From Cyanobacteria bacterium SZAS LIN-3 (GTDB lineage Bacteria; Cyanobacteriota; Vampirovibrionia; Obscuribacterales; Obscuribacteraceae): 64,000 nt of DNA. Positions 1-64,000 of the stretch are shown in pieces. The stretch is taken from assembly GCA_018266215.1 (NCBI GenBank), contig JAFEAV010000004.1, positions 1 through 64,000 of the forward strand, given 5' to 3'. Position 1 is the stretch's first letter. Each line of letters begins with the position of its first letter. The notes under the pieces are model-generated. The model had not been told where the DNA came from. It did no database searches and was given only the letters and a program-made list of their open reading frames with translations. Both the position numbers and the translations under genes were made by a program.

Positions 1-1
1 G

Positions 2-64
2 ATATCGCCTCTCGGCAATCCCGGAACCACTTACATCAATACGCCAGGTACCCCCGGCAGCTAA
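2..64 (+). CDS. C-terminal end of an upstream protein (partial)
   Basis: The frame open at the left edge reads 20 residues rich in Gly, Pro and Thr and ends at a TAA at 62-64. A good terminator follows 23 bases later, which supports a real gene end here. The two other forward frames give less protein-like tails. The function cannot be judged from so little sequence; a low-complexity Gly/Pro tail would fit a surface or secreted protein. Confidence 0.45.
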   Translation: MSPLGNPGTTYINTPGTPGS

Positions 65-87
65 TCACTCGATTAGTGGTCTAAACA

Positions 88-118
88 AAAGAGGCAGGCC
101 CCTGCGGTTTGCCTCTTT
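88..118. terminator. Rho-independent terminator, probably bidirectional
   Basis: Nine-base perfectly complementary arms (88-96 and 110-118) enclose a 13-base loop. The right arm ends in TTT and is followed by CTTTACT on the plus strand; the left arm begins with A residues that give a T tract on the minus strand. It sits between the end of the partial plus-strand gene and the end of the minus-strand run that stops at 136, so it can serve both. Confidence 0.75.
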
Positions 119-135
119 CTTTACTGCAATTTTCG

Positions 136-651
136 CTACTTCGGTCGACGCTTTTTCGAAATCTTCGTCTCAGCAGCTTTTTTCGTGCGACTGGGTGGTG
201 GTGTACTTTCAGCTGGATAAATGTCTTTGTAGTCGCCGTATTCAATCTCAAACGGCGTTGTCTGGATAAAGATGCCGGTTAAGCATTCGAAATGCTTCTC
301 TTCTTTGTACGCGTGGGTCGCCGGGTTGCGAAAAACCTGGAGAGTGTTTGGTGTTCGCCAGTTTATATAAAGCATCTGCGGCTTACCGGTGTCTTCGCGA
401 CTGGCGGAGTAAATGTTGCCGATGTCGTTCAGGACCACTTCCCCGGCGCGAATGATAGAGATGTTTTCTGTCTCCGTGCGCAGACTGTCGGCTTTGCGGT
501 GAAACAGTACAGCCGAATATGCTGCGCCGGGAGCTGGAACTTCTCCCTCGATTGTGTTCTGGTTTTCTTTGGAGCAGCCGCCCGCGGTAAACACCAGCGA
601 CGCCAACAGAATTGCAGGCATGACGCGGGATTTATTGTGTGCTGCTCTCAT
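136..651 (-). CDS. Putative lipoprotein, unknown function
   Basis: A 171-residue protein. It opens with a basic stretch, a hydrophobic core (residues 11-22) and a lipobox-like AGGC with Cys26, so export and lipid anchoring are likely. The mature part has no motif I recognise; it is mixed polar with a Lys/Arg-rich end (KKAAETKISKKRRPK). It is the last gene of the minus-strand run, 21 bases after the exported methyltransferase-like gene and just before the terminator at 88-118. An envelope role is inferred only from the lipobox. Confidence 0.7.
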   Translation of the reverse strand: MRAAHNKSRVMPAILLASLVFTAGGCSKENQNTIEGEVPAPGAAYSAVLFHRKADSLRTETENISIIRAGEVVLNDIGNIYSASREDTGKPQMLYINWRTPNTLQVFRNPATHAYKEEKHFECLTGIFIQTTPFEIEYGDYKDIYPAESTPPPSRTKKAAETKISKKRRPK

Positions 652-672
652 GGAAAAAGCCTCGGACCAGTT

Positions 673-1362
673 TTAATTGCTCGTTTTGAAAATCAGGAAA
701 TATTGATTGGGAAGAAAATCCAGAGTCTCGGCCAATTCATAGCCTGCGTTTTTAAATTCACCGATTACACTTTCTTTTGAAAGTCTATGTTTGAGCGGTG
801 GTCCTACTTTTGAACTCTCGTTGAAATCGATGACGGCAAGCCGGGCTTGCGGCAATAGCTTCGGCTTCAGACTCGCCAGGTAGGCGGCACGATCATCGAT
901 ATGATGCAGTGTGTCGACTATCAAAACAAGATTGACGCTTTCGGGAAGTTCAGGATTGTTTGCCTTGCCTGATACTGGAATTAGATTTGCAAGCTTCTTC
1001 TCGCCGGCCAACTTTTGCAGGTATTTGATCATGTCAGCTTCGGTGTCAACGGCAAATACTTTGCCCTCGGGAATAGCCTTTGCCATACGCACCGAGAAAT
1101 AGCCAGTCCCCGCGCCGATGTCAGCTATTCGGTCGTTGGCCTGCAATTTGAGAGCCTGGACCACCTGGTCCGGCTTTTGCCAGATGTCGCGTGCCGGGTC
1201 GTCAAAGACTTTGACCCAGTGGTCGGCGTTTTTAAAGCGCTTGTGGAAGCCCTGCGTGGACTGCCCGGCAGGGTCGGTCGCTGTTCCATGTGCGAACCCG
1301 CTCATGCCGCTTGCCGACAATACAGCGGCCAGGGCCAGAACATAAACGGTGCTTGATTTCAT
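673..1362 (-). CDS. Exported class I SAM-dependent methyltransferase-like protein
   Basis: A 229-residue protein. Residues 1-25 form a signal peptide (hydrophobic core, then GFAHG). The rest is a Rossmann methyltransferase: motif I DIGAGTGYF near residue 81, an acidic residue ending strand 2 (FAVDTE), a motif-IV-like LVLIVDTLHHI and motif-V/VI strands. Such a fold uses S-adenosylmethionine, which is not expected outside the cytoplasm, so either the leader is a membrane anchor facing inwards or the protein has another role. The substrate is unknown. It lies 61 bases after the response regulator and 21 bases before the lipoprotein, in one transcription unit. Confidence 0.8.
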   Translation of the reverse strand: MKSSTVYVLALAAVLSASGMSGFAHGTATDPAGQSTQGFHKRFKNADHWVKVFDDPARDIWQKPDQVVQALKLQANDRIADIGAGTGYFSVRMAKAIPEGKVFAVDTEADMIKYLQKLAGEKKLANLIPVSGKANNPELPESVNLVLIVDTLHHIDDRAAYLASLKPKLLPQARLAVIDFNESSKVGPPLKHRLSKESVIGEFKNAGYELAETLDFLPNQYFLIFKTSN

Positions 1363-1423
1363 GCTTTTCTATCTCCAGATGGGCAATTTTATCATTCGGC
1401 CGCTCTGGTGTGTCCGGCGAAAC

Positions 1424-2104
1424 TTAATTGGACTGTTCTATCGTATAACCAAGACTGGGCTCAGTCTTAATCAGGTCCGGCTTGCCGGCTGCATCGAGCT
1501 TGCGGCGCATATTTTTGATGAAGGTGCGCACCGTCCCTTCCGAGACTTCGCTGTCCGAGGGCCAGACAGCGTCGAGCAGCGCTTTAGCGCCAAAGACTTT
1601 GTTCGGGTGGCGCATGAGAAACTCCAGCACGGCTGCTTCTTTCGGCATCAGATGAAGTTCCTCGCCGCCGTCCACCCTGGCCGTTCGTTTGGCAGTGTTG
1701 AGGGTTAAATTGCCGATTTTCAATTCCGCCTGGAAGACGGTATTTGCCCTTCTCAAGGCGCTGCGCACGCGGGCGGAGAGTTCTCTGATATCAAATGGTT
1801 TGGTGACAAAATCATCAGCGCCGGCATCAAGTCCGGCTTCTTTGTATTTAATGGCGGAGTTGCCCGTGAGGAAAATTACCCAGGCGCCGCCACCGGAGCG
1901 TCTGTACTGTCCGCAGATTTCCAGACCGGTTATGTCCGGCAGGTTCCAATCCAGTAAAACAACGTCGTACTGGAAAGCCCCGAGCATTTGCAGCCCGTCT
2001 TCGCCGTTGCTGGCCAGCTCAACCACATGACCTTCGGTGGACAGCCATTCCTGGACTCGGTCGGCTATCTCTTCGTCATCGTCCACATATAGGATTTTGG
2101 CCAA
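1424..2104 (-). CDS. OmpR/PhoB-family response regulator
   Basis: A 226-residue two-domain regulator. The receiver domain (about 1-120) has the acidic pair near Asp8-Asp10, phosphoacceptor Asp52 in VVLLDWNLPD, the conserved Thr in IFLTG and Lys in FVTKPFD. The C-terminal winged helix (about 130-226) contains LMPKEAAVLEFLMRHPN and the wing GYTI. I start it at a TTG at 2104, with AGGAG seven bases upstream, which gives MAKILYVDDD, matching the start and length of the regulator at 51668. An upstream in-frame TTG at 2122 is less likely. No kinase gene is adjacent, so the partner is unknown. Confidence 0.92.
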   Translation of the reverse strand: MAKILYVDDDEEIADRVQEWLSTEGHVVELASNGEDGLQMLGAFQYDVVLLDWNLPDITGLEICGQYRRSGGGAWVIFLTGNSAIKYKEAGLDAGADDFVTKPFDIRELSARVRSALRRANTVFQAELKIGNLTLNTAKRTARVDGGEELHLMPKEAAVLEFLMRHPNKVFGAKALLDAVWPSDSEVSEGTVRTFIKNMRRKLDAAGKPDLIKTEPSLGYTIEQSN

Positions 2105-2143
2105 GGGGCAGCTCCTGCGCAAAACAGGATAATAATACCAGCA

Positions 2144-2656
2144 TTAATGGCTGTTTAGAGCTTTGATATCAGAGCTCTGTATCCAGTACTCAATGGGCTT
2201 ACCGCTGATTTTACCGGCCCACGTTTTACCGCTGCTTGCTTCTTCCCTGGTGATTTCAAAAAACGGTGTCAACGTGCCTTTTAAAACCTCTTTTTGCGCC
2301 GGGTCTGGCAATTTTGGCGAGGCGTACCAGGTGCCGTCGTCAAAATTGATGTGCTTATCTAAGCCGTGCTGGGCGTCCAGTGTGACGACTCCCGGGCCAT
2401 TCTTTTTCCAGGTGCGTCCGACCCTCTTGATGGCATAGACTTTGCCGGTTTCTTTTTCTTTAAACTCAAACCACCGGCATTCCCAGCCCCAGGAGTTATT
2501 TTCCTGGTAGATGACTGTTTTGTCCGTGCTGCTTTGGAGATAAAAATACACCCCGCCTTTACTTGAAAACACTCCGCAGCTAAGACCCTTAGCCAGAGCC
2601 GGGCTTACTGTTGCCAGCATAATTAGCGCCAGACTTATAAGGCCCTGATATTTCAT
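2144..2656 (-). CDS. Small secreted protein, unknown function
   Basis: A 170-residue protein from the ATG at 2656, which overlaps the panE stop by four bases (ATGA), so the two are translationally coupled. Residues 1-22 are a signal peptide ending in SPALAKG. The mature protein is rich in Trp, Lys and aromatic residues (NNSWGWECRWFEFKEKETGKVYAIKRVG) and has few Cys. I recognise no family. A longer start at 2704 would put 16 polar residues before the signal peptide and is less likely. Confidence 0.75.
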   Translation of the reverse strand: MKYQGLISLALIMLATVSPALAKGLSCGVFSSKGGVYFYLQSSTDKTVIYQENNSWGWECRWFEFKEKETGKVYAIKRVGRTWKKNGPGVVTLDAQHGLDKHINFDDGTWYASPKLPDPAQKEVLKGTLTPFFEITREEASSGKTWAGKISGKPIEYWIQSSDIKALNSH

Positions 2657-3585
2657 TTCGAACCCATCACATAGGGCGAAAGTATCGCCGAAAGTGTCGA
2701 ACATGTCGGAGTAGGCACATTCAGTTCCTGGCCAAGTTTTACTACTGTTCCGGCCAGCCAGGGCAGTTCCAGACGATTGCCTGTGCGCAGGTCGTGTTCC
2801 ATCGATGCCGTCACATCCGGTGCCAGATTTTCCAGATAGTTCATCTTAACGTCGACGATATCATCGGCAAGTTTTATACCTTTAGCTGTTGCCACCTGGC
2901 GTACTTCTTCCATAACCGCCGGCAGTAATTTGCGTGTATCGGGATTTTCGCGCACCGGTCCGATGGTCTTGCGGGCCGAGGCCAGCACTGTGCTCATACC
3001 CACCAGCACAACAAACTTTTCCCAGAGTGCGCGTTCGATATTGGCTGGTATTTCCACTTCGATGCCCGCTTTTTCGCAGGCTTCCTTCAGTTTCATCACC
3101 CGCGGTGACTGCGGCTTGTCGCCATATTCACCAAATACAAGCTTTTGCACATGGCCTTTCTGAGCAATTACCCCTGGCTCCCTTATCGTCGCACCGACAT
3201 AGCTGATGCCGCCCAGGATGTGCTTTTCGCCCAGTGCCGCCCGCAATATATCATCGCGGCTGACCCCGTTTTGCAACGATATCACCGCCGTGTTTTCGCC
3301 TACTAAAGGTTTGATTTTTTGCGCAGCCTCTTCGGTGTCCCAGAGTTTGACCGTAAACAATACATAGTCCACCGGACCGATTGTTGCCGGATCATCGGTG
3401 ACCATAACATTGTCCGCCGGTATGAGCGCGTCGCCGGTATTTTCATTCTCGATTTTCAGGCCATGCGCCTTAATTGCGGCAAGGTGTGCACCCCGCGCAA
3501 TGAAGTGCACTTCGCAGCCGCTCAGGGCCAGTCGCGCACCAAATAAGCCACCAACTCCACCACTGCCCATTACGGCTATTTTCAT
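2653..3585 (-). CDS. panE: 2-dehydropantoate 2-reductase
   Basis: A 310-residue ApbA/PanE-family enzyme that reduces ketopantoate to pantoate with NADPH in pantothenate and CoA synthesis, in the cytosol. The N-terminal Rossmann motif is at residues 7-13 (GSGGVGG). The conserved FTVK segment, the catalytic-lysine region ALWEKFVVLVGMS and the C-terminal SMEHDLRTGNRLELPWLAG pattern are all present, at normal family length. It overlaps the genes on both sides by four bases (ATGA at 3582-3585 and 2653-2656). The other pantothenate genes are not in the window, and the neighbours are envelope proteins, so another 2-hydroxyacid substrate is possible. Confidence 0.9.
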   Translation of the reverse strand: MKIAVMGSGGVGGLFGARLALSGCEVHFIARGAHLAAIKAHGLKIENENTGDALIPADNVMVTDDPATIGPVDYVLFTVKLWDTEEAAQKIKPLVGENTAVISLQNGVSRDDILRAALGEKHILGGISYVGATIREPGVIAQKGHVQKLVFGEYGDKPQSPRVMKLKEACEKAGIEVEIPANIERALWEKFVVLVGMSTVLASARKTIGPVRENPDTRKLLPAVMEEVRQVATAKGIKLADDIVDVKMNYLENLAPDVTASMEHDLRTGNRLELPWLAGTVVKLGQELNVPTPTCSTLSAILSPYVMGSK

Positions 3586-4055
3586 TTCGGCACCGACTTT
3601 TCAGCGTCTCTTCGTATCATCAAGGCTATTCCAATAGCCACTGTTGCCATACTGGCAAACCATACATAAAATCCAATGTGCGGGTAAAGAAACTTCAAAG
3701 AAGGCCCGACACCGCCTTCATTTTGCGGGAGATTTTGAAAATAAAGGAGGAAGGTGTTGAATGAATTGATCAGGGCGAAAATGCTGAGCCAGAAAGCCGG
3801 TCTGCGTTTGCCAAGAAAGAGCAAAATCAGGCTCAGGTAATAGAGGTAATTGGAAAATTCGGCGAACTGTCCTACCAGTGGCGCCAGAATGCCCATGGCC
3901 AGGCATTCATAGCCGGGCCAGTTGACCAGTCCGTGTCCATCATCAAATACCAGGGAGGGCAGGAAACAGGCGACTAAATAAAGGACAAAGCTCACCGTCG
4001 CGATCGAGGCCGGACTCAGCCTGTTTATCACCTTATTTGTAGCGGGATTGTCCAT
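3582..4055 (-). CDS. Four-helix membrane protein, unknown function
   Basis: A 157-residue protein with about four hydrophobic segments (roughly 17-35, 52-78, 84-105 and 128-146) joined by short polar loops. It ends in a basic, polar tail. It starts at an ATG 12 bases after the LRR gene stop and its own stop overlaps the start of panE, so it belongs to the same operon. I see no enzymatic motif. Confidence 0.75.
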   Translation of the reverse strand: MDNPATNKVINRLSPASIATVSFVLYLVACFLPSLVFDDGHGLVNWPGYECLAMGILAPLVGQFAEFSNYLYYLSLILLFLGKRRPAFWLSIFALINSFNTFLLYFQNLPQNEGGVGPSLKFLYPHIGFYVWFASMATVAIGIALMIRRDAEKSVPK

Positions 4056-4067
4056 AAATCAGTTATA

Positions 4068-5150
4068 TCAGAAGCGACGTTGACGCGACATCTGGCCGAA
4101 TATCGTGCCGGTTTCTTCGTCTACCGTTGCCGGCCCCCCTTTTGTGGTCACCAGCAGGTCTGGCATGGCTGCTTTTAGTGCGGCGATTTGTTGTTTGTTT
4201 AGAGTGCCGTCGGAGGTCGCCAAAAACTTCACGCCTGTGCCCTTAAGTTGCATCAGCGCTGTGCCGGTGAGCGATGTGCTGTGCACTTCCAGGTGTTGCA
4301 GGTTTTTTAGCTGCTTTATGTATTGCATGCTGTCGTCGCTGATGCCTGGATTTTTGCCGACGTCCAGCCAGCGCAAGTTTTTGCAGGCGGCCAGGTAGCG
4401 CATGCCCTGATTTGTTACATTGGCGCGGCTGAGTTGCAACATTTGCAGATTGGGATAATCCGCCAGTGCTTTGAATTCTTCGTCTTTCAAACCGACCGAA
4501 TCAAGCGACATGGCCGTGAGTTTTTTATTGCCCTTGAGGTCTTTAAAAAATGTCCCGCGCAAGGGTGTGAGGAATGCTGAGATATATTCTAAATTGGGCA
4601 GTGAAGCAAGAGCTTTCATGCCGGAGTCTGTGACTTCCGATTTATCTAGGATGACTGCGCGAATGCCCTTGAGGTGGGTCATTTGCGCCAGGGCGTGATC
4701 ACAAAGATCGTCTTCCGAATCGTCCATGGACATCAGTTTGAGAATGACGCAGTCAAAGGCTGTCGGCGGAAAATTTGCAATCAACTTGGGATTTTTGAAA
4801 AATTCTTTGCTTGCCTGAAAAGTTACGAAGCGATTTTTTGGTATCACAACTTTACCGCGGGCCTGCACTATTTGCGCAGGACTGGTACGGCCCCGGTTGC
4901 GCCAGTCGTTTTGAATAATGATGGTACCGAGCGAAAGAGATGGTGGAAATTCCAGCACTCGCTCCGGTGCGTCCCATTTATTTTCCAGAACGTCATACTC
5001 GCCTTTGGCCTGGGCTGTGCCCGCGTTCATCAGAGGTGTGGTGCATAGAGCCAAAATCGCCAGTGCGACTTTGAGCGACCTTGCAAATTTGCCTGTGGGG
5101 AATGAAATGGCTGCCAAAATCCTGTTTCTAAGTTGAAAAGATACCGTCAT
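4068..5150 (-). CDS. Exported leucine-rich repeat protein (paralogue of the one at 28809)
   Basis: A 360-residue protein with a signal peptide or anchor (residues about 20-48, ending in AGTAQAKG). Residues about 130-330 hold at least six LRRs of the ribonuclease-inhibitor-like type, e.g. LKGIRAVILDKSEVTDSGMKAL and LQMLQLSRANVTNQGMRYL. Such repeats bind proteins; the partner is unknown. It aligns along most of its length with the protein at 28809-29852, including the DDxED-rich entry to the repeats and the KxLxHLEVHxTxLT-like end. It is the first gene of the minus-strand run 5150 to 136. Confidence 0.85.
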   Translation of the reverse strand: MTVSFQLRNRILAAISFPTGKFARSLKVALAILALCTTPLMNAGTAQAKGEYDVLENKWDAPERVLEFPPSLSLGTIIIQNDWRNRGRTSPAQIVQARGKVVIPKNRFVTFQASKEFFKNPKLIANFPPTAFDCVILKLMSMDDSEDDLCDHALAQMTHLKGIRAVILDKSEVTDSGMKALASLPNLEYISAFLTPLRGTFFKDLKGNKKLTAMSLDSVGLKDEEFKALADYPNLQMLQLSRANVTNQGMRYLAACKNLRWLDVGKNPGISDDSMQYIKQLKNLQHLEVHSTSLTGTALMQLKGTGVKFLATSDGTLNKQQIAALKAAMPDLLVTTKGGPATVDEETGTIFGQMSRQRRF

Positions 5151-5187
5151 GATAGAGCAATATTATCTTTGCACATTCCCAAGTACA

Positions 5188-5219
5188 AAGCTGGACATTT
5201 GTAGACAAATGCCCAGCTT
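5188..5219. terminator. Long intergenic hairpin, probable terminator for the gene ending at 5282
   Basis: Arms 5188-5200 and 5207-5219 pair with a single mismatch (A5195 against C5212), giving a stem of about 14 pairs with a TAGA loop. On the minus strand it lies 63 bases beyond the stop of the 5282-5830 gene and is followed by TTTGTACTT. It also separates that gene from the LRR operon. The T tract is poor, so termination is likely rather than certain. Confidence 0.55.
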
Positions 5220-5281
5220 GTTTAACCCAAAGTAGTAAGCAGATTTTCTCTTAAACAGCCCTCCAGTTTAGTTTTACTGAT

Positions 5282-5830
5282 TTAGTAATAGCTGCACCAG
5301 GCGCTGGGCATGTTGCTCTGGTGACCTGTGGTCAGGCCGCCGCTGTTGATGCCGGAGCCGATGGTGTGCGATTCATCCATCCCGAACATTGGTGGAAGGC
5401 CTCCCTGTCCTTCATCTCCGTAAATCTGTTCCGCGGCTCCTCCGGCCTGATAGACGAAGCTGTCAAGCGTAGTCTTGGGCAATTTCTGGCTGCCCTTCTG
5501 GCTCAAAATCGTGCGAGTCGTATACGCGAGATTGAGCACTTTTGACTGCGTGTCGGTGAAGCGCGAAGGACTTGGTGTGTAATTTAGTTTACCGGTTGGT
5601 GCTGATGTCTGGTCTCCTGTAGTGGCCGCGACGCCCTCAAAACCGCCCTCGTCGTAGCCCGCGGCAGCTGGTGCTTGCGCGGACAGAGCGGTTTGTTGGG
5701 CTTCGAACGGTGTGAGATCAAATGTGCCGCCATTGGCATCGGCCAAGGCGTAGGGAGCCGTGGCAATAGCAGCGATTGAGGTGATGACGGTGAAGCGGAC
5801 GAATTTTTTAAAAGAAAAAGTGGACGACAT
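5282..5830 (-). CDS. Small secreted protein, unknown function
   Basis: A 182-residue protein. GGAGGG lies eight bases before the ATG at 5830. A signal peptide spans residues 1-30 (KKFVRFTVITSIAAIA, then APYALADA). The mature protein is Gly-, Ser- and Gln-rich, of low complexity and probably flexible, and ends with a Cys in PSAWCSYY. I recognise no domain. It is a single gene with its own hairpin terminator, 143 bases upstream of the next minus-strand stop. Confidence 0.7.
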   Translation of the reverse strand: MSSTFSFKKFVRFTVITSIAAIATAPYALADANGGTFDLTPFEAQQTALSAQAPAAAGYDEGGFEGVAATTGDQTSAPTGKLNYTPSPSRFTDTQSKVLNLAYTTRTILSQKGSQKLPKTTLDSFVYQAGGAAEQIYGDEGQGGLPPMFGMDESHTIGSGINSGGLTTGHQSNMPSAWCSYY

Positions 5831-5963
5831 GAACCGAGCCCTCCGTGGTGGCGGTGGTGCGTCTGTCGAGGTCAGGTACGCCTTTCAAAACTTAACTAGT
5901 AAGCCGTTCCTCGTTGACTTCGTAAATCTACGAAACAACTCGTGAAAAACTAGTGAACATAAA

Positions 5964-5984
5964 TGGGCTAAAACTAGTAGCCCA
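5964..5984 (-). terminator. Terminator hairpin overlapping the stop codon of the TPR gene
   Basis: Seven-base perfect arms (5964-5970 and 5978-5984) enclose a seven-base loop that contains the TAG stop of the TPR gene (5974-5976). Read on the minus strand the hairpin is followed by TTTATG; read on the plus strand it is followed by ATTTTTT, a better T run. It can therefore stop transcription from both directions. Confidence 0.6.
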
Positions 5985-7236
5985 ATTTTTTCGCTTTTGC
6001 GTAATCGGCGACTACCCGCGGAGTCTTCTTACCGTCGAGCTTTTCGTAGATTCTGGCGCGCTCGTGATAGCCCAATGAGTATTTGGGATTGAGTTCAATC
6101 AGGCGATTGTAATCGGCCAGGGCTTTTTGCAAGTCGCCGGCTTTGAAGTAGACCTCGCCTCTATATTGATAGTAGTCGGAGTCATCCGGCGCGCGTTCCA
6201 CAAGGGTGCTGTAGTCGGCTATAGCCTGCTTGTACTGGCCCATTGAGGTGTAGGCCACGGCGCGCTGCACGTAGGGCCAGTAGAGGGCCGGGCTGGTGGT
6301 GATAATTTTGCTGTAGTATTCGACCGCTTCTTTGTGCTTGCCCTGCTCGTCCAGCAGCTTGGCCAGCGAGCCTATTGCCTCGGCGTCTTTGGGATCGAGG
6401 GAGGCGGCTTTTTTGAAATCGGCGATGGCGGCAGGGTATTGCTTGAGATTTTCGTGCAAAAAGGCCCGGCTGACGTAAGCTTTTTCCAGGTCCGGTTTGA
6501 GTTTGATGGCTTTGTTGAGGTCCAGCTGGGCTTTTGGCCACTTGTTGAACCACTGCAGGCAGTCGCCGCGGGCGATGAGAGCGGCCGTATCGTTGGGATT
6601 GAGGGCCAGGGCACGGTCGAAATAAGCCAGGGCTTTGGTCTGTAACTCGGCTTTCATGCACTTTTCGCCCAGCTCGAGCATCCTGGTAGCCTCGGCTATG
6701 CGCTCGGGAGAGCCCGAGGCGCCCGACATTTTGCCAAATTTGGGGATGGTATTTGATTCTTTCTCGATAGCTGCGGCCTGCGCCCGTGCCTTTTTGGCCT
6801 CATCCTTTTTGCCCAGCTTGTCCAGGCAGGCGGCATACTCGTTCAGGGGCCAGACCACCTGGGGATCCTTGTCGCCGTTGAGTTTGGAGCGATCTGCAAT
6901 CATTGCCTTGAAGGTCTCTTCGGCCTCGGCCTTTTTGCCCATTTTCAGGTAGAGCAGGCCCAGCGCGTCGTATTCGGAGCAAAGGTCGAGCCCCAGGCTC
7001 TGGCGCTCGGCGATAATTCCTTTATATATGGCCTCGGCTTCGGCGTATTTCTTTGCCGTTTCCAGTGCCGTGGCCTTTTGCCGCTCCTCTCCCCACTTGG
7101 CGCTCTTGAGTTTGATCTGCTCGAGCTGGTCGGGGGTCTGCTTGGGGGCCGGCTCAGCGCTTTGACAGTGCGCCTGCAGGCCGCTGCTGATGAGCACTAA
7201 ACTGGCCAGGAGACCGGCTAATGGACGTGATTTCAC
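5974..7236 (-). CDS. Exported TPR-repeat protein
   Basis: A 420-residue protein. I use a GTG start at 7236 with GAGGA six bases upstream; it directly begins a signal peptide (MKSRPLAGLLASLVLISSG, then LQAHCQS). A Cys near the cleavage site could be a lipid anchor, but the lipobox is poor. The rest is tetratricopeptide repeats: two near residues 50-130, then about six in tandem from 185 to the end (e.g. AYVSRAFLHENLKQYPAAIA). TPRs mediate protein binding, here outside the membrane. The gene ends in its own terminator hairpin. Confidence 0.85.
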   Translation of the reverse strand: MKSRPLAGLLASLVLISSGLQAHCQSAEPAPKQTPDQLEQIKLKSAKWGEERQKATALETAKKYAEAEAIYKGIIAERQSLGLDLCSEYDALGLLYLKMGKKAEAEETFKAMIADRSKLNGDKDPQVVWPLNEYAACLDKLGKKDEAKKARAQAAAIEKESNTIPKFGKMSGASGSPERIAEATRMLELGEKCMKAELQTKALAYFDRALALNPNDTAALIARGDCLQWFNKWPKAQLDLNKAIKLKPDLEKAYVSRAFLHENLKQYPAAIADFKKAASLDPKDAEAIGSLAKLLDEQGKHKEAVEYYSKIITTSPALYWPYVQRAVAYTSMGQYKQAIADYSTLVERAPDDSDYYQYRGEVYFKAGDLQKALADYNRLIELNPKYSLGYHERARIYEKLDGKKTPRVVADYAKAKKLGY

Positions 7237-7357
7237 TGTAAATCCTCGGACAGGGGCGATTATTGATTGATACACTGTAAGGATACAAATTAGCCGGTGC
7301 TTTGAAGGAAGAAAAAGACCTTTTCAAAGGGTAAAAATAGACTAAGAGGTTTATTTT

Positions 7358-8341
7358 ATGAGTATGCTGCCGCCCAGAGAAGTGCCCGACAATCTTCCGT
7401 CGATCGAGTATCAGAAGCTGGTTTTACGCTATCAGTTTCTGGTCTGGCCGCGGCAGATGGCTAAGTGTTCCAAGCTTTTATTGCAGAGCGATCCCTCCAG
7501 TCAGGGCATCACCGAGGAGCGCAGCAAGCAGCTGGCTATGCTGATGACGGCTCTGGAAGCGACATTTTTCGCCACCGATACAATCAATATGGTGCAGGAC
7601 ACCGCTTCCGAAATAGTGAAAATTGCCGCCACCGGTGTTGGCGATGCTATGGATAAAAATCCATTTACGGCGCAGGCTAAGAAGAACGTCTTACTCATGG
7701 CCGGCATGGCCAAAAGTCTTGCCGATGGCGCGCTGCACAAGGTTGTCTCCGATGTTGTGCTGCCTTCGGTTGGTCTGCCGGTTGATTTTGTGCCGCCCGG
7801 TCACAGTCCCGAGCATTATCTGGCCATGGCTATGCGCTACGAACAATTTGGCTTTGCCGAAGCCGCTCGCATGGCCTGTGAACGCGCTATCGAGGCCGAT
7901 CCTAAGGGCACCGCCGGTACCCGCGCCCGGGTGCGCATGCGTACTCGTCTGCCTCTCAAACCTGTCCCAGCCGCAGCCACCAAGCAGTATGGGGCCGGTC
8001 TCAAGACCTATGTCATGAAAGAGTATGAAAACGCCAAAAGCATTTTTGAGCTTCTGGTGCGCAATTACCCGGATTTTGAATGGGCCGCGCTGATGCTGGC
8101 CAAGACTTTGATTTATCAGGGCGAGATTGAACGCGCCCAGGACCTGGCTCTCAAAGTCTATCGCTACAATCCCAACATGATAGGCTCGCATCTGGTGCTG
8201 GCATCAATCGATGTGGTCGCCTGGCGGCCCAAGCTGCTGGAGGAAAGACTGGAAAAAATCCGCGGCCTCGATCCGACCACGCCGGAGCTTGCACCCTTTG
8301 ATAGCGTGCTGCAAATGATGGCTGGGATGGGTTGTCTCTAG
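7358..8341 (+). CDS. Cytoplasmic protein with C-terminal TPR-like repeats
   Basis: A 327-residue protein without a signal peptide or clear membrane helix. AAGAGG precedes the ATG at a suitable distance. Residues 1-145 are mostly helical and unfamiliar. Residues about 151-184, 210-240 and 242-274 match the TPR pattern (e.g. YEQFGFAEAARMACERAIEADP). It is transcribed apart from its neighbours, converges with the M16 gene at 8361 and diverges from the TPR gene at 7236. Function unknown; probably a protein-binding scaffold. Confidence 0.75.
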   Translation: MSMLPPREVPDNLPSIEYQKLVLRYQFLVWPRQMAKCSKLLLQSDPSSQGITEERSKQLAMLMTALEATFFATDTINMVQDTASEIVKIAATGVGDAMDKNPFTAQAKKNVLLMAGMAKSLADGALHKVVSDVVLPSVGLPVDFVPPGHSPEHYLAMAMRYEQFGFAEAARMACERAIEADPKGTAGTRARVRMRTRLPLKPVPAAATKQYGAGLKTYVMKEYENAKSIFELLVRNYPDFEWAALMLAKTLIYQGEIERAQDLALKVYRYNPNMIGSHLVLASIDVVAWRPKLLEERLEKIRGLDPTTPELAPFDSVLQMMAGMGCL

Positions 8342-8360
8342 CTGCGGCTCCGGCCGACTG

Positions 8361-10028
8361 CTAGTTGACGCTCTTGGGCTTTTCTTCGCCGGCCAGCTTG
8401 CCCTGGGTATCGTAGACCGATACCGGTGCAAACAATTCCAGGTCCTGTTTGATTTTCTTGGCGTCACCGACGGCGGTGATGACCAGATTTTTGGTATCAA
8501 TCAGATTGCGGGCCGAAGCGCGGACATCGTCAACACTGACCGCCATGACTTTGTCGGCATATGTCTCCAGATAGTTGTCCGGCAGGTTGTAGAGCTTGGC
8601 TTCAAGCAGTCTCTGGGCCAGTCCGCCCTGGGTTTCGAGTCCGAGCTGGAAGGAACCGGCTAGATAATTTTTGGCGCTTGTGATTTCAGCATCGGTGACT
8701 TTGACGTTGCGGATGCGCTCCAGTTCATAGAGAAACTCTTGCAGCGAAGGCGCGGTTACATCGGTGCGGACGCTGGCCTCGGCAGAGAACGAACCTTTTT
8801 CCTTGCGTGCCGACATGCGGCTGTAGGCGCCGTAGGTGTAGCCTTTGGCTTCTCTGATATTGAGGAAGAGTCGGGCGTTGGCGGCACCACCGAGGATTTG
8901 ATTCATAACCAGCAGGGGGAAATAATTGGGATCCTTGCGCTGGATGCCGATATTGCCTACCTTAATAGCTGTTTGTACCGAACCCGGTCTGTCGACGAGA
9001 TAAATCTTGCGACCGTCCTGGTTGGGGGTGGCAGGCATGGTGGCTGTTTCCACTTTGCCCTGCTTCCACTGACTGCCGAAGTTTTTGCTGATCAGGTCTT
9101 TCATTTTGTCGGGGTTGAAATCGCCGACGATGATCATGAAAGCGTTGTTGGGGATGTATGTTTTTGCATGATAGTCGATCAGATCTTTTTGACTGATGCG
9201 ATTAATAGATGTTTCGTTGGGCGCTACAACCGAGTAGGGATGCGAGCCGAAGACAACTTTGCTGAAGCGCTCCTGCACCAGGAAGTTTGGATCCGAGCGT
9301 TTCATCGTCAGCTCTTGAATCAAATTGGTCTTGTTGAGGTCGAGTTCTTCCTGGGGGAAGCTGGGGTTGAGCACCACATCGGACATCAAGGATACAAGCC
9401 GGTCGCCGTAGTCGGAGAGAGCGGAGCCGCTGACCAGGGTGTAGTCGAAGTCACTGCTGGCACCAAGGGCGCCACCGATAAAATCAACCGCCTCAGCAAT
9501 TTGTTTGCTGGTTTTTGTTTTGGTCCCTTCGGTGAGAAGGTCCGAAGTCATGGACGAAAGCCCGATCATGTCCTGCGGCTCCTGCGATGTGCCGCTGTGG
9601 AAGCCCAGATAGAGCGTGACGAAGGGGAAGCGGTGGTCTTCCACCGTTTCCACAACCAGGCCGTTGTCCATGGTGTAGGTAGACACCTTGGGCAGCTGGA
9701 AAGGTCTGGGAGCCGGCACCGCCGGTTTGTTTTTGCGCCAGGGTTCAACCGGCATGTTGGGGGCCGGTACGGCCAGTCCGGAGGAAGCCAGGTCACCGGG
9801 GGCGGGGATGGCCGGAGCTTTGGCTTTGACTGGAGCTTTGGCTTTGACCGGAGCTGCAGTCTTGCCTGACTTCGCCGCTGACTTCTTAGCGGTCGCAGCG
9901 AGCGCCGGTTGTGTCGCAAGTCCGGCGATGGAAGCCATGTTTACTGCTGTGGCCAGAGTGGGCGCCAGCAAAAGCGAGGTCAAAAGAGTGCTCGATAATT
10001 TCTTGATTGGATTTTTCATCTGATTCAT
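8361..10028 (-). CDS. M16-family peptidase subunit lacking the zinc motif
   Basis: A 555-residue exported protein from the ATG at 10028 (an in-frame ATG at 10019 is also possible). After a signal peptide comes an Ala/Pro/Lys-rich linker (about 40-95) and then two M16 domains. Where the family has HxxEH this protein reads LSSMTSDLL, so it cannot bind zinc there. The late domain keeps the Arg/Tyr substrate-binding segment NIREAKGYTYGAYSRM. Two-gene M16B systems have one catalytic and one substrate-binding subunit, and the active partner ends 22 bases upstream. An active heterodimer is inferred. Confidence 0.88.
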   Translation of the reverse strand: MNQMKNPIKKLSSTLLTSLLLAPTLATAVNMASIAGLATQPALAATAKKSAAKSGKTAAPVKAKAPVKAKAPAIPAPGDLASSGLAVPAPNMPVEPWRKNKPAVPAPRPFQLPKVSTYTMDNGLVVETVEDHRFPFVTLYLGFHSGTSQEPQDMIGLSSMTSDLLTEGTKTKTSKQIAEAVDFIGGALGASSDFDYTLVSGSALSDYGDRLVSLMSDVVLNPSFPQEELDLNKTNLIQELTMKRSDPNFLVQERFSKVVFGSHPYSVVAPNETSINRISQKDLIDYHAKTYIPNNAFMIIVGDFNPDKMKDLISKNFGSQWKQGKVETATMPATPNQDGRKIYLVDRPGSVQTAIKVGNIGIQRKDPNYFPLLVMNQILGGAANARLFLNIREAKGYTYGAYSRMSARKEKGSFSAEASVRTDVTAPSLQEFLYELERIRNVKVTDAEITSAKNYLAGSFQLGLETQGGLAQRLLEAKLYNLPDNYLETYADKVMAVSVDDVRASARNLIDTKNLVITAVGDAKKIKQDLELFAPVSVYDTQGKLAGEEKPKSVN

Positions 10029-10050
10029 TATTTCAATAACCCTTAATTGC

Positions 10051-11466
10051 TTAGCCTTTTTTTGCTTCTTTGGGAACCACGTCAACTACGGTCACGCCTT
10101 CCCGGGTGAAGATTTTATTGGCCAGTTGCTTGATATCGTCGGTGGTGACGGACATGTATTTTTCGATGTCGGTGTCGATGAGAGCCGGGTTTTTAAAGAA
10201 CGATGTGTACTCGGCCAGCATCTCCGCCCGCGACAGCGATTTTTGCAAAGATGTATAGCTCGATGAGGAGAAGAGTCCGCGCAGCAGCTGGTTTTTGGCC
10301 TTCTGCAATTCTTCTTCGCTGACGCCGGTCGTCTTCACTTTATCGAGCTCGGCCATGACTATCTCGCGCACTTTTTCGGCGGTCGAGCCCGGCTTGTACA
10401 CGACAAATGTTTCAAAGGCAGAGGGGCCGCGGCGCTCTTCGTAGGAGGCTTCCACCCGCAGTGCTACCTGATCGCCTTTGACCATGCGCTGGTAGAGTCG
10501 GGAAGATTCGCCGGTAGAAAGTATCGTTTGCAGCAGATTCATGGCGTAGAAGTCATTGTCTCTGCGCGCCGGGGCTTTCCAGGACATCCAGAAGCCCGGC
10601 ATCTGCGCCTGGGCATCTTCCATTTTTTCGTACTTGGGCTTGGTCTGCTTGGGCTCGGTCAGGTCTCTTCTGGCGGCGGTGGCGCCGCGGGGGATGGTGC
10701 CGAAATATTTGTGCACCATCTTGGTCACGTCTTCACTGTTGAAGTCGCCGACAATAGCCATGGTGGCGTTGTTTGGCGTGTAGTACGTGTCGAAGAACTT
10801 CTTCACGTCCTTGACCGTTGACGCTTCCAGATCCTCAAAGTAGCCGATGGTGGGATGTCCATTGGCCCAGTTGTCGAAGGTCAGCTCTTCAATTCTTATA
10901 TTGGATGGGGCATAGGGCTGGTTGTCGATGCGCAGGCGTTTTTCTTCTTTTACTGTTTCCAGCTGGTTGATGAAATTTTCCGGCGTCACTTTTAGCGAGC
11001 GCATGCGGTCCGACTCCAACCAGAGGCAGACCTCAAGCTGATTGCTGGGGACTTTTTCAAAGTAGTTGGTAAAGTCCGGATGGGTCGAGGCGTTGAGCAT
11101 GCCGCCCACGCCTTCGATAAATTTGAAGTGCTCGACCTTGCCGACATTGTCCGAGCCCTGGAACATCATATGCTCGAAGAAATGAGCAAAGCCCGAGCGG
11201 CCCTTCTCTTCATCCTTGGCTCCCACGTCATAGACTATCGCCACCGCCGCCACCGGCACCGAATGGTCCTCCGAGAGTATGACCCGGAGGCCATTATCCA
11301 GGGTGAAATCCTTGGTCACGGGGATGAGCGGTTTGGGGATTTTGATGTCCACTTTTGTATTGGCGGACTTGTCGGCGGCTCCGTCCGCCATGGCCGCGGG
11401 CATGAAACCTGCCGGTATCAGTGCCAGCGAGGCGGCAGCCACAACTGTTTTCATCAACTTGGTCAT
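10051..11466 (-). CDS. M16-family zinc metallopeptidase, catalytic subunit
   Basis: A 471-residue exported peptidase. The ATG at 11466 has GAGGA eight bases upstream, placed inside the last codons of the preceding microprotein gene, which suggests coupling. A signal peptide covers about 1-27. The catalytic inverted zinc motif is His95-Phe-Phe-Glu98-His99, with a third ligand expected at Glu174 or Glu175 (ETVKEEKR). A second, inactive M16 domain follows. It works with the non-catalytic partner encoded 22 bases downstream, probably degrading peptides outside the inner membrane. Confidence 0.92.
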   Translation of the reverse strand: MTKLMKTVVAAASLALIPAGFMPAAMADGAADKSANTKVDIKIPKPLIPVTKDFTLDNGLRVILSEDHSVPVAAVAIVYDVGAKDEEKGRSGFAHFFEHMMFQGSDNVGKVEHFKFIEGVGGMLNASTHPDFTNYFEKVPSNQLEVCLWLESDRMRSLKVTPENFINQLETVKEEKRLRIDNQPYAPSNIRIEELTFDNWANGHPTIGYFEDLEASTVKDVKKFFDTYYTPNNATMAIVGDFNSEDVTKMVHKYFGTIPRGATAARRDLTEPKQTKPKYEKMEDAQAQMPGFWMSWKAPARRDNDFYAMNLLQTILSTGESSRLYQRMVKGDQVALRVEASYEERRGPSAFETFVVYKPGSTAEKVREIVMAELDKVKTTGVSEEELQKAKNQLLRGLFSSSSYTSLQKSLSRAEMLAEYTSFFKNPALIDTDIEKYMSVTTDDIKQLANKIFTREGVTVVDVVPKEAKKG

Positions 11467-11470
11467 TTTA

Positions 11471-11662
11471 TTAGTCCTCATCGTCGTCGGCTCCCAGGAG
11501 CACGCACGACCAGAAAATTGACACCACGAGAATGCAGAGAATAGCCGCACCAACGCAGACTTTGTCCGGCGCACCATAGCGCTTGAGCGCCAGGTAAGAG
11601 CAAACCGAAAGGATAAATCCCAGAAGCGCTACGAGGTGGTTTATTCCTAGATTGCGAAGCAT
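11471..11662 (-). CDS. 63-residue membrane microprotein upstream of the M16 pair
   Basis: A short protein with two hydrophobic helices (about residues 9-26 and 36-54) and an acidic end, GADDDED. Its stop lies four bases before the ATG of the catalytic M16 gene and its last codons carry that gene's ribosome binding site. It starts at an ATG at 11662, 14 bases after the mtnP stop; an in-frame TTG at 11674 is an alternative. No known family is recognised. Position suggests a membrane partner or translational leader for the peptidase. Confidence 0.7.
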   Translation of the reverse strand: MLRNLGINHLVALLGFILSVCSYLALKRYGAPDKVCVGAAILCILVVSIFWSCVLLGADDDED

Positions 11663-11676
11663 GGACTCAGCCAACC

Positions 11677-12531
11677 TCAGATGCGGGAGTGTTTGAGCGT
11701 TTCAGCACACTGGCATTTTGTGCGTTTTTCCGGAATGGAGCCGATCAAATTGATCAGCAACGCCTGCAATTTTGTGAGGTTTTCGCCGAAGACTTTGATT
11801 ACTTCGCTGTGCGATACGGGGTCGACGTTGCCGGCCAATCCGCTGTCATAGTCGGTAATGAGCGATACGTTGACGACGCACATCTCCAGCTCGCGAGCGA
11901 GGAAGGCTTCGGGATACTGGCTCATATTGATTACTTCCCAGCCGGCGGCGGTGAACCATTTGGATTCGGCCTTAGTGGAGAAGCGCGGTCCCTGGATGAC
12001 TACGACCGTGCCGGTGCTGTGCATTTTGATTGATGCCTTCAGACCGGCTTCGTACGCCAGCGGGCGCAGCTCGGGGCAATAGGTGTCGGCGGCGGAGACG
12101 TGGGTGGTGATGGGGCCGTCGTAGAAAGTATCGATGCGGCCGCTGGTGCGGTCGACAAACTGGTCGCAGACTACAAACTCGCCCGGTTTGACGTGGGTTT
12201 GCAGTGAGCCGGCGGCGCAGGGCGAAATGATGCGGCTGACGCCAATTGACTTCATCGCCCAGAGGTTGGCGCGGTAATTGATTTTATGGGGCGGATACTG
12301 GTGTTTTTCACCGTGACGGGGCATAAATGCTACTTGCTTGCCGGCCATGGTGCCAATGACAACGGGGGCGCTGGGGGCGCCATACGGGGTTTCGATTACC
12401 TTCTCTTCGTATTTGCTCTCGAAGAGTTTATAGAAACCCGATCCGCCAAAGATGCCGATATCAGCCAGTTTTTTCTGTTCCACTTTTGACTCCAGTCTTC
12501 GTCTAATGTCATGCGCGTTTGCGAGGCTCAT
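11677..12531 (-). CDS. mtnP: S-methyl-5'-thioadenosine phosphorylase
   Basis: A 284-residue purine nucleoside phosphorylase of the MTAP type. It splits methylthioadenosine, the by-product of spermidine synthesis, into adenine and methylthioribose-1-phosphate. Conserved blocks: IGIFGGSGFY (phosphate site), MPRHGEKHQYPPHKINYRAN, SPCAAGSL, IQGPRFSTKAES, the purine/ribose site NMSQYPE and DPVSHSEV near the end. Length is normal. The window also encodes speD and a spermidine-synthase-like protein about 12 kb away, so MTA salvage has a clear substrate source. It heads the run leading to the M16 pair. Closely related MTI phosphorylases differ little, so the exact substrate is not certain. Confidence 0.93.
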   Translation of the reverse strand: MSLANAHDIRRRLESKVEQKKLADIGIFGGSGFYKLFESKYEEKVIETPYGAPSAPVVIGTMAGKQVAFMPRHGEKHQYPPHKINYRANLWAMKSIGVSRIISPCAAGSLQTHVKPGEFVVCDQFVDRTSGRIDTFYDGPITTHVSAADTYCPELRPLAYEAGLKASIKMHSTGTVVVIQGPRFSTKAESKWFTAAGWEVINMSQYPEAFLARELEMCVVNVSLITDYDSGLAGNVDPVSHSEVIKVFGENLTKLQALLINLIGSIPEKRTKCQCAETLKHSRI

Positions 12532-12603
12532 ATCCTAGCATCTGGGGGCAAATGAGAGCTTAATCGCCAAAATCGGCCCGAGTCCCCCAAAAAAACGCAG
12601 ATA

Positions 12604-12634
12604 TTGCTTAAAAGGTCCGTGGCTTGGGTATATA
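12604..12634 (+). promoter_or_regulatory. Candidate sigma-70 type promoter for the ctp gene
   Basis: TTGCTT (12604-12609) and TATATA (12629-12634) are 19 bases apart, in the 158-base divergent region between mtnP and the protease gene. The spacer is two bases longer than ideal. No other good pair was seen for this gene. Confidence 0.35.
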
Positions 12635-12689
12635 GCTTGGGTCGGGTGAAATTGCTCGGTGACAAATTAAGTACGGGACACGGTTCGAT

Positions 12690-14066
12690 ATGTGGTGGAA
12701 ACAGCTTCTGGCGGTGCCAGTCTTCATTTCGCTTTCTTTAGGCGGCTCAAACGCGATCAACAATTGGCCGGATGTTGTTGCATCGACCGGGGACAGTGGT
12801 CAGACGGGCCGGCAGATTGCCCTCAACAACTCAGTTGACCCGGAAAAAATTTATCACCGTGTCTGGAAGCTTGTTGACGAAGATTATTACGAAATCACCT
12901 ATAACGGCCAGAACTGGACGAGATGGGAGCATAAATATGACGGTAAGCTGAAAAATCTCGATGACGCCCACAGAGCCGTCGAGACTATGCTTGCCAGCCT
13001 GGGCGATCGCTATACGAGATTCCTCGACCGCGACGCTTTTGACGATGAAAAACAACAGATCGACGCCAAGCTCTATGGCATCGGCGTGCAAATAGGCATT
13101 GACGAAAAATCCAAGCACGTTGTTATCATCGCCCCTATCGATGACACCCCCGCTTCCCGTGCCGGACTTCTGTCCGACGACGAGATTACCGAAATAGACG
13201 GTACTTCCACCAAGGGCTTCAGCGTCGAAGACGCCGCCAAACAAATTCGCGGCGCCATCAACACGCCGGTAAACCTCCTGCTCACCCGCGGCGGCAAGCA
13301 GCTCAAAGTCACAGTAGTGCGCGCTGAGATCCCAATCAAAGCTGTGCCCGTGGCTAAAGTCCTCGACGGTGATGTCGGCTACATCAGACTCTCCAGCTTC
13401 ATCTCCCAGCAAGCAGGCCAGGAAATGAAGGACGCGCTCAACAAGATGAATTCCACCAAGGGCATCATCCTTGATCTGCGCGACAATCCCGGTGGTTTGC
13501 TCACCAATGCCATTGAAATTTCCGACATGTTCCTCGACAAGGGCAACATCGTCTCCACCGTCGACCGAGATGGTTACACGACCCCCGCTCCCTCCGAGGG
13601 GCATCCCATCTGCCGCAAACCGATGGTCGTGCTGATCAACAAAGGCAGTGCCTCCGCGTCAGAAATCACCAGCGGCGCCCTTCACGACAATAACCGGGCG
13701 ATGCTGGTCGGTGAAAAGACCTTCGGCAAAGGCCTCGTACAGGGCATCAACAAACTTGAAGACGGCAGTGGCGTCAACGTCACTATCGCTCGTTACCTCA
13801 CTCCCAACGACACCGACATCAACAAGAAGGGGATATCGCCTGATATTCTCGTCAAGTTGAGCGATAACGATCTCAAGGAAGGCAAAGGTGCGTGGTTCCA
13901 GAACGTGCGCCGCGACTCGGAAGACGGCAAGAGCGAATCTAGCTCCAGCTCGCCGCGTGAAAAACGCAGTCCCGATGACGGTAAAGACTTGCAACTCAAG
14001 GCTGCCCTTGAAGCCCTGCACAAAAAGATCGGGGAACCGGAGCATCTGGCCAGTAAACCACATTGA
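12690..14066 (+). CDS. ctpA: C-terminal processing peptidase (S41 family, CtpA/Prc type)
   Basis: A 458-residue exported serine protease. Order: signal peptide or anchor (1-23), helical N-terminal region with the typical GDRYTRFLDRDAF, PDZ domain (about 125-212, starting LYGIGVQIG), then the S41 core. Catalytic Ser322 lies in NKGSASASEI and general base Lys347 in TFGKGLVQ, 25 residues apart as in E. coli Prc. A Ser- and Lys-rich tail follows. Such enzymes trim C termini of exported proteins. Function in a non-photosynthetic cell would be envelope protein processing. No clear ribosome binding site is seen before the ATG. Confidence 0.95.
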   Translation: MWWKQLLAVPVFISLSLGGSNAINNWPDVVASTGDSGQTGRQIALNNSVDPEKIYHRVWKLVDEDYYEITYNGQNWTRWEHKYDGKLKNLDDAHRAVETMLASLGDRYTRFLDRDAFDDEKQQIDAKLYGIGVQIGIDEKSKHVVIIAPIDDTPASRAGLLSDDEITEIDGTSTKGFSVEDAAKQIRGAINTPVNLLLTRGGKQLKVTVVRAEIPIKAVPVAKVLDGDVGYIRLSSFISQQAGQEMKDALNKMNSTKGIILDLRDNPGGLLTNAIEISDMFLDKGNIVSTVDRDGYTTPAPSEGHPICRKPMVVLINKGSASASEITSGALHDNNRAMLVGEKTFGKGLVQGINKLEDGSGVNVTIARYLTPNDTDINKKGISPDILVKLSDNDLKEGKGAWFQNVRRDSEDGKSESSSSSPREKRSPDDGKDLQLKAALEALHKKIGEPEHLASKPH

Positions 14067-14153
14067 AATAAAATCGCAGCCGTTCAATGTATGATGGTAG
14101 CTTCTTATCGTTGTGGTCTCACTGTCTAACTCTTGGGAAGGTCGCACCTCACG

Positions 14154-14993
14154 ATGACGGACCAGAAAAAACGGGTTTCCGATTTTCAGAGCGGTAGCGT
14201 TGCCGGCATAAAAGCTTATGATCCCCGCGGCGATCGTTCTTCTCTTTCCTTACGCACCGGCCACAATAGTGGCATGACCATACTCGGCACCGAGGCCGGC
14301 TGTGGTAAAACCGCCGTCATGACCGGTCTGAGCGCGCTTTTGCGTCAGAACGGCCATTCCATTCGCGCCGTCAAGCCTGTTTCGCTCGGTCCTCGTGAGC
14401 GCTGCGAGGCCGAGCTCTCCTTTATCTGCTCCATAACCGGCACCCCCAGAAGTTACCCGGCTACATTTGTCCCTTCCGCCAGGCAACTGTCCCACGCCCA
14501 GTGGGCCCAGGCCCTCTCCATCTGCCTCAATGCCACCGACCTGACTATGGTCGAAACACCCGCCTCGCTCTCCTCGGCCATGTCCTTTGAGATGTCGGAG
14601 GACGGCAGCATGGCTTATAGCTGGAAAGATTCGACCGATTTTGCCAGGGAGCTGAATTTCCCCGTCATTATCGTTGCCCGGCACAATGAAGAAGCGGTCG
14701 AAAGGCTCATTCTCGCCTGGTCTTATGCCAGGGTGCAGGGGCTGACCATCGCCGGTCTTGTTACCGTCGAGACCGCCAATGGTCAGGGGCTTGCACTGGA
14801 AGCCAAACTGACCCGCTCGGAGGTCAATCTCCTGCTCAAGAGTCGCACCGGTGCACCCTATCTCGGCTGTCTCAAATTTAGCCCCTCCATTAGTGTCCCC
14901 CGGGTAAATCAAGGCAATCTAGTCAAGATGACCTCGGAAGGCATCGATATGCTCGCCGTGCAGCAAGCACTTGAGCCTCTGGAAGCCAAGTAA
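14154..14993 (+). CDS. BioD-like P-loop ATPase (dethiobiotin synthetase fold)
   Basis: A 279-residue protein from the ATG at 14154. The P-loop GTEAGCGKT (45-53) and the following helix leading into IRAVKPVSLG closely follow the BioD pattern. The second BioD motif (a Gly-rich VEGAGG loop) is replaced by VETPASLSSAMS, and the end diverges. No other biotin gene is in the window, and the gene lies between ctp and the PPDK pair. BioD-like domains also occur as regulatory modules in phosphotransacetylases. A dedicated biotin role is therefore doubtful. An internal ATG at 14274 could be the start but lacks a ribosome binding site. Confidence 0.7.
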   Translation: MTDQKKRVSDFQSGSVAGIKAYDPRGDRSSLSLRTGHNSGMTILGTEAGCGKTAVMTGLSALLRQNGHSIRAVKPVSLGPRERCEAELSFICSITGTPRSYPATFVPSARQLSHAQWAQALSICLNATDLTMVETPASLSSAMSFEMSEDGSMAYSWKDSTDFARELNFPVIIVARHNEEAVERLILAWSYARVQGLTIAGLVTVETANGQGLALEAKLTRSEVNLLLKSRTGAPYLGCLKFSPSISVPRVNQGNLVKMTSEGIDMLAVQQALEPLEAK

Positions 14994-15066
14994 TTAAAGC
15001 TCTATGTGCTTCGGAGCGTTTGGCCCCGAAATGTGTTACTTATGATGCTCATAAAAGACATCTCGG

Positions 15067-15957
15067 GTGAGCATTTTGAGCGACAAAGGCAGTCACTCCC
15101 ACAACCCCGGTCACCAGATGCATTCTGGTGCCGACTTCAAAATGCCGGCTAATGTCAACGAGCTGATTGTTTTTACTATGTCCGACTCCAGCGGCGAGAC
15201 CGCCGAGGCCGTCGCGCGCGCGGCGGTGGTGCAGTTCAGCCCAGGCCATGCATCTATATATAGATTGCCCCAGGTGCGCAACGCACAGCAAATCCCGGCT
15301 ATGGTGAAAGAGATTTCGCACGGCCGCGGCATCATCGCTTACACGCTGGTTTTGCCCGAGTACCGCGAGACACTGGAAGCTGAAGCGCGCAAATATCACA
15401 TCCCGACAATCGATCTGCTCGGTCCGCTCATGGCGCGCATCGCCACACTTACTGATTCGGCGCCGCTCTCCCAGCCCGGCCGCTTGCATCTGCTCGATGA
15501 GTCATACTTCAAGCGCATCGAAGCAGTCGACTTTGCCATGCGCTTCGACGACGGTAAAAACCCTGACGGCATGCTGGCCGCCGACGTTGTCTTAATCGGC
15601 GTCTCGCGCACCAGCAAGACGCCAAACTGCATGTACCTGGCGCACCACTTTGGTCTCAAAGCCGCCAACGTCCCGCTGGTCTATGGTGTCGAGCCGCCTC
15701 TGGCGCTCTTCAAAGTCCCTCCCAAACGCATCTTTGGTCTGCAAATAGATCCCTTTCTCCTGCAGGAAATCCGCACCAACAGATCGCAGGTCCTGGGCAT
15801 GCCCGGAGACAATGATTACGCAGACCCGGAGCGCATCAATCAGGAAGTGCGCTACGCAAAAAAACTTTTCCGCGAATTAAAATGCCATGTCATCAACGTC
15901 TCAACCAAGGCGATTGAAGAAACATCCTCCGAGATCTATCTGCGCATGCGCGAATAG
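15067..15957 (+). CDS. PPDK regulatory protein (bifunctional kinase/pyrophosphorylase, DUF299)
   Basis: A 296-residue member of the PDRP1/PpsR family. It phosphorylates a threonine of PPDK with ADP to inactivate it, and removes the phosphate with inorganic phosphate, forming pyrophosphate. The P-loop GVSRTSKT is at 178-185, and the N-terminal SDSSGETAEAVARAAVVQF block and KRIEAVDFAMRFDDG are typical. The target gene follows 61 bases downstream. I give the GTG at 15067; ATGs at 15118 and 15142 would better fit the usual length of about 275 residues. Confidence 0.92.
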   Translation: MSILSDKGSHSHNPGHQMHSGADFKMPANVNELIVFTMSDSSGETAEAVARAAVVQFSPGHASIYRLPQVRNAQQIPAMVKEISHGRGIIAYTLVLPEYRETLEAEARKYHIPTIDLLGPLMARIATLTDSAPLSQPGRLHLLDESYFKRIEAVDFAMRFDDGKNPDGMLAADVVLIGVSRTSKTPNCMYLAHHFGLKAANVPLVYGVEPPLALFKVPPKRIFGLQIDPFLLQEIRTNRSQVLGMPGDNDYADPERINQEVRYAKKLFRELKCHVINVSTKAIEETSSEIYLRMRE

Positions 15958-16018
15958 ATTTTCATCCCCGTCCATCCCGGTGTCCGTTCTTTATCCCTAA
16001 TCAGTGGAGTGCATGAAA

Positions 16019-18793
16019 ATGGTGAGTATGACAGACAGTCAAGCTCCTACCTCGCAAGAGGGCAAAGGCAGGTCGAAACTTGCTAAACGCGTTTATCGCT
16101 TCGAGGAAGCTTTTGACGCATTTGCCGGTGACCGCGAGCACATGCGTGAAATGCTCGGTGGCAAAGGCGCGGGCCTGGCCGAGATGACAAAGTCCGGCGT
16201 GAACGTGCCTCCCGGCCTGACAATCATGACCTCCAGCTGTCGTGAATACACCGAGCTCGGTCAGAAGATGCCGCCCGGTTTGATGGACGAAGTAATGAAG
16301 GATCTGGCCCTGATAGAAAAATCACTGGACCGCAAACTAGGCGATCTGGAAAAGCCGCTTCTGCTCTCGGTCCGCTCCGGTGCAAAATTTAGCATGCCGG
16401 GCATGATGGACACTGTTTTGAATCTCGGACTGAACGACAAGACCGTGCAGTCACTGGCTAAACTGACAGGCAATGAGCGTTTTGCCTATGACAGCTACAG
16501 ACGTTTCATCCAGATGTACAGCAATGTCGTGCTGGAGATAAGCAAGGACAATTTTGAGGACCTGCTCGACGATATGAAAGACGAGCTCAAACTCACCAGC
16601 GATGCTGATTTGAGTGTCACTGATCTGAAAAAACTGGTGGAGTCTTACAAGGCTCTGGTGCAGGAGCGCTCCGGTAAGCCCTTCCCCCAGGAAGCAAAGG
16701 AACAACTGGCCGGCTCGGTGGAAGCGGTTTTTAAATCTTGGAACAACAACCGCGCCGTCTATTACCGCAACCTGAACAAGATTGATCACAATCTCGGTAC
16801 CGCCGTAAACATCCAGTCTATGGTGTTTGGTAATTTCGATAATGATTCGGCCACCGGCGTTTGCTTCACGAGAAATCCCAGCACCGGTGAGAAATTGCTC
16901 TACGGTGAATATCTCACCAACGCCCAGGGTGAAGACGTTGTCGCCGGCGTGCGCACCCCGAAGAAGATTTCCGATATGGCCACCGAAATGCCTGCCGTGC
17001 ACAAAGAGCTGCTCGCCACCGTCGGCATGCTGGAAAAGCACTATCGCGACATGCAGGATATAGAATTCACCATCGAACAGGGCAAGCTCTACATTTTGCA
17101 GACCCGCACCGGTAAGCGCACCGCCGCCGCCGCAGTGAAAGTGGCCGTCGATATGGTCAACGAAGGCCTGGTGACAAAGGAAGAAGGCCTCCAGCGTGTG
17201 GAGCCGATGCAACTGAATCAGTTGCTCCTGCCCTCATTTGTGCCGGAAGAAAAAAACAAGGCTAAGGCCGAGAAACGCCTCCTGGCCACTGGACTGAATG
17301 CCTCTCCCGGTGCGGCTATCGGTAAGATTTCATTCAATCCCGACGATGCCGAGCACCTGGCCAGCAAGGGTGAAAAAATCATCCTGGTCAGAATCGAAAC
17401 CTGCCCCGACGACATCCACGGTATTGTCCCCTCGCGCGGTATCATCACCGCTCGTGGTGGCATGACCAGTCACGCCGCCGTCGTTGCCCGCGGCATGGGC
17501 AAGCCCTGTGTGGCCGGCTGCGAAGCCCTGAGGATTGACCTGGAAAAAGAAACTCTCAACGTCGCCGGCAAAACTTTCAAGCGTGGTGACGTCATCTCCA
17601 TCGACGGTAGCACCGGTGAAATATTTGAAGGCGCCATCGCCACCAGTGAACCGGCTTTTTCCGCTGAGTTTGACACCCTCCTCGCCTGGGCCGATAAGGT
17701 GCGCAGACTGGGCGTCCGCACCAATGCCGACACCCCCGACGACGCCAAACTGGCCAGACATTTTGGCGCTCAGGGCATCGGTCTCTGCCGCACCGAGCAC
17801 ATGTTTATGGCCCAGGACCGCTTGCCCGTCGTTCAGGCGATGATCCTCTCCAGCGACGAAACCGAGCGCGCCGAAGCCCTGGCCAAACTCCTGCCCATGC
17901 AGCGCCAGGATTTCATCGGCATCTTTGAGGCCATGACCGGACTGCCCGTGACCATCCGCCTGCTCGATCCGCCGCTGCATGAATTCCTGCCCAAAGAAGA
18001 GCTGCTGATCGAAGAAGTGGCCACAATGAAGGCCAAAAATCAATCCGGCGCCGCCCTGCGCGAGAAGGAAATTTTGCTTGGCAAAGTCTCCGAATTGAAA
18101 GAATCGAACCCCATGATGGGCCTGCGCGGCTGCCGTCTGGGCCTGATGTATCCGCAAATCAACAAAATGCAGGTGCAGGCGATTTTTGAGGCGGCGATCG
18201 AGGTCAAAAACAAAGGCCTGGAAGTACTGCCCGAAATCATGATCCCGCTTGTCGGCCATGTGAACGAGCTCAAGTACGCTCGCCAGCAGCTTGAGGCCGT
18301 CGCCCGCGAGGTCATGGACAAGGCCAAGTGCGAAATTTCGTACAAATTTGGCACCATGATCGAAATCCCGCGCGCCTGCGTCACCGCCGACGAGATTGCC
18401 GAGTACGCCCAGTTTTTCAGCTTCGGCACCAACGACCTGACCCAGATGACCTTTGGCTACAGTCGCGACGACGCCGAAGGCAAGTTTTTGCAGCGCTATC
18501 TGGACGGCGTGGAGTTTGACGGCGCCAAGCACAAGGTGCTGATGACCAATCCCTTCGAGGTCCTGGACGCAAAAGGGGTGGGCAAGTTGATGCAAATCGC
18601 CGTGGACCTCGGCCGCAAAGCCCGCCCGGAATTAAAGCTCGGCATCTGCGGTGAGCACGGCGGCGAGCCACAGTCGATAGCCTTCGCCAACCAGCTGGGC
18701 CTCGATTATGTGAGCTGTTCGCCCTTCCGTGTGCCGGTCGCCAGACTGGCCGCAGCCCAGGCAATGCTCAAGACCCAGGAGCGCGATAAATAA
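16019..18793 (+). CDS. ppdK: Pyruvate, phosphate dikinase
   Basis: A 924-residue enzyme interconverting pyruvate, ATP and phosphate with phosphoenolpyruvate, AMP and pyrophosphate, in the cytosol. The ATP-grasp domain begins with LGGKGAGLAEMTKSGVNVPPG. The swivelling phosphohistidine domain has GGMTSHAAVVARG with His485 and the regulatory Thr483 two residues before it. The PEP-binding barrel ends with GICGEHGGEP, catalytic Cys877. The ATG at 16019 has GGAG nine bases upstream; it leaves an N-terminal extension of about 25 residues compared with the family. The regulatory-protein gene directly upstream implies threonine control. Confidence 0.97.
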   Translation: MVSMTDSQAPTSQEGKGRSKLAKRVYRFEEAFDAFAGDREHMREMLGGKGAGLAEMTKSGVNVPPGLTIMTSSCREYTELGQKMPPGLMDEVMKDLALIEKSLDRKLGDLEKPLLLSVRSGAKFSMPGMMDTVLNLGLNDKTVQSLAKLTGNERFAYDSYRRFIQMYSNVVLEISKDNFEDLLDDMKDELKLTSDADLSVTDLKKLVESYKALVQERSGKPFPQEAKEQLAGSVEAVFKSWNNNRAVYYRNLNKIDHNLGTAVNIQSMVFGNFDNDSATGVCFTRNPSTGEKLLYGEYLTNAQGEDVVAGVRTPKKISDMATEMPAVHKELLATVGMLEKHYRDMQDIEFTIEQGKLYILQTRTGKRTAAAAVKVAVDMVNEGLVTKEEGLQRVEPMQLNQLLLPSFVPEEKNKAKAEKRLLATGLNASPGAAIGKISFNPDDAEHLASKGEKIILVRIETCPDDIHGIVPSRGIITARGGMTSHAAVVARGMGKPCVAGCEALRIDLEKETLNVAGKTFKRGDVISIDGSTGEIFEGAIATSEPAFSAEFDTLLAWADKVRRLGVRTNADTPDDAKLARHFGAQGIGLCRTEHMFMAQDRLPVVQAMILSSDETERAEALAKLLPMQRQDFIGIFEAMTGLPVTIRLLDPPLHEFLPKEELLIEEVATMKAKNQSGAALREKEILLGKVSELKESNPMMGLRGCRLGLMYPQINKMQVQAIFEAAIEVKNKGLEVLPEIMIPLVGHVNELKYARQQLEAVAREVMDKAKCEISYKFGTMIEIPRACVTADEIAEYAQFFSFGTNDLTQMTFGYSRDDAEGKFLQRYLDGVEFDGAKHKVLMTNPFEVLDAKGVGKLMQIAVDLGRKARPELKLGICGEHGGEPQSIAFANQLGLDYVSCSPFRVPVARLAAAQAMLKTQERDK

Positions 18794-18885
18794 GTCGGGG
18801 TGTAAAATACTTAAATATGGTGCCTCTATGCGGTTAGTTAATGGTTCCGGCTGGTACTAAATAAATAGGGTACTAGGGGAGAACA

Positions 18886-19845
18886 GTGCAATTGATGTCC
18901 ATTGACGAAAACGTCGATGCGCTGCTCAGGTTGCTGCCGGAGATGGAAGAGTCGCTGGGACCGGACCATCCGGATCTGGCTGATTACCTGATATCGCTTG
19001 GCCTTCTGCTTTATCACGACAGTCGTTTTGAAGAAGCGGAGGCGCTGTTTTTGCGCGCTCTGGCCATGCGAGAGCGCATGCTGGCCGTGGACCACCCCGA
19101 CATCGCCGCGGCCCTCAACCATCTGGGCCTGGTTTATCTGGCCGAGGGGCGCTTCAGCGAGGCCGAGCCGCTGTTTAAGAAAGCCTTGATGGTGCAGGAG
19201 AAGACTCTCGGCGCCGAACATGTGAGCATTTCCGCCGGTCTGACTAATCTGGGCGATCTTTATAAGACTCTGGACCGCTATCCGGAGGCCGAAGAGGTCC
19301 TGCGCCGGGCCCTGAAGATACGCGAGCGCTACCTCGGTGCTGAGGATGCCAGTCTGGTCGAGATATTAAACACCCTTGCCACCATCTACTTTGAACAGGG
19401 CAAGAATGCCGAGGCCGAGCCGCTCTTCCGCCGGGTTTTGAAAATCGAAGAGCGTTTGCACGGGGCGGAGCACCCGAGCGTAGCTAACGCCCTCAATAAT
19501 CTGGCCTCTCTCTTTACCGGTCCGGACCAGTTTGAGACGGCCGAGCCCATGCACCGTCGCGCCCTTTCCATCCGCGAAAAAGTCCTCAGTCCCGACCATC
19601 CCAAGGTGGCTGAGAGTCTGAATAATCTTGGCTGGCTCTACCATCAGCGCGGTAATCATGGCCGGGCCGAGAGTCTCTACAAGCGTGCCATCGAAATCTG
19701 GGAGCGTGCCCTTGGCCCCGAGCATGTTTTTGTTGCCGCCGGGCTGGAAAATTACGCCGACCTGCTGCGTAAGACCGACCGGGCAACCGAGGCGCTGACT
19801 CTCGACCGTCGCGTGCAGCAAATCCGCTCAAAGTTTGCAGAATAG
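18886..19845 (+). CDS. Kinesin-light-chain-type TPR protein
   Basis: A 319-residue protein made almost wholly of about seven 42-residue TPRs of the kinesin-light-chain type (e.g. ALNHLGLVYLAEGRFSEAEP, then a GAEHPSVA-like turn). There is no signal peptide. The GTG at 18886 has GGGGAG four bases upstream; an ATG at 18895 lies too far from it. Such repeats form a protein-binding solenoid. It follows ppdK by 92 bases on the same strand; a link to PPDK is possible but unproven. Confidence 0.85.
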   Translation: MQLMSIDENVDALLRLLPEMEESLGPDHPDLADYLISLGLLLYHDSRFEEAEALFLRALAMRERMLAVDHPDIAAALNHLGLVYLAEGRFSEAEPLFKKALMVQEKTLGAEHVSISAGLTNLGDLYKTLDRYPEAEEVLRRALKIRERYLGAEDASLVEILNTLATIYFEQGKNAEAEPLFRRVLKIEERLHGAEHPSVANALNNLASLFTGPDQFETAEPMHRRALSIREKVLSPDHPKVAESLNNLGWLYHQRGNHGRAESLYKRAIEIWERALGPEHVFVAAGLENYADLLRKTDRATEALTLDRRVQQIRSKFAE

Positions 19846-19951
19846 TCCCGCGCGGCCGATCTCATTGTTGGTACCCGGCTGCCACTTTTGAATTTTATAG
19901 TGTAAATGGCAAATCCCCCTCGCCCTTTACTAACAACTCTATTGAGGCCCT

Positions 19952-20332
19952 ATGCGACTCGATTCAGCAACAGACTTTAGCGATATACGCGTGCAGTGTT
20001 TAGGCAAGGAATATCCTGCCACCCCGGAAGCCTGGAAGTGTCTCCATGAAGTGCAGGAACTGCGTAAAGATTGGTACCACAACCGCGATCAGTCAGTTGA
20101 CCATAAGCGTGTCTTTAATGCTCTGGAGCAAGTGTTTTTGGATGATGCTGCTCAGAATCACCATGAGCATTCGATGTTGGCCGGTTTTGGGTTGACTGGT
20201 TCGACCGATGAACCAGCGCAGGCTCGGCTGAATCGATTTAAGAGTACCTTGCATGCGCTTGAACCGTCGCCCCCGCCCACCCCCTGGTACAGCGAGCTGG
20301 TGCGGGATGTGAAGCACGTTTTTGGATATTAG
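19952..20332 (+). CDS. Hypothetical protein (126 residues)
   Basis: A soluble, mostly helical and charged protein. Residues about 24-60 are rich in Glu, Lys, His and Asp (LHEVQELRKDWYHNRDQ). GAGG lies four bases before the ATG. I know no family. It starts the accessory patch of small orphan genes running to about 24081 and is followed by 176 bases without a gene. Confidence 0.55.
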   Translation: MRLDSATDFSDIRVQCLGKEYPATPEAWKCLHEVQELRKDWYHNRDQSVDHKRVFNALEQVFLDDAAQNHHEHSMLAGFGLTGSTDEPAQARLNRFKSTLHALEPSPPPTPWYSELVRDVKHVFGY

Positions 20333-20508
20333 TGGTGGTGGACAGAGTCTGTGGACGAGAGAATGGTGTCATTGCTGTTGCCCCAGCGCATGTGCAATTT
20401 TGAAAGTGTTTGAGCCGCGCCGAATATTGCACTCAGTGGGCTAGATTTAGTTTGTTAGACATCTATACCAACCTCTGGCATAGTCGCTGAATTCGGTGAC
20501 TCACTATT

Positions 20509-20910
20509 ATGATCTCCTTGGAAAAGACAAGCCTACTTCTAGCAGGCGCTTACTTGGGCTATTGCCTGGGAGAATGGCTCAGGATCGGGTGCAACGAAGT
20601 TGTTTTCGAGTCCTGGCTGTTCATTGGTTTTGGGTTGTTGCTGCTGGCCGGCTCTTATAAGCTTTATTTGACATGTTTGGTATTGGCGGGACTGGTATAT
20701 TTTTTGCCCGGTGTGCCAAGAAAATGCTTTCTTATCGTGAGTGCTTACTTCCTGGCTGTCCCTTATCTTTCGAGCATATCAATGTGCACGGGAGGCGAGC
20801 ATTGGCGATACGCTTTGGCCGAGCAAATACAGTGGGCGGGGTGTGTACTTCTCTGTGCATTTCTGATTTGTATGTTCACTCTGCCTTGTTCCGGAAATCA
20901 GGAAAAGTAG
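20509..20910 (+). CDS. Small integral membrane protein, unknown function
   Basis: A 133-residue protein with about four hydrophobic helices (roughly 8-23, 35-50, 53-68 and 107-126) and a few Cys. No ribosome binding site is evident before the ATG. It converges with the gene ending at 20958; the 47 bases between contain a weak short hairpin (around 20939-20954). No homologous family is recognised. Confidence 0.5.
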   Translation: MISLEKTSLLLAGAYLGYCLGEWLRIGCNEVVFESWLFIGFGLLLLAGSYKLYLTCLVLAGLVYFLPGVPRKCFLIVSAYFLAVPYLSSISMCTGGEHWRYALAEQIQWAGCVLLCAFLICMFTLPCSGNQEK

Positions 20911-20957
20911 TCTGTTTGCGGCGGACGTGAGAGGTTTTAGCACTGAGCAGTGTTGAG

Positions 20958-21554
20958 CTACTGTTTGATCGAGTCGTGCAGCTTGGCGAGATTGTCTTGC
21001 CAACGCACCAGGCTGAAGGACCAGACACCTACAAGTACGAACGCCGCTCCTACAATAGATGTGACACGCACCAAAAATTGCTCATCCTCCACTGCCTCTG
21101 GATAAGTCAATATCATGGTTCCGTCGCTCTCAAATTTGTATATTGGCACTTTGTCGGTTACCGGAAATATCGATTCTGGTCTTGGTGAAAGCCACGCTTT
21201 GACAGGCTTATTGGCCTTCAAAACACCTGCGATCAGGTCGTAATGCGGTGAATGATCTGCGTATTTTGTTGGATGTCCATCCAGCTGAAAAGTTAGGGTC
21301 GTTCTTTCATCGCCATAACGTCCGCGGCGCTCGATCGCTTCCAGCGCTTTCGGCACGCCGGAAGCTTCGATTAATTCGCTTTCTCTGGGAATACTGAAGA
21401 GCAAATTTAGCGACCACAGAATGAAGAGGACTCCAAGGCCGACACAAAAGTAACCGCCGGACTTATACTGTTTTTTCGCTGCTTCGTTTTTGCCTGGCAC
21501 TGATATTTTCCATGAAGTGCTAGACTCGCCGCGTAATTTTAGCCGAATTACCAT
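20958..21554 (-). CDS. Two-helix membrane protein resembling DUF3592
   Basis: A 198-residue protein with one helix near 33-52, an extracytoplasmic domain (about 55-150) and a second helix near 163-185 followed by a short tail. The central part, with YGDERTTLTFQLDG, a HSPHYD stretch and VKAWLSPRPES, resembles DUF3592-type proteins, where two helices flank a beta-rich domain; this is by eye only. Function unknown. It is a single gene in the accessory patch. Confidence 0.65.
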   Translation of the reverse strand: MVIRLKLRGESSTSWKISVPGKNEAAKKQYKSGGYFCVGLGVLFILWSLNLLFSIPRESELIEASGVPKALEAIERRGRYGDERTTLTFQLDGHPTKYADHSPHYDLIAGVLKANKPVKAWLSPRPESIFPVTDKVPIYKFESDGTMILTYPEAVEDEQFLVRVTSIVGAAFVLVGVWSFSLVRWQDNLAKLHDSIKQ

Positions 21555-21671
21555 CGGTTGCCTATATAAGGCCGAAAAGCATGCGAAAGACCGAGTGGCT
21601 ACAATGGGTGTTATGTTGGTCTCTTGTTCCGGGCGTTCATGCCTTCCGAAAATAATGCGGTCTTAGAATCA

Positions 21672-22577
21672 ATGAATCTCAGCCGGCTAAAATCTACCCG
21701 TTTCTCGATCTTATTGCTGTGTCTGTTTGTTATTTATCCGGCTTCAGGTGTAGCGAGCGAGCAGCCGCGCAGGCTTCCTATCAGACATGATTGGCTGCAA
21801 ATCGCAAACGCTGACTTGGTAGCAAAGGGCCGGTTGAATGCGCCGATCAAAACAATCAAAGCCATGAGATCGTCAAAGAAATGGGACTACATCGATTTGC
21901 GCGTAACCATTCTTGAGATCGCCAAAGGCATAGGGCGCGAGAACCAGCTCAAGGTAAGGTATTTCGTTGGCCCTGCAGGTGAGTCGCCGTATTCACCGAC
22001 CTTGCTTGATTTAACCAGGCTGAATGGTAAGGAAATTACCTTGCTGCTAACACAGGTCGAAGGGCCGAGTGATTGCTCTGGGTACTACTTCCTCGACCGC
22101 AGTGCCTCTGGTCTGCGAGCCTTTGACAGAGGGGACTTCGTGAGCGTGAAAAAGGAAGTTGCTCAACAAAAAGAGATCGTCAAGCACTTTCAAGAATGTT
22201 CAGTTGCATTGAAAGAGGATAAAGATAGAGGCGTTCGGCTTCTGCTTGACCAACTCACAAATGCTGGAACCCAGGAAAGTGCTTGGAAGAAACTACTAAA
22301 GCTGCCACGAAGCAGTGTTCCGGCCCTAATCAGGACCATGGACGATGAGAGGCCGTTGGCGAACTCGCACGTTGAATTGCCCAACCCTCCAACATTTTTT
22401 GAATCTGTTGCACATTATGGTCCGGAGACAGTTTTCGATGCGGTCTCAATATTGCTTTCCGACAAAACCATGTCTGGTGTACGTTCAGTTTCCAGTCATG
22501 GCTACGATAAGGAGCGTCGGATCTCGCTCGAGGCTTGGAGAATCTGGGCCTATTACAAGCTTTCGAAACATAGTTGA
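21672..22577 (+). CDS. Secreted protein, unknown function
   Basis: A 301-residue protein. I choose the ATG at 21672 because it directly begins a signal peptide (MNLSRLKSTRFSILLLCLF, ending near GVASEQ); the frame is open from 21624. The first half contains a beta-rich section, with VAKGRLN and YIDLRVTILEIAKGIG, then a helical second half with a DKDRGVRLLLDQL stretch that looks HEAT-like. I recognise no family. It lies just upstream of the Imm53 gene on the same strand, so the two may be cotranscribed. Confidence 0.65.
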   Translation: MNLSRLKSTRFSILLLCLFVIYPASGVASEQPRRLPIRHDWLQIANADLVAKGRLNAPIKTIKAMRSSKKWDYIDLRVTILEIAKGIGRENQLKVRYFVGPAGESPYSPTLLDLTRLNGKEITLLLTQVEGPSDCSGYYFLDRSASGLRAFDRGDFVSVKKEVAQQKEIVKHFQECSVALKEDKDRGVRLLLDQLTNAGTQESAWKKLLKLPRSSVPALIRTMDDERPLANSHVELPNPPTFFESVAHYGPETVFDAVSILLSDKTMSGVRSVSSHGYDKERRISLEAWRIWAYYKLSKHS

Positions 22578-22603
22578 AACTAATCGTTGCTAAAGAGGTG
22601 CAC

Positions 22604-22894
22604 ATGGATATTTTAGAGCGACTTCAAAAGTGGTATGCGTCCCGATGCAATGGTGAATGGGAGCACCAATACGGCATTAAATTGGATAACATAGACAATC
22701 CCGGCTGGGCTCTTGCTGTCGATTTGTTACATACTGAATTGCAACCTCGAGAATTTAGCAAGATTGAGAAGCATCGCAGTGAAAATGATTGGATCGTCTG
22801 TGAAGTTACGGACTCACGGTTCCATGGAGTTGGCGGACCGGGGAACTTGACAGAAATACTGACGACTTTTTTGTCTTGGGCGGAGACCGTATGA
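22604..22894 (+). CDS. Imm53-family immunity protein
   Basis: A 96-residue protein that fits the Imm53 family throughout: WYASRCNGEWEHQYGIKLD, then NIDNPGWALAVDL, then a SENDWIVCEV strand and GGPGNLTEILTTFLSW at the end. The Trp-Glu-His and DNPGW blocks are the family signatures. AGAGG precedes the ATG by five bases. Imm53 proteins are predicted antidotes of polymorphic toxins. No toxin, RHS repeat or secretion gene is nearby, so it looks like an orphan immunity gene against toxins of other strains, or has been kept after loss of the toxin. Confidence 0.85.
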   Translation: MDILERLQKWYASRCNGEWEHQYGIKLDNIDNPGWALAVDLLHTELQPREFSKIEKHRSENDWIVCEVTDSRFHGVGGPGNLTEILTTFLSWAETV

Positions 22895-23006
22895 TCACTT
22901 GATGAAGCCACGCACACATTCACACGTTCTTCTGATTCTTGATATGAGCCCCCGCAGATGTGTCTGCTAGCGGCGCTGTTGGTATGAGATAGACGATTCG
23001 TGCTTT

Positions 23007-23519
23007 TTAGCCAGCTCCATCGCTGAATAAGTAATATTGGTCGCTACCCTTTTTCCGCAGCAGCATGGTTGTCTCTGAGGGGTATCTATCTATAAACCAA
23101 TAGTCAAACTGTGACCTTTTGATTCCTTGCAATATATTGGGTGGCAGCAAGTCGTCAGCGTTTTGCGGCAAACTTACGCCGTTCCCAGTAGTCCATGATT
23201 CCGATTTTTTGAGAATCACTTTTTCGCTGGTATTAAACTCACAGGAGTATTGAAAGCTTCGAAACCAGTGACCTGAACCCTGTACACCGTGAAGTTGCCA
23301 TATCGGATTTGCAATGTAGTCAATACATAGTGGTAAGGCTGCGGGAAACATTTCACCGATCCAGAAATTTTCGGTGCGCGGAAGCTGCGGCAGCATTCCG
23401 TGGTCATAGAGCCACGGTAGTAGCAAAATGTTCGCGCAAAGTACAAGTAATGGAATTTTGCTCCGTTTTTGGCTGAATTCCTTGCCGCTGCCCTGGCCAT
23501 TCTGGTCATCTGATGCCAT
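23007..23519 (-). CDS. Membrane-anchored protein, unknown function
   Basis: A 170-residue protein. The ATG at 23519 has GGAG nine bases upstream; upstream in-frame ATGs at 23534-23540 are less likely. One membrane helix (about residues 20-38, KIPLLVLCANILLLPWLYD) follows a short polar N terminus; the rest is probably outside, with many aromatic residues (FDYWFIDRYP, YYLFSDGAG). No family recognised. Its start overlaps the end of the small gene at 23506. Confidence 0.55.
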   Translation of the reverse strand: MASDDQNGQGSGKEFSQKRSKIPLLVLCANILLLPWLYDHGMLPQLPRTENFWIGEMFPAALPLCIDYIANPIWQLHGVQGSGHWFRSFQYSCEFNTSEKVILKKSESWTTGNGVSLPQNADDLLPPNILQGIKRSQFDYWFIDRYPSETTMLLRKKGSDQYYLFSDGAG

Positions 23520-23730
23520 CAAAGAATTCTCCATCATCATGCCTGGGGTTCGAATTCCTTCTTGTACTAATACATTCGGGACTCAGGCAGAACAACACCC
23601 CGCCGCCAAAGTTGCTCGCTATTAGAAATCCTTCTTCGGTCTGGGTCTCTGCTTGAAGTGAGGGGAGAGCATCTTCTAAGAGTTTTTGCGCAGCCTTGCC
23701 TATAGAGTCAAGATTAACATGATCCGGCAT
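23506..23730 (-). CDS. Possible small protein, or remnant of a larger gene
   Basis: A 74-residue frame. Residues 1-50 look like real protein (amphipathic helix LDSIGKAAQKLLEDALPSL, then GFLIASNFGGGVLFCLSPEC). The last 25 residues are Arg-, Asn- and Asp-rich, as if out of frame, so a frameshifted remnant is possible. No strong ribosome binding site precedes the ATG at 23730 (a GTG at 23739 is the alternative). It overlaps the start of the next gene. Confidence 0.35.
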   Translation of the reverse strand: MPDHVNLDSIGKAAQKLLEDALPSLQAETQTEEGFLIASNFGGGVLFCLSPECISTRRNSNPRHDDGEFFDGIR

Positions 23731-23889
23731 ATGGCTCACTATTAAGTTTCACAGATTCGAGATAGGTCAGATCCTTATCTGTGTGAAATGACCAGGCGTT
23801 ATCACGGCGTTTGAGCATCATGTCAATTTCGGAAAGACCATCATGGAGAAGCGTACTTTTGGAAGACTCATTAGCTTGCGTGTCGATTT
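23714..23889 (-). other. Short stretch between two small genes, possible gene remnant
   Basis: A frame ending at 23714 reads protein-like residues (SFHTDKDLTYLESVKL) but has no start with a ribosome binding site; the first ATG in frame is at 23821, giving 35 residues. Upstream, this frame overlaps the 63-residue membrane gene out of phase. I cannot tell a small gene from a decayed one. Confidence 0.25.
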
Positions 23890-24081
23890 TTAAACTTTGG
23901 CTTCTGGATGTATCATGACCAAAATTTGGAGGACAATTACACTGACCATACAGACAATGACAGCTGAATGTGGCACCAGTGCGATAAGCCCTAGTGGCAA
24001 CCCGAAAAACAAAGCAAGTCTGCCTGCAGGTGTGATTAGACGACCCTGCCAAAAAGCTCTCTTTGTGGGAGCAGTGTTCAT
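23890..24081 (-). CDS. 63-residue membrane protein, unknown function
   Basis: A short protein with a basic N terminus (MNTAPTKRAFWQGRLITPAG) and two adjoining hydrophobic segments (about 21-36 and 38-56). Composition and length resemble small inner-membrane proteins. The ATG at 24081 has no strong ribosome binding site. It closes the accessory patch and is separated from speD by 101 bases. Confidence 0.5.
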   Translation of the reverse strand: MNTAPTKRAFWQGRLITPAGRLALFFGLPLGLIALVPHSAVIVCMVSVIVLQILVMIHPEAKV

Positions 24082-24182
24082 TTCACTTCTTTATCTTTTC
24101 GCAAAGGGTCGTGTCTGTGACTGTCCATATATCTATCCTAGCACCTGAGCCCGGGTACCAGAATTGTCCGCCGTCGCAGTTC

Positions 24183-24566
24183 CTACGGCCGCTTGACCGT
24201 CTGCTGCGATACAATCTTTCCGCCCAGGGCCTGGACCAAAATCTCTACGCTGAGCTCCGGCTCGCAGGTGGTGCCGCAGGTGAAGCAATCCCAGAAAACT
24301 ACATTGCTCTCGGGATAGGTGTGGAGACTGGCGTGGCTCTCGGCCAGGAGCACCAGCGCGGTCATGCCCTGCGGTTGAAATTTGTGCGAGCACACATTAA
24401 GGACTGTCGCACCCGTCGCTTCCGCGGCGGCCAGGACAAGGTCCCTGAGCGCCTGCTCGTCATTGAGGAGTTCAGATCGGCACTCTCCCAGCGTCAGCAG
24501 CAGATGCTTGCCCGACGCCTCGTAGACCGGCGATTCTTGAGTCTGTTGCAATTGCAGTTCAGGCAT
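24183..24566 (-). CDS. speD: S-adenosylmethionine decarboxylase proenzyme
   Basis: A 127-residue class 1B (bacterial/archaeal short form) enzyme giving decarboxylated SAM, the aminopropyl donor for spermidine. Self-cleavage is expected between Glu76 and Ser77 in AESHASLHTYPE, leaving a pyruvoyl group on Ser77. The catalytic Cys lies in FTCG (Cys97), and the fold-typical start SGKHLLLTL is present. It overlaps the end of the FemAB-type gene by eight bases and is the last gene of the polyamine operon. Confidence 0.95.
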   Translation of the reverse strand: MPELQLQQTQESPVYEASGKHLLLTLGECRSELLNDEQALRDLVLAAAEATGATVLNVCSHKFQPQGMTALVLLAESHASLHTYPESNVVFWDCFTCGTTCEPELSVEILVQALGGKIVSQQTVKRP

Positions 24567-25629
24567 AAACGCCCTCCTTACGTGCGCGCATTCCGGCGTC
24601 GCTCTCGTTTACCACTTTGACAAAAGCGTCTGCCACATTGTCCAGGAAGAAGTAATCCTGTGCCCCGATCCATCTAATTGCATTGCCGCCAAACTGGCTC
24701 TTGAATTGAGAAAAGCGCGAGTAGGCTAGCTCTGGCGCGCGGAAGGGAGCGTAGCCGTAAAAATCATAGGTGGTGCAGCCGGCTTGTTTTGCTAATTGCA
24801 TAGCTCGCCATTGTAGCAAGTAACCACCCATTAGATTACGTTTGTCGTTGCTGATCCCACCATAGAGGTAGGTGGCACGCGCTCCGTGCGTTATGAGCAA
24901 AAGCGCTCCAAGGGTATCGTCACCGTGTTCGGCAAGCAATATTTTTGCCATACCGTTTTGCATGAGCACCGGCAGCATTTGCTCAAAAAATTCCTGCGGT
25001 TCGACGGCAAATGCGTCGCGTTCTCCCGCTTCGGTCAGTATGTCGTAAAACTTGTTCAGGCTAGCAGGGCTGCTGTGCTCTGATATCACCACACCATGCT
25101 TCTGGGCCAGTTTTATGTTGTACCGACCCTTCTCTTTCATTCTGCCGAGCTGCACCGACTCATCGTCGCACAGGTCCACGTAGAGCGTATCGCGCGGTAC
25201 GAGATCGAGCGGCGCCCTGCTAAATTCACGTAGTACTGGTGGCACCGGTGGTGCCAGGCGCGGCTCTATGCGCATGGTCATCACACCCAATGCCTGTGAG
25301 CGCTCCCGCACGGCTTCGATTAAAAGACCCAGGCCCTGGCTTGCGATGCGCTGGTTGTGCCAGGGTAGCACCGGACCCTCCGGTGCCACCACTATGCCTG
25401 CGCCGCTGCGCCCGCCGGAGGAGTAAAAAATCGCCCCTCCGATTAAGTTGCCATCCTCAAACAGACCCAGGTGAAAGGTGGTCAGGCCCTGGCGGCGTTT
25501 AGCTTCAGCCCAATGAAGGCTTTGCATAAAACCGCTGGCCGGATTGGTGCGGGTCAGTTCCTGCCACCTTTCACCGACAGCCGAGGAAGGGCACAGAATG
25601 CCCAGGTCTTCAACTGAGAGTCCGGACAT
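24559..25629 (-). CDS. FemAB-type aminoacyl/acyl transferase (GNAT fold)
   Basis: A 356-residue protein of the FemAB/BacA-like acyltransferase group. It has two linked GNAT-like domains, the typical opening FMQSLHWAEAKRRQG, the LYVDL and RYNIKLAQKHGV elements, and the end GGYLLQWRAMQLAKQAGCTTYDFYG, a strong family block. Known members add amino acids to the peptidoglycan peptide or to related amines, using aminoacyl-tRNA. It starts two bases after the spermidine-synthase-like gene and overlaps speD, so it is built into the polyamine operon. Transfer involving a polyamine or a wall precursor is inferred. Confidence 0.85.
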   Translation of the reverse strand: MSGLSVEDLGILCPSSAVGERWQELTRTNPASGFMQSLHWAEAKRRQGLTTFHLGLFEDGNLIGGAIFYSSGGRSGAGIVVAPEGPVLPWHNQRIASQGLGLLIEAVRERSQALGVMTMRIEPRLAPPVPPVLREFSRAPLDLVPRDTLYVDLCDDESVQLGRMKEKGRYNIKLAQKHGVVISEHSSPASLNKFYDILTEAGERDAFAVEPQEFFEQMLPVLMQNGMAKILLAEHGDDTLGALLLITHGARATYLYGGISNDKRNLMGGYLLQWRAMQLAKQAGCTTYDFYGYAPFRAPELAYSRFSQFKSQFGGNAIRWIGAQDYFFLDNVADAFVKVVNESDAGMRARKEGVYA

Positions 25630-25631
25630 TA

Positions 25632-27647
25632 TCAGGCGTCCTGCTGAGCACTTAATATTTTCAAGACTTGAGTAGCCTGGTCGGCATGGTCAGGCAACGT
25701 GGCCAGCCTTGCTTCGATTTCCAGGATATTCTGCCTTGTTTCATTGAGTGCTTTTTCGGTCAGGATGACGGCCTCGTCACCTTTAATGGTGCGGGTGCCG
25801 AAGCTGACGAGCTGGTCGCCTGCGGAGCGATACTGGCTGAGTTCGGTTTCGAGCATATCAGCCTGGCTGCGAAGCTCATCCCGGTTGGTCTGGAGCAGGC
25901 CGGACGTGGCGTTGTTGTCACGCACGGTTTGCTTGAGATAGGCGACCAGGGAGGCGCGCACCGCTGACGGGGTGTTGTCCTGCTGGGACAGGGTGCTACG
26001 GAATTCATACCAGCCGGCGGTCGGTATGTAGTGAGCAGTTCCGTCCGCAGCTTTTATCTCCAGTTGTTTGCCGTCGGCATTGATGGCGATGCCTGTCGGC
26101 AGGTTGGTCTGGTCGATGGGCTGGGCGTTGGCCAGGTTGTTTTTGACCGGCAGCGCACCCTGCTTCTGCATCCGTTTGACGGCCGCATCGTTGGGGCCTG
26201 GTCCGATCGGGCCTTTCTTGATCACTGTGCCGGGCTGATTGTAGTAGTAGGTCGAACCGCCGCCGTTCCAGTATCCGCCGTCGGCACCGCGTCTACCGTG
26301 GTGACCGCCGTCTTTTGCGTAGACGGCGTCTGGATAGAGGAGGTTGCCCAGTACTATGGCCAGGACCAGAATGCTCATCACTCGGTGCCCGAGGGTGAGC
26401 AGATTTTCGCGGTCGCCGCTCCAATCGGCCAGTTTTGCCTTAAGGTGTTTGAGCTCGGTCACCAGATATTCCGGCAACTCCGCAGCCCGACGCAGAAGCC
26501 GGTCGGTCAATGCGGTCAAATCGATGCCTTGCAAGAACCGCGACGGCGCTTCCACAAAGTTGGCAATCATTGTTTCCGTCTGTTGTTTTTGAAGCTCGGG
26601 CAGACTGGCCATGGTGTCACGCAGCAGGCGTTGAATGCCGTCGGCTTTGTCATTTTCGAGCACTACTGCCGGTTGCAGGGCGCTGGCCAGAGCCTGGCTC
26701 AGCTCCGGTGTCAAAATGTGGGTGGTGGTATCAGCTTCAGGTGCGCTGAATTCATCGCAGGTTTCGACGAACAAGTTGCGAGCACCGCCAGTGGTGTCGG
26801 AAATTGGTGTGGCATCGATGAAGTAATGGATGAGCACATCACTGCCGGCTCGTGTGGGCTTGGCCTGCGGCTGATATTGGAAGAGTGCTTCCGGGAAAAG
26901 GAAAAGACTCTGGAAAGCTTTTACTTCGGTAAGGACCGTTCTTGGTTCGGCGACTGAAAGATCGATATTGAGTTCTTCGCCGGTAATTGCTATCGGCGAT
27001 GCCAGGAAAAATGCCCAGTCGTCGCCGTAGCCGCGCGCAGCAAACGAAGGTATCTCCACGTGATATGGTCTAACATGCAAGCCGGCTTTGAGTAAGCTAT
27101 TGAATACGCACCAGAAAGCCTGGGGTGTTGCCTGGGCAGATACGCCATTGGCGGCGATGATGCCGTCTCTTGTCAGCAGTCCGCTCAATTTTTCGTACCA
27201 GTCGATGCTGTGGAATCTTGCTTCGTGAGCAGTTTCCGGTACAGTCAGGTCACTGATAATGAGGTCGAACTGGCGGCCTGATTGCAGCGCTTTTTCTACG
27301 AATTCCCATGCGTCTTCCACATGAACGGTGATGCGTGGGTCCGTCAGACTGTGATTGTTCAATGATGCAAAATCGGTACGAGCTAAATGGAGGATTTCCG
27401 GATCGTAGTCAACGAGATCGACGCTGTCGACTCTCGCGGATTTAAACAGCTCTCTTGCCACCAGACCGTCGCCGCCGCCGATGACAAGCACTTTCAGCTG
27501 GGCCCTGGAGCGTTTGGCCGCCAGCGCCAGCGCAGGGATAGAGAGCGCCTCATGGTAGATATTTTCATCACTACTATCAAACTGCAAATCGCCTTTAATC
27601 AGCAGAGCGATTTCGCCGTTTTCTCTTTTTTCCAGTGAAGCTGTCAT
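25632..27647 (-). CDS. Spermidine synthase-like protein fused to a membrane segment and coiled-coil tail
   Basis: A 671-residue protein. Residues 1-240 are a spermidine synthase: QFDSSDENIYHEAL, then GGGDG (57-61), DLVDYDP and DLIISDLTVP. A normal enzyme ends near residue 290. Here a helical linker follows, then one hydrophobic segment (about 424-443), a Gly/His/Tyr-rich stretch, a short beta-rich domain near 520-545 and a coiled coil (about 570-670). The segment plus its VYAKDGG junction looks like a signal anchor, placing the tail outside. Start: ATG at 27647 with AAGGGGGAAAG close upstream. It heads the operon with FemAB and speD. Confidence 0.85.
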   Translation of the reverse strand: MTASLEKRENGEIALLIKGDLQFDSSDENIYHEALSIPALALAAKRSRAQLKVLVIGGGDGLVARELFKSARVDSVDLVDYDPEILHLARTDFASLNNHSLTDPRITVHVEDAWEFVEKALQSGRQFDLIISDLTVPETAHEARFHSIDWYEKLSGLLTRDGIIAANGVSAQATPQAFWCVFNSLLKAGLHVRPYHVEIPSFAARGYGDDWAFFLASPIAITGEELNIDLSVAEPRTVLTEVKAFQSLFLFPEALFQYQPQAKPTRAGSDVLIHYFIDATPISDTTGGARNLFVETCDEFSAPEADTTTHILTPELSQALASALQPAVVLENDKADGIQRLLRDTMASLPELQKQQTETMIANFVEAPSRFLQGIDLTALTDRLLRRAAELPEYLVTELKHLKAKLADWSGDRENLLTLGHRVMSILVLAIVLGNLLYPDAVYAKDGGHHGRRGADGGYWNGGGSTYYYNQPGTVIKKGPIGPGPNDAAVKRMQKQGALPVKNNLANAQPIDQTNLPTGIAINADGKQLEIKAADGTAHYIPTAGWYEFRSTLSQQDNTPSAVRASLVAYLKQTVRDNNATSGLLQTNRDELRSQADMLETELSQYRSAGDQLVSFGTRTIKGDEAVILTEKALNETRQNILEIEARLATLPDHADQATQVLKILSAQQDA

Positions 27648-27683
27648 TCTTTCCCCCTTGATGCGACGTACGAAATAGGGTCG

Positions 27684-27823
27684 CTCGGCAGCAGCTGAGG
27701 AGCGACTCTTAAACTACAGGTCTTGGCTTCCCGCCTCGCTGCTTGCGTGGGCAATCGAAGAAGACCCGGCTATCTACTTCATAAACCAATTAGGCAACCG
27801 GGTTCCAGCTCGAGACTGCCGAG
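27684..27823 (-). ncRNA. Candidate structured RNA / leader of the polyamine operon
   Basis: Minus-strand leader. Eight-base arms at 27816-27823 and 27684-27691 close the structure and can be extended by a five-pair AGCTG/CAGCT helix. Inside are two further possible helices: ACCCGG with CCGGGT, and GGTCTT with AAGACC, which share bases and so exclude each other. A tip UUGC-CCAC-GCAA is also present. The 3' arm of the closing helix overlaps a seven-pair hairpin GTCGCTC/GAGCGAC with a 13-base loop, so the two exclude each other, as in a switch. A TATGCT (27827-27832) would start RNA at the closing helix. It matches no riboswitch core I know. Confidence 0.5.
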
Positions 27824-27889
27824 TTTAGCATACGGATTTCCAATTTACGGCGACATTTAAGGTAGCGGTTTCGACGCCTTGATTCCCCA

Positions 27890-28726
27890 TCACTTCTGAT
27901 CAAAATTCATCTGTCGTGAAAGCAGCGACATCATGCGTGGCGCCAGACCATTGAGCCGCTCGGCTACTTTGCCGGGGATGGTTAAGATCAGCTCCTGCGA
28001 CTGATCGCGGTTAAGTGATTGTACGATTTCTCTGACACATTCATCGGTGCTGATGCTCAGGATATGCTTCATCATAAAGCCCTTCAGATCTTTCTGTTCC
28101 GCTATCAGCACCGGGTTTCTCGTGTCCGGCATGCTGTTCTTTTCAAAAAATTCGGTCCGCACCAACCCCGGGCAGATGGTTATAACATCGACGTGGTGAG
28201 GCGCCAGCTCTGCCGCCAGGCCATTTGAGAGCGCTGTCAGGGCAAACTTCGAGGAGCAGTAGGGGACGCTGCCTGGGAACGATATTTTTCCTGCCACCGA
28301 CGAAATGTTCACTATTTTGCCGCGTGGACTTTTCTTCAGTTCGTCCAGGCAGGCGTAGGTCGTCTGCAGTGCGCTGAAGAAATTGACGTCAAAAAGTCGG
28401 CGCCAGTCTTCCACCTTGAGCCTTTCTACCAGTCCAGGCATACCCATGCCGGCATTATTTACGAGGAGATCAATGCCACCATATTTAGTGACGCAGAGCG
28501 TGGCCAGCTCCTGACTCAATCCTTCCTTCGTTATGTCGCCTGCAATAATCTCCGCTTCGCCGCCCAGCTTGCGGACCTCTTCTGCGCAGCTCTGCAGATC
28601 CCGCTCGGAGCGGGCGGTTAAGACCAATTTGGCTTTGTAGAGTTTGGCCAGATGTAGTGCCAGACCCCGCCCAATTCCTGTGGAGGCGCCTGTAATGATG
28701 GCCTTCACGTTGGTTGGTAGTGGCAT
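27890..28726 (-). CDS. Short-chain dehydrogenase/reductase
   Basis: A 278-residue classical SDR. Cofactor motif TGASTGIGRG near residues 12-21, NNAG near 89-92, catalytic Ser in NISSVAGK and the Tyr-X-X-X-Lys as YCSSK. The C-terminal half has PGLVRTEFF. The Arg in LTARSERDL after strand 2 suggests NADP. Short length, no anchor. Substrate unknown; the sequence resembles acyl- or sugar-type DHRS7-like reductases. It is a single gene with a divergent promoter region shared with the LRR gene at 28809. Confidence 0.88.
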   Translation of the reverse strand: MPLPTNVKAIITGASTGIGRGLALHLAKLYKAKLVLTARSERDLQSCAEEVRKLGGEAEIIAGDITKEGLSQELATLCVTKYGGIDLLVNNAGMGMPGLVERLKVEDWRRLFDVNFFSALQTTYACLDELKKSPRGKIVNISSVAGKISFPGSVPYCSSKFALTALSNGLAAELAPHHVDVITICPGLVRTEFFEKNSMPDTRNPVLIAEQKDLKGFMMKHILSISTDECVREIVQSLNRDQSQELILTIPGKVAERLNGLAPRMMSLLSRQMNFDQK

Positions 28727-28808
28727 AAATTTTCACCCGGTAGCAAAATTAGGAAGGGAGCTGTCAGAGGCGTATAATTGAATTAGTCTATCAAAATGGA
28801 AAATTTCT

Positions 28809-29852
28809 ATGCACCGGCGCGGCCAGCACGTGAGAAATATACATATTTGGCTGTGTCTTTTGATTGGCTTTGCGTATGCCTTGCTGCCGGCCGCTGTAGC
28901 GCAGTCCGGCAGACCGGAGCTGCCTCGGCCTGAGATTCTGCCGGTGGCTAAGGCCCGGGTTTTGCACTTCTCGACGGATCGAAGTATCGGTCGCGTGACT
29001 ATTCATGTGGGCCATCCGGGCATTCCTACTGGTCCGGGGAAACAATACCGAGCTCAGGGTGATATTCCCGTTCCAGCCAATGCCGTGACTCGTCTTGAGG
29101 TAAATTCAGATTTCTTTCGACATCTCGATGCTTTCAAGACGCTGGACCCTTATAGTTTGGACGCATTGATGTTGCGGCTTTCTTCGACAGACGATGCCGA
29201 GGAAGGCTTGCTTGACGAGGCTTTAGCGCATATCGGCCATTTAAAAGGATTACAGGCTGTTTTCCTTGATCGTTCTGACGCCAGTGATAAAGGGCTCGCT
29301 CATCTCAAGTCCTTGACAAACCTGCATTTCATTGAAGCAAGTAGTTGTCTGACTAAGGGCGCGGCGCTTAAGGAGATATCTACGCTGACTGAATTAAAGA
29401 CGATTCGCCTGGGGAGTAATGCCATTGATCAGGAGAATCTCAAGTATTTATCGGCTCTGCCTAAACTCGATCAGCTTGCCCTCACTCGTACCGGCTTATC
29501 GGCTAAGGGTCTCAAATACGTCGCCAATTGTCCCAAGTTGATTGTGTTGCAAATTGGGAGAAACGGCGATATTGGCGATGACGAAATGAAATATCTTGTG
29601 CCCTTAAAGAAGCTGGCGATACTCCACTTGAACGATACAGCTGTTACCATGAAAGGCCTGGCCACTCTCAAGCACTTAAGACTTGTAGAGTTTTTACCGC
29701 CACGCGGCTCTTATTCGGCGGATGACCTGAAGCGCCTGCATCAGTGGTTTCCTCTGGCGAGGATTGAACTGAGCCGCGAAGACAATGCTGATTGGCATAA
29801 GATGGATCCGAAAAATCTCTTCAAGCCAATATCCAAAGACAAAGGTCTTTGA
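28809..29852 (+). CDS. Exported leucine-rich repeat protein (paralogue of the one at 4068)
   Basis: A 347-residue protein with a signal peptide (basic MHRRGQHVR, core WLCLLIGFAYALLPAAVA). Residues about 110-310 hold LRRs of the same type as in the protein at 4068 (e.g. LKGLQAVFLDRSDASDKGLAHL and LVPLKKLAILHLNDTAVTMKGL). The two align nearly end to end, differing in the N-terminal linker and the tail. It stands alone and its stop lies two bases from the stop of the opposing gene at 29855. Confidence 0.85.
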   Translation: MHRRGQHVRNIHIWLCLLIGFAYALLPAAVAQSGRPELPRPEILPVAKARVLHFSTDRSIGRVTIHVGHPGIPTGPGKQYRAQGDIPVPANAVTRLEVNSDFFRHLDAFKTLDPYSLDALMLRLSSTDDAEEGLLDEALAHIGHLKGLQAVFLDRSDASDKGLAHLKSLTNLHFIEASSCLTKGAALKEISTLTELKTIRLGSNAIDQENLKYLSALPKLDQLALTRTGLSAKGLKYVANCPKLIVLQIGRNGDIGDDEMKYLVPLKKLAILHLNDTAVTMKGLATLKHLRLVEFLPPRGSYSADDLKRLHQWFPLARIELSREDNADWHKMDPKNLFKPISKDKGL

Positions 29853-29854
29853 GT

Positions 29855-31108
29855 TTAAATCAGGAGCAAAGACTCCAGTCCGTAAAGTGCAATCAGGTAT
29901 GAGAGATCTTGGCTGTAATCGCTCTGGCTGAGCATGGCTTTGAGCGCAGGCAAAGTTTCTTCCTGCTTGTATTTGTGTTTAAGCCTGCCGATTTTGCGGT
30001 GTGCCGCTTTGGTGGGCATTTCTCCTGTCGTCAGCTTGTATGCTTCAACGAGATAAGTGAGGGCCAGTCTTTGCACAAGCATCTGCGCAATCAGCATCAG
30101 GTAGACAGTAAATGTAGGTACTGTGTGCGTGAGGAACAGGAGCACGGAGCCGGAGCCAAAGAGCATTAAGAAGGCAATTACCGACAGCGCATTTAAAAGA
30201 TTGGTGACGAAATTGAGGCATCTTCGGATAATGATGATGCGAATGTTCGCTTCTTTGACTTGAGAGAGAGCCTGGGCCAGCTCACTGTATAGTGGCAGAA
30301 ATTCGCGAGCCCGGGCGCAGGCTTCCAGTATTATGGCGGCTATTAGTGCGCAGAAATAGATAATCAGGGCATGTATTTGAGATGGTAGCGTCAGTAGTAT
30401 CAGTGCCAGCAGGATAACCTGACTGATACCAAATACTGCTATCAGCACTTTGGCAGTTTTCATCCGTGTCTCTTCTGTGGCCAGATATCCTTCATCAGTG
30501 AGGCGTTCTTTGAGCTCTTCGGCCAGGGTCGACTTGTAGCCTGCTGCCCCCATTTCCGCCGCCAGTCGCAAAAGCCCGGACAAGCTGACAAATTTTTTGA
30601 TGTTGCGAGGATCGCGAAAAAGATCTTTGACTGTTTCTTCTACGCCTCGGCGGATGAGCCTGTAGAGCATCGGCAACCGGCGCACCAGTTTGATCCTGTC
30701 CTGGACGGAATTGATGGCAACCATTTCAGATGCCTGTTCGATTTTTCTCTTTGACCATTCTTTGAGAGAGCCGCCGGCTATCTTGCGCAGAGCCACTTCG
30801 TAGGGGCGTTGATTTTCGTCGTAGGTTGTAATTTCGCCGCCGACTATTTTGTCCTTCATTTCGCGGTGCAAAACATCAAAGAGCAAAACTATCAGGGCAA
30901 AGCCGCCATCGCCCTCCTTGGACAAGTAAGCTACCTCTGTCGGCGATAACTGGCGTTCATATCCTTTGTCGGTGCGATCGTATATGTCTTCGCTATGCGC
31001 TGTATGCTTGGCTGTCCCGGGGCCGGGATTGAGCAGAGATTCGCGCAGCAAATAGATGATTGAACCAATCGTAAGAATGGCGGAAAAATAGGCCCAGGAG
31101 ATTGGCAC
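29855..31108 (-). CDS. Multi-spanning membrane protein, possibly TIGR04222-like
   Basis: A 417-residue protein. The N terminus has one helix (about 5-21), then a soluble region starting QLSPTEVAYLSKEGDGGFAL, which resembles the opening of TIGR04222-type membrane proteins. A cluster of helices follows (about 224-262, 310-332 and 338-360). It starts at a GTG at 31108, ten bases after the pseudo-receiver gene, so they form a two-gene unit. No catalytic motif is seen. Function unknown. Confidence 0.65.
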   Translation of the reverse strand: MPISWAYFSAILTIGSIIYLLRESLLNPGPGTAKHTAHSEDIYDRTDKGYERQLSPTEVAYLSKEGDGGFALIVLLFDVLHREMKDKIVGGEITTYDENQRPYEVALRKIAGGSLKEWSKRKIEQASEMVAINSVQDRIKLVRRLPMLYRLIRRGVEETVKDLFRDPRNIKKFVSLSGLLRLAAEMGAAGYKSTLAEELKERLTDEGYLATEETRMKTAKVLIAVFGISQVILLALILLTLPSQIHALIIYFCALIAAIILEACARAREFLPLYSELAQALSQVKEANIRIIIIRRCLNFVTNLLNALSVIAFLMLFGSGSVLLFLTHTVPTFTVYLMLIAQMLVQRLALTYLVEAYKLTTGEMPTKAAHRKIGRLKHKYKQEETLPALKAMLSQSDYSQDLSYLIALYGLESLLLI

Positions 31109-31118
31109 AGCAGCTGAA

Positions 31119-31559
31119 TTAGCCGGCCTTGGGCATGAGTGAATTCATTGAGTTCATCGCGTTGCCGGCTGGGTTGGTCACAACCTTTTGACGCAGACCG
31201 AGTTTACGCAGGACTTCAACAAAATCTTTGAGTGAAATGTCGGGACTGAGCTGAGCTTCCGTTTCGTGTGTCAGCGGTCCTTCCAGATTTTTCTTGTCGC
31301 CGTCATATAGGATGACAACCGGCACATTGCCCAGTGTCTGATGAATGCGGCGCAGATTGGAAACGGCTTCCGGTCCGGCTGATGCAAGGCTGAGAACAAC
31401 CATGTCAGGCTGACCGTCGATAAGATTTTGTTCGAGCGAGGCGGTGGCCATCGATGTGCCGACGATTTCAAAATCCTTGACTTGCTCCAGCCAGAGGCTG
31501 AGCGTGACAAGGGAGAGTCTGTCGTTGTCGACTATGAAGACCTTGTTGGGAGGATTCAT
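31119..31559 (-). CDS. Degenerate response-regulator receiver domain protein
   Basis: A 146-residue protein with the receiver fold (MNPPNKVFIVDNDRLSLVTLSLWLEQ, then DGQPDMVVLSLASAGPEAV). The acidic pair (Asp11, Asp13) remains, but the phosphoacceptor position is Ser57 (VVLSLAS), and the conserved Lys in the GAxxYLxK region is missing. The tail after about residue 118 is polar with Asn/Ser/Met repeats, with no DNA-binding domain. It probably works without phosphorylation, by protein contact. Start: ATG at 31559; the longer frame to 31601 adds 14 unsupported residues. Confidence 0.75.
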   Translation of the reverse strand: MNPPNKVFIVDNDRLSLVTLSLWLEQVKDFEIVGTSMATASLEQNLIDGQPDMVVLSLASAGPEAVSNLRRIHQTLGNVPVVILYDGDKKNLEGPLTHETEAQLSPDISLKDFVEVLRKLGLRQKVVTNPAGNAMNSMNSLMPKAG

Positions 31560-31837
31560 CTTGACTCTAACCTTTGGGGAAGAAATAGGCCGGACAGACA
31601 TATGAACATGTTGATAATGATACAGATCGGATTTGGTCGGCTCCAGACCAAGCGCTTAATGAAATGGCCTGCAAATGTAAAGAAATCCTAAACAGCTATA
31701 TAAGTGTATAGCTTTTGCTAGCGATTGGCACGACGACCGCACCACTGACAACGCGATCTGTCCTGGAGGCTGAAACCCAGGGCCCGTGGCACTTTTGTGA
31801 CTATTGTCAAGTCGGAAGATTGGCTAAACTTAATGAC
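31560..31837. other. Non-coding stretch with two short hairpins
   Basis: About 280 bases between the pseudo-receiver gene and nadC (both minus). It holds TTGGTC/GACCAA arms at 31633-31638 and 31646-31651, and AGCTATA/TATAGCT arms at 31694-31700 and 31707-31713 followed by TTTT on the plus strand. The second could weakly terminate transcription. I see no gene. Confidence 0.4.
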
Positions 31838-32755
31838 TTATTCGAATTCCAGGGACAAATCGATGTTTTTTGCCGAGTGAGTGATGGCGCCAATTGAGAT
31901 GGCGTTAACCCCGGGGATTAGATAGCTCTCTAAATTGGCTAAATTGACCCCTCCGGAGACTTCGACGAAGGGCTGATGCGCATTTTCTTTAATCTTGGCT
32001 ATTGCTTGTCGCACCAGATCCGGTGGCATGTTATCAAGGAGCACCCGTTCCGCCTTTTCCGCAAGTGCCTCCGCCAGTTCATCGAGGGTGGTTACTTCCA
32101 CTTCAATGTTGCGGTTCTCCAGATCCTTGCCTTCGCCCTGCAGATATTTGCGTGCCTGCTGCAGTGCTTTTGTCACACTGCCGGCCGCTTTCACATGGTT
32201 GTCCTTGATCAAGATGGCATCGAACAAACCAAACCGATGATTTGTACCACCGCCGGCCTTGACCGCGCGGCGATCGAAGGAGCGCAGCCCGGGCATCGTT
32301 TTGCGTGTGTCGAGGATCTGGATGGAAGCCGGTGCGGCAATTTTTGTGTAGGTCGATGTGATTGTCGCCACTCCGCACATGCGCTGGATCAAGTTGAGCG
32401 AGAGTCTTTCTGCCGCCAGTAGCGTTCTGGCATCAGCTGAAATTTCTGCGACCGGGACCGGTTTGTCTTTGACTTCGACGAATGTCCCTTCTTTGACCAG
32501 CTCGACAATCTCAATCTTTCCCTCTGGGGATAAGCACTTGACAACAGTGTCGAAAATATTGAGGCCGCATACGACAGCCGATTCTTTCAGCACAAGTTTT
32601 GCGCTGCATCTTTCCGACTGCGGGATCGTTGCCGCGCTCGTCACGTCAAGCGGCCCGGGGCCAAGGTCTTCAAGCATTGCCAGAGCAAGGATTTGTTCGA
32701 CGAGGTGATCTTTGAAGTGATCGACTTGTGTGCAAAGTGTGTTTGGATTCGTCAT
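31838..32755 (-). CDS. nadC: Nicotinate-nucleotide pyrophosphorylase (carboxylating)
   Basis: A 305-residue quinolinate phosphoribosyltransferase that makes nicotinate mononucleotide from quinolinate and PRPP, the entry step of NAD synthesis. Typical blocks: LALNLIQ-like LSLNLIQRMCGVAT, DTRKTMPGLRSFDRRAVKAGGGTNHR (residues near 150-175), KDNH and the C-terminal VEVSGGVNL and SIGAITHS. The length is normal. The ATG at 32755 is the first in frame. nadA and nadB are not in the window. It is a single gene that diverges from the small gene at 32880. Confidence 0.96.
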   Translation of the reverse strand: MTNPNTLCTQVDHFKDHLVEQILALAMLEDLGPGPLDVTSAATIPQSERCSAKLVLKESAVVCGLNIFDTVVKCLSPEGKIEIVELVKEGTFVEVKDKPVPVAEISADARTLLAAERLSLNLIQRMCGVATITSTYTKIAAPASIQILDTRKTMPGLRSFDRRAVKAGGGTNHRFGLFDAILIKDNHVKAAGSVTKALQQARKYLQGEGKDLENRNIEVEVTTLDELAEALAEKAERVLLDNMPPDLVRQAIAKIKENAHQPFVEVSGGVNLANLESYLIPGVNAISIGAITHSAKNIDLSLEFE

Positions 32756-32782
32756 TTAATACGCAAAAATGCGATTACCCCT

Positions 32783-32813
32783 TTGAAATCAGCTGAACCT
32801 GGGTTAATATGAT
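32783..32813 (+). promoter_or_regulatory. Candidate promoter for the genes at 32880 and 33192
   Basis: TTGAAA (32783-32788) and TATGAT (32808-32813) lie 19 bases apart in the divergent region between nadC and the 32880 gene. Hexamers fit the sigma-70 consensus (each 4-5 of 6); the spacer is long. Confidence 0.4.
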
Positions 32814-32879
32814 ATTTCTTCAATACCGCCCCGGTTGTTAGTTTATACCAACCCCGGGAGGTCTTTTGGGAGTGAAAAA

Positions 32880-33182
32880 GTGACGTCGCTACCTTCTAAG
32901 ACGATCAAACTATCAACCGTAATTGCTTTGATGACGTTTGAGTTTCTTCTGGTTGCCTGTCTCTCTTCAATGGCCCTGAGTCAGTCTCAAATAATCTACA
33001 ACAACCTTCTGAAAAGCCGCGACGCCCTCATGGATCAAAGACGCTATCTGATTTCTGAAGCCGACCGACTGAATCAACAGATGATTGCTCTGAAGAAAAA
33101 TATTGAGCTGGTGAATGGTTACCTACGCGATAACGACAAAGCCGTCGCCGATGTGGACAACGCATTGAGACGGGCGCAATAG
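32880..33182 (+). CDS. Small exported coiled-coil protein
   Basis: A 100-residue protein from the GTG at 32880, preceded by GGGAG at seven bases. A hydrophobic segment (about 15-37, LSTVIALMTFEFLLVACLSSMALS) acts as signal peptide or anchor. Residues about 38-100 form a coiled coil (QRRYLISEADRLNQQMIAL). No family recognised. It is followed nine bases later by the NTF2-like gene on the same strand, so they are probably cotranscribed. Confidence 0.7.
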   Translation: MTSLPSKTIKLSTVIALMTFEFLLVACLSSMALSQSQIIYNNLLKSRDALMDQRRYLISEADRLNQQMIALKKNIELVNGYLRDNDKAVADVDNALRRAQ

Positions 33183-33191
33183 GGGGTTCTG

Positions 33192-33761
33192 ATGAGACAT
33201 TCAGTTAAAAGTCTAAGCGGCATGCTGTCGCAAACTCTTTCTTTTCTGGCGCTTACCAGCATCATGGCCGCCGGGTCTCTCAGTCCGCTTCTCGCTCCCC
33301 TGCCGGCTTCGGCCGAGGAAGGCAAAGCCTGCGCCGTCACCTGCAACGATCCGCATCCTGCCTGCAGCGAATCGGCCAAGGTCATAGAAACGCTCAACAA
33401 GCTGACCCAGCTCATCAACGACGGTAATTTTGATGCTCTGGCCGAATATTTTGACGATGGCGTCATCACCTTCAACGAGGACACTAAGAAGCTAATCGTG
33501 GGCAAGGCGGCCGTCATTGCCGACATCAAATCGCGTTACGAGCGTCTGCACAAAGGCGAGAATCTGGTCTCGTACACGATCGATCAGCCCTATGCCAAAG
33601 TCACGGGCAACCGTGCCGTCGTCACTTTCGTCGCCAAAAAAGTGATCTCCGGCGCCCATCCGATCGCTATGGAATCGCACAGCACCGAAGTCTTCGTCAA
33701 AGACGGCGACAAGTGGAAGACCATCCACTACCGCGGCGCCTGGAAGAAGATTTCCTCTTAA
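33192..33761 (+). CDS. Exported NTF2/SnoaL-like protein
   Basis: A 189-residue protein. AGGGGG lies five bases before the ATG at 33192. A signal peptide covers 1-41 (ends in PLPASAEEG). The mature part has Cys47/Cys51/Cys58 near its start and then a SnoaL-like cone fold: helix LTQLINDGNFDALAEYF, DDGVITF, and strands NRAVVTFVAKK and WKTIHYRGAW. Such domains bind small ligands or catalyse diverse steps. Function unknown. Its stop directly abuts the stop of the opposing gene. Confidence 0.8.
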   Translation: MRHSVKSLSGMLSQTLSFLALTSIMAAGSLSPLLAPLPASAEEGKACAVTCNDPHPACSESAKVIETLNKLTQLINDGNFDALAEYFDDGVITFNEDTKKLIVGKAAVIADIKSRYERLHKGENLVSYTIDQPYAKVTGNRAVVTFVAKKVISGAHPIAMESHSTEVFVKDGDKWKTIHYRGAWKKISS

Positions 33762-34721
33762 TTACCTGAGACTGTTGCCCAGCACCACGTAGTCGAGGCC
33801 CTGGACGAAGGCTGACGCGGCGGGTACGCCGTGTTGTTCGTCGACCTCAATCAGTTCGCAGCTGAACTTTTTGTCCTTGAGGGTGTTGACGATGGCCCGT
33901 TGAAAATCCGGCGGGATGACGTTGTCCTGTTTTGCCGAGATGATGGCAAAGCGCAGGTTGGCCGGGACTTTATCAGTATTGTTCAGAAGACTGCGGCTGG
34001 TGTATTTTTGCGGCTGGGCCTCAGGCGGACCGCCGAAGGCTCCAATCATGCCGTTTTTGACTATTTGACTGTGGGTTTTGCCGTACAGAAGTGACAGATC
34101 ACCTGATGGCTCGGCCGCAACCACACCTATAAGCAGGCGTTTGATGTCGTCGCCGGCCAGATAGCTGTAGGCCAGCGCCGAGCAGCCACCCATGGATGTG
34201 CCCATGATGACGATTTTGGAGATGGGGAAGCGCTGGAGGAGCGAGCGGATATTCTGGTCGATGTCGGCAACTGCTTGCTCGTTGCACCAGGCCGACTGCC
34301 CTCGATAATTGGGGGAGGCGATGACGACTGCGCCGTTGTGCTCGCTGATGGCCTGGCCGACCGTTTTATCTTTGGGGACCAGGAAGGGCTCCATGTATGT
34401 CGAACCCATACCGTGTAGATATACGACCAGGGTCAGATCCTTCTGGCCCTGGAATGAATTGGGCGGCAGGATGGCCATTTCGTCCTTGCTGCCGTCGAGC
34501 AGGCTCATAAATCCCTGGCGCTCGGGCACGCCCGGCCGGGCCTGACCGTCAAAAACCTGACTATTTCTGGTTTGCGAGAGTTCGGCCTGCAATTGCGCGG
34601 CCTTTTTCTTGAGGCTGCCGTTCTGCCCGGCCGATACTATAAATAGGATGAGAAATACCACGGCCGTAACCGTTGTAATGGCCAGAGCAGCCGCAATTAT
34701 TATCTGGGAGACGCTTTTCAC
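33762..34721 (-). CDS. Membrane-anchored alpha/beta hydrolase
   Basis: A 319-residue protein from the GTG at 34721. One N-terminal helix (about 7-30) anchors it, with a short coiled stretch after (KKKAAQLQAELSQ). The hydrolase core has the oxyanion segment YLHGMG, the nucleophile elbow GTSMGG (Ser176), Asp in SAKQDNVIPP and His in DEQHGVPAA, so the triad is complete. An esterase or peptidase (S9-like) role is likely; the substrate is unknown. It converges with the gene at 33192 with zero spacing. Confidence 0.85.
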   Translation of the reverse strand: MKSVSQIIIAAALAITTVTAVVFLILFIVSAGQNGSLKKKAAQLQAELSQTRNSQVFDGQARPGVPERQGFMSLLDGSKDEMAILPPNSFQGQKDLTLVVYLHGMGSTYMEPFLVPKDKTVGQAISEHNGAVVIASPNYRGQSAWCNEQAVADIDQNIRSLLQRFPISKIVIMGTSMGGCSALAYSYLAGDDIKRLLIGVVAAEPSGDLSLLYGKTHSQIVKNGMIGAFGGPPEAQPQKYTSRSLLNNTDKVPANLRFAIISAKQDNVIPPDFQRAIVNTLKDKKFSCELIEVDEQHGVPAASAFVQGLDYVVLGNSLR

Positions 34722-34786
34722 CTTGCAGGCAGCTTATCAGATGCTGGTGATCTTGGGTAATTTTTGCGCTAATATCCTTCATACAG

Positions 34787-35476
34787 ATGATCTACCGGCG
34801 GTTACAAACTTTCATCTCAGTCCTGGCTTTGCAAGCGCTAGCCTTGAGCTTTTTGCCCCCTGTTGCCGGGCAAAGTCCGCAATCGGCGCAGGATAAGGCG
34901 AAGGAGCTGAACCGCCAGGGAATCGCCTTGCAATCCGAGGGCAAGTTGACCGAGGCCTGCGCCCTTTATCGCCAGGCTATTGGCCTCTATCCCGCCGGTG
35001 CCGGCTATCACAATAATCTCGCCCTGGCCCTTAAGGACCTCGACCAGCCCAAGGAGGCCGAGGCGGAGGAGCGCATTGCCCTGAAACTGCGGCCCAAGCG
35101 CGCCGACTACCATGTCAATCTGGGCATTATTTTGCAGAGGCAGAAGCGTTTTGCCGAAGCCGAGGCCGCCTTTAAGGAGGCCCTATCCATAGATGCCGGC
35201 GACAGTGACTGCAATTTCCGTCTCGGGCAAACTTATTATGAGCTCGGCAATTATGACAAGGCTATCGAGTCGACTAAACTGGCTTTGCTCTTGAAGCCCG
35301 ACAGTGCCGAGTACAACGAACTCATGGGTGACATCTATCTCAAGTCGGCAAAACTCGATGATGCCATGATTGAGTACAGACGCGTAATTGAAATCAAAGG
35401 TTATACGCCTGCCACCATCGCCGGTGAACTCAAGGCCAAGATCGACTATATCAAACAGGCATCGAGAACCAAGTAA
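34787..35476 (+). CDS. Exported TPR protein
   Basis: A 229-residue protein with a signal peptide (1-28, ending in PPVAGQ) and about five TPRs (residues 38-205), e.g. AGYHNNLALALKDLDQPKEAEA and YHVNLGIILQRQKRFAEAE. The tail is basic. It lies 25 bases before the AI-2E-type transporter gene on the same strand, so they may form an operon. No clear ribosome binding site precedes the ATG. Confidence 0.8.
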   Translation: MIYRRLQTFISVLALQALALSFLPPVAGQSPQSAQDKAKELNRQGIALQSEGKLTEACALYRQAIGLYPAGAGYHNNLALALKDLDQPKEAEAEERIALKLRPKRADYHVNLGIILQRQKRFAEAEAAFKEALSIDAGDSDCNFRLGQTYYELGNYDKAIESTKLALLLKPDSAEYNELMGDIYLKSAKLDDAMIEYRRVIEIKGYTPATIAGELKAKIDYIKQASRTK

Positions 35477-35501
35477 AACAGGCTAGTAACAGAGGGTTAC
35501 A

Positions 35502-36710
35502 GTGTCCGAAGCGGAGAAGCTTTTAGTCCTGCAGAGAAAGCTGACAATTGTCGGCCTTTCGCTTTTCATAGGGCTGATTGCCATTCAAGTCTTTTCGCTT
35601 TTTGGCGATGTTCTGAGAATTATCGGAATATCGGTTTTGATTTCGTACTTGTTTATCAACATTGTCGACTGGCTGGAAAAGTTCTTGAAAAATAGAGCCA
35701 TGGCCATTTTCATTGTTTATACATTTTGCGGCGCGACATTTTTCCTGGCGCTGGTAACTGTGGTGCCGGCTCTGGTTTATCAGGTCAACCAGTTGCTGGA
35801 GTCGGTATTTTCTCAATTGCCTCAGCAGTTGACCAGGTTGTTTGCCCTGCTGGCGCCGCTTGATGCCAAGTTGCACGCGGCGCAACTCCAGGTCAAGACA
35901 ATGGACCTGCTGACCACTGTGGTGCAGAATATCCCGCACCCGGATGCCACCATGATTTTCAACCGGGTATCGGATCTGGCCATGTCCACTATGACCTGGG
36001 TCGTGTACGGGCTCAGTGTGCTGGTCGTATCGTTTTATTATTTGCTCGAAGGCTATGGCATGACCGAAAATTTGATCGGTCAGTTTCCCCATAGTTACCA
36101 TGCGCCGATGCGAGACGTGGTCACTGAAATCGACAAAAATCTGCAGGCGTTTTTCCGCGGCCAGATTGTGCTTGGTTTCGCATTTGGTGCGGTGATGCTG
36201 GTTATCTATCTGGCGCTGGGTGTGCCCTTTGCCCTTGTTCTGGGCCTCTTCCTGGCTGTCTGGGAAGTTATCCCGGTGATTGGTCCGACGGTCGGATTTG
36301 TGCCCTGTCTGGTCGTGGTGGCATTGAACGGCATGGAGCATGTACCGCTCGACCGTATCTGGCAGGTTATTATCATCACGGTGGTCTTCAATCTGGCTCA
36401 GTGGCTGCGCGACAATCTGGTGGCACCCAAGTACATTGGGAATGCCGTTGGATTGCATCCGGTGACAATCTTCCTGGCTATTCTGGTCGGCGCTAAGATA
36501 GACGGCTTGCTCGGCATTATGTTTTCCATTCCGGTTGCCGCGTCCTTGCACGTCATTTACACGCACATCCGCAGTTATTATCTCTTCCAGGCGCAACCTG
36601 TTGCCATTATGGCCGGTGCCGTGCCCGACCCGGGTGCTCCGACCGAGCCCACTCCTGCAGCCGATGGTGCCGTAGGAGAATCCGCGCCGCCGGCGCAGCC
36701 CGCCGGTTGA
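35502..36710 (+). CDS. AI-2E-family transporter
   Basis: A 402-residue membrane protein from a GTG at 35502 with AGAGGG five bases upstream. About seven to eight helices in the family layout: a pair near 20-55, one near 65-85, then after a soluble domain (about 95-165) the C-terminal block with GQIVLGFAFGAVM, then EVIPVIGPTVGFVP and HPVTIFLAILVGAKIDG. The domain is UPF0118. Members include TqsA-like exporters and Na/H antiporter-like proteins. A Pro/Ala-rich tail (about 370-402) follows. Substrate unknown. Confidence 0.9.
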   Translation: MSEAEKLLVLQRKLTIVGLSLFIGLIAIQVFSLFGDVLRIIGISVLISYLFINIVDWLEKFLKNRAMAIFIVYTFCGATFFLALVTVVPALVYQVNQLLESVFSQLPQQLTRLFALLAPLDAKLHAAQLQVKTMDLLTTVVQNIPHPDATMIFNRVSDLAMSTMTWVVYGLSVLVVSFYYLLEGYGMTENLIGQFPHSYHAPMRDVVTEIDKNLQAFFRGQIVLGFAFGAVMLVIYLALGVPFALVLGLFLAVWEVIPVIGPTVGFVPCLVVVALNGMEHVPLDRIWQVIIITVVFNLAQWLRDNLVAPKYIGNAVGLHPVTIFLAILVGAKIDGLLGIMFSIPVAASLHVIYTHIRSYYLFQAQPVAIMAGAVPDPGAPTEPTPAADGAVGESAPPAQPAG

Positions 36711-36767
36711 TTATTTGTCAAAACCTTTGATGCCCGGGAAATGCAGCGTCGAAGTCCGCGGGGCAGC

Positions 36768-36974
36768 CTATTTGTTTTTGCTTGCCGCTTCAAACTTCTT
36801 CTGAGTTTTTAGAGCTTCTTTCTTGGCTTGTTTGGCTGCTTCATCGGGGGAGAGCAGCTGCGACTCGGCGCCCATCTGCTTATCGAGATAGCCGGTAACC
36901 ATCGTTTGCAGCACAAAGCCCAGGACAACAACGACCGCCAATCCTAACAAGGTCAATTTGGTATTGGTTGACAT
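36768..36974 (-). CDS. 68-residue membrane-anchored protein
   Basis: A small protein with one helix (about 7-28, LTLLGLAVVVVLGFVLQTMV) and a charged, helical Lys/Ala/Glu-rich tail. The composition resembles small membrane scaffolds. It converges with the transporter gene 57 bases away and diverges from the MoxR operon. No family recognised. Confidence 0.6.
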   Translation of the reverse strand: MSTNTKLTLLGLAVVVVLGFVLQTMVTGYLDKQMGAESQLLSPDEAAKQAKKEALKTQKKFEAASKNK

Positions 36975-37317
36975 CCTGAGATCTATCCTTCTGAGCGGTT
37001 ATCTGGAGATATTAAGTTGGGGGCGCCAAACAAAACAAAAGATTCCATACCTGATTATATGAGCATAACTATTTGCCTGCATAGAGCCCTGGGTTTTTTT
37101 GCCAAAAAAATAGACTTCCCGGGGTATTAAATTTGGGATTTCGGCACCGCTGGGGTGTTGCCAGTAGGGGCGCGGGTCTTGTTTTGTGCTTGTTATCAGC
37201 CGCTCTGGTGTGTCGGAATGGCTAACAGTCGCCTCAAGGGCCGTTTAATCTAACATTATGGATGGGTATGATAGCGTCTGTTGGTATCCATCCGTGTTGA
37301 ACGAAAGGGCTTAAATC
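36975..37317. other. Intergenic region of 343 bases, divergent from moxR
   Basis: No gene seen. It contains a T7-GCC-A7 palindrome (37094-37110), which could form a weak hairpin or act as an AT-rich upstream element, and the strong hairpin at 37260-37293. I did not find a convincing promoter, although the MoxR operon must start here. Confidence 0.6.
37260..37293 (+). promoter_or_regulatory. Hairpin in the 5' leader of the MoxR operon
   Basis: Arms 37260-37268 (GGATGGGTA) and 37285-37293 (TATCCATCC) pair over nine bases with one G-U pair and enclose a 16-base loop. It lies 25 bases before the GTG start of moxR, just upstream of its AAGGG site. It may stabilise the mRNA end or regulate translation; if read as DNA it is also an imperfect operator-like inverted repeat. 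Confidence 0.45.
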
Positions 37318-38280
37318 GTGAATAAACCACAGGCTGCTCCCAATCCTGGAATGCCTTCTGCTACAAGTGGAGCGGGTAAAGCATTGGTGCAGAACATGGC
37401 CAATGCGCTTGTCGGTCAGGCGCGCTCATCGAGGCTGGCCGTCATAGCCATGCTCGCCGGCGGCCACATCCTGCTTGAGGATGTGCCTGGCACCGGTAAG
37501 ACGCTTTTGGCTCGTAGTTTGTCTTCCTCTGTCAAAGGCAATTTCAAGCGTGTGCAATGTACCCCGGACCTTTTGCCCTCGGACGTTTCCGGGGTTAACG
37601 TCTATGACCAGAAAGAACAGGTTTTTCGCTTTGTACCGGGACCGATTTTCACAAATATCCTGCTCATAGACGAAATCAACCGCGCCACCCCCCGTACACA
37701 GTCGGCCTTGCTTGAGGCTATGGAAGAAGGTCAGGTGACCAGCGATGGCGTGACGCGTAAGCTGGAGCGAATGTTTTTCGTTATCGCCACCCAGAACCCT
37801 ATTGAGAGCCATGGTACGTTCCCGCTGCCGGACGCTCAGCTCGACCGTTTCATGATGTGCCTTTCGCTTGGTTATCCCAATGTGGAACAGGAAGGCGAAA
37901 TCATCAAAAAATCCATGCAGGATGGCGCATTTCACGTCGACAGCATTCTCAGCACCGATGACGTACTTGCTGCTAGACTGGCAGTAAGGCGGGTGTTTGT
38001 GCACGATGCCCTGGTCAATTACATCGTCAACATCGTCCATGCCACCCGTAAGCATCCTTCAATTTTGTTGGGTGTGAGCCCCCGGGGAAGCCAACTTCTG
38101 GTCCGAGCCGCTCAGGCGGCAGCCTTTGTCGAAGGCCGTGATTTTGTCACGCCCGACGACGTAAAAATGCTGGCCCCCATTGTGTTTGGTCACCGTGTCT
38201 CGCCTAAAGTCAAAGCTAATCGTGTCAGCCACACCGATCTCATTGAGAAGATAGTTGAAACCATCCCAGTCCCAGCCTGA
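37318..38280 (+). CDS. MoxR-family AAA+ ATPase
   Basis: A 320-residue ATPase from a GTG, with AAGGG eight bases upstream. Walker A is EDVPGTGKTLLARS, Walker B is LLIDEINRATPRTQSALLEAMEEGQV, and the sensor-1 Asn is in FVIATQNPIESHGTFPLPDAQLDRF. A C-terminal lid follows. MoxR proteins act as chaperones for membrane and extracellular complexes and usually sit with DUF58 and transglutaminase genes, as here. The next gene starts before this one ends. Confidence 0.95.
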   Translation: MNKPQAAPNPGMPSATSGAGKALVQNMANALVGQARSSRLAVIAMLAGGHILLEDVPGTGKTLLARSLSSSVKGNFKRVQCTPDLLPSDVSGVNVYDQKEQVFRFVPGPIFTNILLIDEINRATPRTQSALLEAMEEGQVTSDGVTRKLERMFFVIATQNPIESHGTFPLPDAQLDRFMMCLSLGYPNVEQEGEIIKKSMQDGAFHVDSILSTDDVLAARLAVRRVFVHDALVNYIVNIVHATRKHPSILLGVSPRGSQLLVRAAQAAAFVEGRDFVTPDDVKMLAPIVFGHRVSPKVKANRVSHTDLIEKIVETIPVPA

Positions 38281-39850
38281 TACCAAACGGGCCAAAGCTG
38301 CGAAAAACGCAAACAGCGCGTTTGCCGCCAACTCCAAGCACGCTCCCAAAGTGGACGCCAAGGCCCAGAAGAAGAAAGAGCGCATACGCGCCGGTCTTGG
38401 TGCGACCGTTGACCAGAGTTTGCCCTTTGGTGATGGTGGCAAGCATATTAAATTGCCGGTTGGCAGAGGCTATAAAGTCTATCTGGAAATGCGGCAGCTG
38501 AAGATGGTCTTGCTGGCCATGGTCCTTTATTTGTTTGCCGCGGTTGTGGCCTCCGAATGGATGTATCTGCTTTCGTCAGCTTTTGCTGTGGCGGTCCTGC
38601 TGGGATTTATCACGCCTTTTCTGGAGCTGGCTATTCTAGAAGCCGGTTACACACTGCCCGAAGGCCTCTCCTCCCAGGAGTCCGCCAGCATCCGGGTGCA
38701 GCTCAAGCGCTCCATGTTGTTTGGTCCTCTCTCCTGGCTCATCCCCAGCCGCGCTCTGCGCCTGACTGTCAATATGAAGAAGCGTGGACCGGACGGGCAA
38801 CCGGCCGATGTCATGCTTTCTCCCGAACCGGTTTTTATAGAAAAGCTTGAGTACGATCAGTATTTCAGCTTCCCCACTCCCAGCCTGCGACGCGGCATTT
38901 ACTTCCTGGAAACAATTGAGCTGTCCACCTGCTTCCCCTTCGGCATCGCCTGGTGGAGTCGCAGCATCAGCATGAAGACCGGTAAAAACGAATATGGTGC
39001 CACCATTACCGTTTATCCCAATATCCTCAACATCGCTGGAAACTTCATGGACAAACTCACCGGCGTGCAATCGTCGATGGGGCACGCCACGTCCAGCTCG
39101 GTAATCACTCACCAGTCGAGCAGCTTCCGCTCGGTGCGCGAGTTTCGCAGCGGCGACAGCATGCGTCACATTCACTGGGGATCGAGCGCTCGTCAGGGCC
39201 TTATGATGGTGCGTGAGTTCGATTCTGAAATGCTGCCGATTTTTGATATTTTGCTCAACTTGCGATCCAATTACCGCACCGAAGAGCAGTTTGAGCTGAC
39301 TGTTACTCTGGTCAATTCCCTGGTGCATCTCGGTCACAATCTCGGTCATATGCCGCGCATCAAGCTCAATCCGCCGGCGGACAGCCCCGAGGTGCAGAGT
39401 CTATTGTTTGACTTGCCGCACATGCCGCCTAATATGGCATTGATTGCCGAGATACTGGCCCGGGTGGAACCAATCACCAAACTCGGTGCCAATCGCACAT
39501 CCTTTGATCTCGATGAAAGTGACGGCGAAGACGACTTTAAAAAGTGGGACAAGGTAAACGATCGTCCGACTGTTACCGTGGTGCCGACAACCGATAAAAT
39601 CGCCAAGGTTGTCCCCGGCAAAGGCGACATCATTTGCTGCCCGGTTGAAGTAGTTGAGATACCGCCCAACTGGGAGGATGTGGAAGAGCAAATGGCTCTG
39701 GCGGCTGCTTCGGAAAAAGACGAGAAGGGCGGCGTCAGCTTCAAAAATATCCGCGGCGCTCTCAAGAAAGCTCCCAAAAATGATCTCGGTCCGGTAACCG
39801 GAAAAGTCATTGCCAGAGTTGAGTGGGAGGGTGATTTCGATACCCTATGA
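38255..39850 (+). CDS. DUF58 domain-containing membrane protein
   Basis: A 531-residue protein with two helices near residues 86-125 and the DUF58 core around residue 300: EFRSGDSMRHIHWGSSARQGLMMVREFDSE, a hallmark block. The start is a TTG at 38255 with GAGAAG upstream, overlapping moxR by 26 bases; no other start is supported. A lysine- and alanine-rich N terminus (residues 10-60) precedes the helices. The C terminus has an acidic extension (e.g. DESDGEDDFKKWD). It overlaps the next gene by ATGA. Confidence 0.92.
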   Translation: MKPSQSQPDTKRAKAAKNANSAFAANSKHAPKVDAKAQKKKERIRAGLGATVDQSLPFGDGGKHIKLPVGRGYKVYLEMRQLKMVLLAMVLYLFAAVVASEWMYLLSSAFAVAVLLGFITPFLELAILEAGYTLPEGLSSQESASIRVQLKRSMLFGPLSWLIPSRALRLTVNMKKRGPDGQPADVMLSPEPVFIEKLEYDQYFSFPTPSLRRGIYFLETIELSTCFPFGIAWWSRSISMKTGKNEYGATITVYPNILNIAGNFMDKLTGVQSSMGHATSSSVITHQSSSFRSVREFRSGDSMRHIHWGSSARQGLMMVREFDSEMLPIFDILLNLRSNYRTEEQFELTVTLVNSLVHLGHNLGHMPRIKLNPPADSPEVQSLLFDLPHMPPNMALIAEILARVEPITKLGANRTSFDLDESDGEDDFKKWDKVNDRPTVTVVPTTDKIAKVVPGKGDIICCPVEVVEIPPNWEDVEEQMALAAASEKDEKGGVSFKNIRGALKKAPKNDLGPVTGKVIARVEWEGDFDTL

Positions 39851-42621
39851 CGGATAAACGCGACCTTACTCCAGCTGAAGATTCGGTGCCCCTGCGCCTG
39901 GTTGTCTTTTTGATGACCATGACCTGCATCTGCGCCAGCTGTATTTTTGTGCGCACCGCCTGGCCTGTTTTTGTTCTGTCCGTATCGCTGGCTTCCATTG
40001 GTTCGGTTGTTTCTTATCAATATAGAAATGAAAAGCAAAACTGGATGCAGTGGATAGTCATAGTCGGCGTTTTTGCCGTAGGTGCCAACGCCGCGGCCGA
40101 ATTTATGGACCCCAATAACGGCACAATCGACTTCTGGGGCCCGATGGTGCACTTTGTTGCTGGTACCTTTGCTCTCCATACTTTCGACTTGAAGAGTCGT
40201 TCCGACATCAATTTATCGGCTCTGCTCGGAGCTTTGATCCTCTGTTTGCTGTCGCCGGTAGTGCGCGGCATGTACTTTGGTCTGGCGGTGTTTAACTACA
40301 TCTGTCTGGGCACGGTCATGCTCTATTTTGACTGCATGTCTCGTACGCTCCATAACTGGCTTGATAAGCCGATGGAGCTGGCTCCCGTAGTGGAGGTGGC
40401 CAATGTCACCGGTCGCCGTAAGCCGCGCGGTAGCGTTTATCTCACAGTGGCTCTGTTGCCCCTCTTCTCGGCCATTTGCTTTTTGCTCGTGCCGCGCTCC
40501 GATAATCTTATCGATACCATCATGTCCAATTTGAAGCATCTGGACCTGGCCGCCATCATGCGGATGATGCCGGGCAATCAGCCTGCCATCAACATGGATA
40601 TGCCCCGTCATGAATTCAAGCCTTTTGGCGATCGCAAGGTCGATATGAAGCGCAAGAAGCATGAGCTGGAAAATAAGGACGAAGTCGATAAAAAGCTCAG
40701 AGAGATGGGCGTTGAGACGCGCAAGATCGTCAAAGTAAAAGAAGAGAAGAAGGAAGAGAAAAAAGAGAAGCCCAAGGAAGACGAGAAGAAACAGGAAAAG
40801 AAGGGCAAACCCGCCGGCCAGGCCAAGAAATCACCGCCCAAGCAGGCGCCGGGTGAACGCATCAAAAATAACCGACCCAAGGACAACAAACTTGGCGGCG
40901 ATAGTCTGGACCTGGATACTGATCCGCCCGATTCCACCGTGCTTGTCTATAAGGTCAATGCCACCAGACTTTTCTTCAGTCGCAGGACCGTTTTTGATAG
41001 CTTTGACGGCCGCAAGTGGACGCGCTCCAAAGATAAGATAAAGACCACCAATATCGATGTCAAAGATCCAAATGCAGTAGTCCTGGACAAGGACAAGGAT
41101 GCCAACGCTCCCAACCCAGCTCCTCCCGATACCGACACAGCCGGCACTGATACTGCCGCGGCCAGCGGTACTGATGAGAAGGAGCTGACTCCCGAGGAAG
41201 AAGCGGAAAAAGAACTGCAACAGGAAAAACTGGCCGAGCTGAGTAAGCGCGATACCGGTTTTGGACCGGACATGTCGGTGGACTATGTCTTTGGTGTGCC
41301 GGCCAAGGGCAGCTTCCCCATCAATCAAGCTTCCGCGCTGCGCCTGCCCTCCAAACTTCCATGCATTTCGCTGACCCAGACTTTTGAAGTGGCGACTGAT
41401 GCCGATGCTGTTTTCCCCTCGGCCTGGCTGCCGCAATCGCTTACCTATAAGGGTAAGAAAATTATTGTCGACGATTACGGGCAGATCAAAAATCCGGACA
41501 ACATCAAGAAGGGCACCAGATTCAGTGTCAATTCACAGTTCCCGGTCTACAACCTGCCTGCCATGCGCACTGAGCCGGTCATCACCGAGGAGCGTGAAAA
41601 GGAAATCCGCGATCAACTCTCCAATTATCTGGAGATCCCCGAAAACACCTCCGATGAAGTGCTGGCCATGGCCGAGGCTTTCGCCGGTAAGACCGGCAAC
41701 TGGTTTGCCGTCGCCGATCGCATCTGCACCCAGTTGCGTGCCGCCTGCACTCTTGAGATAGACAAACCCGTCGACTATCAGCCGGCGGAAGACCGGGTCA
41801 AAGATTTCCTCATCACCAGAAAAGCCGGCAACCCAAAAGACTTTTCTACGGCATTTGTCATCCTCTGCCGCTCGGTCGGTCTGCCGGCGCGCATCGTTTA
41901 TGGTTTCAGTCCCGGTACTTTCAATAAAGATACCGGCAGCCAGGATATCCGCATGACCGATGCCATGACCTGGGCTGAGGTCTACATTCCTGATTACGGT
42001 TGGGTGCCTTTTGATGCCACTCCCGGTGGTGTGCTGCCCGGCGTCAAGCGCGACGAAGGCTTCAGCTTCTGGACCGTGCTCAAGTGGCTCTGCGACAAGC
42101 TCGGCATCCCGCTTGATGAGGACTGGACACCGAAAAAGATTATGACTTTGATCAGCATTGTCGTTTCTCTGGCCTTCTTGCTGGCCGGTCTCATCATCGC
42201 TATTGTGTTCTTCATCAGATGGCGCCGCAGACGCAGCAAACATCCCTGGCAGGATGACGCCTGGCGCGTATGGAACGAACTGGCCAAAGACTTCAAAAAA
42301 GCGCGCATGGAGCGTCTGCCTACCGAAACGCCACATCAATTTGTCGAGCGCATCAAGCGCATCGTCCAGGAGCAAAGACGTGAGGGCGTCATGGCCAGCT
42401 ATGATTTGCCCCAGGCCCTGGAACAGTTCTTCATCACCTATGAGGCGGTACACTTCGGCAACAAGCAGGGGCTGCCGACACTCAAGGGCCAGGCGCAGGA
42501 ATTGCGCAAGATGATCAAGGCCAATAAAGTCAGTGAAAAGGGCAAACCATCGGGCGGACCCGGCGGCGGTATGGAGCGTGGCGGTGATCGTGCGGCTGGA
42601 GCTGTGCGCGGTCGGCGCTAG
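39847..42621 (+). CDS. TgpA-like membrane protein with degenerate transglutaminase domain
   Basis: A 924-residue protein. The N-terminal half has about seven helices as in TgpA-type proteins, then a Lys/Glu-rich linker (about 290-345), an extracytoplasmic domain and a transglutaminase fold (about 620-730), one helix (about 766-792) and a DUF4129-like tail. The catalytic Cys position reads AGNPKDF (Pro663) where the family has GxCxHF, and the His position is Met707 in DAMTWAEVY. Only Asp723 of the triad remains. It is therefore probably inactive. It is the last gene of the MoxR operon, coupled by ATGA at 39847. Confidence 0.9.
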   Translation: MTDKRDLTPAEDSVPLRLVVFLMTMTCICASCIFVRTAWPVFVLSVSLASIGSVVSYQYRNEKQNWMQWIVIVGVFAVGANAAAEFMDPNNGTIDFWGPMVHFVAGTFALHTFDLKSRSDINLSALLGALILCLLSPVVRGMYFGLAVFNYICLGTVMLYFDCMSRTLHNWLDKPMELAPVVEVANVTGRRKPRGSVYLTVALLPLFSAICFLLVPRSDNLIDTIMSNLKHLDLAAIMRMMPGNQPAINMDMPRHEFKPFGDRKVDMKRKKHELENKDEVDKKLREMGVETRKIVKVKEEKKEEKKEKPKEDEKKQEKKGKPAGQAKKSPPKQAPGERIKNNRPKDNKLGGDSLDLDTDPPDSTVLVYKVNATRLFFSRRTVFDSFDGRKWTRSKDKIKTTNIDVKDPNAVVLDKDKDANAPNPAPPDTDTAGTDTAAASGTDEKELTPEEEAEKELQQEKLAELSKRDTGFGPDMSVDYVFGVPAKGSFPINQASALRLPSKLPCISLTQTFEVATDADAVFPSAWLPQSLTYKGKKIIVDDYGQIKNPDNIKKGTRFSVNSQFPVYNLPAMRTEPVITEEREKEIRDQLSNYLEIPENTSDEVLAMAEAFAGKTGNWFAVADRICTQLRAACTLEIDKPVDYQPAEDRVKDFLITRKAGNPKDFSTAFVILCRSVGLPARIVYGFSPGTFNKDTGSQDIRMTDAMTWAEVYIPDYGWVPFDATPGGVLPGVKRDEGFSFWTVLKWLCDKLGIPLDEDWTPKKIMTLISIVVSLAFLLAGLIIAIVFFIRWRRRRSKHPWQDDAWRVWNELAKDFKKARMERLPTETPHQFVERIKRIVQEQRREGVMASYDLPQALEQFFITYEAVHFGNKQGLPTLKGQAQELRKMIKANKVSEKGKPSGGPGGGMERGGDRAAGAVRGRR

Positions 42622-42722
42622 CGCGGTCTGCGATTGTAAAGGAGCCGCAAAATGCCTCCGAAATACGGTTATTTTTCTCTTCGAATTGCGGTGGCGTGGG
42701 TCTGCAGCGCTTGACAGGAGTG

Positions 42723-42749
42723 TTGCAAAGCGTCCGGATGCCGTACAAT
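42723..42749 (+). promoter_or_regulatory. Candidate promoter for ppk, nearly leaderless
   Basis: TTGCAA (42723-42728) and TACAAT (42744-42749) are separated by 15 bases. The ATG of ppk is at 42757, seven bases beyond the -10 box, so transcription would start at or next to the start codon. No ribosome binding site is visible before the ATG, which agrees with a leaderless mRNA. Another TTGACA lies upstream (42710-42715), but at 27 to 28 bases from the -10 box. Confidence 0.45.
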
Positions 42750-42756
42750 TTAATAT

Positions 42757-45063
42757 ATGCAAAGCCCAGACACCGCCAATAGCCGTAAAACGGCTGAGAT
42801 TAAGCGCTCCCCTGCACTGGACGCGATTGTAGCGACCGGCTCGCATGCTAAGTTGACGCCGCAAGAGGCCGAGGCCCTGGCCAGAGCCGGTTCCATGGAC
42901 ATCCCCGGTGGGGTGGCCCGGACTGCCGCGCAGGAAGGCAGCGGCAATGCCGCCCCTGAAAATCTGCCCGTGCCCCTGCAATACATCAATCGCGAGCTCA
43001 GCCTCCTGGCTTTCCAGTGGCGCGTGCTGGAAGAGGCGATGGATGAAAACAATCCACTGCTGGAGCGTTTCCGCTTCCTCTCTATTGTCGGCTCCAACCT
43101 GGAAGAGTTTTTCATGGTGCGGGTCGCCGGTCTCAAGCGCCAGATTGAATCAGGCACAGTTACAACCGGACCCGACGGTCTTACTCCGACGGAACAGCTC
43201 GATGCCGTCAGCTCCGAAGTAACGCGCATCCTGGCCAGCGCCCATGATTGTCTTTTGCATGCCCTGCTTCCGGCTCTGCGCCAGACCGGCATTCAGATTT
43301 TTGAGTACGACGAGCTTTCGGACGAACAAAAAGTCGAAGCCCGCGATCACTTCAATCGCAAAATTTTTCCGGTCCTGACGCCCCTGGGCTTCGACCCCGG
43401 TCATCCCTTTCCCCATATCTCCAATCTCTCGCTTAATCTGGCCGTTCTCATCCGAGATTTGAACGGTGAAGAGCGCTTCGCCCGGGTGAAAATCCCCGAT
43501 ACGCTGCCGCAACTTGTGCCCATCGGCAAGGTGGAACCACCTCAGAGTGGCCGCCCGACTGTTGTGCAGTGCAAGCCCAACTCTTATATCTGGCTTGAGG
43601 ACCTGGTCCGGGCCAATCTCGATGAACTCTTCCCCGGTATGACCATTCTTGAGTCGTATCCTTTTCATGTCACCCGTGACGCCGAAGTAGAAATCCAGGA
43701 ATGGGAAGCCGGCGACTTGCTGGAGACCACCGAAGAAGGCGTCAGACAGCGGCGCTTCGGTGATGTGGTGCGCTTGCAAGTACACCATGCCATGCCCGCT
43801 AATTTGCTTGAAATTTTGATGGGCAATCTGCAAATTGAGCCCTACGATGTCTATCTGGTCGAAGGCATGATGCCCTTGAGCGCGCTCAAGCACGTGGCCA
43901 ATCTCGATCGGCATGATCTCAAATGGCCGACTTTCGTACCCAGCATTCCCGCAGCTCTGGACCCTGACTCGATGGAGCAGGAAGAAGATGTCTTTGCCGC
44001 CATCGCCCGCCGCAACATTTTGCTGCACCATCCCTATGACAGTTTTCAGCCGGTAGTAAATTTCCTCAACACCGCGGCCCGCGACCCCAATGTGCTGGCG
44101 ATCAAAATGACCCTCTATCGGGTCGGCAAAAATTCGCCGGTGGTTGAAGCTCTGCTCAAGGCGCAGGAGAACGGCAAGCAAGTAGCTGTGCTGGTTGAAC
44201 TCAAGGCGCGCTTCGATGAAGAAAGCAATATTGAATGGGCAAAGGCTCTTGAAAAACAGGGCGTACACGTTGTCTATGGTTTGCTGGGACTGAAGATTCA
44301 CTCCAAGCTGGCACTGGTTGTGCGCAAAGAAGGGGATTCTATCAGGCGTTACGTGCATCTGGGCACCGGCAACTACAACCCGACCACGGCGCATCTTTAT
44401 ACCGATCTCGGTATGCTCACCTGCAATGACGATATCGGCTCCGATGTCACCGACCTCTTCAATTATTTGACCGGCTACAGCGCCAAGCGTGACTATCGCA
44501 AGCTGCTGGTGGCGCCTATCAACATGCGCCAGCGCTTCGAGCTCTTGATCCATAGAGAAATTGGTTTTGCCAAAGCCGGAGCCAGAGGTCGAATAATATT
44601 CAAGACCAATGCACTCGTTGATGAGCGCATCATCCAGCTTTTGTACGAAGCTTCCCAGGCCGGAGTGCAAGTGGATTTGATTATCCGCGGCGTCTGCTGC
44701 CTCTGTCCGGGCATCCCCGGTTTGAGCGAAAACATCCGTGTTTACAGTGTTCTTGGACGCTTCCTGGAGCACAGTCGCATCTATTACTTCAGAAATGGTG
44801 GTGCCGAAGAAATTTTCTGCGGCAGCGCCGACATGATGCCGCGTAATCTGGATCGTCGAGTGGAAGTAATCTTCCCCGTGGAAGATGATCGTCTGGCTCG
44901 CTATCTGACTGATTCGGTATTGAAGACTTATCTGGCCGATACGGCTAAAGCTCGCGAAATGCTCTCCGACGGCCGCTATGTGCGCCGACACACCCAGGCC
45001 GGTGAGCCCGGTCTGAGCTGCCAGCAATGGTTTATGACCAATAATCCTTCATCTAAAAAATAA
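42757..45063 (+). CDS. ppk: Polyphosphate kinase 1
   Basis: A 768-residue enzyme that polymerises the gamma-phosphate of ATP into polyphosphate. The N-terminal PPK domain starts at about residue 68 (VPLQYINRELSLLAFQWRVLEEA). The phospholipase-D-like catalytic halves carry the autophosphorylated His515 in KIHSKLALVV and His534 in RYVHLGTGNYNPTTAHLYTD. The first 67 residues, rich in Ala and Glu, are an extension beyond the family start. No ribosome binding site is seen before the ATG; see the promoter entry. A polyphosphate store fits a lifestyle with changing phosphate, and PPDK supplies pyrophosphate chemistry nearby. Confidence 0.97.
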   Translation: MQSPDTANSRKTAEIKRSPALDAIVATGSHAKLTPQEAEALARAGSMDIPGGVARTAAQEGSGNAAPENLPVPLQYINRELSLLAFQWRVLEEAMDENNPLLERFRFLSIVGSNLEEFFMVRVAGLKRQIESGTVTTGPDGLTPTEQLDAVSSEVTRILASAHDCLLHALLPALRQTGIQIFEYDELSDEQKVEARDHFNRKIFPVLTPLGFDPGHPFPHISNLSLNLAVLIRDLNGEERFARVKIPDTLPQLVPIGKVEPPQSGRPTVVQCKPNSYIWLEDLVRANLDELFPGMTILESYPFHVTRDAEVEIQEWEAGDLLETTEEGVRQRRFGDVVRLQVHHAMPANLLEILMGNLQIEPYDVYLVEGMMPLSALKHVANLDRHDLKWPTFVPSIPAALDPDSMEQEEDVFAAIARRNILLHHPYDSFQPVVNFLNTAARDPNVLAIKMTLYRVGKNSPVVEALLKAQENGKQVAVLVELKARFDEESNIEWAKALEKQGVHVVYGLLGLKIHSKLALVVRKEGDSIRRYVHLGTGNYNPTTAHLYTDLGMLTCNDDIGSDVTDLFNYLTGYSAKRDYRKLLVAPINMRQRFELLIHREIGFAKAGARGRIIFKTNALVDERIIQLLYEASQAGVQVDLIIRGVCCLCPGIPGLSENIRVYSVLGRFLEHSRIYYFRNGGAEEIFCGSADMMPRNLDRRVEVIFPVEDDRLARYLTDSVLKTYLADTAKAREMLSDGRYVRRHTQAGEPGLSCQQWFMTNNPSSKK

Positions 45064-45151
45064 GCCCGCGCATCGATAAATCCTGGCTGAAACTTTTTGC
45101 CGGCGTCTTCGTAATGTATTTTTGTCCGGGATAATTTGGAGATTTGCTTCT

Positions 45152-46108
45152 ATGAGTAAACTGGGGTTTAAGGTCCTGGCATTTTTACTGGGCAGTTCGC
45201 TCTCTTCCGGTGTGGCCCTGGCCTACAAACAACAGGCCCCCAGGCACTGGTCGGGGGTGAGGCGCCCGCTACTCAATCAGATTGATGTCGCCGGGGTCAA
45301 ACGCTCCTTCTATCTCTATATCCCTGAATCGGCTAAGATGCCGGCTCCTGCGGTTTTTGTCTTCCATGGCGGCGGTGGAAATGCTCAGGGTGTCGATGCC
45401 AGTATAGGCGGCATGGCTGCACTTGCCGACGCAAAAGGTTTTGTCATGGTTGTACCTGACGGGACCGATAAACACTGGAACGACGGACGGGCTATCGAAG
45501 GACAGATGCAGGCCGATGATGTTGGCTTTGTCAGCGCCATCATCGATGGTCTCGTGGGGCAGAAGCAAGCGGACCCGGCGCGTATTTATGCCTGCGGTAT
45601 CAGCAATGGCGGCTTCTTCAGTCAGTATGTCGCCCAGCAACTGCGGGGGCGGATTGCCGCCGTGGCCAGTGTTGCCGCTTCGGTGAGTGAGGATTTTGCC
45701 CGCAGCGAAATTTCCTGTGAGCCAACCATGTTTGTGCTCGGAACAAAAGACCCGCTTATCCCTATTAATGGCGGTCGAGTAGGGGGCCGCTTGATAAAAG
45801 GAGACCGCGGACTGGTGCTTCCTTTTGACGTGTCTATTAATTTGCGCCGTAAGGCAAATGGGGCAGGCGCTCTCACCAGTGATGAAAAGCTGCCTGATTT
45901 TGTCCGGAGGGATCACTGCCAGGCTGAAGTCATGCGTTACGGCAAGCCCGGCGACGCTTCGGAAGTACTTGTCTACAAGATTGACGGTGGTGGCCATACC
46001 TGGCCTCAGGGCATGCAGTATCTGCCGGTAGCCCTTGTCGGTCCGGTCTGCCGAGATTTTAATTGCAATGAGGCGATCTGGAACTTTTTCAGCCTGCACC
46101 ACCTGTAG
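45152..46108 (+). CDS. Secreted esterase, PHB-depolymerase / feruloyl-esterase-like (CE1 type)
   Basis: A 318-residue protein from the ATG at 45152, with GGAG ten bases upstream (the frame is open to 45122). Signal peptide 1-24 (ends in GVALA). The alpha/beta hydrolase core has the oxyanion site FVFHGGGGNAQG, the elbow GISNGGFFSQ (nucleophile Ser), Asp in LGTKDPLIP and His in GGGHTWP. It closely resembles the LpqC/PHB-depolymerase group that cleaves polymer or acyl esters. The actual substrate is unknown. It lies 88 bases after ppk, and its end faces the strong hairpin at 46141. Confidence 0.9.
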   Translation: MSKLGFKVLAFLLGSSLSSGVALAYKQQAPRHWSGVRRPLLNQIDVAGVKRSFYLYIPESAKMPAPAVFVFHGGGGNAQGVDASIGGMAALADAKGFVMVVPDGTDKHWNDGRAIEGQMQADDVGFVSAIIDGLVGQKQADPARIYACGISNGGFFSQYVAQQLRGRIAAVASVAASVSEDFARSEISCEPTMFVLGTKDPLIPINGGRVGGRLIKGDRGLVLPFDVSINLRRKANGAGALTSDEKLPDFVRRDHCQAEVMRYGKPGDASEVLVYKIDGGGHTWPQGMQYLPVALVGPVCRDFNCNEAIWNFFSLHHL

Positions 46109-46140
46109 TTGCATGGCTTTTGCCGCGCAAACGCTCCATC

Positions 46141-46167
46141 GGGGGAGTGCTCCCGGAGCACTCCCCC
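46141..46167. terminator. Strong GC-rich hairpin between convergent genes
   Basis: Perfect eleven-base arms (46141-46151 and 46157-46167) enclose a five-base loop CCCGG. It is 32 bases after the esterase stop and 40 bases from the rtcB stop, so it can separate both transcripts. There is no T tract on either side, so termination may be Rho-aided or act as an mRNA-stabilising end. Confidence 0.6.
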
Positions 46168-46207
46168 AACAGGCCGTTGAGGTTGTTGTCGTCATGTCCG
46201 GCGACAA

Positions 46208-47446
46208 CTAACCTTTAACGCACACCAGCGGTTTCAGTCTGTGCACGATATCGATAAGATCTTCCTGTGCTTTCATCACTAAATCTAGTGGTTTGTAAGC
46301 AGCGGGAGATTCATCGAGAATGCCCTCATCTTTGCGGCATTCAATGTTGAGGGTATCGCGGGCGTGTTGTTCCAGAGAGATGACCTTTTTCGCCTTCGCT
46401 CTGGACATTGTCCGACCGGCTCCGTGGGAGCAGCTGTTGAAGCTTTCAGGGTTACCCTTGCCCTGGACAATGAAGGAGCCTGTCCCCATTGATCCCGGGA
46501 TGATACCCCAGTCGCCTTTTTGCGCTCTCACAGCACCTTTTCTGGTTACCCAGACTGACTGGCCAAAGTGTTCTTCTTTCTCCACATAATTGTGGTGGCA
46601 GTTGATCACTTGTAGTTCGGCTTCAAACTCCGGTACTTTGCCCAGAGATTTGATTGCCTTGATCACCTGGTCCATCATCACCTGACGGTTCATATAAGCG
46701 TATTCCTGCGCCCATTTGACCGCGCCCAGATAGTCGTCGAAGTATTGTGAGCCTTCGCTCAAATACGCAAGATCTCTATCCGGCAGATTGATGAAGTGCT
46801 TCTCCATTTCTCTGCGGGCCAGTCCGATGAAGTAGGTGCCCAGCTGATTACCCACACCCCGGCTGCCGGAGTGGAGCATAAGCCAGACATTGTCGGATTC
46901 ATCGGTCAGTACTTCGATGAAGTGGTTGCCTCCACCGAGGGTGCCGAGTTGCAGTCTGGGTCTGAGTGAATCTTGATCCAGTTTTGGATGTTTTTCCAGA
47001 ATTGCATCGAAGCGTTCATACAGTTGATTCCAGGCCTGGTTGACCGGCTTGCAGGCGGGATGACCGTTTTCCAGATCTTTTTTCCACCAGCTGAATCCTA
47101 CGGGCACGGCTTTTTCTATGGCGGTACGCATAGGCTTCAAATTGTCGGGCAACTGTTCGGCTCTGAGGCTGGTCTTGACCGCGATCATGCCGCAACCAAG
47201 ATCTACGCCGACTGCGGCGGGGATAATGGCTTTGAATGTCGGGATGACACTGCCTACGGTGGTGCCCTTACCCATATGGGCATCGGGCATGACCGCCACA
47301 TGTTTGTGGATGAAAGGCATTTGCGCCAGATTGATCAGCTGCTGTCTGGCCTCGGGCTCGAGGCTTACACCCTTGACCCAGGCCTTGATTGGCTTGCCCT
47401 TCTTAAGATAAATCACTTCGTAAGAAGAGTGGTCGTGATTGCTCAT
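46208..47446 (-). CDS. rtcB: RNA-splicing ligase RtcB
   Basis: A 412-residue RNA ligase that joins 3'-phosphate or 2',3'-cyclic-phosphate ends to 5'-OH ends, using GTP and Mn2+. Key blocks: MPDAHMGKGTTVGSV, VGVDLGCGM with a metal-binding Cys85, NCHHNYVE and the guanylated His341 in CSHGAGRTMSRAKAK. The length fits bacterial RtcB. The ATG at 47446 overlaps the 57-residue gene by ATGA; the frame open to 47464 adds six residues. No RtcA or RtcR is present. Likely role: repair of cleaved RNA after stress, for example by toxins. Confidence 0.95.
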   Translation of the reverse strand: MSNHDHSSYEVIYLKKGKPIKAWVKGVSLEPEARQQLINLAQMPFIHKHVAVMPDAHMGKGTTVGSVIPTFKAIIPAAVGVDLGCGMIAVKTSLRAEQLPDNLKPMRTAIEKAVPVGFSWWKKDLENGHPACKPVNQAWNQLYERFDAILEKHPKLDQDSLRPRLQLGTLGGGNHFIEVLTDESDNVWLMLHSGSRGVGNQLGTYFIGLARREMEKHFINLPDRDLAYLSEGSQYFDDYLGAVKWAQEYAYMNRQVMMDQVIKAIKSLGKVPEFEAELQVINCHHNYVEKEEHFGQSVWVTRKGAVRAQKGDWGIIPGSMGTGSFIVQGKGNPESFNSCSHGAGRTMSRAKAKKVISLEQHARDTLNIECRKDEGILDESPAAYKPLDLVMKAQEDLIDIVHRLKPLVCVKG

Positions 47447-47616
47447 GATGTTTTTACTCTCCACATATTTGTCGGTTTATTATGACCTTCGGCCACGATA
47501 TCGCATTCGACGCAGGAATACTGACGCGAGCCGGCATTGAGAAATACTCTTTCCACAAGCAGGTTGCGGCCGGAATAGTTTTTGACGTTGGCTATTGCCT
47601 CTAGAACATACCTCAT
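47443..47616 (-). CDS. 57-residue protein coupled to rtcB
   Basis: Starts at the ATG at 47616, with the strong site AGAGGAGG right upstream, and ends in an ATGA overlap with rtcB. The sequence MRYVLEAIANVKNYSGRN then LLVERVFLNAGSRQYSCVEC looks folded, with beta strands and two Cys (SCVEC), perhaps a small nucleic-acid- or metal-binding fold. The open frame goes on upstream to 47760 but has no supporting start. No family recognised. Tight coupling suggests a partner of RtcB. Confidence 0.7.
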   Translation of the reverse strand: MRYVLEAIANVKNYSGRNLLVERVFLNAGSRQYSCVECDIVAEGHNKPTNMWRVKTS

Positions 47617-48021
47617 GGTTAACCTCCTCTGGGGTATTGGAAAATTTTTCGCCACAAGACCGACGCAATCATGCGCCAGTCGCTGGCAGTCAGGCCGCAG
47701 CCGCAGCTGCTTCCGCACTGACTTTTTGAATTTGCTTGCCTGCAGCGGCTCCGCGTTCACCGGATATTACTCAGAACATCCCGCAATCCCGCCGACTCTT
47801 TGTCACTCGGGCGAGTGTTGCGCACATTGCATACAGGTAGTTAAAACTCTAGGCTTTAATCGGCTTGCGTACGTGGCTTGCGCCAGATGGCCGATTGACC
47901 GGTGTCTCTCGTCTATCCATATTTCCGCCAAAGGCCGACGCCCCCGGATTTCGCAGGGGGCTGAAATATAAGCTGGTTGTATAGGTGGATTGCATAGCGC
48001 ACCTGACCTTACGAGAGCGAC
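47617..48021 (-). ncRNA. Structured 5' leader or RNA upstream of the rtcB operon
   Basis: About 400 bases on the minus strand, from the likely transcription start near 48021 to the small-gene start codon. Visible elements, minus strand: arms AATCGGC/GCCGATT (47890-47896 and 47858-47864), which enclose a TGGC-GCAA-GCCA hairpin (47874-47885) with a GNRA-type loop; GCCCCC/GGGGGC arms (47940-47945 and 47956-47961); and GCCAG-CGA-CTGGC nearer the start codon. The GNRA loop reads correctly only on this strand. I could not match it to RNase P, tmRNA or a known riboswitch. It may regulate rtcB or be a substrate. Confidence 0.5.
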
Positions 48022-48046
48022 TTATTCAGCATAAGCGCCAGGTGCG
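47998..48046. promoter_or_regulatory. Inverted repeat across the rtcB promoter
   Basis: Arms CGCACCTG (47998-48005) and CAGGTGCG (48039-48046) pair perfectly and surround a second stem GCGaCTTAT / ATAAGCGC (48017-48025 and 48031-48038, one bulged A, loop TCAGC). The 3' arms are contiguous. The element spans the -10 region of the candidate minus-strand promoter, so it could be an operator or a cruciform-forming site, or the start of the leader RNA. Confidence 0.4.
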
Positions 48047-48057
48047 TAACCTGTCAA
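48028..48057 (-). promoter_or_regulatory. Promoter for the rtcB leader
   Basis: On the minus strand a consensus TTGACA (48052-48057) lies 18 bases from TATGCT (48028-48033). Transcription would start near 48021, giving a leader of about 400 bases before the 57-residue gene. The -10 TATGCT is the same hexamer seen before the polyamine leader RNA. Confidence 0.55.
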
Positions 48058-48182
48058 CAAGGCCGTAACGGTTTTCCGCAAATCCATTTTCGATGAAAAT
48101 CGCAGAAACGTGTTTTAAATTGAAAGCTGTAATTAAGTGTTTTGCCTCGGGGCATCACCGGCGGTGCCAGCGTAATGCTCTA

Positions 48183-48287
48183 TCAGGCAGGGTCGTCGAT
48201 ATATTCTCCACCGACCGGTAGGTAATCGTTTGCTAGTGTGAAAACGACTGTACCGACAACGACGACCAAAAGTGCGAGCAGACTCAT
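48183..48287 (-). CDS. 34-residue membrane microprotein
   Basis: Starts at the ATG at 48287 and stops at 48183. The first 18 residues are a hydrophobic helix (MSLLALLVVVVGTVVFTL), followed by a short tail with DYLPVGGEYIDDPA. AAGGAG is found 14 bases before the ATG, which is further than usual. Helix-plus-acidic-tail form matches known small membrane proteins. It lies upstream of the rtcB promoter, so the two may be independent. Confidence 0.5.
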   Translation of the reverse strand: MSLLALLVVVVGTVVFTLANDYLPVGGEYIDDPA

Positions 48288-48556
48288 ATAAAGTCTTATG
48301 TCTCCTTGGGGATGCCCTAATTATGGGCCTCTACTGTGACCGAGGGAAGTCGTTTGAAATATTTCGTTACCTGCCCCCGGCCGCTATAAGAAATCGGCGA
48401 AACGTATATAGGACGAGCTTTTTCAGATACGGAAACGCATATCTTGATTACTATTTAAGGCGACTGTAACTATAAGTACCGGCAATAGTTATCTTACGCC
48501 CCTATTGTGAATGACCGGTGAACCTTAAGGCTAACCAGGTGCTGGATAAAGCGGTT

Positions 48557-49534
48557 CTAACCGGAGATAAAGTCGGCAATTGTCCTGTGGTGCAATTGTC
48601 TGCGCATTTTTTTCAAAGAGCGCTTTTGAATGCGGCGTAATTCCAATATGTCCACATTCAATTTATCGGCCACCATTTGCGGATCGTACATGCCGTCGCC
48701 CTCGAGTCCGTAGAGGTATTCGATTGCTTCTTTTTCCTGGGGCGTGAGATAACGGGTGAGCTTCTCGATGCAGCGTCTGAGAATTGCCTGCTCGGCAATC
48801 TGTTCCGGCAGCCGGGAAAAAGTATCCTCAACAAAGGCGCCCAGCGGCATGTTATCGCTGCCGGGGGTGGGTTCGTCGAGGGACAGAATCATATTTGTGC
48901 AAAGCAATAACTTTGACACTTCCTCGGCGCTGAACTCCGTCAGAGCGACAAGCTCCTCCACGCTGGGCATGCGATCATTCAGCTGATTGAATTCACGCGC
49001 TGCTTTTTTCAGCTTGGAGAGCTGGCCGCGTACATGTACGGGGATGCGTATGGTGCGCCCTTTGTTGGCAATGGCGCGCATCACTGATTGTCTGATCCAC
49101 CATGTGGCATATGTGGAAAATCTTGTACCCATGGAAGGGTCGTATTTTTTCGCGGCATGGATCAGACCCAGGTTGCCTTCCTGAATCAAGTCTTCGAGAT
49201 CGAGGCCCTGATTGCTGTATTTTTTTGCAATAGAGACGACAAGTCGCAGGTTGCTCACCACAAGTTTGGAGAGTGCCTGACTGTCGCCGAGATGAATCTT
49301 GCGTCCGAGTTCTATTTCCTCGCTCGCTTTGATCAACTTGCCTTTTCGTATGTCTTGCAAATAGAGATAAAGAGCCGGTTCAGCGCCTGCCGTTTCGCCG
49401 GCCGCGACTTCGGTACCGGGCTCGGCTACTACATCGACTTCAATGTCGATTGCGGTATCGCCGACCAGATCAACTACGATGTCGTCTTTGACTTTGTATT
49501 CAAAGTCGTCTTCGAAAGCATTTAGCTTTTGCAT
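48557..49534 (-). CDS. RNA polymerase sigma factor, group 2 (RpoD/SigA-like family)
   Basis: A 325-residue sigma-70 factor. Region 1.2 ([20 protein letters not shown]), region 2 with [37 protein letters not shown], region 3 and region 4 with [17 protein letters not shown] and the helix-turn-helix near the end ([19 protein letters not shown]). It lacks the long region 1.1, as in non-essential group 2 sigmas of cyanobacteria and RpoS. The ATG at 49534 is chosen; the frame is open to 49573. It lies 68 bases after the LOV kinase gene, on the same strand. Confidence 0.93.
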
Positions 49535-49602
49535 TTTGGTCACCCACAATTCGGAACTCCTGTGCGCCGGCACTTAGAGTCGATTGCGAAGAGCGGAAAT
49601 CT

Positions 49603-50736
49603 TTACCTCCGTTTGCGTGAGTAGAATTCGAACCAAAACGTACTGCCCTGGCCGACCGCACTCTCAACGCCTATCTGGCCGCCGTGCAGTTCAACCAGCG
49701 ATTTGCTGATGGACAGGCCAAGGCCTGTGCCACCCTTTTTCCTCCCATCCGAGGAATCGAGTTGTTGAAAAACCTGGAAGAGTTTATTGAGCTGGGAAGG
49801 ATCAATTCCCTCGCCTTTGTCGACAACGCTGAATCTTGTTGTGTCTTTGCCGATTGGTTCGACCCGCACAATCACTTCGGAGCCAGTCTCTGAAAATTTG
49901 ATGGCGTTATCGACCAGGTTGATAAGGACCTGGATCGTGCGATCGATATCGAGCGGCACCGGGTCATTGGTCAAAATTTCTTTCTTAATTGTAATCTCGC
50001 CAAGCCGCAGCAGTGGCTTGACCGCGCTGATCACGTTGTCGACGATCATTTCCGGAGCAACATCGGAGATGGTCAATTTAAATTGACCGGCTTCGATCTT
50101 TTTCCAGTCGAGTATGTCGGAGATCAGTCGGATCAATCGTTCGGAATTTTCCAGAGCGATATTGACCATGCGCAGTACCTGGGGATTGACCTTGCCCGCT
50201 GAACCATCGGCAATGACGCTCAGCGCCCCGTTGATTGAGGTGAGTGGTGTGCGCAGCTCGTGTGAAATGACCGAGTAGAATTCTGACACCCGTGTCTCTG
50301 CTTCACGCCTTGCCGTGATGTCGTTCTGTACTCCGACAAAGTTTATGAGATTGCCGGCGGCATCGTGTACCGGGGACACCGTGAGCTCGTTCCAGAAGAG
50401 TGTGCCGTCTCGTTTGTAGTTGCGTAAGACAGTGGTGATGGACTGCTCTTGTTTGATCGCTTCCCGGATATTTTCGATGGCCGGCTGGTTTCTGTCGTCG
50501 CGCTGCAAGAAACGACAGTTGCGTCCGAGGACCTGATGGCTTTCGAAATTGCTCATGTTCAAAAACGCATCGTTGACATAAATGATCGGATTGTCCGTCT
50601 GTCGTGGATTTGTTATGCAAATGCCGTTGCGAGCCGATTCCACCGCCCTCTGCAGGAGGAGCAGCTGCTCATCTTTGTCAGAGCAATAGTCGTTGTTATT
50701 TGACTTCGTGTTCAATGGCACCCTTGAGGTCGGCAT
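49603..50736 (-). CDS. LOV-domain histidine kinase (blue-light sensor)
   Basis: A 377-residue kinase from the ATG at 50736. A LOV domain spans residues about 28-145: GRNCRFLQ with the flavin-adduct Cys74, Asn106 in NYKRDGT, Asn116 in FWNEL and Gln137 in GVQND. The pattern follows Bacillus YtvA. Then comes the dimerisation helix with phospho-His159 (SHELRTP), and the ATPase domain with NLVDNAIKF, DKGEGIDP and GTGLGLSISKSL. There is no membrane helix, so it is cytosolic. The end of the upstream gene overlaps the start; a TTG at 50715 with AAGG upstream is another option. Confidence 0.92.
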   Translation of the reverse strand: MPTSRVPLNTKSNNNDYCSDKDEQLLLLQRAVESARNGICITNPRQTDNPIIYVNDAFLNMSNFESHQVLGRNCRFLQRDDRNQPAIENIREAIKQEQSITTVLRNYKRDGTLFWNELTVSPVHDAAGNLINFVGVQNDITARREAETRVSEFYSVISHELRTPLTSINGALSVIADGSAGKVNPQVLRMVNIALENSERLIRLISDILDWKKIEAGQFKLTISDVAPEMIVDNVISAVKPLLRLGEITIKKEILTNDPVPLDIDRTIQVLINLVDNAIKFSETGSEVIVRVEPIGKDTTRFSVVDKGEGIDPSQLNKLFQVFQQLDSSDGRKKGGTGLGLSISKSLVELHGGQIGVESAVGQGSTFWFEFYSRKRR

Positions 50737-51586
50737 ATTTGTAAGTGAATCCTGCGGCGGTAAGTTTGGACGGTTTGACATGGCAGCCTTCGAGAAGCAT
50801 TTCCTGGGCCATGTCTCCCAGGATGATTTTTAAGGCGAAAGAGGGAGCGGGCAATATGGTGGGCCGGTGCAGCACTTCGCCCAGGGTCTTTGTGAACTGT
50901 GCGTTCGTCACTGCGTTGGGCGAGACCAGATTGACCGGTCCTTTTATGTTTGTGTCGTTGATGATGAATTCAAAGGCGCGGACGATATCCTCAATAGAGA
51001 TCCAGCTCATGTACTGACGGCCGCTGCCGAGTATGCCTCCGCCGCCCATCTGGAATGGAAGTAGCATTTTATTGAGGGCGCCGCCCTCCTTGCTGATGAC
51101 TATGCCGATACGAGCAAGCACCAGTCTGGGACCGGGCGCATTGTCCGAGTTTGCTGCTCGGGCCGCGTCTTCCCAGTCTTTACAGACAGCCGGGAGGAAA
51201 CCTGTCCCGGGTGTGCTGTCCTCGTCGACGACTGCGCTGCCGCGGTCGCCGTAGTATCCGATGGCCGAGGCGTTGATAAAGACTGCGGGCTTGCCCTGGG
51301 TCTGGCTCAGGGCCCGCGCCAGAAATCCTGTGGTCTTTGTGCGACTTTCGCGAATGAGACGTTTCTGGTCTTCGGTCCAGCGTTTGGCGGCGATGTTCTC
51401 GCCAGCCAGATTGATCACGGCGTCGAAATTTGCGAGATACTGAGGTGTGACGTCCAGGAAGACATCGTCGTCGCCTTTAGAGGCTGGATTTCGCCGCAGG
51501 GCCGTTACCTCGTGACCTTTTGAGGTCAAATATTTGGTCAGGGCCTTCCCGACCATCCCACTTGCACCGGCAATAGCTACTTTCAT
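50696..51586 (-). CDS. TIGR01777-family SDR-like epimerase
   Basis: A 296-residue extended-SDR protein of the TIGR01777 (YfcH/SulA) type. Cofactor motif AIAGASGMVGKAL (residues 4-16), NLAGENIAAKRWTEDQKR, then ASAIGYYGDRG and a C-terminal LLEGCHVKPSKLTAAGF block, all specific to this family. Catalytic role and substrate are unknown in most members. It is the first gene of a run with the LOV kinase and the sigma factor, and diverges from the response regulator at 51668 across 81 bases. Confidence 0.92.
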   Translation of the reverse strand: MKVAIAGASGMVGKALTKYLTSKGHEVTALRRNPASKGDDDVFLDVTPQYLANFDAVINLAGENIAAKRWTEDQKRLIRESRTKTTGFLARALSQTQGKPAVFINASAIGYYGDRGSAVVDEDSTPGTGFLPAVCKDWEDAARAANSDNAPGPRLVLARIGIVISKEGGALNKMLLPFQMGGGGILGSGRQYMSWISIEDIVRAFEFIINDTNIKGPVNLVSPNAVTNAQFTKTLGEVLHRPTILPAPSFALKIILGDMAQEMLLEGCHVKPSKLTAAGFTYKYADLKGAIEHEVK

Positions 51587-51667
51587 CGACTCTCTCCTGA
51601 TAATTTTCTACAACTAACATACGATCTCGCCGTGAATATAGAGTGAACGGCAGGCTAATATAGGCAT

Positions 51668-52348
51668 ATGGCTAAAATTCTACTTGTGGAAGATGATGTC
51701 GCGCTGGCTGAGGTGACCAAATTTGGTCTGGAGAGCCAGGGTCACATAGTGCAGGTAACCCCCGACGGCAATCAAGCGCTTGACAATTTGCGCATCAATA
51801 AATATGACCTGGTTGTGCTGGACTGGATGATGCCGGTCGTCACCGGTATTGAAGTATTGCAGACTTACCGCAAGACCGGTGGCAAGACGCCGGTTTTGAT
51901 GCTCACTGCCAAGGCCCGCCTGGATGACAAGGAAGAAGGTCTGGATGCTGGGGCTGATGACTATTTGACCAAGCCTTTTGAGCATCGAGAGCTCCAGGCG
52001 CGCATCCGTGCTCTTTTGCGCAGACCTACTTCCCTGGCCAATATGATCCTGACCGTCGACGATATTACCCTTGACCCGGCCACCTGTGTCGTAACCAGGG
52101 CAGGCAAGGAGATCAAATTACGGCCGAAAGTATATAGTCTGCTGGAATTTCTCATGCGCCATCCCAATCAAGTGTTTTCGGCAGAAGCCATTCTCGAGCG
52201 GGTATGGCTTGATGACGCGATGGTGTCTACCGACACGGTGCGGGCGCACTTTAAACTGCTGCGCAAGAGTCTGGGCCTGACTGAAGACACGATCATACGT
52301 ACTGTCCGCAATCGCGGATATATGCTTGTAACCGACAAGGACAGTTAA
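51668..52348 (+). CDS. OmpR/PhoB-family response regulator
   Basis: A 226-residue regulator. Receiver: Asp9-Asp10, phosphoacceptor Asp52 (VVLDWMMP), Thr in LMLTAK and Lys in YLTKPFE. DNA-binding winged helix: LRPKVYSLLEFLMRHPNQVFS and the wing RNRGYML. It is the same length as the regulator at 1424. It diverges from the epimerase/LOV-kinase/sigma run, and the LOV kinase is the nearest histidine kinase, so it is the likely partner (inference). A TAATAT box lies six bases before the ATG, with no good ribosome binding site, which suggests a leaderless start. Confidence 0.93.
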   Translation: MAKILLVEDDVALAEVTKFGLESQGHIVQVTPDGNQALDNLRINKYDLVVLDWMMPVVTGIEVLQTYRKTGGKTPVLMLTAKARLDDKEEGLDAGADDYLTKPFEHRELQARIRALLRRPTSLANMILTVDDITLDPATCVVTRAGKEIKLRPKVYSLLEFLMRHPNQVFSAEAILERVWLDDAMVSTDTVRAHFKLLRKSLGLTEDTIIRTVRNRGYMLVTDKDS

Positions 52349-52359
52349 TTGCGGTTCAT

Positions 52360-52386
52360 TTGAGTAGCCATATAAATTGATAAAAT
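52360..52386 (+). promoter_or_regulatory. Candidate promoter of the glycosyltransferase gene
   Basis: TTGAGT (52360-52365) and TAAAAT (52381-52386) with a 15-base spacer lie in the 74-base gap after the response regulator. Transcription would start around 52392, at the beginning of the hairpin at 52391-52410. Confidence 0.45.
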
Positions 52387-52390
52387 CTGA

Positions 52391-52410
52391 CTCCAGTTGC
52401 GCCTCTGGAG
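52391..52410 (+). promoter_or_regulatory. Hairpin covering the ribosome binding site of the glycosyltransferase gene
   Basis: CTCCAG (52391-52396) pairs with CTGGAG (52405-52410) across an eight-base loop. The right arm contains the GGAG (52407-52410) that is the best ribosome binding site for the gene start at 52423 (or the TTG at 52417). Folding would hide it, which could make translation depend on temperature or a protein. Confidence 0.5.
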
Positions 52411-52422
52411 TGAGATTTGGCT

Positions 52423-54363
52423 ATGAGTAATGTACCGGTCAGTGAACCGGTAGCACCACCAGCAGTATCATCGAAATTTTGGGCCTTTATCGACAAGCAC
52501 GCCTTCAAAATTGTCCTTGCTCTTGCGGTCTTTTGTTTCTTCTTTAGATTGGGGTCGGTAGGCATTTGCGACGGCTCCGAATCCTACTATCCGTCAGCCG
52601 CCCGCGAGATGGTGGAAGCCAACAATTATCTGGTGCCGCAACTCAATTACCAGATTTTATTCGCTAAGCCGATCATGATTTTCTGGCTGATAATCGCCGG
52701 ATACAAACTCTTTGGCTTGACCTCCTTTGCCGCCCGATTCTTTGCCGCCGTCTTTGCCCTGGGGCTGACTGCCCTCACCTATCACAGTGCCCGCACAGTC
52801 TCCAACGCCCGAGCCGGTCTTCTGGCCTCGTTGATCGTCATGGCATCGCCGCTGATAATCGACTACGCAAGGCTCTCCGAGATCGATTTGTTTTTCTCCA
52901 GCTTCCTGGGTCTGTCGTATCTGTCGACAATGCTTGTAATAAGCGGCGGCCGCACAAAATTTTGGCCTCTGATCTATGTCGGTCTGGGAGCCGCTTTGCT
53001 CACCAAGGGGCCGGCCTCGCTAGTTATCTACGGCGTTGGCTATGTGCTGGGCATGATTTTGCTGCGCTGTGACTTGAAGGGTTGGAAGACTGCTTTGAGC
53101 GCCATCAAACCCTGGTTTGGCATACCTTTGATGCTGGCTATCGCCCTGCCCTGGTGGATAGCAGTCTGGAAGGCCACCGACGGATCCTTCCCGACTTATT
53201 TTATTGCCTACGAAAATTTCGGCCGGGCCGCCGGTCTGACCAACACAAATCCGCGCTACTGGTTCCGATATCCGGCTGTGATTTTGCTCGGTCTTTTCCC
53301 CTGGAGTCTCTTCCTCCCCGCCTTCCTCTGGCGCACGGTCAAGTCTGTGCTGGGCAAAGGGCCCCGGCTGGCAGACGTGAACGGCGAGACCAGAGATCGC
53401 AGCGTCGAAGCTTTAGCGACCGATTCTGCCGCCGCACAGGCAACAAGCTTGCTTGACGGCAAGCGGGTTGCCCTGGGCTTCGGAGCCGCGGTGATAATCA
53501 TATTCGGCCTGTCGAAGACGCAGATGGAGCCCTATCTGCTGCCGGCAGTAGCACCTCTGGCCGTCTACATGGCCCTCTCCTTCAACGACTGGCTCTCGGC
53601 CGCCGGCGACGACTTTGTGGCCCGCTGGACCAGGATCGCCAGTGGCATCATTCTTGCCGTTGGACTGCTCATGGCTGTCGGCGGCTTCGCTCTGCCGATG
53701 GTCTTTAAGCTCTCCCTGGCCAATCCGACCTGGCCGCTTTTTGCGCTGCCTCTGGCTGGTCTACTTCTGGGTGGCGCCATGATCGGGCAGTTTTTCATTT
53801 TGCGACGCGGTGAAATGCAGCGCGGTCTTCTCACCATGTCCCTGATCATGGCCATGGGCACCACCCTTGGTGTGGAGGCTGGGATCGAGGCCTGGTACGG
53901 CAATACAATCAGGGACCTGCACTATCTGTGCACACTGCTTGATAATAAACCCGGACAGGTAGGCTTTTTCCTCGATTGTCGTTCGTCTGTACTTTTCTAT
54001 GTAAAGCGGCCGGTCTATTTCTTTTTCCAGCCTGAACGCCTTGTGCCTTACGCCGATTACAAATTTAAGCTGTCTGACGAAGCTCTTAAATTCCCCCTTT
54101 ATGTCTTTTCCGAGCGCAAGCATTTGCCGGCTCTGACAGCGCAAAAAGGGATGACCATCTCAACTGTTGGGGAGAGCGGCAAATGGGGGCTGTACGAGGT
54201 CAAAGGCGCCAGGTTGGAGCCTTACGAGACTTTGATTAAAACCTTTGAGAAAGTGCCTTTGCACGACCTTGCCACAAAGAATCTTCCCACCGGACCGCTT
54301 ACTCTGCCTTTCGGCGGCGGGACTTTTGTCCACAATCAGCTCGATCCGCACCAGTATCGCTAG
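52423..54363 (+). CDS. ArnT-like membrane glycosyltransferase
   Basis: A 646-residue protein of the GT83/PMT-like family, using a lipid-linked sugar donor and acting on the outer face of the membrane. The first extracellular loop has DGSESYYPSAAREM (acidic residues in the family's DE position) and LNYQILFAKPIMIFWLI, both typical. About 11-13 helices follow. The C-terminal soluble part (about 530-646) lies outside. ArnT adds aminoarabinose to lipid A; other members modify proteins or teichoic acids. Acceptor unknown here. Start ambiguous between 52417 (TTG) and 52423 (ATG). Confidence 0.88.
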   Translation: MSNVPVSEPVAPPAVSSKFWAFIDKHAFKIVLALAVFCFFFRLGSVGICDGSESYYPSAAREMVEANNYLVPQLNYQILFAKPIMIFWLIIAGYKLFGLTSFAARFFAAVFALGLTALTYHSARTVSNARAGLLASLIVMASPLIIDYARLSEIDLFFSSFLGLSYLSTMLVISGGRTKFWPLIYVGLGAALLTKGPASLVIYGVGYVLGMILLRCDLKGWKTALSAIKPWFGIPLMLAIALPWWIAVWKATDGSFPTYFIAYENFGRAAGLTNTNPRYWFRYPAVILLGLFPWSLFLPAFLWRTVKSVLGKGPRLADVNGETRDRSVEALATDSAAAQATSLLDGKRVALGFGAAVIIIFGLSKTQMEPYLLPAVAPLAVYMALSFNDWLSAAGDDFVARWTRIASGIILAVGLLMAVGGFALPMVFKLSLANPTWPLFALPLAGLLLGGAMIGQFFILRRGEMQRGLLTMSLIMAMGTTLGVEAGIEAWYGNTIRDLHYLCTLLDNKPGQVGFFLDCRSSVLFYVKRPVYFFFQPERLVPYADYKFKLSDEALKFPLYVFSERKHLPALTAQKGMTISTVGESGKWGLYEVKGARLEPYETLIKTFEKVPLHDLATKNLPTGPLTLPFGGGTFVHNQLDPHQYR

Positions 54364-54447
54364 TATTTCGAACCTCAGTCGGAGTAGTTAGCTACCCTGA
54401 TGACTGTGGAAGATTGACTAGTGAGAGGCCTAAGGAGAATACTCCCG

Positions 54448-56163
54448 GTGTCGGAGTCCGACAAGCAAGAATTTTGGTCAGCGCAGCCCGGCGCGTCTGC
54501 CGGCAATGGTGCAAGCCTGGCTGGTGGTTTTGCGCCTCCCGTACCCACACCGGTGGCCGCCGCCCGGCCCAGCTTGACGCGCATACCGGGGGAGAGGCGC
54601 GGTGGACCTTATGCCAGGCTCTCATGGTATCAGCAGCGCAATGTTTCGCCCGGTCCTGCGACCAGTGCGGAAGTCGTCTCTTCGTCCGGTCTGCCTGCCG
54701 CCGGTTGGGCCACACCCCCTCCAGTTTCGGCCTGGGGCCAACCTGCTGCACCTGCGGAGCCGGCACCGTGGTCGGTGGAACCGGCCAGCAACCAGGCTCA
54801 GTCAGCCCCTTCTGCCGCCGGAGCGTCTTTGGGAGCTGTTACTGAGATCATTGAGCAGCAGTCGCTTGATTGGACCGCAACCGCCAAGAGTCTCAATGCA
54901 CCCAAGCTCTCGACCGAGCTGCCGGCGCGGGGAAGATTCGATTCTAATAATTCCAGGACTTCTGGTGCGGACATAAAAGCCGTACAGATGCCGGCCCCGG
55001 CGCCTCAGGATGCCTGGTCAATGGTCGTTAACCTGCCGCCCAAAACGGTTGAAATGCCGGTGGTTGAAACGCCGGTAGCGGAAATACCGGTACCTGAAAT
55101 GCCAGTAGCTGAACTGCCAGTAGCAGAACCGCCGCTAGCTGCTATGCCCGTTGTGGAAGGGCCCGCTCCTGCTGCTCCTGCTATTGAGCCTGCTCCTGCT
55201 GCTGGTCCACTGGACTCGGGGACGCATCCACTGCCGAAACTGAAGCAGTTTGGCGGGGGTGCAAAGCCTCTCCCTCCGGTGGAGAAAAAGGTCGGCTCCA
55301 AACCTTCAGCTGCCTTTAAGCCATTGCCGATGAGCAGCAAGCCGGTGATTGTCGAAAATGCTCCCAAAACGTCGGAGATGGCGATCCCGGCAATTCCGGC
55401 CCCCCAACCCAAAAATTCTGCCGGTCCGGTAGCTTCGGCCGAGGTGCCTGCAATGGCTCCACCGCCGCCGCCTCCTCCTCCTCCCGCACCCGAACCGCTT
55501 CCGGCGCCTCCACCTCAGGCGGCTCCTCCCAAGGCAGAACCATCCAGGATCTCTCAGCCGAGAAATTCGCTGGAATTTCTATCTATGGCCAAAGAATTGA
55601 TTGCTAAACCTCGTCTTATGGACGGCAGACAGTCACCCACTGATTCGCAAGAAATTTCTTCGGAAATAACCGCTGATATCGGCGGTGATACCGTTGAAGT
55701 ACCTCATTTGAATTTGCCGCAGGACAGAGATGATGCGGATAAGTCAGAGGATCGCAGAAATAAGCCGCGCCCCTCGGTCAACCTGCACCTGCCGGGCTCT
55801 GCCTACAACAGCCAGGACCTTCCCGCCAAGCCGTGGTTGAGTTCCGGTCATGAGGTGCCACCGGATTTTATCGATGACAGTAAGACTCAAATCGACTTGC
55901 CTACGCTCGGTGAAGAAGTCGCTGCTCCTCCTTCCCTTCGCGAACCCACGGACTATGTCGTCAAGGTCGGCGATACGGTTGAATCGGTAGCTCAGGACGT
56001 CCTCCATGATCGACAGCTGGCTGCGCTTCTTTTCAGTTTGAATCGCAAGTATGTCTTGCCGGAAGAAGAGTACGGAGTGCATCCCTTGATGGAAGGAGTC
56101 GTCATTAAGCTCCCAACCGCCGATGCCATTAACCTGTTTAAGAGCAAACAAACTCGGCAATAG
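54448..56163 (+). CDS. Proline-rich LysM protein
   Basis: A 571-residue protein from a GTG with AAGGAG ten bases upstream (the frame is open from 54421). Residues about 1-470 are low complexity: Pro/Ala/Gln-rich, with a pentad repeat of the type PVxEx (near residues 200-240) and a polyproline run. A LysM-like module lies near residues 510-560 (DYVVKVGDTVESVAQDVLHD). No signal peptide or helix is seen, so export would be by another route, or the protein is cytosolic. LysM binds N-acetylglucosamine polymers. It lies 84 bases after the glycosyltransferase and ends one base from the opposing gene. Confidence 0.75.
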   Translation: MSESDKQEFWSAQPGASAGNGASLAGGFAPPVPTPVAAARPSLTRIPGERRGGPYARLSWYQQRNVSPGPATSAEVVSSSGLPAAGWATPPPVSAWGQPAAPAEPAPWSVEPASNQAQSAPSAAGASLGAVTEIIEQQSLDWTATAKSLNAPKLSTELPARGRFDSNNSRTSGADIKAVQMPAPAPQDAWSMVVNLPPKTVEMPVVETPVAEIPVPEMPVAELPVAEPPLAAMPVVEGPAPAAPAIEPAPAAGPLDSGTHPLPKLKQFGGGAKPLPPVEKKVGSKPSAAFKPLPMSSKPVIVENAPKTSEMAIPAIPAPQPKNSAGPVASAEVPAMAPPPPPPPPPAPEPLPAPPPQAAPPKAEPSRISQPRNSLEFLSMAKELIAKPRLMDGRQSPTDSQEISSEITADIGGDTVEVPHLNLPQDRDDADKSEDRRNKPRPSVNLHLPGSAYNSQDLPAKPWLSSGHEVPPDFIDDSKTQIDLPTLGEEVAAPPSLREPTDYVVKVGDTVESVAQDVLHDRQLAALLFSLNRKYVLPEEEYGVHPLMEGVVIKLPTADAINLFKSKQTRQ

Positions 56164-56164
56164 A

Positions 56165-57079
56165 CTATTTTGAGCGATGCCGCGCGCGCGCTTTGTTGCG
56201 CATCAACTCGTTCTTCTCGCGGGCTTCCTTAATGTATTTGCTCATTATTCCGTCGACGATCGCCCCGGCTCTGGTCGGTTTTTCCGCCAGTTTAAATTCT
56301 TTCTCCGCGTCGTCGAAACGCTTATCTACAGTGTATGTTCGCCCCAAGATCGAATGCAGTTGTCGGTCCATTTCCTGTCCACAGGTGCACTTCTGTATCT
56401 GCGCCAGGGTCCAGAGAGCAGTTTTTTGAGCTGCCTCTGGTTGGTTGGAATTGAGGTAGAGGCCGGCCAGAAATGTCTCATCCGTAATAAGATTGGATTG
56501 CTTGCGCAGGGGCAGTCCATTTTCCGTCTCGATGGATTTACTGATCCAGGCGATTGCGTCTTTGTAATTTGCGCAGCGCAGGCAGAACTTTGCCAGTTCT
56601 CTGTACGCTTCGGCTAGATGCGGATGTCTGGGATTGATGTAACGTCTTAACATGAGGGCGCGCTTGAGTGACTCATAGCCAAATCTATTGCTTTTATTGA
56701 GTTTGACATATGCATCGCTCAGGTCATCGAGGTCAACCATAATCTCCGGATCCCTGGCCAGTGTTTCCTTGTCCGTGTGTATAAGTTGCACAAACAACGG
56801 TTCAGCTTCGTCAAATTTGCCCTGCACTATATAGACTCGAGCAAGGCGGGCCTTTGCTCGAAGGATGGTGTCACTTCCCGGATCAGTGGCCTTGAGGCTT
56901 TTTATCAGCGAAATATACTCGCTTTCCGCCGCCTTGTAGTCCTCGTCGAGATCGGCTGTAAAAGCCTTTTTCAGCAGGATGTCCGCCTGTCGATTGCTGC
57001 TTGCTCGAGCCCGATTAACCGGGAGTAGTACGCTGCCGACAAGTAAAATACCGATTAGGAGTGTAATTGCTCTGGTCAT
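56165..57079 (-). CDS. Exported TPR protein
   Basis: A 304-residue protein. The ATG at 57079 overlaps the stop of the upstream TPR gene by ATGA. The signal peptide is MTRAITLLIGILLVGSVLLP. TPR-like repeats run over about 30-270, e.g. KARLARVYIVQGKFDEAEP and AEAYRELAKFCLRCANYKDA. The Lys/Arg-rich end (ARARHRSK) is unusual. It is the second of two coupled TPR genes after ribokinase. Confidence 0.8.
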   Translation of the reverse strand: MTRAITLLIGILLVGSVLLPVNRARASSNRQADILLKKAFTADLDEDYKAAESEYISLIKSLKATDPGSDTILRAKARLARVYIVQGKFDEAEPLFVQLIHTDKETLARDPEIMVDLDDLSDAYVKLNKSNRFGYESLKRALMLRRYINPRHPHLAEAYRELAKFCLRCANYKDAIAWISKSIETENGLPLRKQSNLITDETFLAGLYLNSNQPEAAQKTALWTLAQIQKCTCGQEMDRQLHSILGRTYTVDKRFDDAEKEFKLAEKPTRAGAIVDGIMSKYIKEAREKNELMRNKARARHRSK

Positions 57080-57882
57080 TTTTGCGCAGTCCTCAGGCAA
57101 TCTTTGCAAAGCTGACTCTGCAAGCGGCAAAAATTAGTCTTGTCGTTTCCGTAGACATTTGCCGCAGTGTAATTATCCAGTGCCGCACGATAATTTTTCA
57201 TCTGATAATAAACTGTGCCCCGGCCCACGTATGCTTCGCCGGTGCTGGGAGCGAGTTTTATCGCTGCGTTGAAGTCTTGCAGTGCTCTTGTTTTGTCTCC
57301 CATCCCGGCATAGATGTTTCCCCTCTCGGTGTACGCTTCTGCCGCATAAGCGTTCATTTTAATCAGCTGGCTGAAGTCTGCAATCGCCGCCGCATCGTTG
57401 TGCAGGGTGCGCTGGCAGCGGGCCCTCAGTCTCAGGCAATCGGCATTGTTCGGCTCTTTATTCAGTATCCAGTTGAGCTCGGTAATGGCTTCCTTAAACT
57501 GCATGGTGCTGAAATAGCAGAGAGCTTTGCGATAGTAATAAATCGATTTGGCCGGTCCCAGCATTATTGCTTTTGCCAGAGCTTGTGCGCCTTCCTGATT
57601 GTTGTCGAGCCCTGTCTGACAATAGCCATAGGTGGAATAAATGTCGGCGCAGCCGCCCTCGACGCGCAGGGCTGCCTCCAGAAGATCGTGGGCCTTGCGG
57701 TAATGCCCCTTAGTCAGTTCTTGTACTGACTGGAGATAGAACTGGGCAGCTGCTTCTTTGTGACCCGGTGCGGATTTGTAGGCATTGGCCGCGGCCAGGT
57801 CGTCCTTGACCGAGTAGGACCAGGCGCTCTGTGCGTTGGCAAGCAAGGCTAAACAAAGTGCTGTTCTGGTCAGGGCTTTCAT
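57076..57882 (-). CDS. Exported TPR protein
   Basis: A 268-residue protein with a signal peptide (MKALTRTALCLALLANAQ, then SAWSYS) and five to six TPRs (about 45-240), for example AEAYTERGNIYAGMGDKTRALQDF. The C-terminal end has several Cys (NFCRLQSQLCKDCLRTAQK). It is coupled to the next gene by an ATGA overlap and lies 18 bases after ribokinase. The ATG at 57882 is chosen since it directly begins the signal peptide. Confidence 0.8.
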   Translation of the reverse strand: MKALTRTALCLALLANAQSAWSYSVKDDLAAANAYKSAPGHKEAAAQFYLQSVQELTKGHYRKAHDLLEAALRVEGGCADIYSTYGYCQTGLDNNQEGAQALAKAIMLGPAKSIYYYRKALCYFSTMQFKEAITELNWILNKEPNNADCLRLRARCQRTLHNDAAAIADFSQLIKMNAYAAEAYTERGNIYAGMGDKTRALQDFNAAIKLAPSTGEAYVGRGTVYYQMKNYRAALDNYTAANVYGNDKTNFCRLQSQLCKDCLRTAQK

Positions 57883-57900
57883 GCTAACTGTGCTCAATAA

Positions 57901-58845
57901 TCAAACTTTTGACGCAACCAGCGCATCCAGATCCGCCGCTTTCGGCAGTGATGGTTCTGCACCGGCCCTGGTGCAGGCCAGCGCACCGGCAGCACAACCG
58001 TATCTTATCGCCTCTTCCATGCTTGCGCCTGTAGCCAGTCTGCTGGCCAGAGCTCCGCAAAATGCATCGCCAGCGGCAGTCGAATCGACTACTTTAACCG
58101 GATAAGAGGCAATATGCAGTTTCTCGACACCCTTTTCCGAACGGCTGACCATAAGCGCACCGCGTTCACCCAGGGTGATGATGACCGCTTTTGGCCCAAG
58201 GTCCAGGAGCTTCAGGGCGCAGGCTTCGGTGCTCGCGTCGTCGTGTGGCTTGATGCCGGTGAGGATTTCGGCTTCGGTTTCGTTCGGCACAAGTATGTCG
58301 ACATTGGCCAGGAGCTCGCCGGGCAATGAACCAGAGGGAGGCGCCGGCGCCGGATTTAGAATAACTTTTGCCTGACCGCGTTTGGCTACCACTGCCGCTT
58401 TTGTCACCGTTTCCACCGGCACTTCCAGTTGCAATAAAACTGTTTTGGCGGCAGTCAGTACGTCTTTTGCCTCTTCCACATCGCCGGGCGAAAGTTTCCC
58501 GTTGGAATTGGCGACAATAATGATGCAATTCTCGCCGCTCGGTCCCACCCAGATATTGGCTATGCCTGTACCGATAGTTTGATCGATGAGCATATTTTTG
58601 CAGTCGATGCCGTTGGCTTTGAGCGTCTCAAGGACTACTTTGCCGTATTCATCGCCGCCCAGTTTGCCGAGCATGGTCACCTTCGCGCCGGCTCTTGCCG
58701 CCGACAGCGCCTGGTTGTTGCCCTTGCCTCCCACAAATGTCTCAAAGGATGAGCCGGCCAGCGTCTCGCCCACCCTGGGTACGCGAGGTACTTGCAGGAC
58801 CAGATCCATGCTGAGGCTGCCGACTACCATGACATCCGGGCTCAT
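57901..58845 (-). CDS. rbsK: Ribokinase (PfkB-family sugar kinase)
   Basis: A 314-residue kinase that phosphorylates ribose at O5 with ATP. N-terminal signature VVGSLSMDLVLQVPRVPRVGE, GGKGNNQALSAARAG (sugar loop), and the C-terminal DSTAAGDAFCGALA with the catalytic Asp in GDAF. AGAGG lies six bases before the ATG at 58845. The match to ribokinase is good, but related PfkB kinases (deoxyribokinase and others) share these blocks. No ribose transport genes are near. It heads the run with the two TPR genes. Confidence 0.9.
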   Translation of the reverse strand: MSPDVMVVGSLSMDLVLQVPRVPRVGETLAGSSFETFVGGKGNNQALSAARAGAKVTMLGKLGGDEYGKVVLETLKANGIDCKNMLIDQTIGTGIANIWVGPSGENCIIIVANSNGKLSPGDVEEAKDVLTAAKTVLLQLEVPVETVTKAAVVAKRGQAKVILNPAPAPPSGSLPGELLANVDILVPNETEAEILTGIKPHDDASTEACALKLLDLGPKAVIITLGERGALMVSRSEKGVEKLHIASYPVKVVDSTAAGDAFCGALASRLATGASMEEAIRYGCAAGALACTRAGAEPSLPKAADLDALVASKV

Positions 58846-58954
58846 AAATTTCCTCTCTCTGGGCAATTGGCGGCGGTCTTGATTCGAATCCTATTCTAGA
58901 ATGTCTCTAACTAAACTGCATCAACAGGCAGCAAAAATCGGGGAGACTGACCAG

Positions 58955-59956
58955 ATGGCTAAAATTGTGCGTTTCCATGAGCTTGGCGGCGCTGAAGTCC
59001 TGAAAATCGAGGATGTTCCGGACGCTAAATTGGGCGAGGATGAAGCTCGCATTAAAGTGGCGGCGATAGGCTTGAACCGGGCCGAGTGCTTGTTGCGACA
59101 GGGACGTTATCTTGAGCGTCCGCGACTGCCTTCGCGTATCGGTTATGAGGCCAGCGGAGTCATCACCGAGCTTGGCGCCGCAGGTAAGGAGGCCGGTTTC
59201 GCCGTCGGCGACAGGGTAAGTGTCATCCCCTGTTTCTCTATGACCCGCTACGGCGTCTATGGTGAAAGTGTCGTGGTGCCGGCCAGGTCTCTGGCTAGAT
59301 ACCCGGATTGTCTCAATGAAGTCGAAGCAGCCGCCATCTGGATGCAGTACTTCACCGCATATGGTGCCCTGATTGAGCTTGGTAAATTACAAAAAGACGA
59401 ATATGTTTTGATTACTGCTGCGTCCAGCTCGGTAGGCTATTCGGCCATACAACTGGCTCTGGCTGTCGGTGCGAAGGTAATAGCCACAACGCGCACTGCC
59501 GCTAAGCGCGATCAATTGCAGGCCGCCGGCGCTCATCATGTTGTCGTTACCAATGAACAATCACTAGTGGCCGAAGTGGATCGCATAACAGGCGGCAAAG
59601 GGGCGAACCTCATCTTTGATGCTGTCGCGGGACCGATTATGGCTGATCTTGCCAGGGCTGCGGCCTACGAAGCTCGCATCTACATCTACGGGGCGCTCTC
59701 TCTGGAGTCGACTATTTTTCCTTTGCAGATTGCCTTGAAAAAGGGCCTGAGCATTTGCGGCTACACGATGTTTCAGATAACCGATGACGCTGAGCGCTTC
59801 GCCCGGGCGAAAGATTATATCTACAATGGTCTTGCCGACGGTAAGCTCAAGCCGGTAATAGATAAAGTCTTCCCTTTTGAGCAAATTGTTGAGGCTCAGA
59901 AGTACATGGAGACAAATCAGCAAAACGGCAAAATTATGGTTCAGGTCGGAGCTTAG
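58955..59956 (+). CDS. Zinc-independent NADPH quinone oxidoreductase-like enzyme (MDR family)
   Basis: A 333-residue medium-chain dehydrogenase. N-terminal GroES-like fold (MAKIVRFHELGGAEVLKIED), then the Rossmann domain with ITAASSSVGYSAIQLA in place of the standard GxGxxG. The zinc-ligand Cys/His are absent, as in quinone oxidoreductases. The ATG at 58955 has GGGGAG nine bases upstream; the frame is open to 58901. The substrate may be a quinone or unsaturated aldehyde. It overlaps the convergent FadJ gene by four bases. Confidence 0.88.
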   Translation: MAKIVRFHELGGAEVLKIEDVPDAKLGEDEARIKVAAIGLNRAECLLRQGRYLERPRLPSRIGYEASGVITELGAAGKEAGFAVGDRVSVIPCFSMTRYGVYGESVVVPARSLARYPDCLNEVEAAAIWMQYFTAYGALIELGKLQKDEYVLITAASSSVGYSAIQLALAVGAKVIATTRTAAKRDQLQAAGAHHVVVTNEQSLVAEVDRITGGKGANLIFDAVAGPIMADLARAAAYEARIYIYGALSLESTIFPLQIALKKGLSICGYTMFQITDDAERFARAKDYIYNGLADGKLKPVIDKVFPFEQIVEAQKYMETNQQNGKIMVQVGA

Positions 59957-62115
59957 CTTTCACCGGATGCATAAAAGCGACGCCCTTGCTCGTACATGCT
60001 CAGAAGTATGCCGGAAGGCTGCCGAATCTTGCCGGAGTTAAGAGCGGCATCGGCGGCTGTCACCGGCATCAGTCCGTAGACTTTGTAAAGTCGCTCGATA
60101 AGTTCCGGTATCCCGGTTTGATCTGCGTAGCGCAGCGGGCCGCCACGGAAGGCGGGGAAGCCTGCACCGATGATCATGGCCAGGTCAAGTTCACGCGCTT
60201 TGCGCACAACTTTTTCCTCCAGACAGCGCGCGGCTTCGTCCACCATCGGCAGTATCAATTGATCCTGGATCAGGTGCAGTGTCGCCTGATCCGGTTTTTC
60301 CGGGCTGATGACTATTTTGTGCAGCTGGATAAACTTGGGATTGAAATCCCCTTTCTTGCCTGACTCATCCCAGATAAAAACACCGTTATCGACTGATTTG
60401 CCGATAAATCCTGCTTTGTCCGATTCCGCCATCACCTTCGGCGGAGTGAAACGTTCGCCGAAGCTTTCGTACAATTCTTTGGCTACAGTGATGCACAGCT
60501 TGACGCCAAGCTCATCCACCAGGGTGAAGGGGCCCATCGGCAGACCGAAGCTCACCGCGGCTTCTTCTATCCAGTTTATAGGCACACCGTTGCCGACCAG
60601 ACGCGACGCTTCCATGAGATGACTGGTGAGCAGCCGATTGACAATGAAGCCGGTCGAGTCTTTAACATTGATTGGAGTTTTTTCCAGTGCCGTTATCAGG
60701 CCAAGAGCTCTGGCATTGGTTTCGGCCGATGTGCTCGGGTGGCTTGCCACCTCTACCAGCTGCATCTTATCGACGGGATAGAAGAAATGTGTGCCGATGA
60801 AGCGTTCCGGGTGCTTCAAATTTTGACCCAGCTCTATCAGTTCGATTGCCGAGGTATTGCTGGCGATAACACAGTCCTGGCTGACATGCTTCTCGATTTC
60901 GCTCAGGAGGGTCGTTTTTACGAGGGGATCTTCAATTACTGCTTCCAGTACCAGATCGCAATCTCTCAAGACATCATATTTTGATGATACGATTACGTTT
61001 TTATGGGCGGCTTCGCGCTGTTGCAGCGCTTTTTCCTTGTCTTTGCTGGAGGTTTTGAGACGCACTTGCAGGCCGTGAGCGGTGGCCAGGCGGGAAATTT
61101 CCGTGCCCATGATGCCACTGCCGATGATGCCCAGGACCTTGACCATTTTCTTCGCTGTTCTCTCGGCAGTTCTGGCCGCTGACCGACTGACGAAGTCGTG
61201 GGAGAAGAAATATTGAATCAAATTGCGTGCGGTATTGCTGAAGGCCAGCTCCGAAAAACGCTCGGCTTCCAGCGCGTAACCATCGGCTTCATTGGCTTCC
61301 TGTGACGCTTTGATGCATTCGACTGCATTGACAGGGGCCGGATAGTGACCTTTCAGACGGATCTTGAGGGACCTCTCCATCAGGGCAAAGAGTTTTTTGA
61401 GTTTCTCCGGATCTTCCGGAGGCTTTGCCTGACGTGGTCTGGCCGTGCCTTTGATCAGTTCGTGGGCAAGGGCGCGAGCGCGACTGTGCAAATGGTCAAA
61501 GTCTTCCACCAGCTCATCAACGATGCCCAGTTCAAATGCTCTTTCAGCATTGAGGATTGTGGAATCAAGTATCAACTCCATTGCCACCTTGACCGGTATC
61601 AAGCGCGGCAGGCGCTGGGTGCCTCCCAATCCCGGGATGAGCCCGAGGCGTACTTCGGGCAGACCAATCATAGTCAGAGACGATTTGGTGGCAATGCGGC
61701 GGGTGCAGCAGAGTGCTGATTCCAGTCCGCCTCCCAGGCAGGCACCATGGATTGCAACAACAGTGGGCTTGCCCATCTTTTCCAGGTTGTTGAAAACCGC
61801 CTGTCCTTCGCTGGCCAATTTATGAGCGGCTTGTTTTGAATCAAAGGCCAGCAGTTCGTGCAGGTCGGCGCCGGAGACATAGGTGTCTTTCTTTGCTGAG
61901 GCGATGATCACCGCCTTGATGCTGTCGTCCTCGGATAGTTCCTTGACCAGGGTGCGCAGCTCATTGAGAGTGTTGTTTCCAAGAACGTTGACCTTACCCG
62001 GGCAGTCAAACCAGAGAGTGGCGACGCCGTCTTCTGCGCGATCGATTTTTAGCGTCTCGAGCGGCTGAAGCGTGCTCGTGGCCGATGTCTCGGCTTTTAA
62101 TGTTGAATCTGACAC
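59953..62115 (-). CDS. fadJ: Bifunctional enoyl-CoA hydratase / 3-hydroxyacyl-CoA dehydrogenase
   Basis: A 720-residue fatty-acid beta-oxidation multienzyme, from a GTG with AAGGA seven bases upstream. The crotonase domain (about 20-210) has the oxyanion-hole GACLGGGLESALCC and PEVRLGLIPGLGGTQRLPRL with the catalytic Glu. The 3-hydroxyacyl-CoA dehydrogenase half starts near 325 (LGIIGSGIMGTEIS) and has SNTSAIELIELG and the catalytic His in GTHFFYPVDKM, then a second C-terminal dehydrogenase domain. The FadA thiolase partner is not in the window. FadB and FadJ cannot be told apart by eye. Confidence 0.93.
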   Translation of the reverse strand: MSDSTLKAETSATSTLQPLETLKIDRAEDGVATLWFDCPGKVNVLGNNTLNELRTLVKELSEDDSIKAVIIASAKKDTYVSGADLHELLAFDSKQAAHKLASEGQAVFNNLEKMGKPTVVAIHGACLGGGLESALCCTRRIATKSSLTMIGLPEVRLGLIPGLGGTQRLPRLIPVKVAMELILDSTILNAERAFELGIVDELVEDFDHLHSRARALAHELIKGTARPRQAKPPEDPEKLKKLFALMERSLKIRLKGHYPAPVNAVECIKASQEANEADGYALEAERFSELAFSNTARNLIQYFFSHDFVSRSAARTAERTAKKMVKVLGIIGSGIMGTEISRLATAHGLQVRLKTSSKDKEKALQQREAAHKNVIVSSKYDVLRDCDLVLEAVIEDPLVKTTLLSEIEKHVSQDCVIASNTSAIELIELGQNLKHPERFIGTHFFYPVDKMQLVEVASHPSTSAETNARALGLITALEKTPINVKDSTGFIVNRLLTSHLMEASRLVGNGVPINWIEEAAVSFGLPMGPFTLVDELGVKLCITVAKELYESFGERFTPPKVMAESDKAGFIGKSVDNGVFIWDESGKKGDFNPKFIQLHKIVISPEKPDQATLHLIQDQLILPMVDEAARCLEEKVVRKARELDLAMIIGAGFPAFRGGPLRYADQTGIPELIERLYKVYGLMPVTAADAALNSGKIRQPSGILLSMYEQGRRFYASGES

Positions 62116-62138
62116 GGGGATTTCCTTCTGTTGTGCGA

Positions 62139-63155
62139 TTACGCAAAGGCGCCGCTGAGCTTATATCCGAATGTTATTGCGTCGGACAAGAGGTGCACGG
62201 GCAAAATATGCGCTTCTATGGTGGCGTTGTTCTTTTCTTTCGTTTCCTGTACGACTGGCGCACTTTCTTCGCTAAAACTCTGGGCCGGGATGTTGTAGAC
62301 ACCAACGAGGCTGCCCTGGTAAACGAATAGTATTGTCGTCACCAGTTCCGAATCCTGAGATATTGTGACACAGCCCGTTTCACCGGCCAGCTTCATTGAT
62401 ACCAGTGCATGATCTAGATAATCGGCGGTTGATTTGTTGGCATCTTTGGCGATGGGACAGCCTAAAAATAGTGCCGCCATACTCAGTACCACGCCTTCGG
62501 GCAATTCATAAACTGTGAGCAAGGTTTCAGGCTCAAGCAGGTCGATGCCCATCATCTTTATTGCCTTGTCGACCGGATAAGTCTCCTGGGCGTCTTTCTT
62601 GCCGTAGATGGCGCCGACTACTCGACCGTTAATGATTAGAAGAGCTGAACGTGATTTCTTTTCTTCCGATCTGGCTTTGATACAACCTGTGAAATGAGCC
62701 AGTTCCAGGTCGGCGAGCAGTTTTTTAGAATCGCAGTTTGCGCACTTTAACTCATGCAACAATTTGCCTTCGACAGCCGGCATAAAAAGGTCGATGGCAC
62801 GACGCACCCTTTGATTGGACGGATAGCTGTCAACCCAGATTGCAAAAGCGTTCTCTTTGTCCGAGGCCGTGCTCAGTTGAATCGTTTCGGTTGTGCCCAG
62901 CATGAAGGCAAAGGTCATCAGAGCGCGATTGTTGTGCATGCAGACAAAAGTTGCCGGTACATTTTGACCGATTTCAAGGGGCTCGGTGCTTGGCACGAAG
63001 GCCTTCATCGGCGGCTCGGCCAGTTGTCCCTCGGAAGGAGGGGGTAGCTTGCCGGCAACGACGACGGCGCCGTAACCACCGGGCTCAATACTTTCGATTC
63101 GGCAGATGACGCCCTGACCCGGACGATAGGTTGTGATTTGTGACAGTTCGCTCAT
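62139..63155 (-). CDS. Hypothetical protein with DUF4388-like segment
   Basis: A 338-residue soluble protein. A CANCD near residue 140 is followed by LELAHFTGCIKARSEEKKSRSALLIINGRVVGAIYG, which resembles the DUF4388 pattern (strand, fold with NG, then hydrophobic strand) found in signalling proteins. A second similar segment near 270 (AGETGCVTISQDSELVTTILFVYQGSLVGVY) suggests two copies. It lies 23 bases before the fadJ start in the same direction. No catalytic residues seen. Confidence 0.6.
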   Translation of the reverse strand: MSELSQITTYRPGQGVICRIESIEPGGYGAVVVAGKLPPPSEGQLAEPPMKAFVPSTEPLEIGQNVPATFVCMHNNRALMTFAFMLGTTETIQLSTASDKENAFAIWVDSYPSNQRVRRAIDLFMPAVEGKLLHELKCANCDSKKLLADLELAHFTGCIKARSEEKKSRSALLIINGRVVGAIYGKKDAQETYPVDKAIKMMGIDLLEPETLLTVYELPEGVVLSMAALFLGCPIAKDANKSTADYLDHALVSMKLAGETGCVTISQDSELVTTILFVYQGSLVGVYNIPAQSFSEESAPVVQETKEKNNATIEAHILPVHLLSDAITFGYKLSGAFA

Positions 63156-63244
63156 TGCATAGCACCTTGGCCTACAGCGGGCTAGTTTATCACTGAAAGC
63201 CTGGTTAGAATGGTCTTGTGACAGGGAGTCTAAGTAAGGTGTAC

Positions 63245-63919
63245 ATGAGCGCGTATTTCAGGTTTTTGGCTCGTGGGGCGCGTCTTGGGTTGTCGTGCCT
63301 GGCTTTTTCGGCCGCGAGCCTTTGCTTGACAAGCTGTGTTGAGCCCGTTTCCAACTTTGGCGGTGAGGGCCACTCCCTGGCCACAGACGCGCCGGCGCAG
63401 TCGGTTTCAGACCCCAACAATCGCGTTACCGTTGATGAAGTTGCAAGCATTGCCGCCAAGGCCGATCTTGATTATGTTGACGGCTGGATTGACGGACGCG
63501 ATCCGCGAGTTTTTAAGTCTTACTACAAAAGCATTTCGCCCATGCAGAAAGCTAAATTTGCCATGGCCTATCACGACATGATTGAAAAGTCGGATCAAAA
63601 CCTGGCACAGTCTTACAAGACCTACATCCCTTACAAAAAGCGCGTGGCTTTTGCTCGTAAGTACTGGCAGGACTCCGAGCTCGGTCCAAAATTTAAGAGT
63701 GAAATTGAAAAAATGCAGGTAGCATGGATTCACGAATCTCTTCTTGATGGAAGTGAATTGTGGTGGCGAGCCGCCGAGAAGCGTTTCGGTAATGCCATTT
63801 CATCGCCGGCGCAAATGGCTCATGATGTGGAACAAAATATGGTCTCCAAATTCATGGAAGACGAAGGCACCGAGAGTACTTTTTCTCAGCAAATGTCTGA
63901 GAAGAAAAAGACCAATTAG
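63245..63919 (+). CDS. Putative lipoprotein, unknown function
   Basis: A 224-residue protein from the ATG at 63245, with AAGG five bases upstream. Signal peptide with lipobox LTSC (Cys25) gives lipid anchoring. The mature protein is helical and charged, with ARKYWQDSELGPKFKSEIEK. No family recognised. The next gene starts nine bases after its stop, so the two are likely cotranscribed. Confidence 0.75.
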   Translation: MSAYFRFLARGARLGLSCLAFSAASLCLTSCVEPVSNFGGEGHSLATDAPAQSVSDPNNRVTVDEVASIAAKADLDYVDGWIDGRDPRVFKSYYKSISPMQKAKFAMAYHDMIEKSDQNLAQSYKTYIPYKKRVAFARKYWQDSELGPKFKSEIEKMQVAWIHESLLDGSELWWRAAEKRFGNAISSPAQMAHDVEQNMVSKFMEDEGTESTFSQQMSEKKKTN

Positions 63920-63928
63920 GGCACTGGC

Positions 63929-64000
63929 ATGTCGGATAACCGCAATAAACGATTTGATGAGAAGCAGGAGCGCGAGCTTCTCTTTCAGAAGCGCCTGGCT
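63929..64000 (+). CDS. N-terminal fragment of a gene cut by the window edge
   Basis: Starts at the ATG at 63929, with AGGG seven bases upstream, and stays open for 24 codons to the right edge. The 24 residues (MSDNRNKRFDEKQERELLFQ and onwards) are charged and helical, without a signal peptide. Function cannot be judged. Confidence 0.6.
   Translation, partial: MSDNRNKRFDEKQERELLFQKRLA

Follow-up and report, generated by a model that had tools for sequence, protein, structure and literature searches.

Three genes on the minus strand of the window, the whole 64,000-nucleotide stretch of an Obscuribacterales MAG, appear slightly more apt than not (probability roughly 0.55) to encode a dedicated membrane-side aminopropylation/aminoacylation pathway, which would be a FemAB-bearing variant of the uncharacterised MFS-SpdSyn/AdoMetDC/DUF350 systems. 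The first gene (25632..27647, 671 aa) encodes a fusion of a SpeE-like domain, a membrane segment and a coiled tail, here called the SpeE-like protein. It is followed by a gene for a FemAB-family aminoacyl-tRNA-dependent transferase (24559..25629, 356 aa) and by speD, encoding a class 1b AdoMet decarboxylase (24183..24566, 127 aa). According to the ORF coordinates, 2 bases separate the SpeE-like gene from the FemAB gene, which in turn overlaps speD by 8 bases, and the three genes form an operon with predicted translational coupling. This spacing and overlap, together with the recurrence of the SpeE-like–FemAB pair across phyla, bear out the view of an earlier note that the three genes are a real unit. 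Of the span given there (24183-27823), the lower end stands, while the upper end coincides with no gene boundary and lies about 176 bases too far, because the SpeE-like gene starts at the ATG at 27647 behind a strong ribosome-binding site, AAGGGGGAA, in the intergenic region 27648..27889 (minus strand). An SDR gene upstream (27890-28726) shows no conservation in Obscuribacterales, and no further conserved neighbours besides the three genes were found at the locus in this order. Neither a DUF350 nor a DUF4178 gene lies beside the window copy of the SpeE-like gene; a second copy in the same genome has a DUF350 gene behind it.

Residues 1-277 of the SpeE-like protein (26817..27647, minus strand) constitute an aminopropyltransferase-like domain with a predicted spermidine-synthase fold (pLDDT mostly >85), and the AlphaFold model matches the T. 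thermophilus aminopropyltransferase 1uir with a Foldseek E of 1e-17. The protein scores 95 bits against Pfam Spermine_synth, over the cut-off, but only 92.5 bits against the speE equivalog TIGR00417, far below the cut-off of 249.55. Its nearest NCBIfam model is PRK03612, the SpeE type with an N-terminal membrane fusion, of which only the SpeE half is matched (204 bits, cut-off 472). The fold, the donor site and the catalytic Asp are shared with spermidine synthase SpeE. The catalytic residue, Asp133 (codon 27249..27251, minus strand), equivalent to human Asp173 and P. falciparum Asp196, is kept in all homologues (63 of the 63 alignment rows having the position), more strictly than any other residue in the gatekeeper loop; the donor-site residues are likewise kept across phyla. 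Unlike SpeE, however, the protein carries a membrane anchor and a 5-6 residue insertion after the PSF motif, and it lacks the putrescine-binding Asp. In the P. falciparum enzyme this second Asp, Asp199, contacts putrescine at its distal amine, and it is invariant in spermidine synthases (PMC4356361). The equivalent position here is Val136 (codon 27240..27242, minus strand), and none of the approximately 62 homologues in the clade has Asp at this site, where Val, Tyr, Ala, Cys, Phe, Trp and others are found, whereas Asp is present in 62/62 MFS-type proteins. This residue by itself cannot settle what the acceptor is, since both Asp residues are retained in the MFS type, which nevertheless, in a 2019 study by Li and colleagues (Biochem J 476:2579), was reportedly found not to make spermidine. 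Because the donor site is intact and the acceptor site altered, the acceptor is probably not a simple diamine. The earlier proposal that spermidine-type amines are used is thus disfavoured, both by the missing Asp and by the equivalog score (92 versus 250 bits).

In the tree the SpeE-like proteins form a single clade (support 100/98) whose stem measures 0.88 changes per column; this clade is sister to the MFS-fused spermidine synthase-like proteins and separate from true SpeE. An ordinary spermidine operon, with SpeD and SpeE making spermidine and FemAB as a passenger, would agree with the domain names and with SpeD, which has every residue of a true AdoMet decarboxylase. SpeD scores 112 bits against Pfam AdoMet_dc, over the cut-off, and 114 bits against TIGR03330 (cut-off 75.65), and Ser77 (pyruvoyl), His82 and Cys97 are all present when its sequence is read against PMC10407285. 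An arginine or ornithine decarboxylase is not favoured, as the conserved Pro of HTYPE and the TIGR03330 score fit AdoMetDC. The ordinary operon is nevertheless highly improbable, given the loss of the acceptor Asp in all SpeE-like homologues, their separate clade, the adjacency of FemAB in several phyla, and the plausible presence in these genomes of a homospermidine-type route encoded away from the locus. A deoxyhypusine-synthase homologue, for which a role in the homospermidine route of Anabaena is cited in PMC8503589, occurs in 16 of 18 genomes with the SpeE-like locus, away from the locus in the phototrophic cyanobacterial genomes tested, and a separate triamine route of the homospermidine type is plausible in these genomes.

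Downstream of the aminopropyltransferase-like domain, aa 278-414 (26406..26816, minus strand) make up a helical region that is clade-specific in the alignment and matches no known family; aa 311-358 have low AlphaFold model confidence. This region served as the diagnostic probe in surveys for the SpeE-like protein. The sole hydrophobic segment, at about aa 415-444 (26316..26405, minus strand), has a hydropathy peak of 2.0 and is a conserved hydrophobic block in the alignment, in agreement with the membrane anchoring suggested in the earlier note. After the membrane segment comes a nearly invariant PDxxYAK motif (aa 439-445; 26313..26333, minus strand), whose positions N, D and K are invariant in 20 diverse alignment rows and which may resemble a signal-peptidase I site. 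From sequence comparison and AlphaFold, aa 447-671 (25635..26309, minus strand) comprise a Gly-rich linker and a coiled tail. Tail length is highly variable among relatives (whole proteins range from about 490 to 965 aa), and the last ~150 aa are conserved. The AlphaFold model of the Herpetosiphon tail consists of beta-hairpins and long helices and has no confident match in the PDB. Attempts to identify the tail by fold gave only weak prefoldin/MacA-like hairpin matches (E >0.1), and profile comparison was negative for a DUF4178 domain. The tail would extend across the membrane to its other side. The length, variability and coiled helices of the transmembrane tail, like the altered acceptor site, would also suit a sensor without catalytic activity, which would respond to decarboxylated AdoMet, MTA or a polyamine and signal across the membrane to the tail, with FemAB doing an unrelated job. 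Such a sensor is quite improbable, because a catalytic Asp retained without exception and donor-site residues kept across phyla would be needless in it, and the strict coupling of the SpeE-like protein to FemAB and SpeD also speaks against it.

The transferase scores 117 bits against Pfam FemAB (cut-off 24) and only 55 bits against the FemX equivalog (cut-off 500), and its PDB matches include FmhB (6snr) and FemX (1ne9). Its invariant Phe309-Lys310 (codons 24700..24705, minus strand) corresponds to Phe304-Lys305 of Weissella FemX, of which Lys305 is the catalytic residue (PMC12945691); this Phe-Lys motif is present in all complete homologues, and the invariant Lys44 takes the place of FemX Lys36. 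The FemX Arg211 site is occupied by Glu210 (codon 25000..25002, minus strand), and Glu is found in 49/49 homologues having the position, whereas both FemX and Staphylococcus FmhB have Arg. We take FemX Arg211 to be a substrate-phosphate contact. The family membership of FemAB, its two conserved Lys residues and a membrane-anchored partner suited to a lipid-linked substrate would be consistent with the decoration of peptidoglycan precursors, with lipid II or UDP-MurNAc-pentapeptide as the FemAB substrate and a polyamine or aminopropyl group becoming part of the wall. This wall target, favoured in the earlier note, finds no specific support and is unlikely in view of the invariant Glu. In addition, two relatives without the operon (G016 and G033) have no FemAB at all, so this FemAB is not a general wall-bridge enzyme; in genome G000 and in several complete cyanobacteria it is found solely beside the SpeE-like protein. 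No wall gene recurs beside the SpeE-like–FemAB pair, and the recurrent partners are instead genes of membrane-stress operons. The envelope-linked amines of Veillonella and Selenomonas, raised as an analogy, do not fit the chemistry of FemAB either: there another type of enzyme, with neither FemAB nor SpeE taking part, forms an amide between a diamine and a carboxyl of the wall, whereas FemAB enzymes use aminoacyl-tRNA to acylate an amine with an amino acid. FemX-like enzymes that act on small molecules (VlmA, PacB, DhpH-C and Orf11) provide a precedent for the addition of amino acids to non-wall amines, although the review describing them mentions no polyamine or spermidine link (PMC12945691). 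A search of the open-access literature likewise found nothing joining FemAB to SpeD, spermidine synthase or DUF350.

Among 53 genomes of the order, counted without phylogenetic correction, 25 have both the SpeE-like protein and this type of FemAB, 24 have neither, and each occurs alone in two. The SpeE-like–FemAB arrangement is far beyond chance, and throughout the order almost every homologous locus has the two genes side by side. Only one of the four mismatched genomes, G017, is not explained by a contig end; it has the SpeE-like gene and speD with no FemAB between them, so the two transfer steps would be separable. The same pair is also found in phototrophic Cyanobacteria, Sericytochromatia, Herpetosiphon, Armatimonadota and Geomonas, with 6 further positives among 301 genomes of the Herpetosiphon phylum; the search for this gene order that the earlier note had proposed thus shows that it is not limited to the present genome. 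In Obscuribacterales, SpeD adjoins the pair at only roughly one locus in three. Each of the five phototrophic cyanobacterial genomes tested has SpeD at the locus, which holds the sole spermidine-synthase domain of the genome in 5/5 cases and the only AdoMetDC in 4/5. In Herpetosiphon and Geomonas the speD gene also lies at the locus and, as in the five phototrophs, encodes the sole SpeD over the cut-off, and the only clear SpeE domains in G000 are its two copies of the SpeE-like protein.

The cyanobacterial and Geomonas loci are DUF4178-SpeE-like-FemAB-DUF350-SpeD clusters, and the Armatimonadota loci have DUF2617 upstream. Clusters of MFS-SpdSyn-like, AdoMetDC and DUF350 genes are said to have been described in the same 2019 study by Li and colleagues. 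DUF350, DUF4178 and DUF2617 are listed partners in polyamine/PspA membrane operons, and PspA-CesT/Tir operons contain a 7TM-spermine synthase, DUF350 and DUF4178 (Ravi et al., 2024; PMC11237479). The present systems share with these the DUF350 and DUF4178 partners in cyanobacteria and Geomonas, DUF2617 in Armatimonadota, an AdoMetDC in the cluster, a sister SpeE-like domain of the PRK03612 kind and the proposed aminopropylation of a non-polyamine target. They differ in that the SpeE-like protein begins at the SpeE domain, without an N-terminal MFS/7TM region, has the clade-specific region, anchor and variable tail at its C-terminus, has lost the second active-site Asp, and is followed by FemAB, which is not mentioned in PMC11237479. 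The link to the envelope made in the earlier note is strengthened by the anchor of the SpeE-like protein and by the DUF350 membrane proteins and DUF4178 of membrane/envelope-stress operons in homologous clusters. Sister DUF350 operons also carry AdoMetDC and an ATP-grasp ligase related to glutathionylspermidine synthetase (PMC11237479). FemAB could fill this ligase slot and cap an amine made by the SpeE-like protein to give a soluble aminoacyl-polyamine conjugate, and the invariant Glu210 would suit a cationic acceptor. A soluble product is rather unlikely, however, as it needs no membrane anchor, and the SpeE-like protein has no Asp for diamine acceptors.

In the membrane-side pathway favoured here, SpeD would make decarboxylated AdoMet, as its family and active-site residues indicate. 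The SpeE-like protein, anchored C-terminally on the inner side of the membrane, would move the aminopropyl group to an amine other than a simple diamine, and FemAB would use aminoacyl-tRNA to attach an amino acid, either to the primary amine so created or, at an earlier step, to the acceptor itself. DUF350 and DUF4178 proteins would complete the system in cyanobacteria and Geomonas. Candidate acceptors are a lipid head group, an envelope glycan, a lipid-linked peptide or a protein. We tentatively suggest that SpeD, the SpeE-like protein and FemAB might produce, in Cyanobacteria and other phyla, a new class of envelope molecules, namely a lipid, glycan or lipid-linked peptide that carries an aminopropyl group and an amino acid added from tRNA, whose synthesis in several phototrophs might be the only use that the cell makes of decarboxylated AdoMet. 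The cluster is carried by named strains (Calothrix NIES-22, Sphaerospermopsis NIES-73 and Herpetosiphon DSM 785) and is therefore directly testable. Domain models label the genes 'spermidine synthase' and 'SpeD', and as a result a spermidine route that cyanobacteria and Herpetosiphon do not have is probably being assigned to them. If the proposed pathway is correct, decarboxylated AdoMet would have a second conserved use beyond polyamines, and FemAB, as an amide-forming, tRNA-dependent step, would give a chemical hint to the product of the MFS-SpdSyn/DUF350 membrane systems.

The operon lies on the minus strand and comprises three open reading frames, each scoring over its Pfam cut-off: SpeE-like (27647..25632, 671 aa), FemAB (25629..24559, 356 aa) and SpeD (24566..24183, 127 aa). 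A 2-base spacing separates SpeE-like from FemAB and an 8-base overlap joins FemAB to SpeD, in agreement with the earlier note's description of genes overlapping or two bases apart. Its operon boundary at 27823 is too far upstream, because a strong ribosome-binding site is found at the SpeE-like start, 27647. The host is an Obscuribacterales MAG of 6.77 Mb in 186 contigs, and among named records it is closest to Cyanobacteria bacterium REEB67 (protein identity 75–78%). A leucine-rich-repeat protein with a hydrophobic N-terminal stretch is encoded at 28809-29852.

This gene order recurs beyond the window's own genome: the SpeE-like–FemAB pair is found across Obscuribacterales, other Cyanobacteriota, Herpetosiphon, Geomonas and Armatimonadota. 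Among 53 Obscuribacterales genomes, 25 contain both SpeE-like and this FemAB type, two SpeE-like alone, two FemAB alone and 24 neither (Fisher p ~1e-10, a value that ignores phylogeny). The mismatches coincide with contig ends, except in genome G017, which lacks FemAB and has SpeD immediately after SpeE-like (locus L095, 6945-9177). SpeD directly follows the pair in ~10 loci of this set. Breaks in many contigs fall within the Gly-rich portion of the SpeE-like gene; MAG contigs at L082, L088, L090, L092, L096 and L098 end within its Gly/His/Arg-rich low-complexity stretch, and automatic annotation will therefore probably break the gene up or shorten it. Among named genomes, a scan identified full-length relatives in Herpetosiphon aurantiacus DSM 785, Geomonas sp. 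Red32, Calothrix, Sphaerospermopsis, Leptolyngbya, Lyngbya, Sericytochromatia and Armatimonadota, with FemAB the next gene wherever the contig continues. When the clade-specific middle region of SpeE-like was used as the survey probe, ~11/386 Cyanobacteriota genomes matched (one further match was marginal), and the unit is thus patchy in this phylum; all ten clear positives examined contain FemAB. The same region occurs in 7/301 genomes of Herpetosiphon's phylum.

The SpeE-like domain is predicted by modelling to have a spermidine-synthase fold. Its donor-site residues and catalytic Asp (human Asp173, P. falciparum Asp196; PMC12812037 for the role of Asp173) are retained in ~62 homologues, some of them duplicate records, and the position of P. 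falciparum Asp199, the second Asp of the gatekeeper loop, is never Asp. This position is Asp in 62/62 MFS-type proteins (spermidine synthase-like, with an N-terminal MFS/7TM domain) and in 8/9 true SpeE proteins of the same order. Asp196 and Asp199 have been termed invariant in spermidine synthases, and in the P. falciparum structure putrescine's distal amine forms a hydrogen bond with Asp199 (PMC4356361). Because the donor residues and catalytic Asp are kept and the second Asp is never present, the donor chemistry appears to be preserved and the acceptor site to be altered. The SpeE-like protein has a single hydrophobic segment (aa 415-444). Next come a nearly invariant N...PDxxYAKG motif, which appears to resemble a signal-peptidase I site, and then a Gly/His/Arg-rich stretch. 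Long forms continue into a beta-hairpin and coiled-helix tail, for which no confident PDB match was found; phototrophic cyanobacteria have short tails (~43-59 residues). SpeD scores over the AdoMetDC cut-off, with the pyruvoyl Ser, His and Cys all present. In FemAB, the position of FemX Arg211, which together with Lys36 contacts the substrate phosphates in the FemX structure, is Glu in 49/49 homologues; Staphylococcus FmhB, like FemX, has Arg there. The Phe-Lys pair containing the equivalent of FemX Lys305 (PMC12945691) is retained, as is the Lys36 equivalent.

In a maximum-likelihood tree, all SpeE-like proteins of the unit fall into one clade (100/98, stem 0.88). Its sister group is the membrane-fused SpdSyn-like proteins, and true SpeE stands apart (99/96). 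Phototrophic cyanobacteria and Geomonas share the order DUF4178 - SpeE-like - FemAB - DUF350, with SpeD close by in most, and Armatimonadota have a DUF2617 gene two positions upstream of the unit. DUF350, DUF4178, DUF2617 and AdoMetDC are also parts of the membrane-stress/polyamine operons of Ravi et al. (2024; PMC11237479), alongside a 7TM-fused spermine synthase; that operon description makes no mention of FemAB. Given these partners of its relatives and the sister position of its SpeE-like clade, the present operon is probably a variant of the Ravi et al. class that differs in having FemAB and lacking MFS. For their class, those authors suggested polyamine monitoring or 'aminopropylation of other substrates', with reference to Li et al. 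(2019). A second, diverged SpeE-like–FemAB copy in the window's own genome (L080, contig C3, 2015-6366; 42-46% identity) has a small DUF350 gene behind FemAB and no adjoining SpeD. The MFS type with DUF350 and DUF4178-like neighbours also occurs in Obscuribacterales (L100, G048:C82; L101, G030:C3), and some genomes hold both systems. In the Leptolyngbya, Lyngbya and Oscillatoriales MAG clusters (L116, L118, L119), a DUF1611 (P-loop) gene immediately precedes SpeD.

The locus encodes the sole Spermine_synth protein in 5/5 phototrophic cyanobacterial genomes tested and the sole AdoMetDC in 4/5, the fifth (Lyngbya) having one extra sub-threshold match. Herpetosiphon and Geomonas each have a single AdoMetDC, at this locus, along with other Spermine_synth-domain proteins. 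The window's genome has just two clear Spermine_synth proteins, the SpeE-like protein and its second copy, and a weak third match (33 bits). The evidence does not point to the spermidine-type amines proposed earlier, given the missing acceptor Asp and a deoxyhypusine-synthase homologue in 16/18 genomes carrying the unit. According to Burnat et al. (2018), as cited in PMC8503589, a homologue of this kind makes homospermidine in Anabaena. Most Obscuribacterales genomes also have a second SpeD type (L002, G000:C103:64488-64823, and orthologues), which in G022 and G051 lies ~2 kb from the deoxyhypusine-synthase homologue, a placement reported for SpeD homologues that decarboxylate arginine (PMC10407285); this second type is perhaps an arginine decarboxylase of a homospermidine route. 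An LRR-looking protein similar to that at 28809-29852 adjoins the second SpeD in L002.

The operon is real and conserved, and more interesting than could be seen from the window, but different in substance from what was proposed: nothing in the evidence specifically supports peptidoglycan as the target. We infer every enzymatic step of the SpeD/SpeE-like/FemAB pathway from sequence; the evidence points to membrane-associated aminopropylation and tRNA-dependent aminoacylation of some acceptor molecule, and does not point to spermidine. The G017 locus, as a natural FemAB deletion, could reveal which step FemAB contributes.
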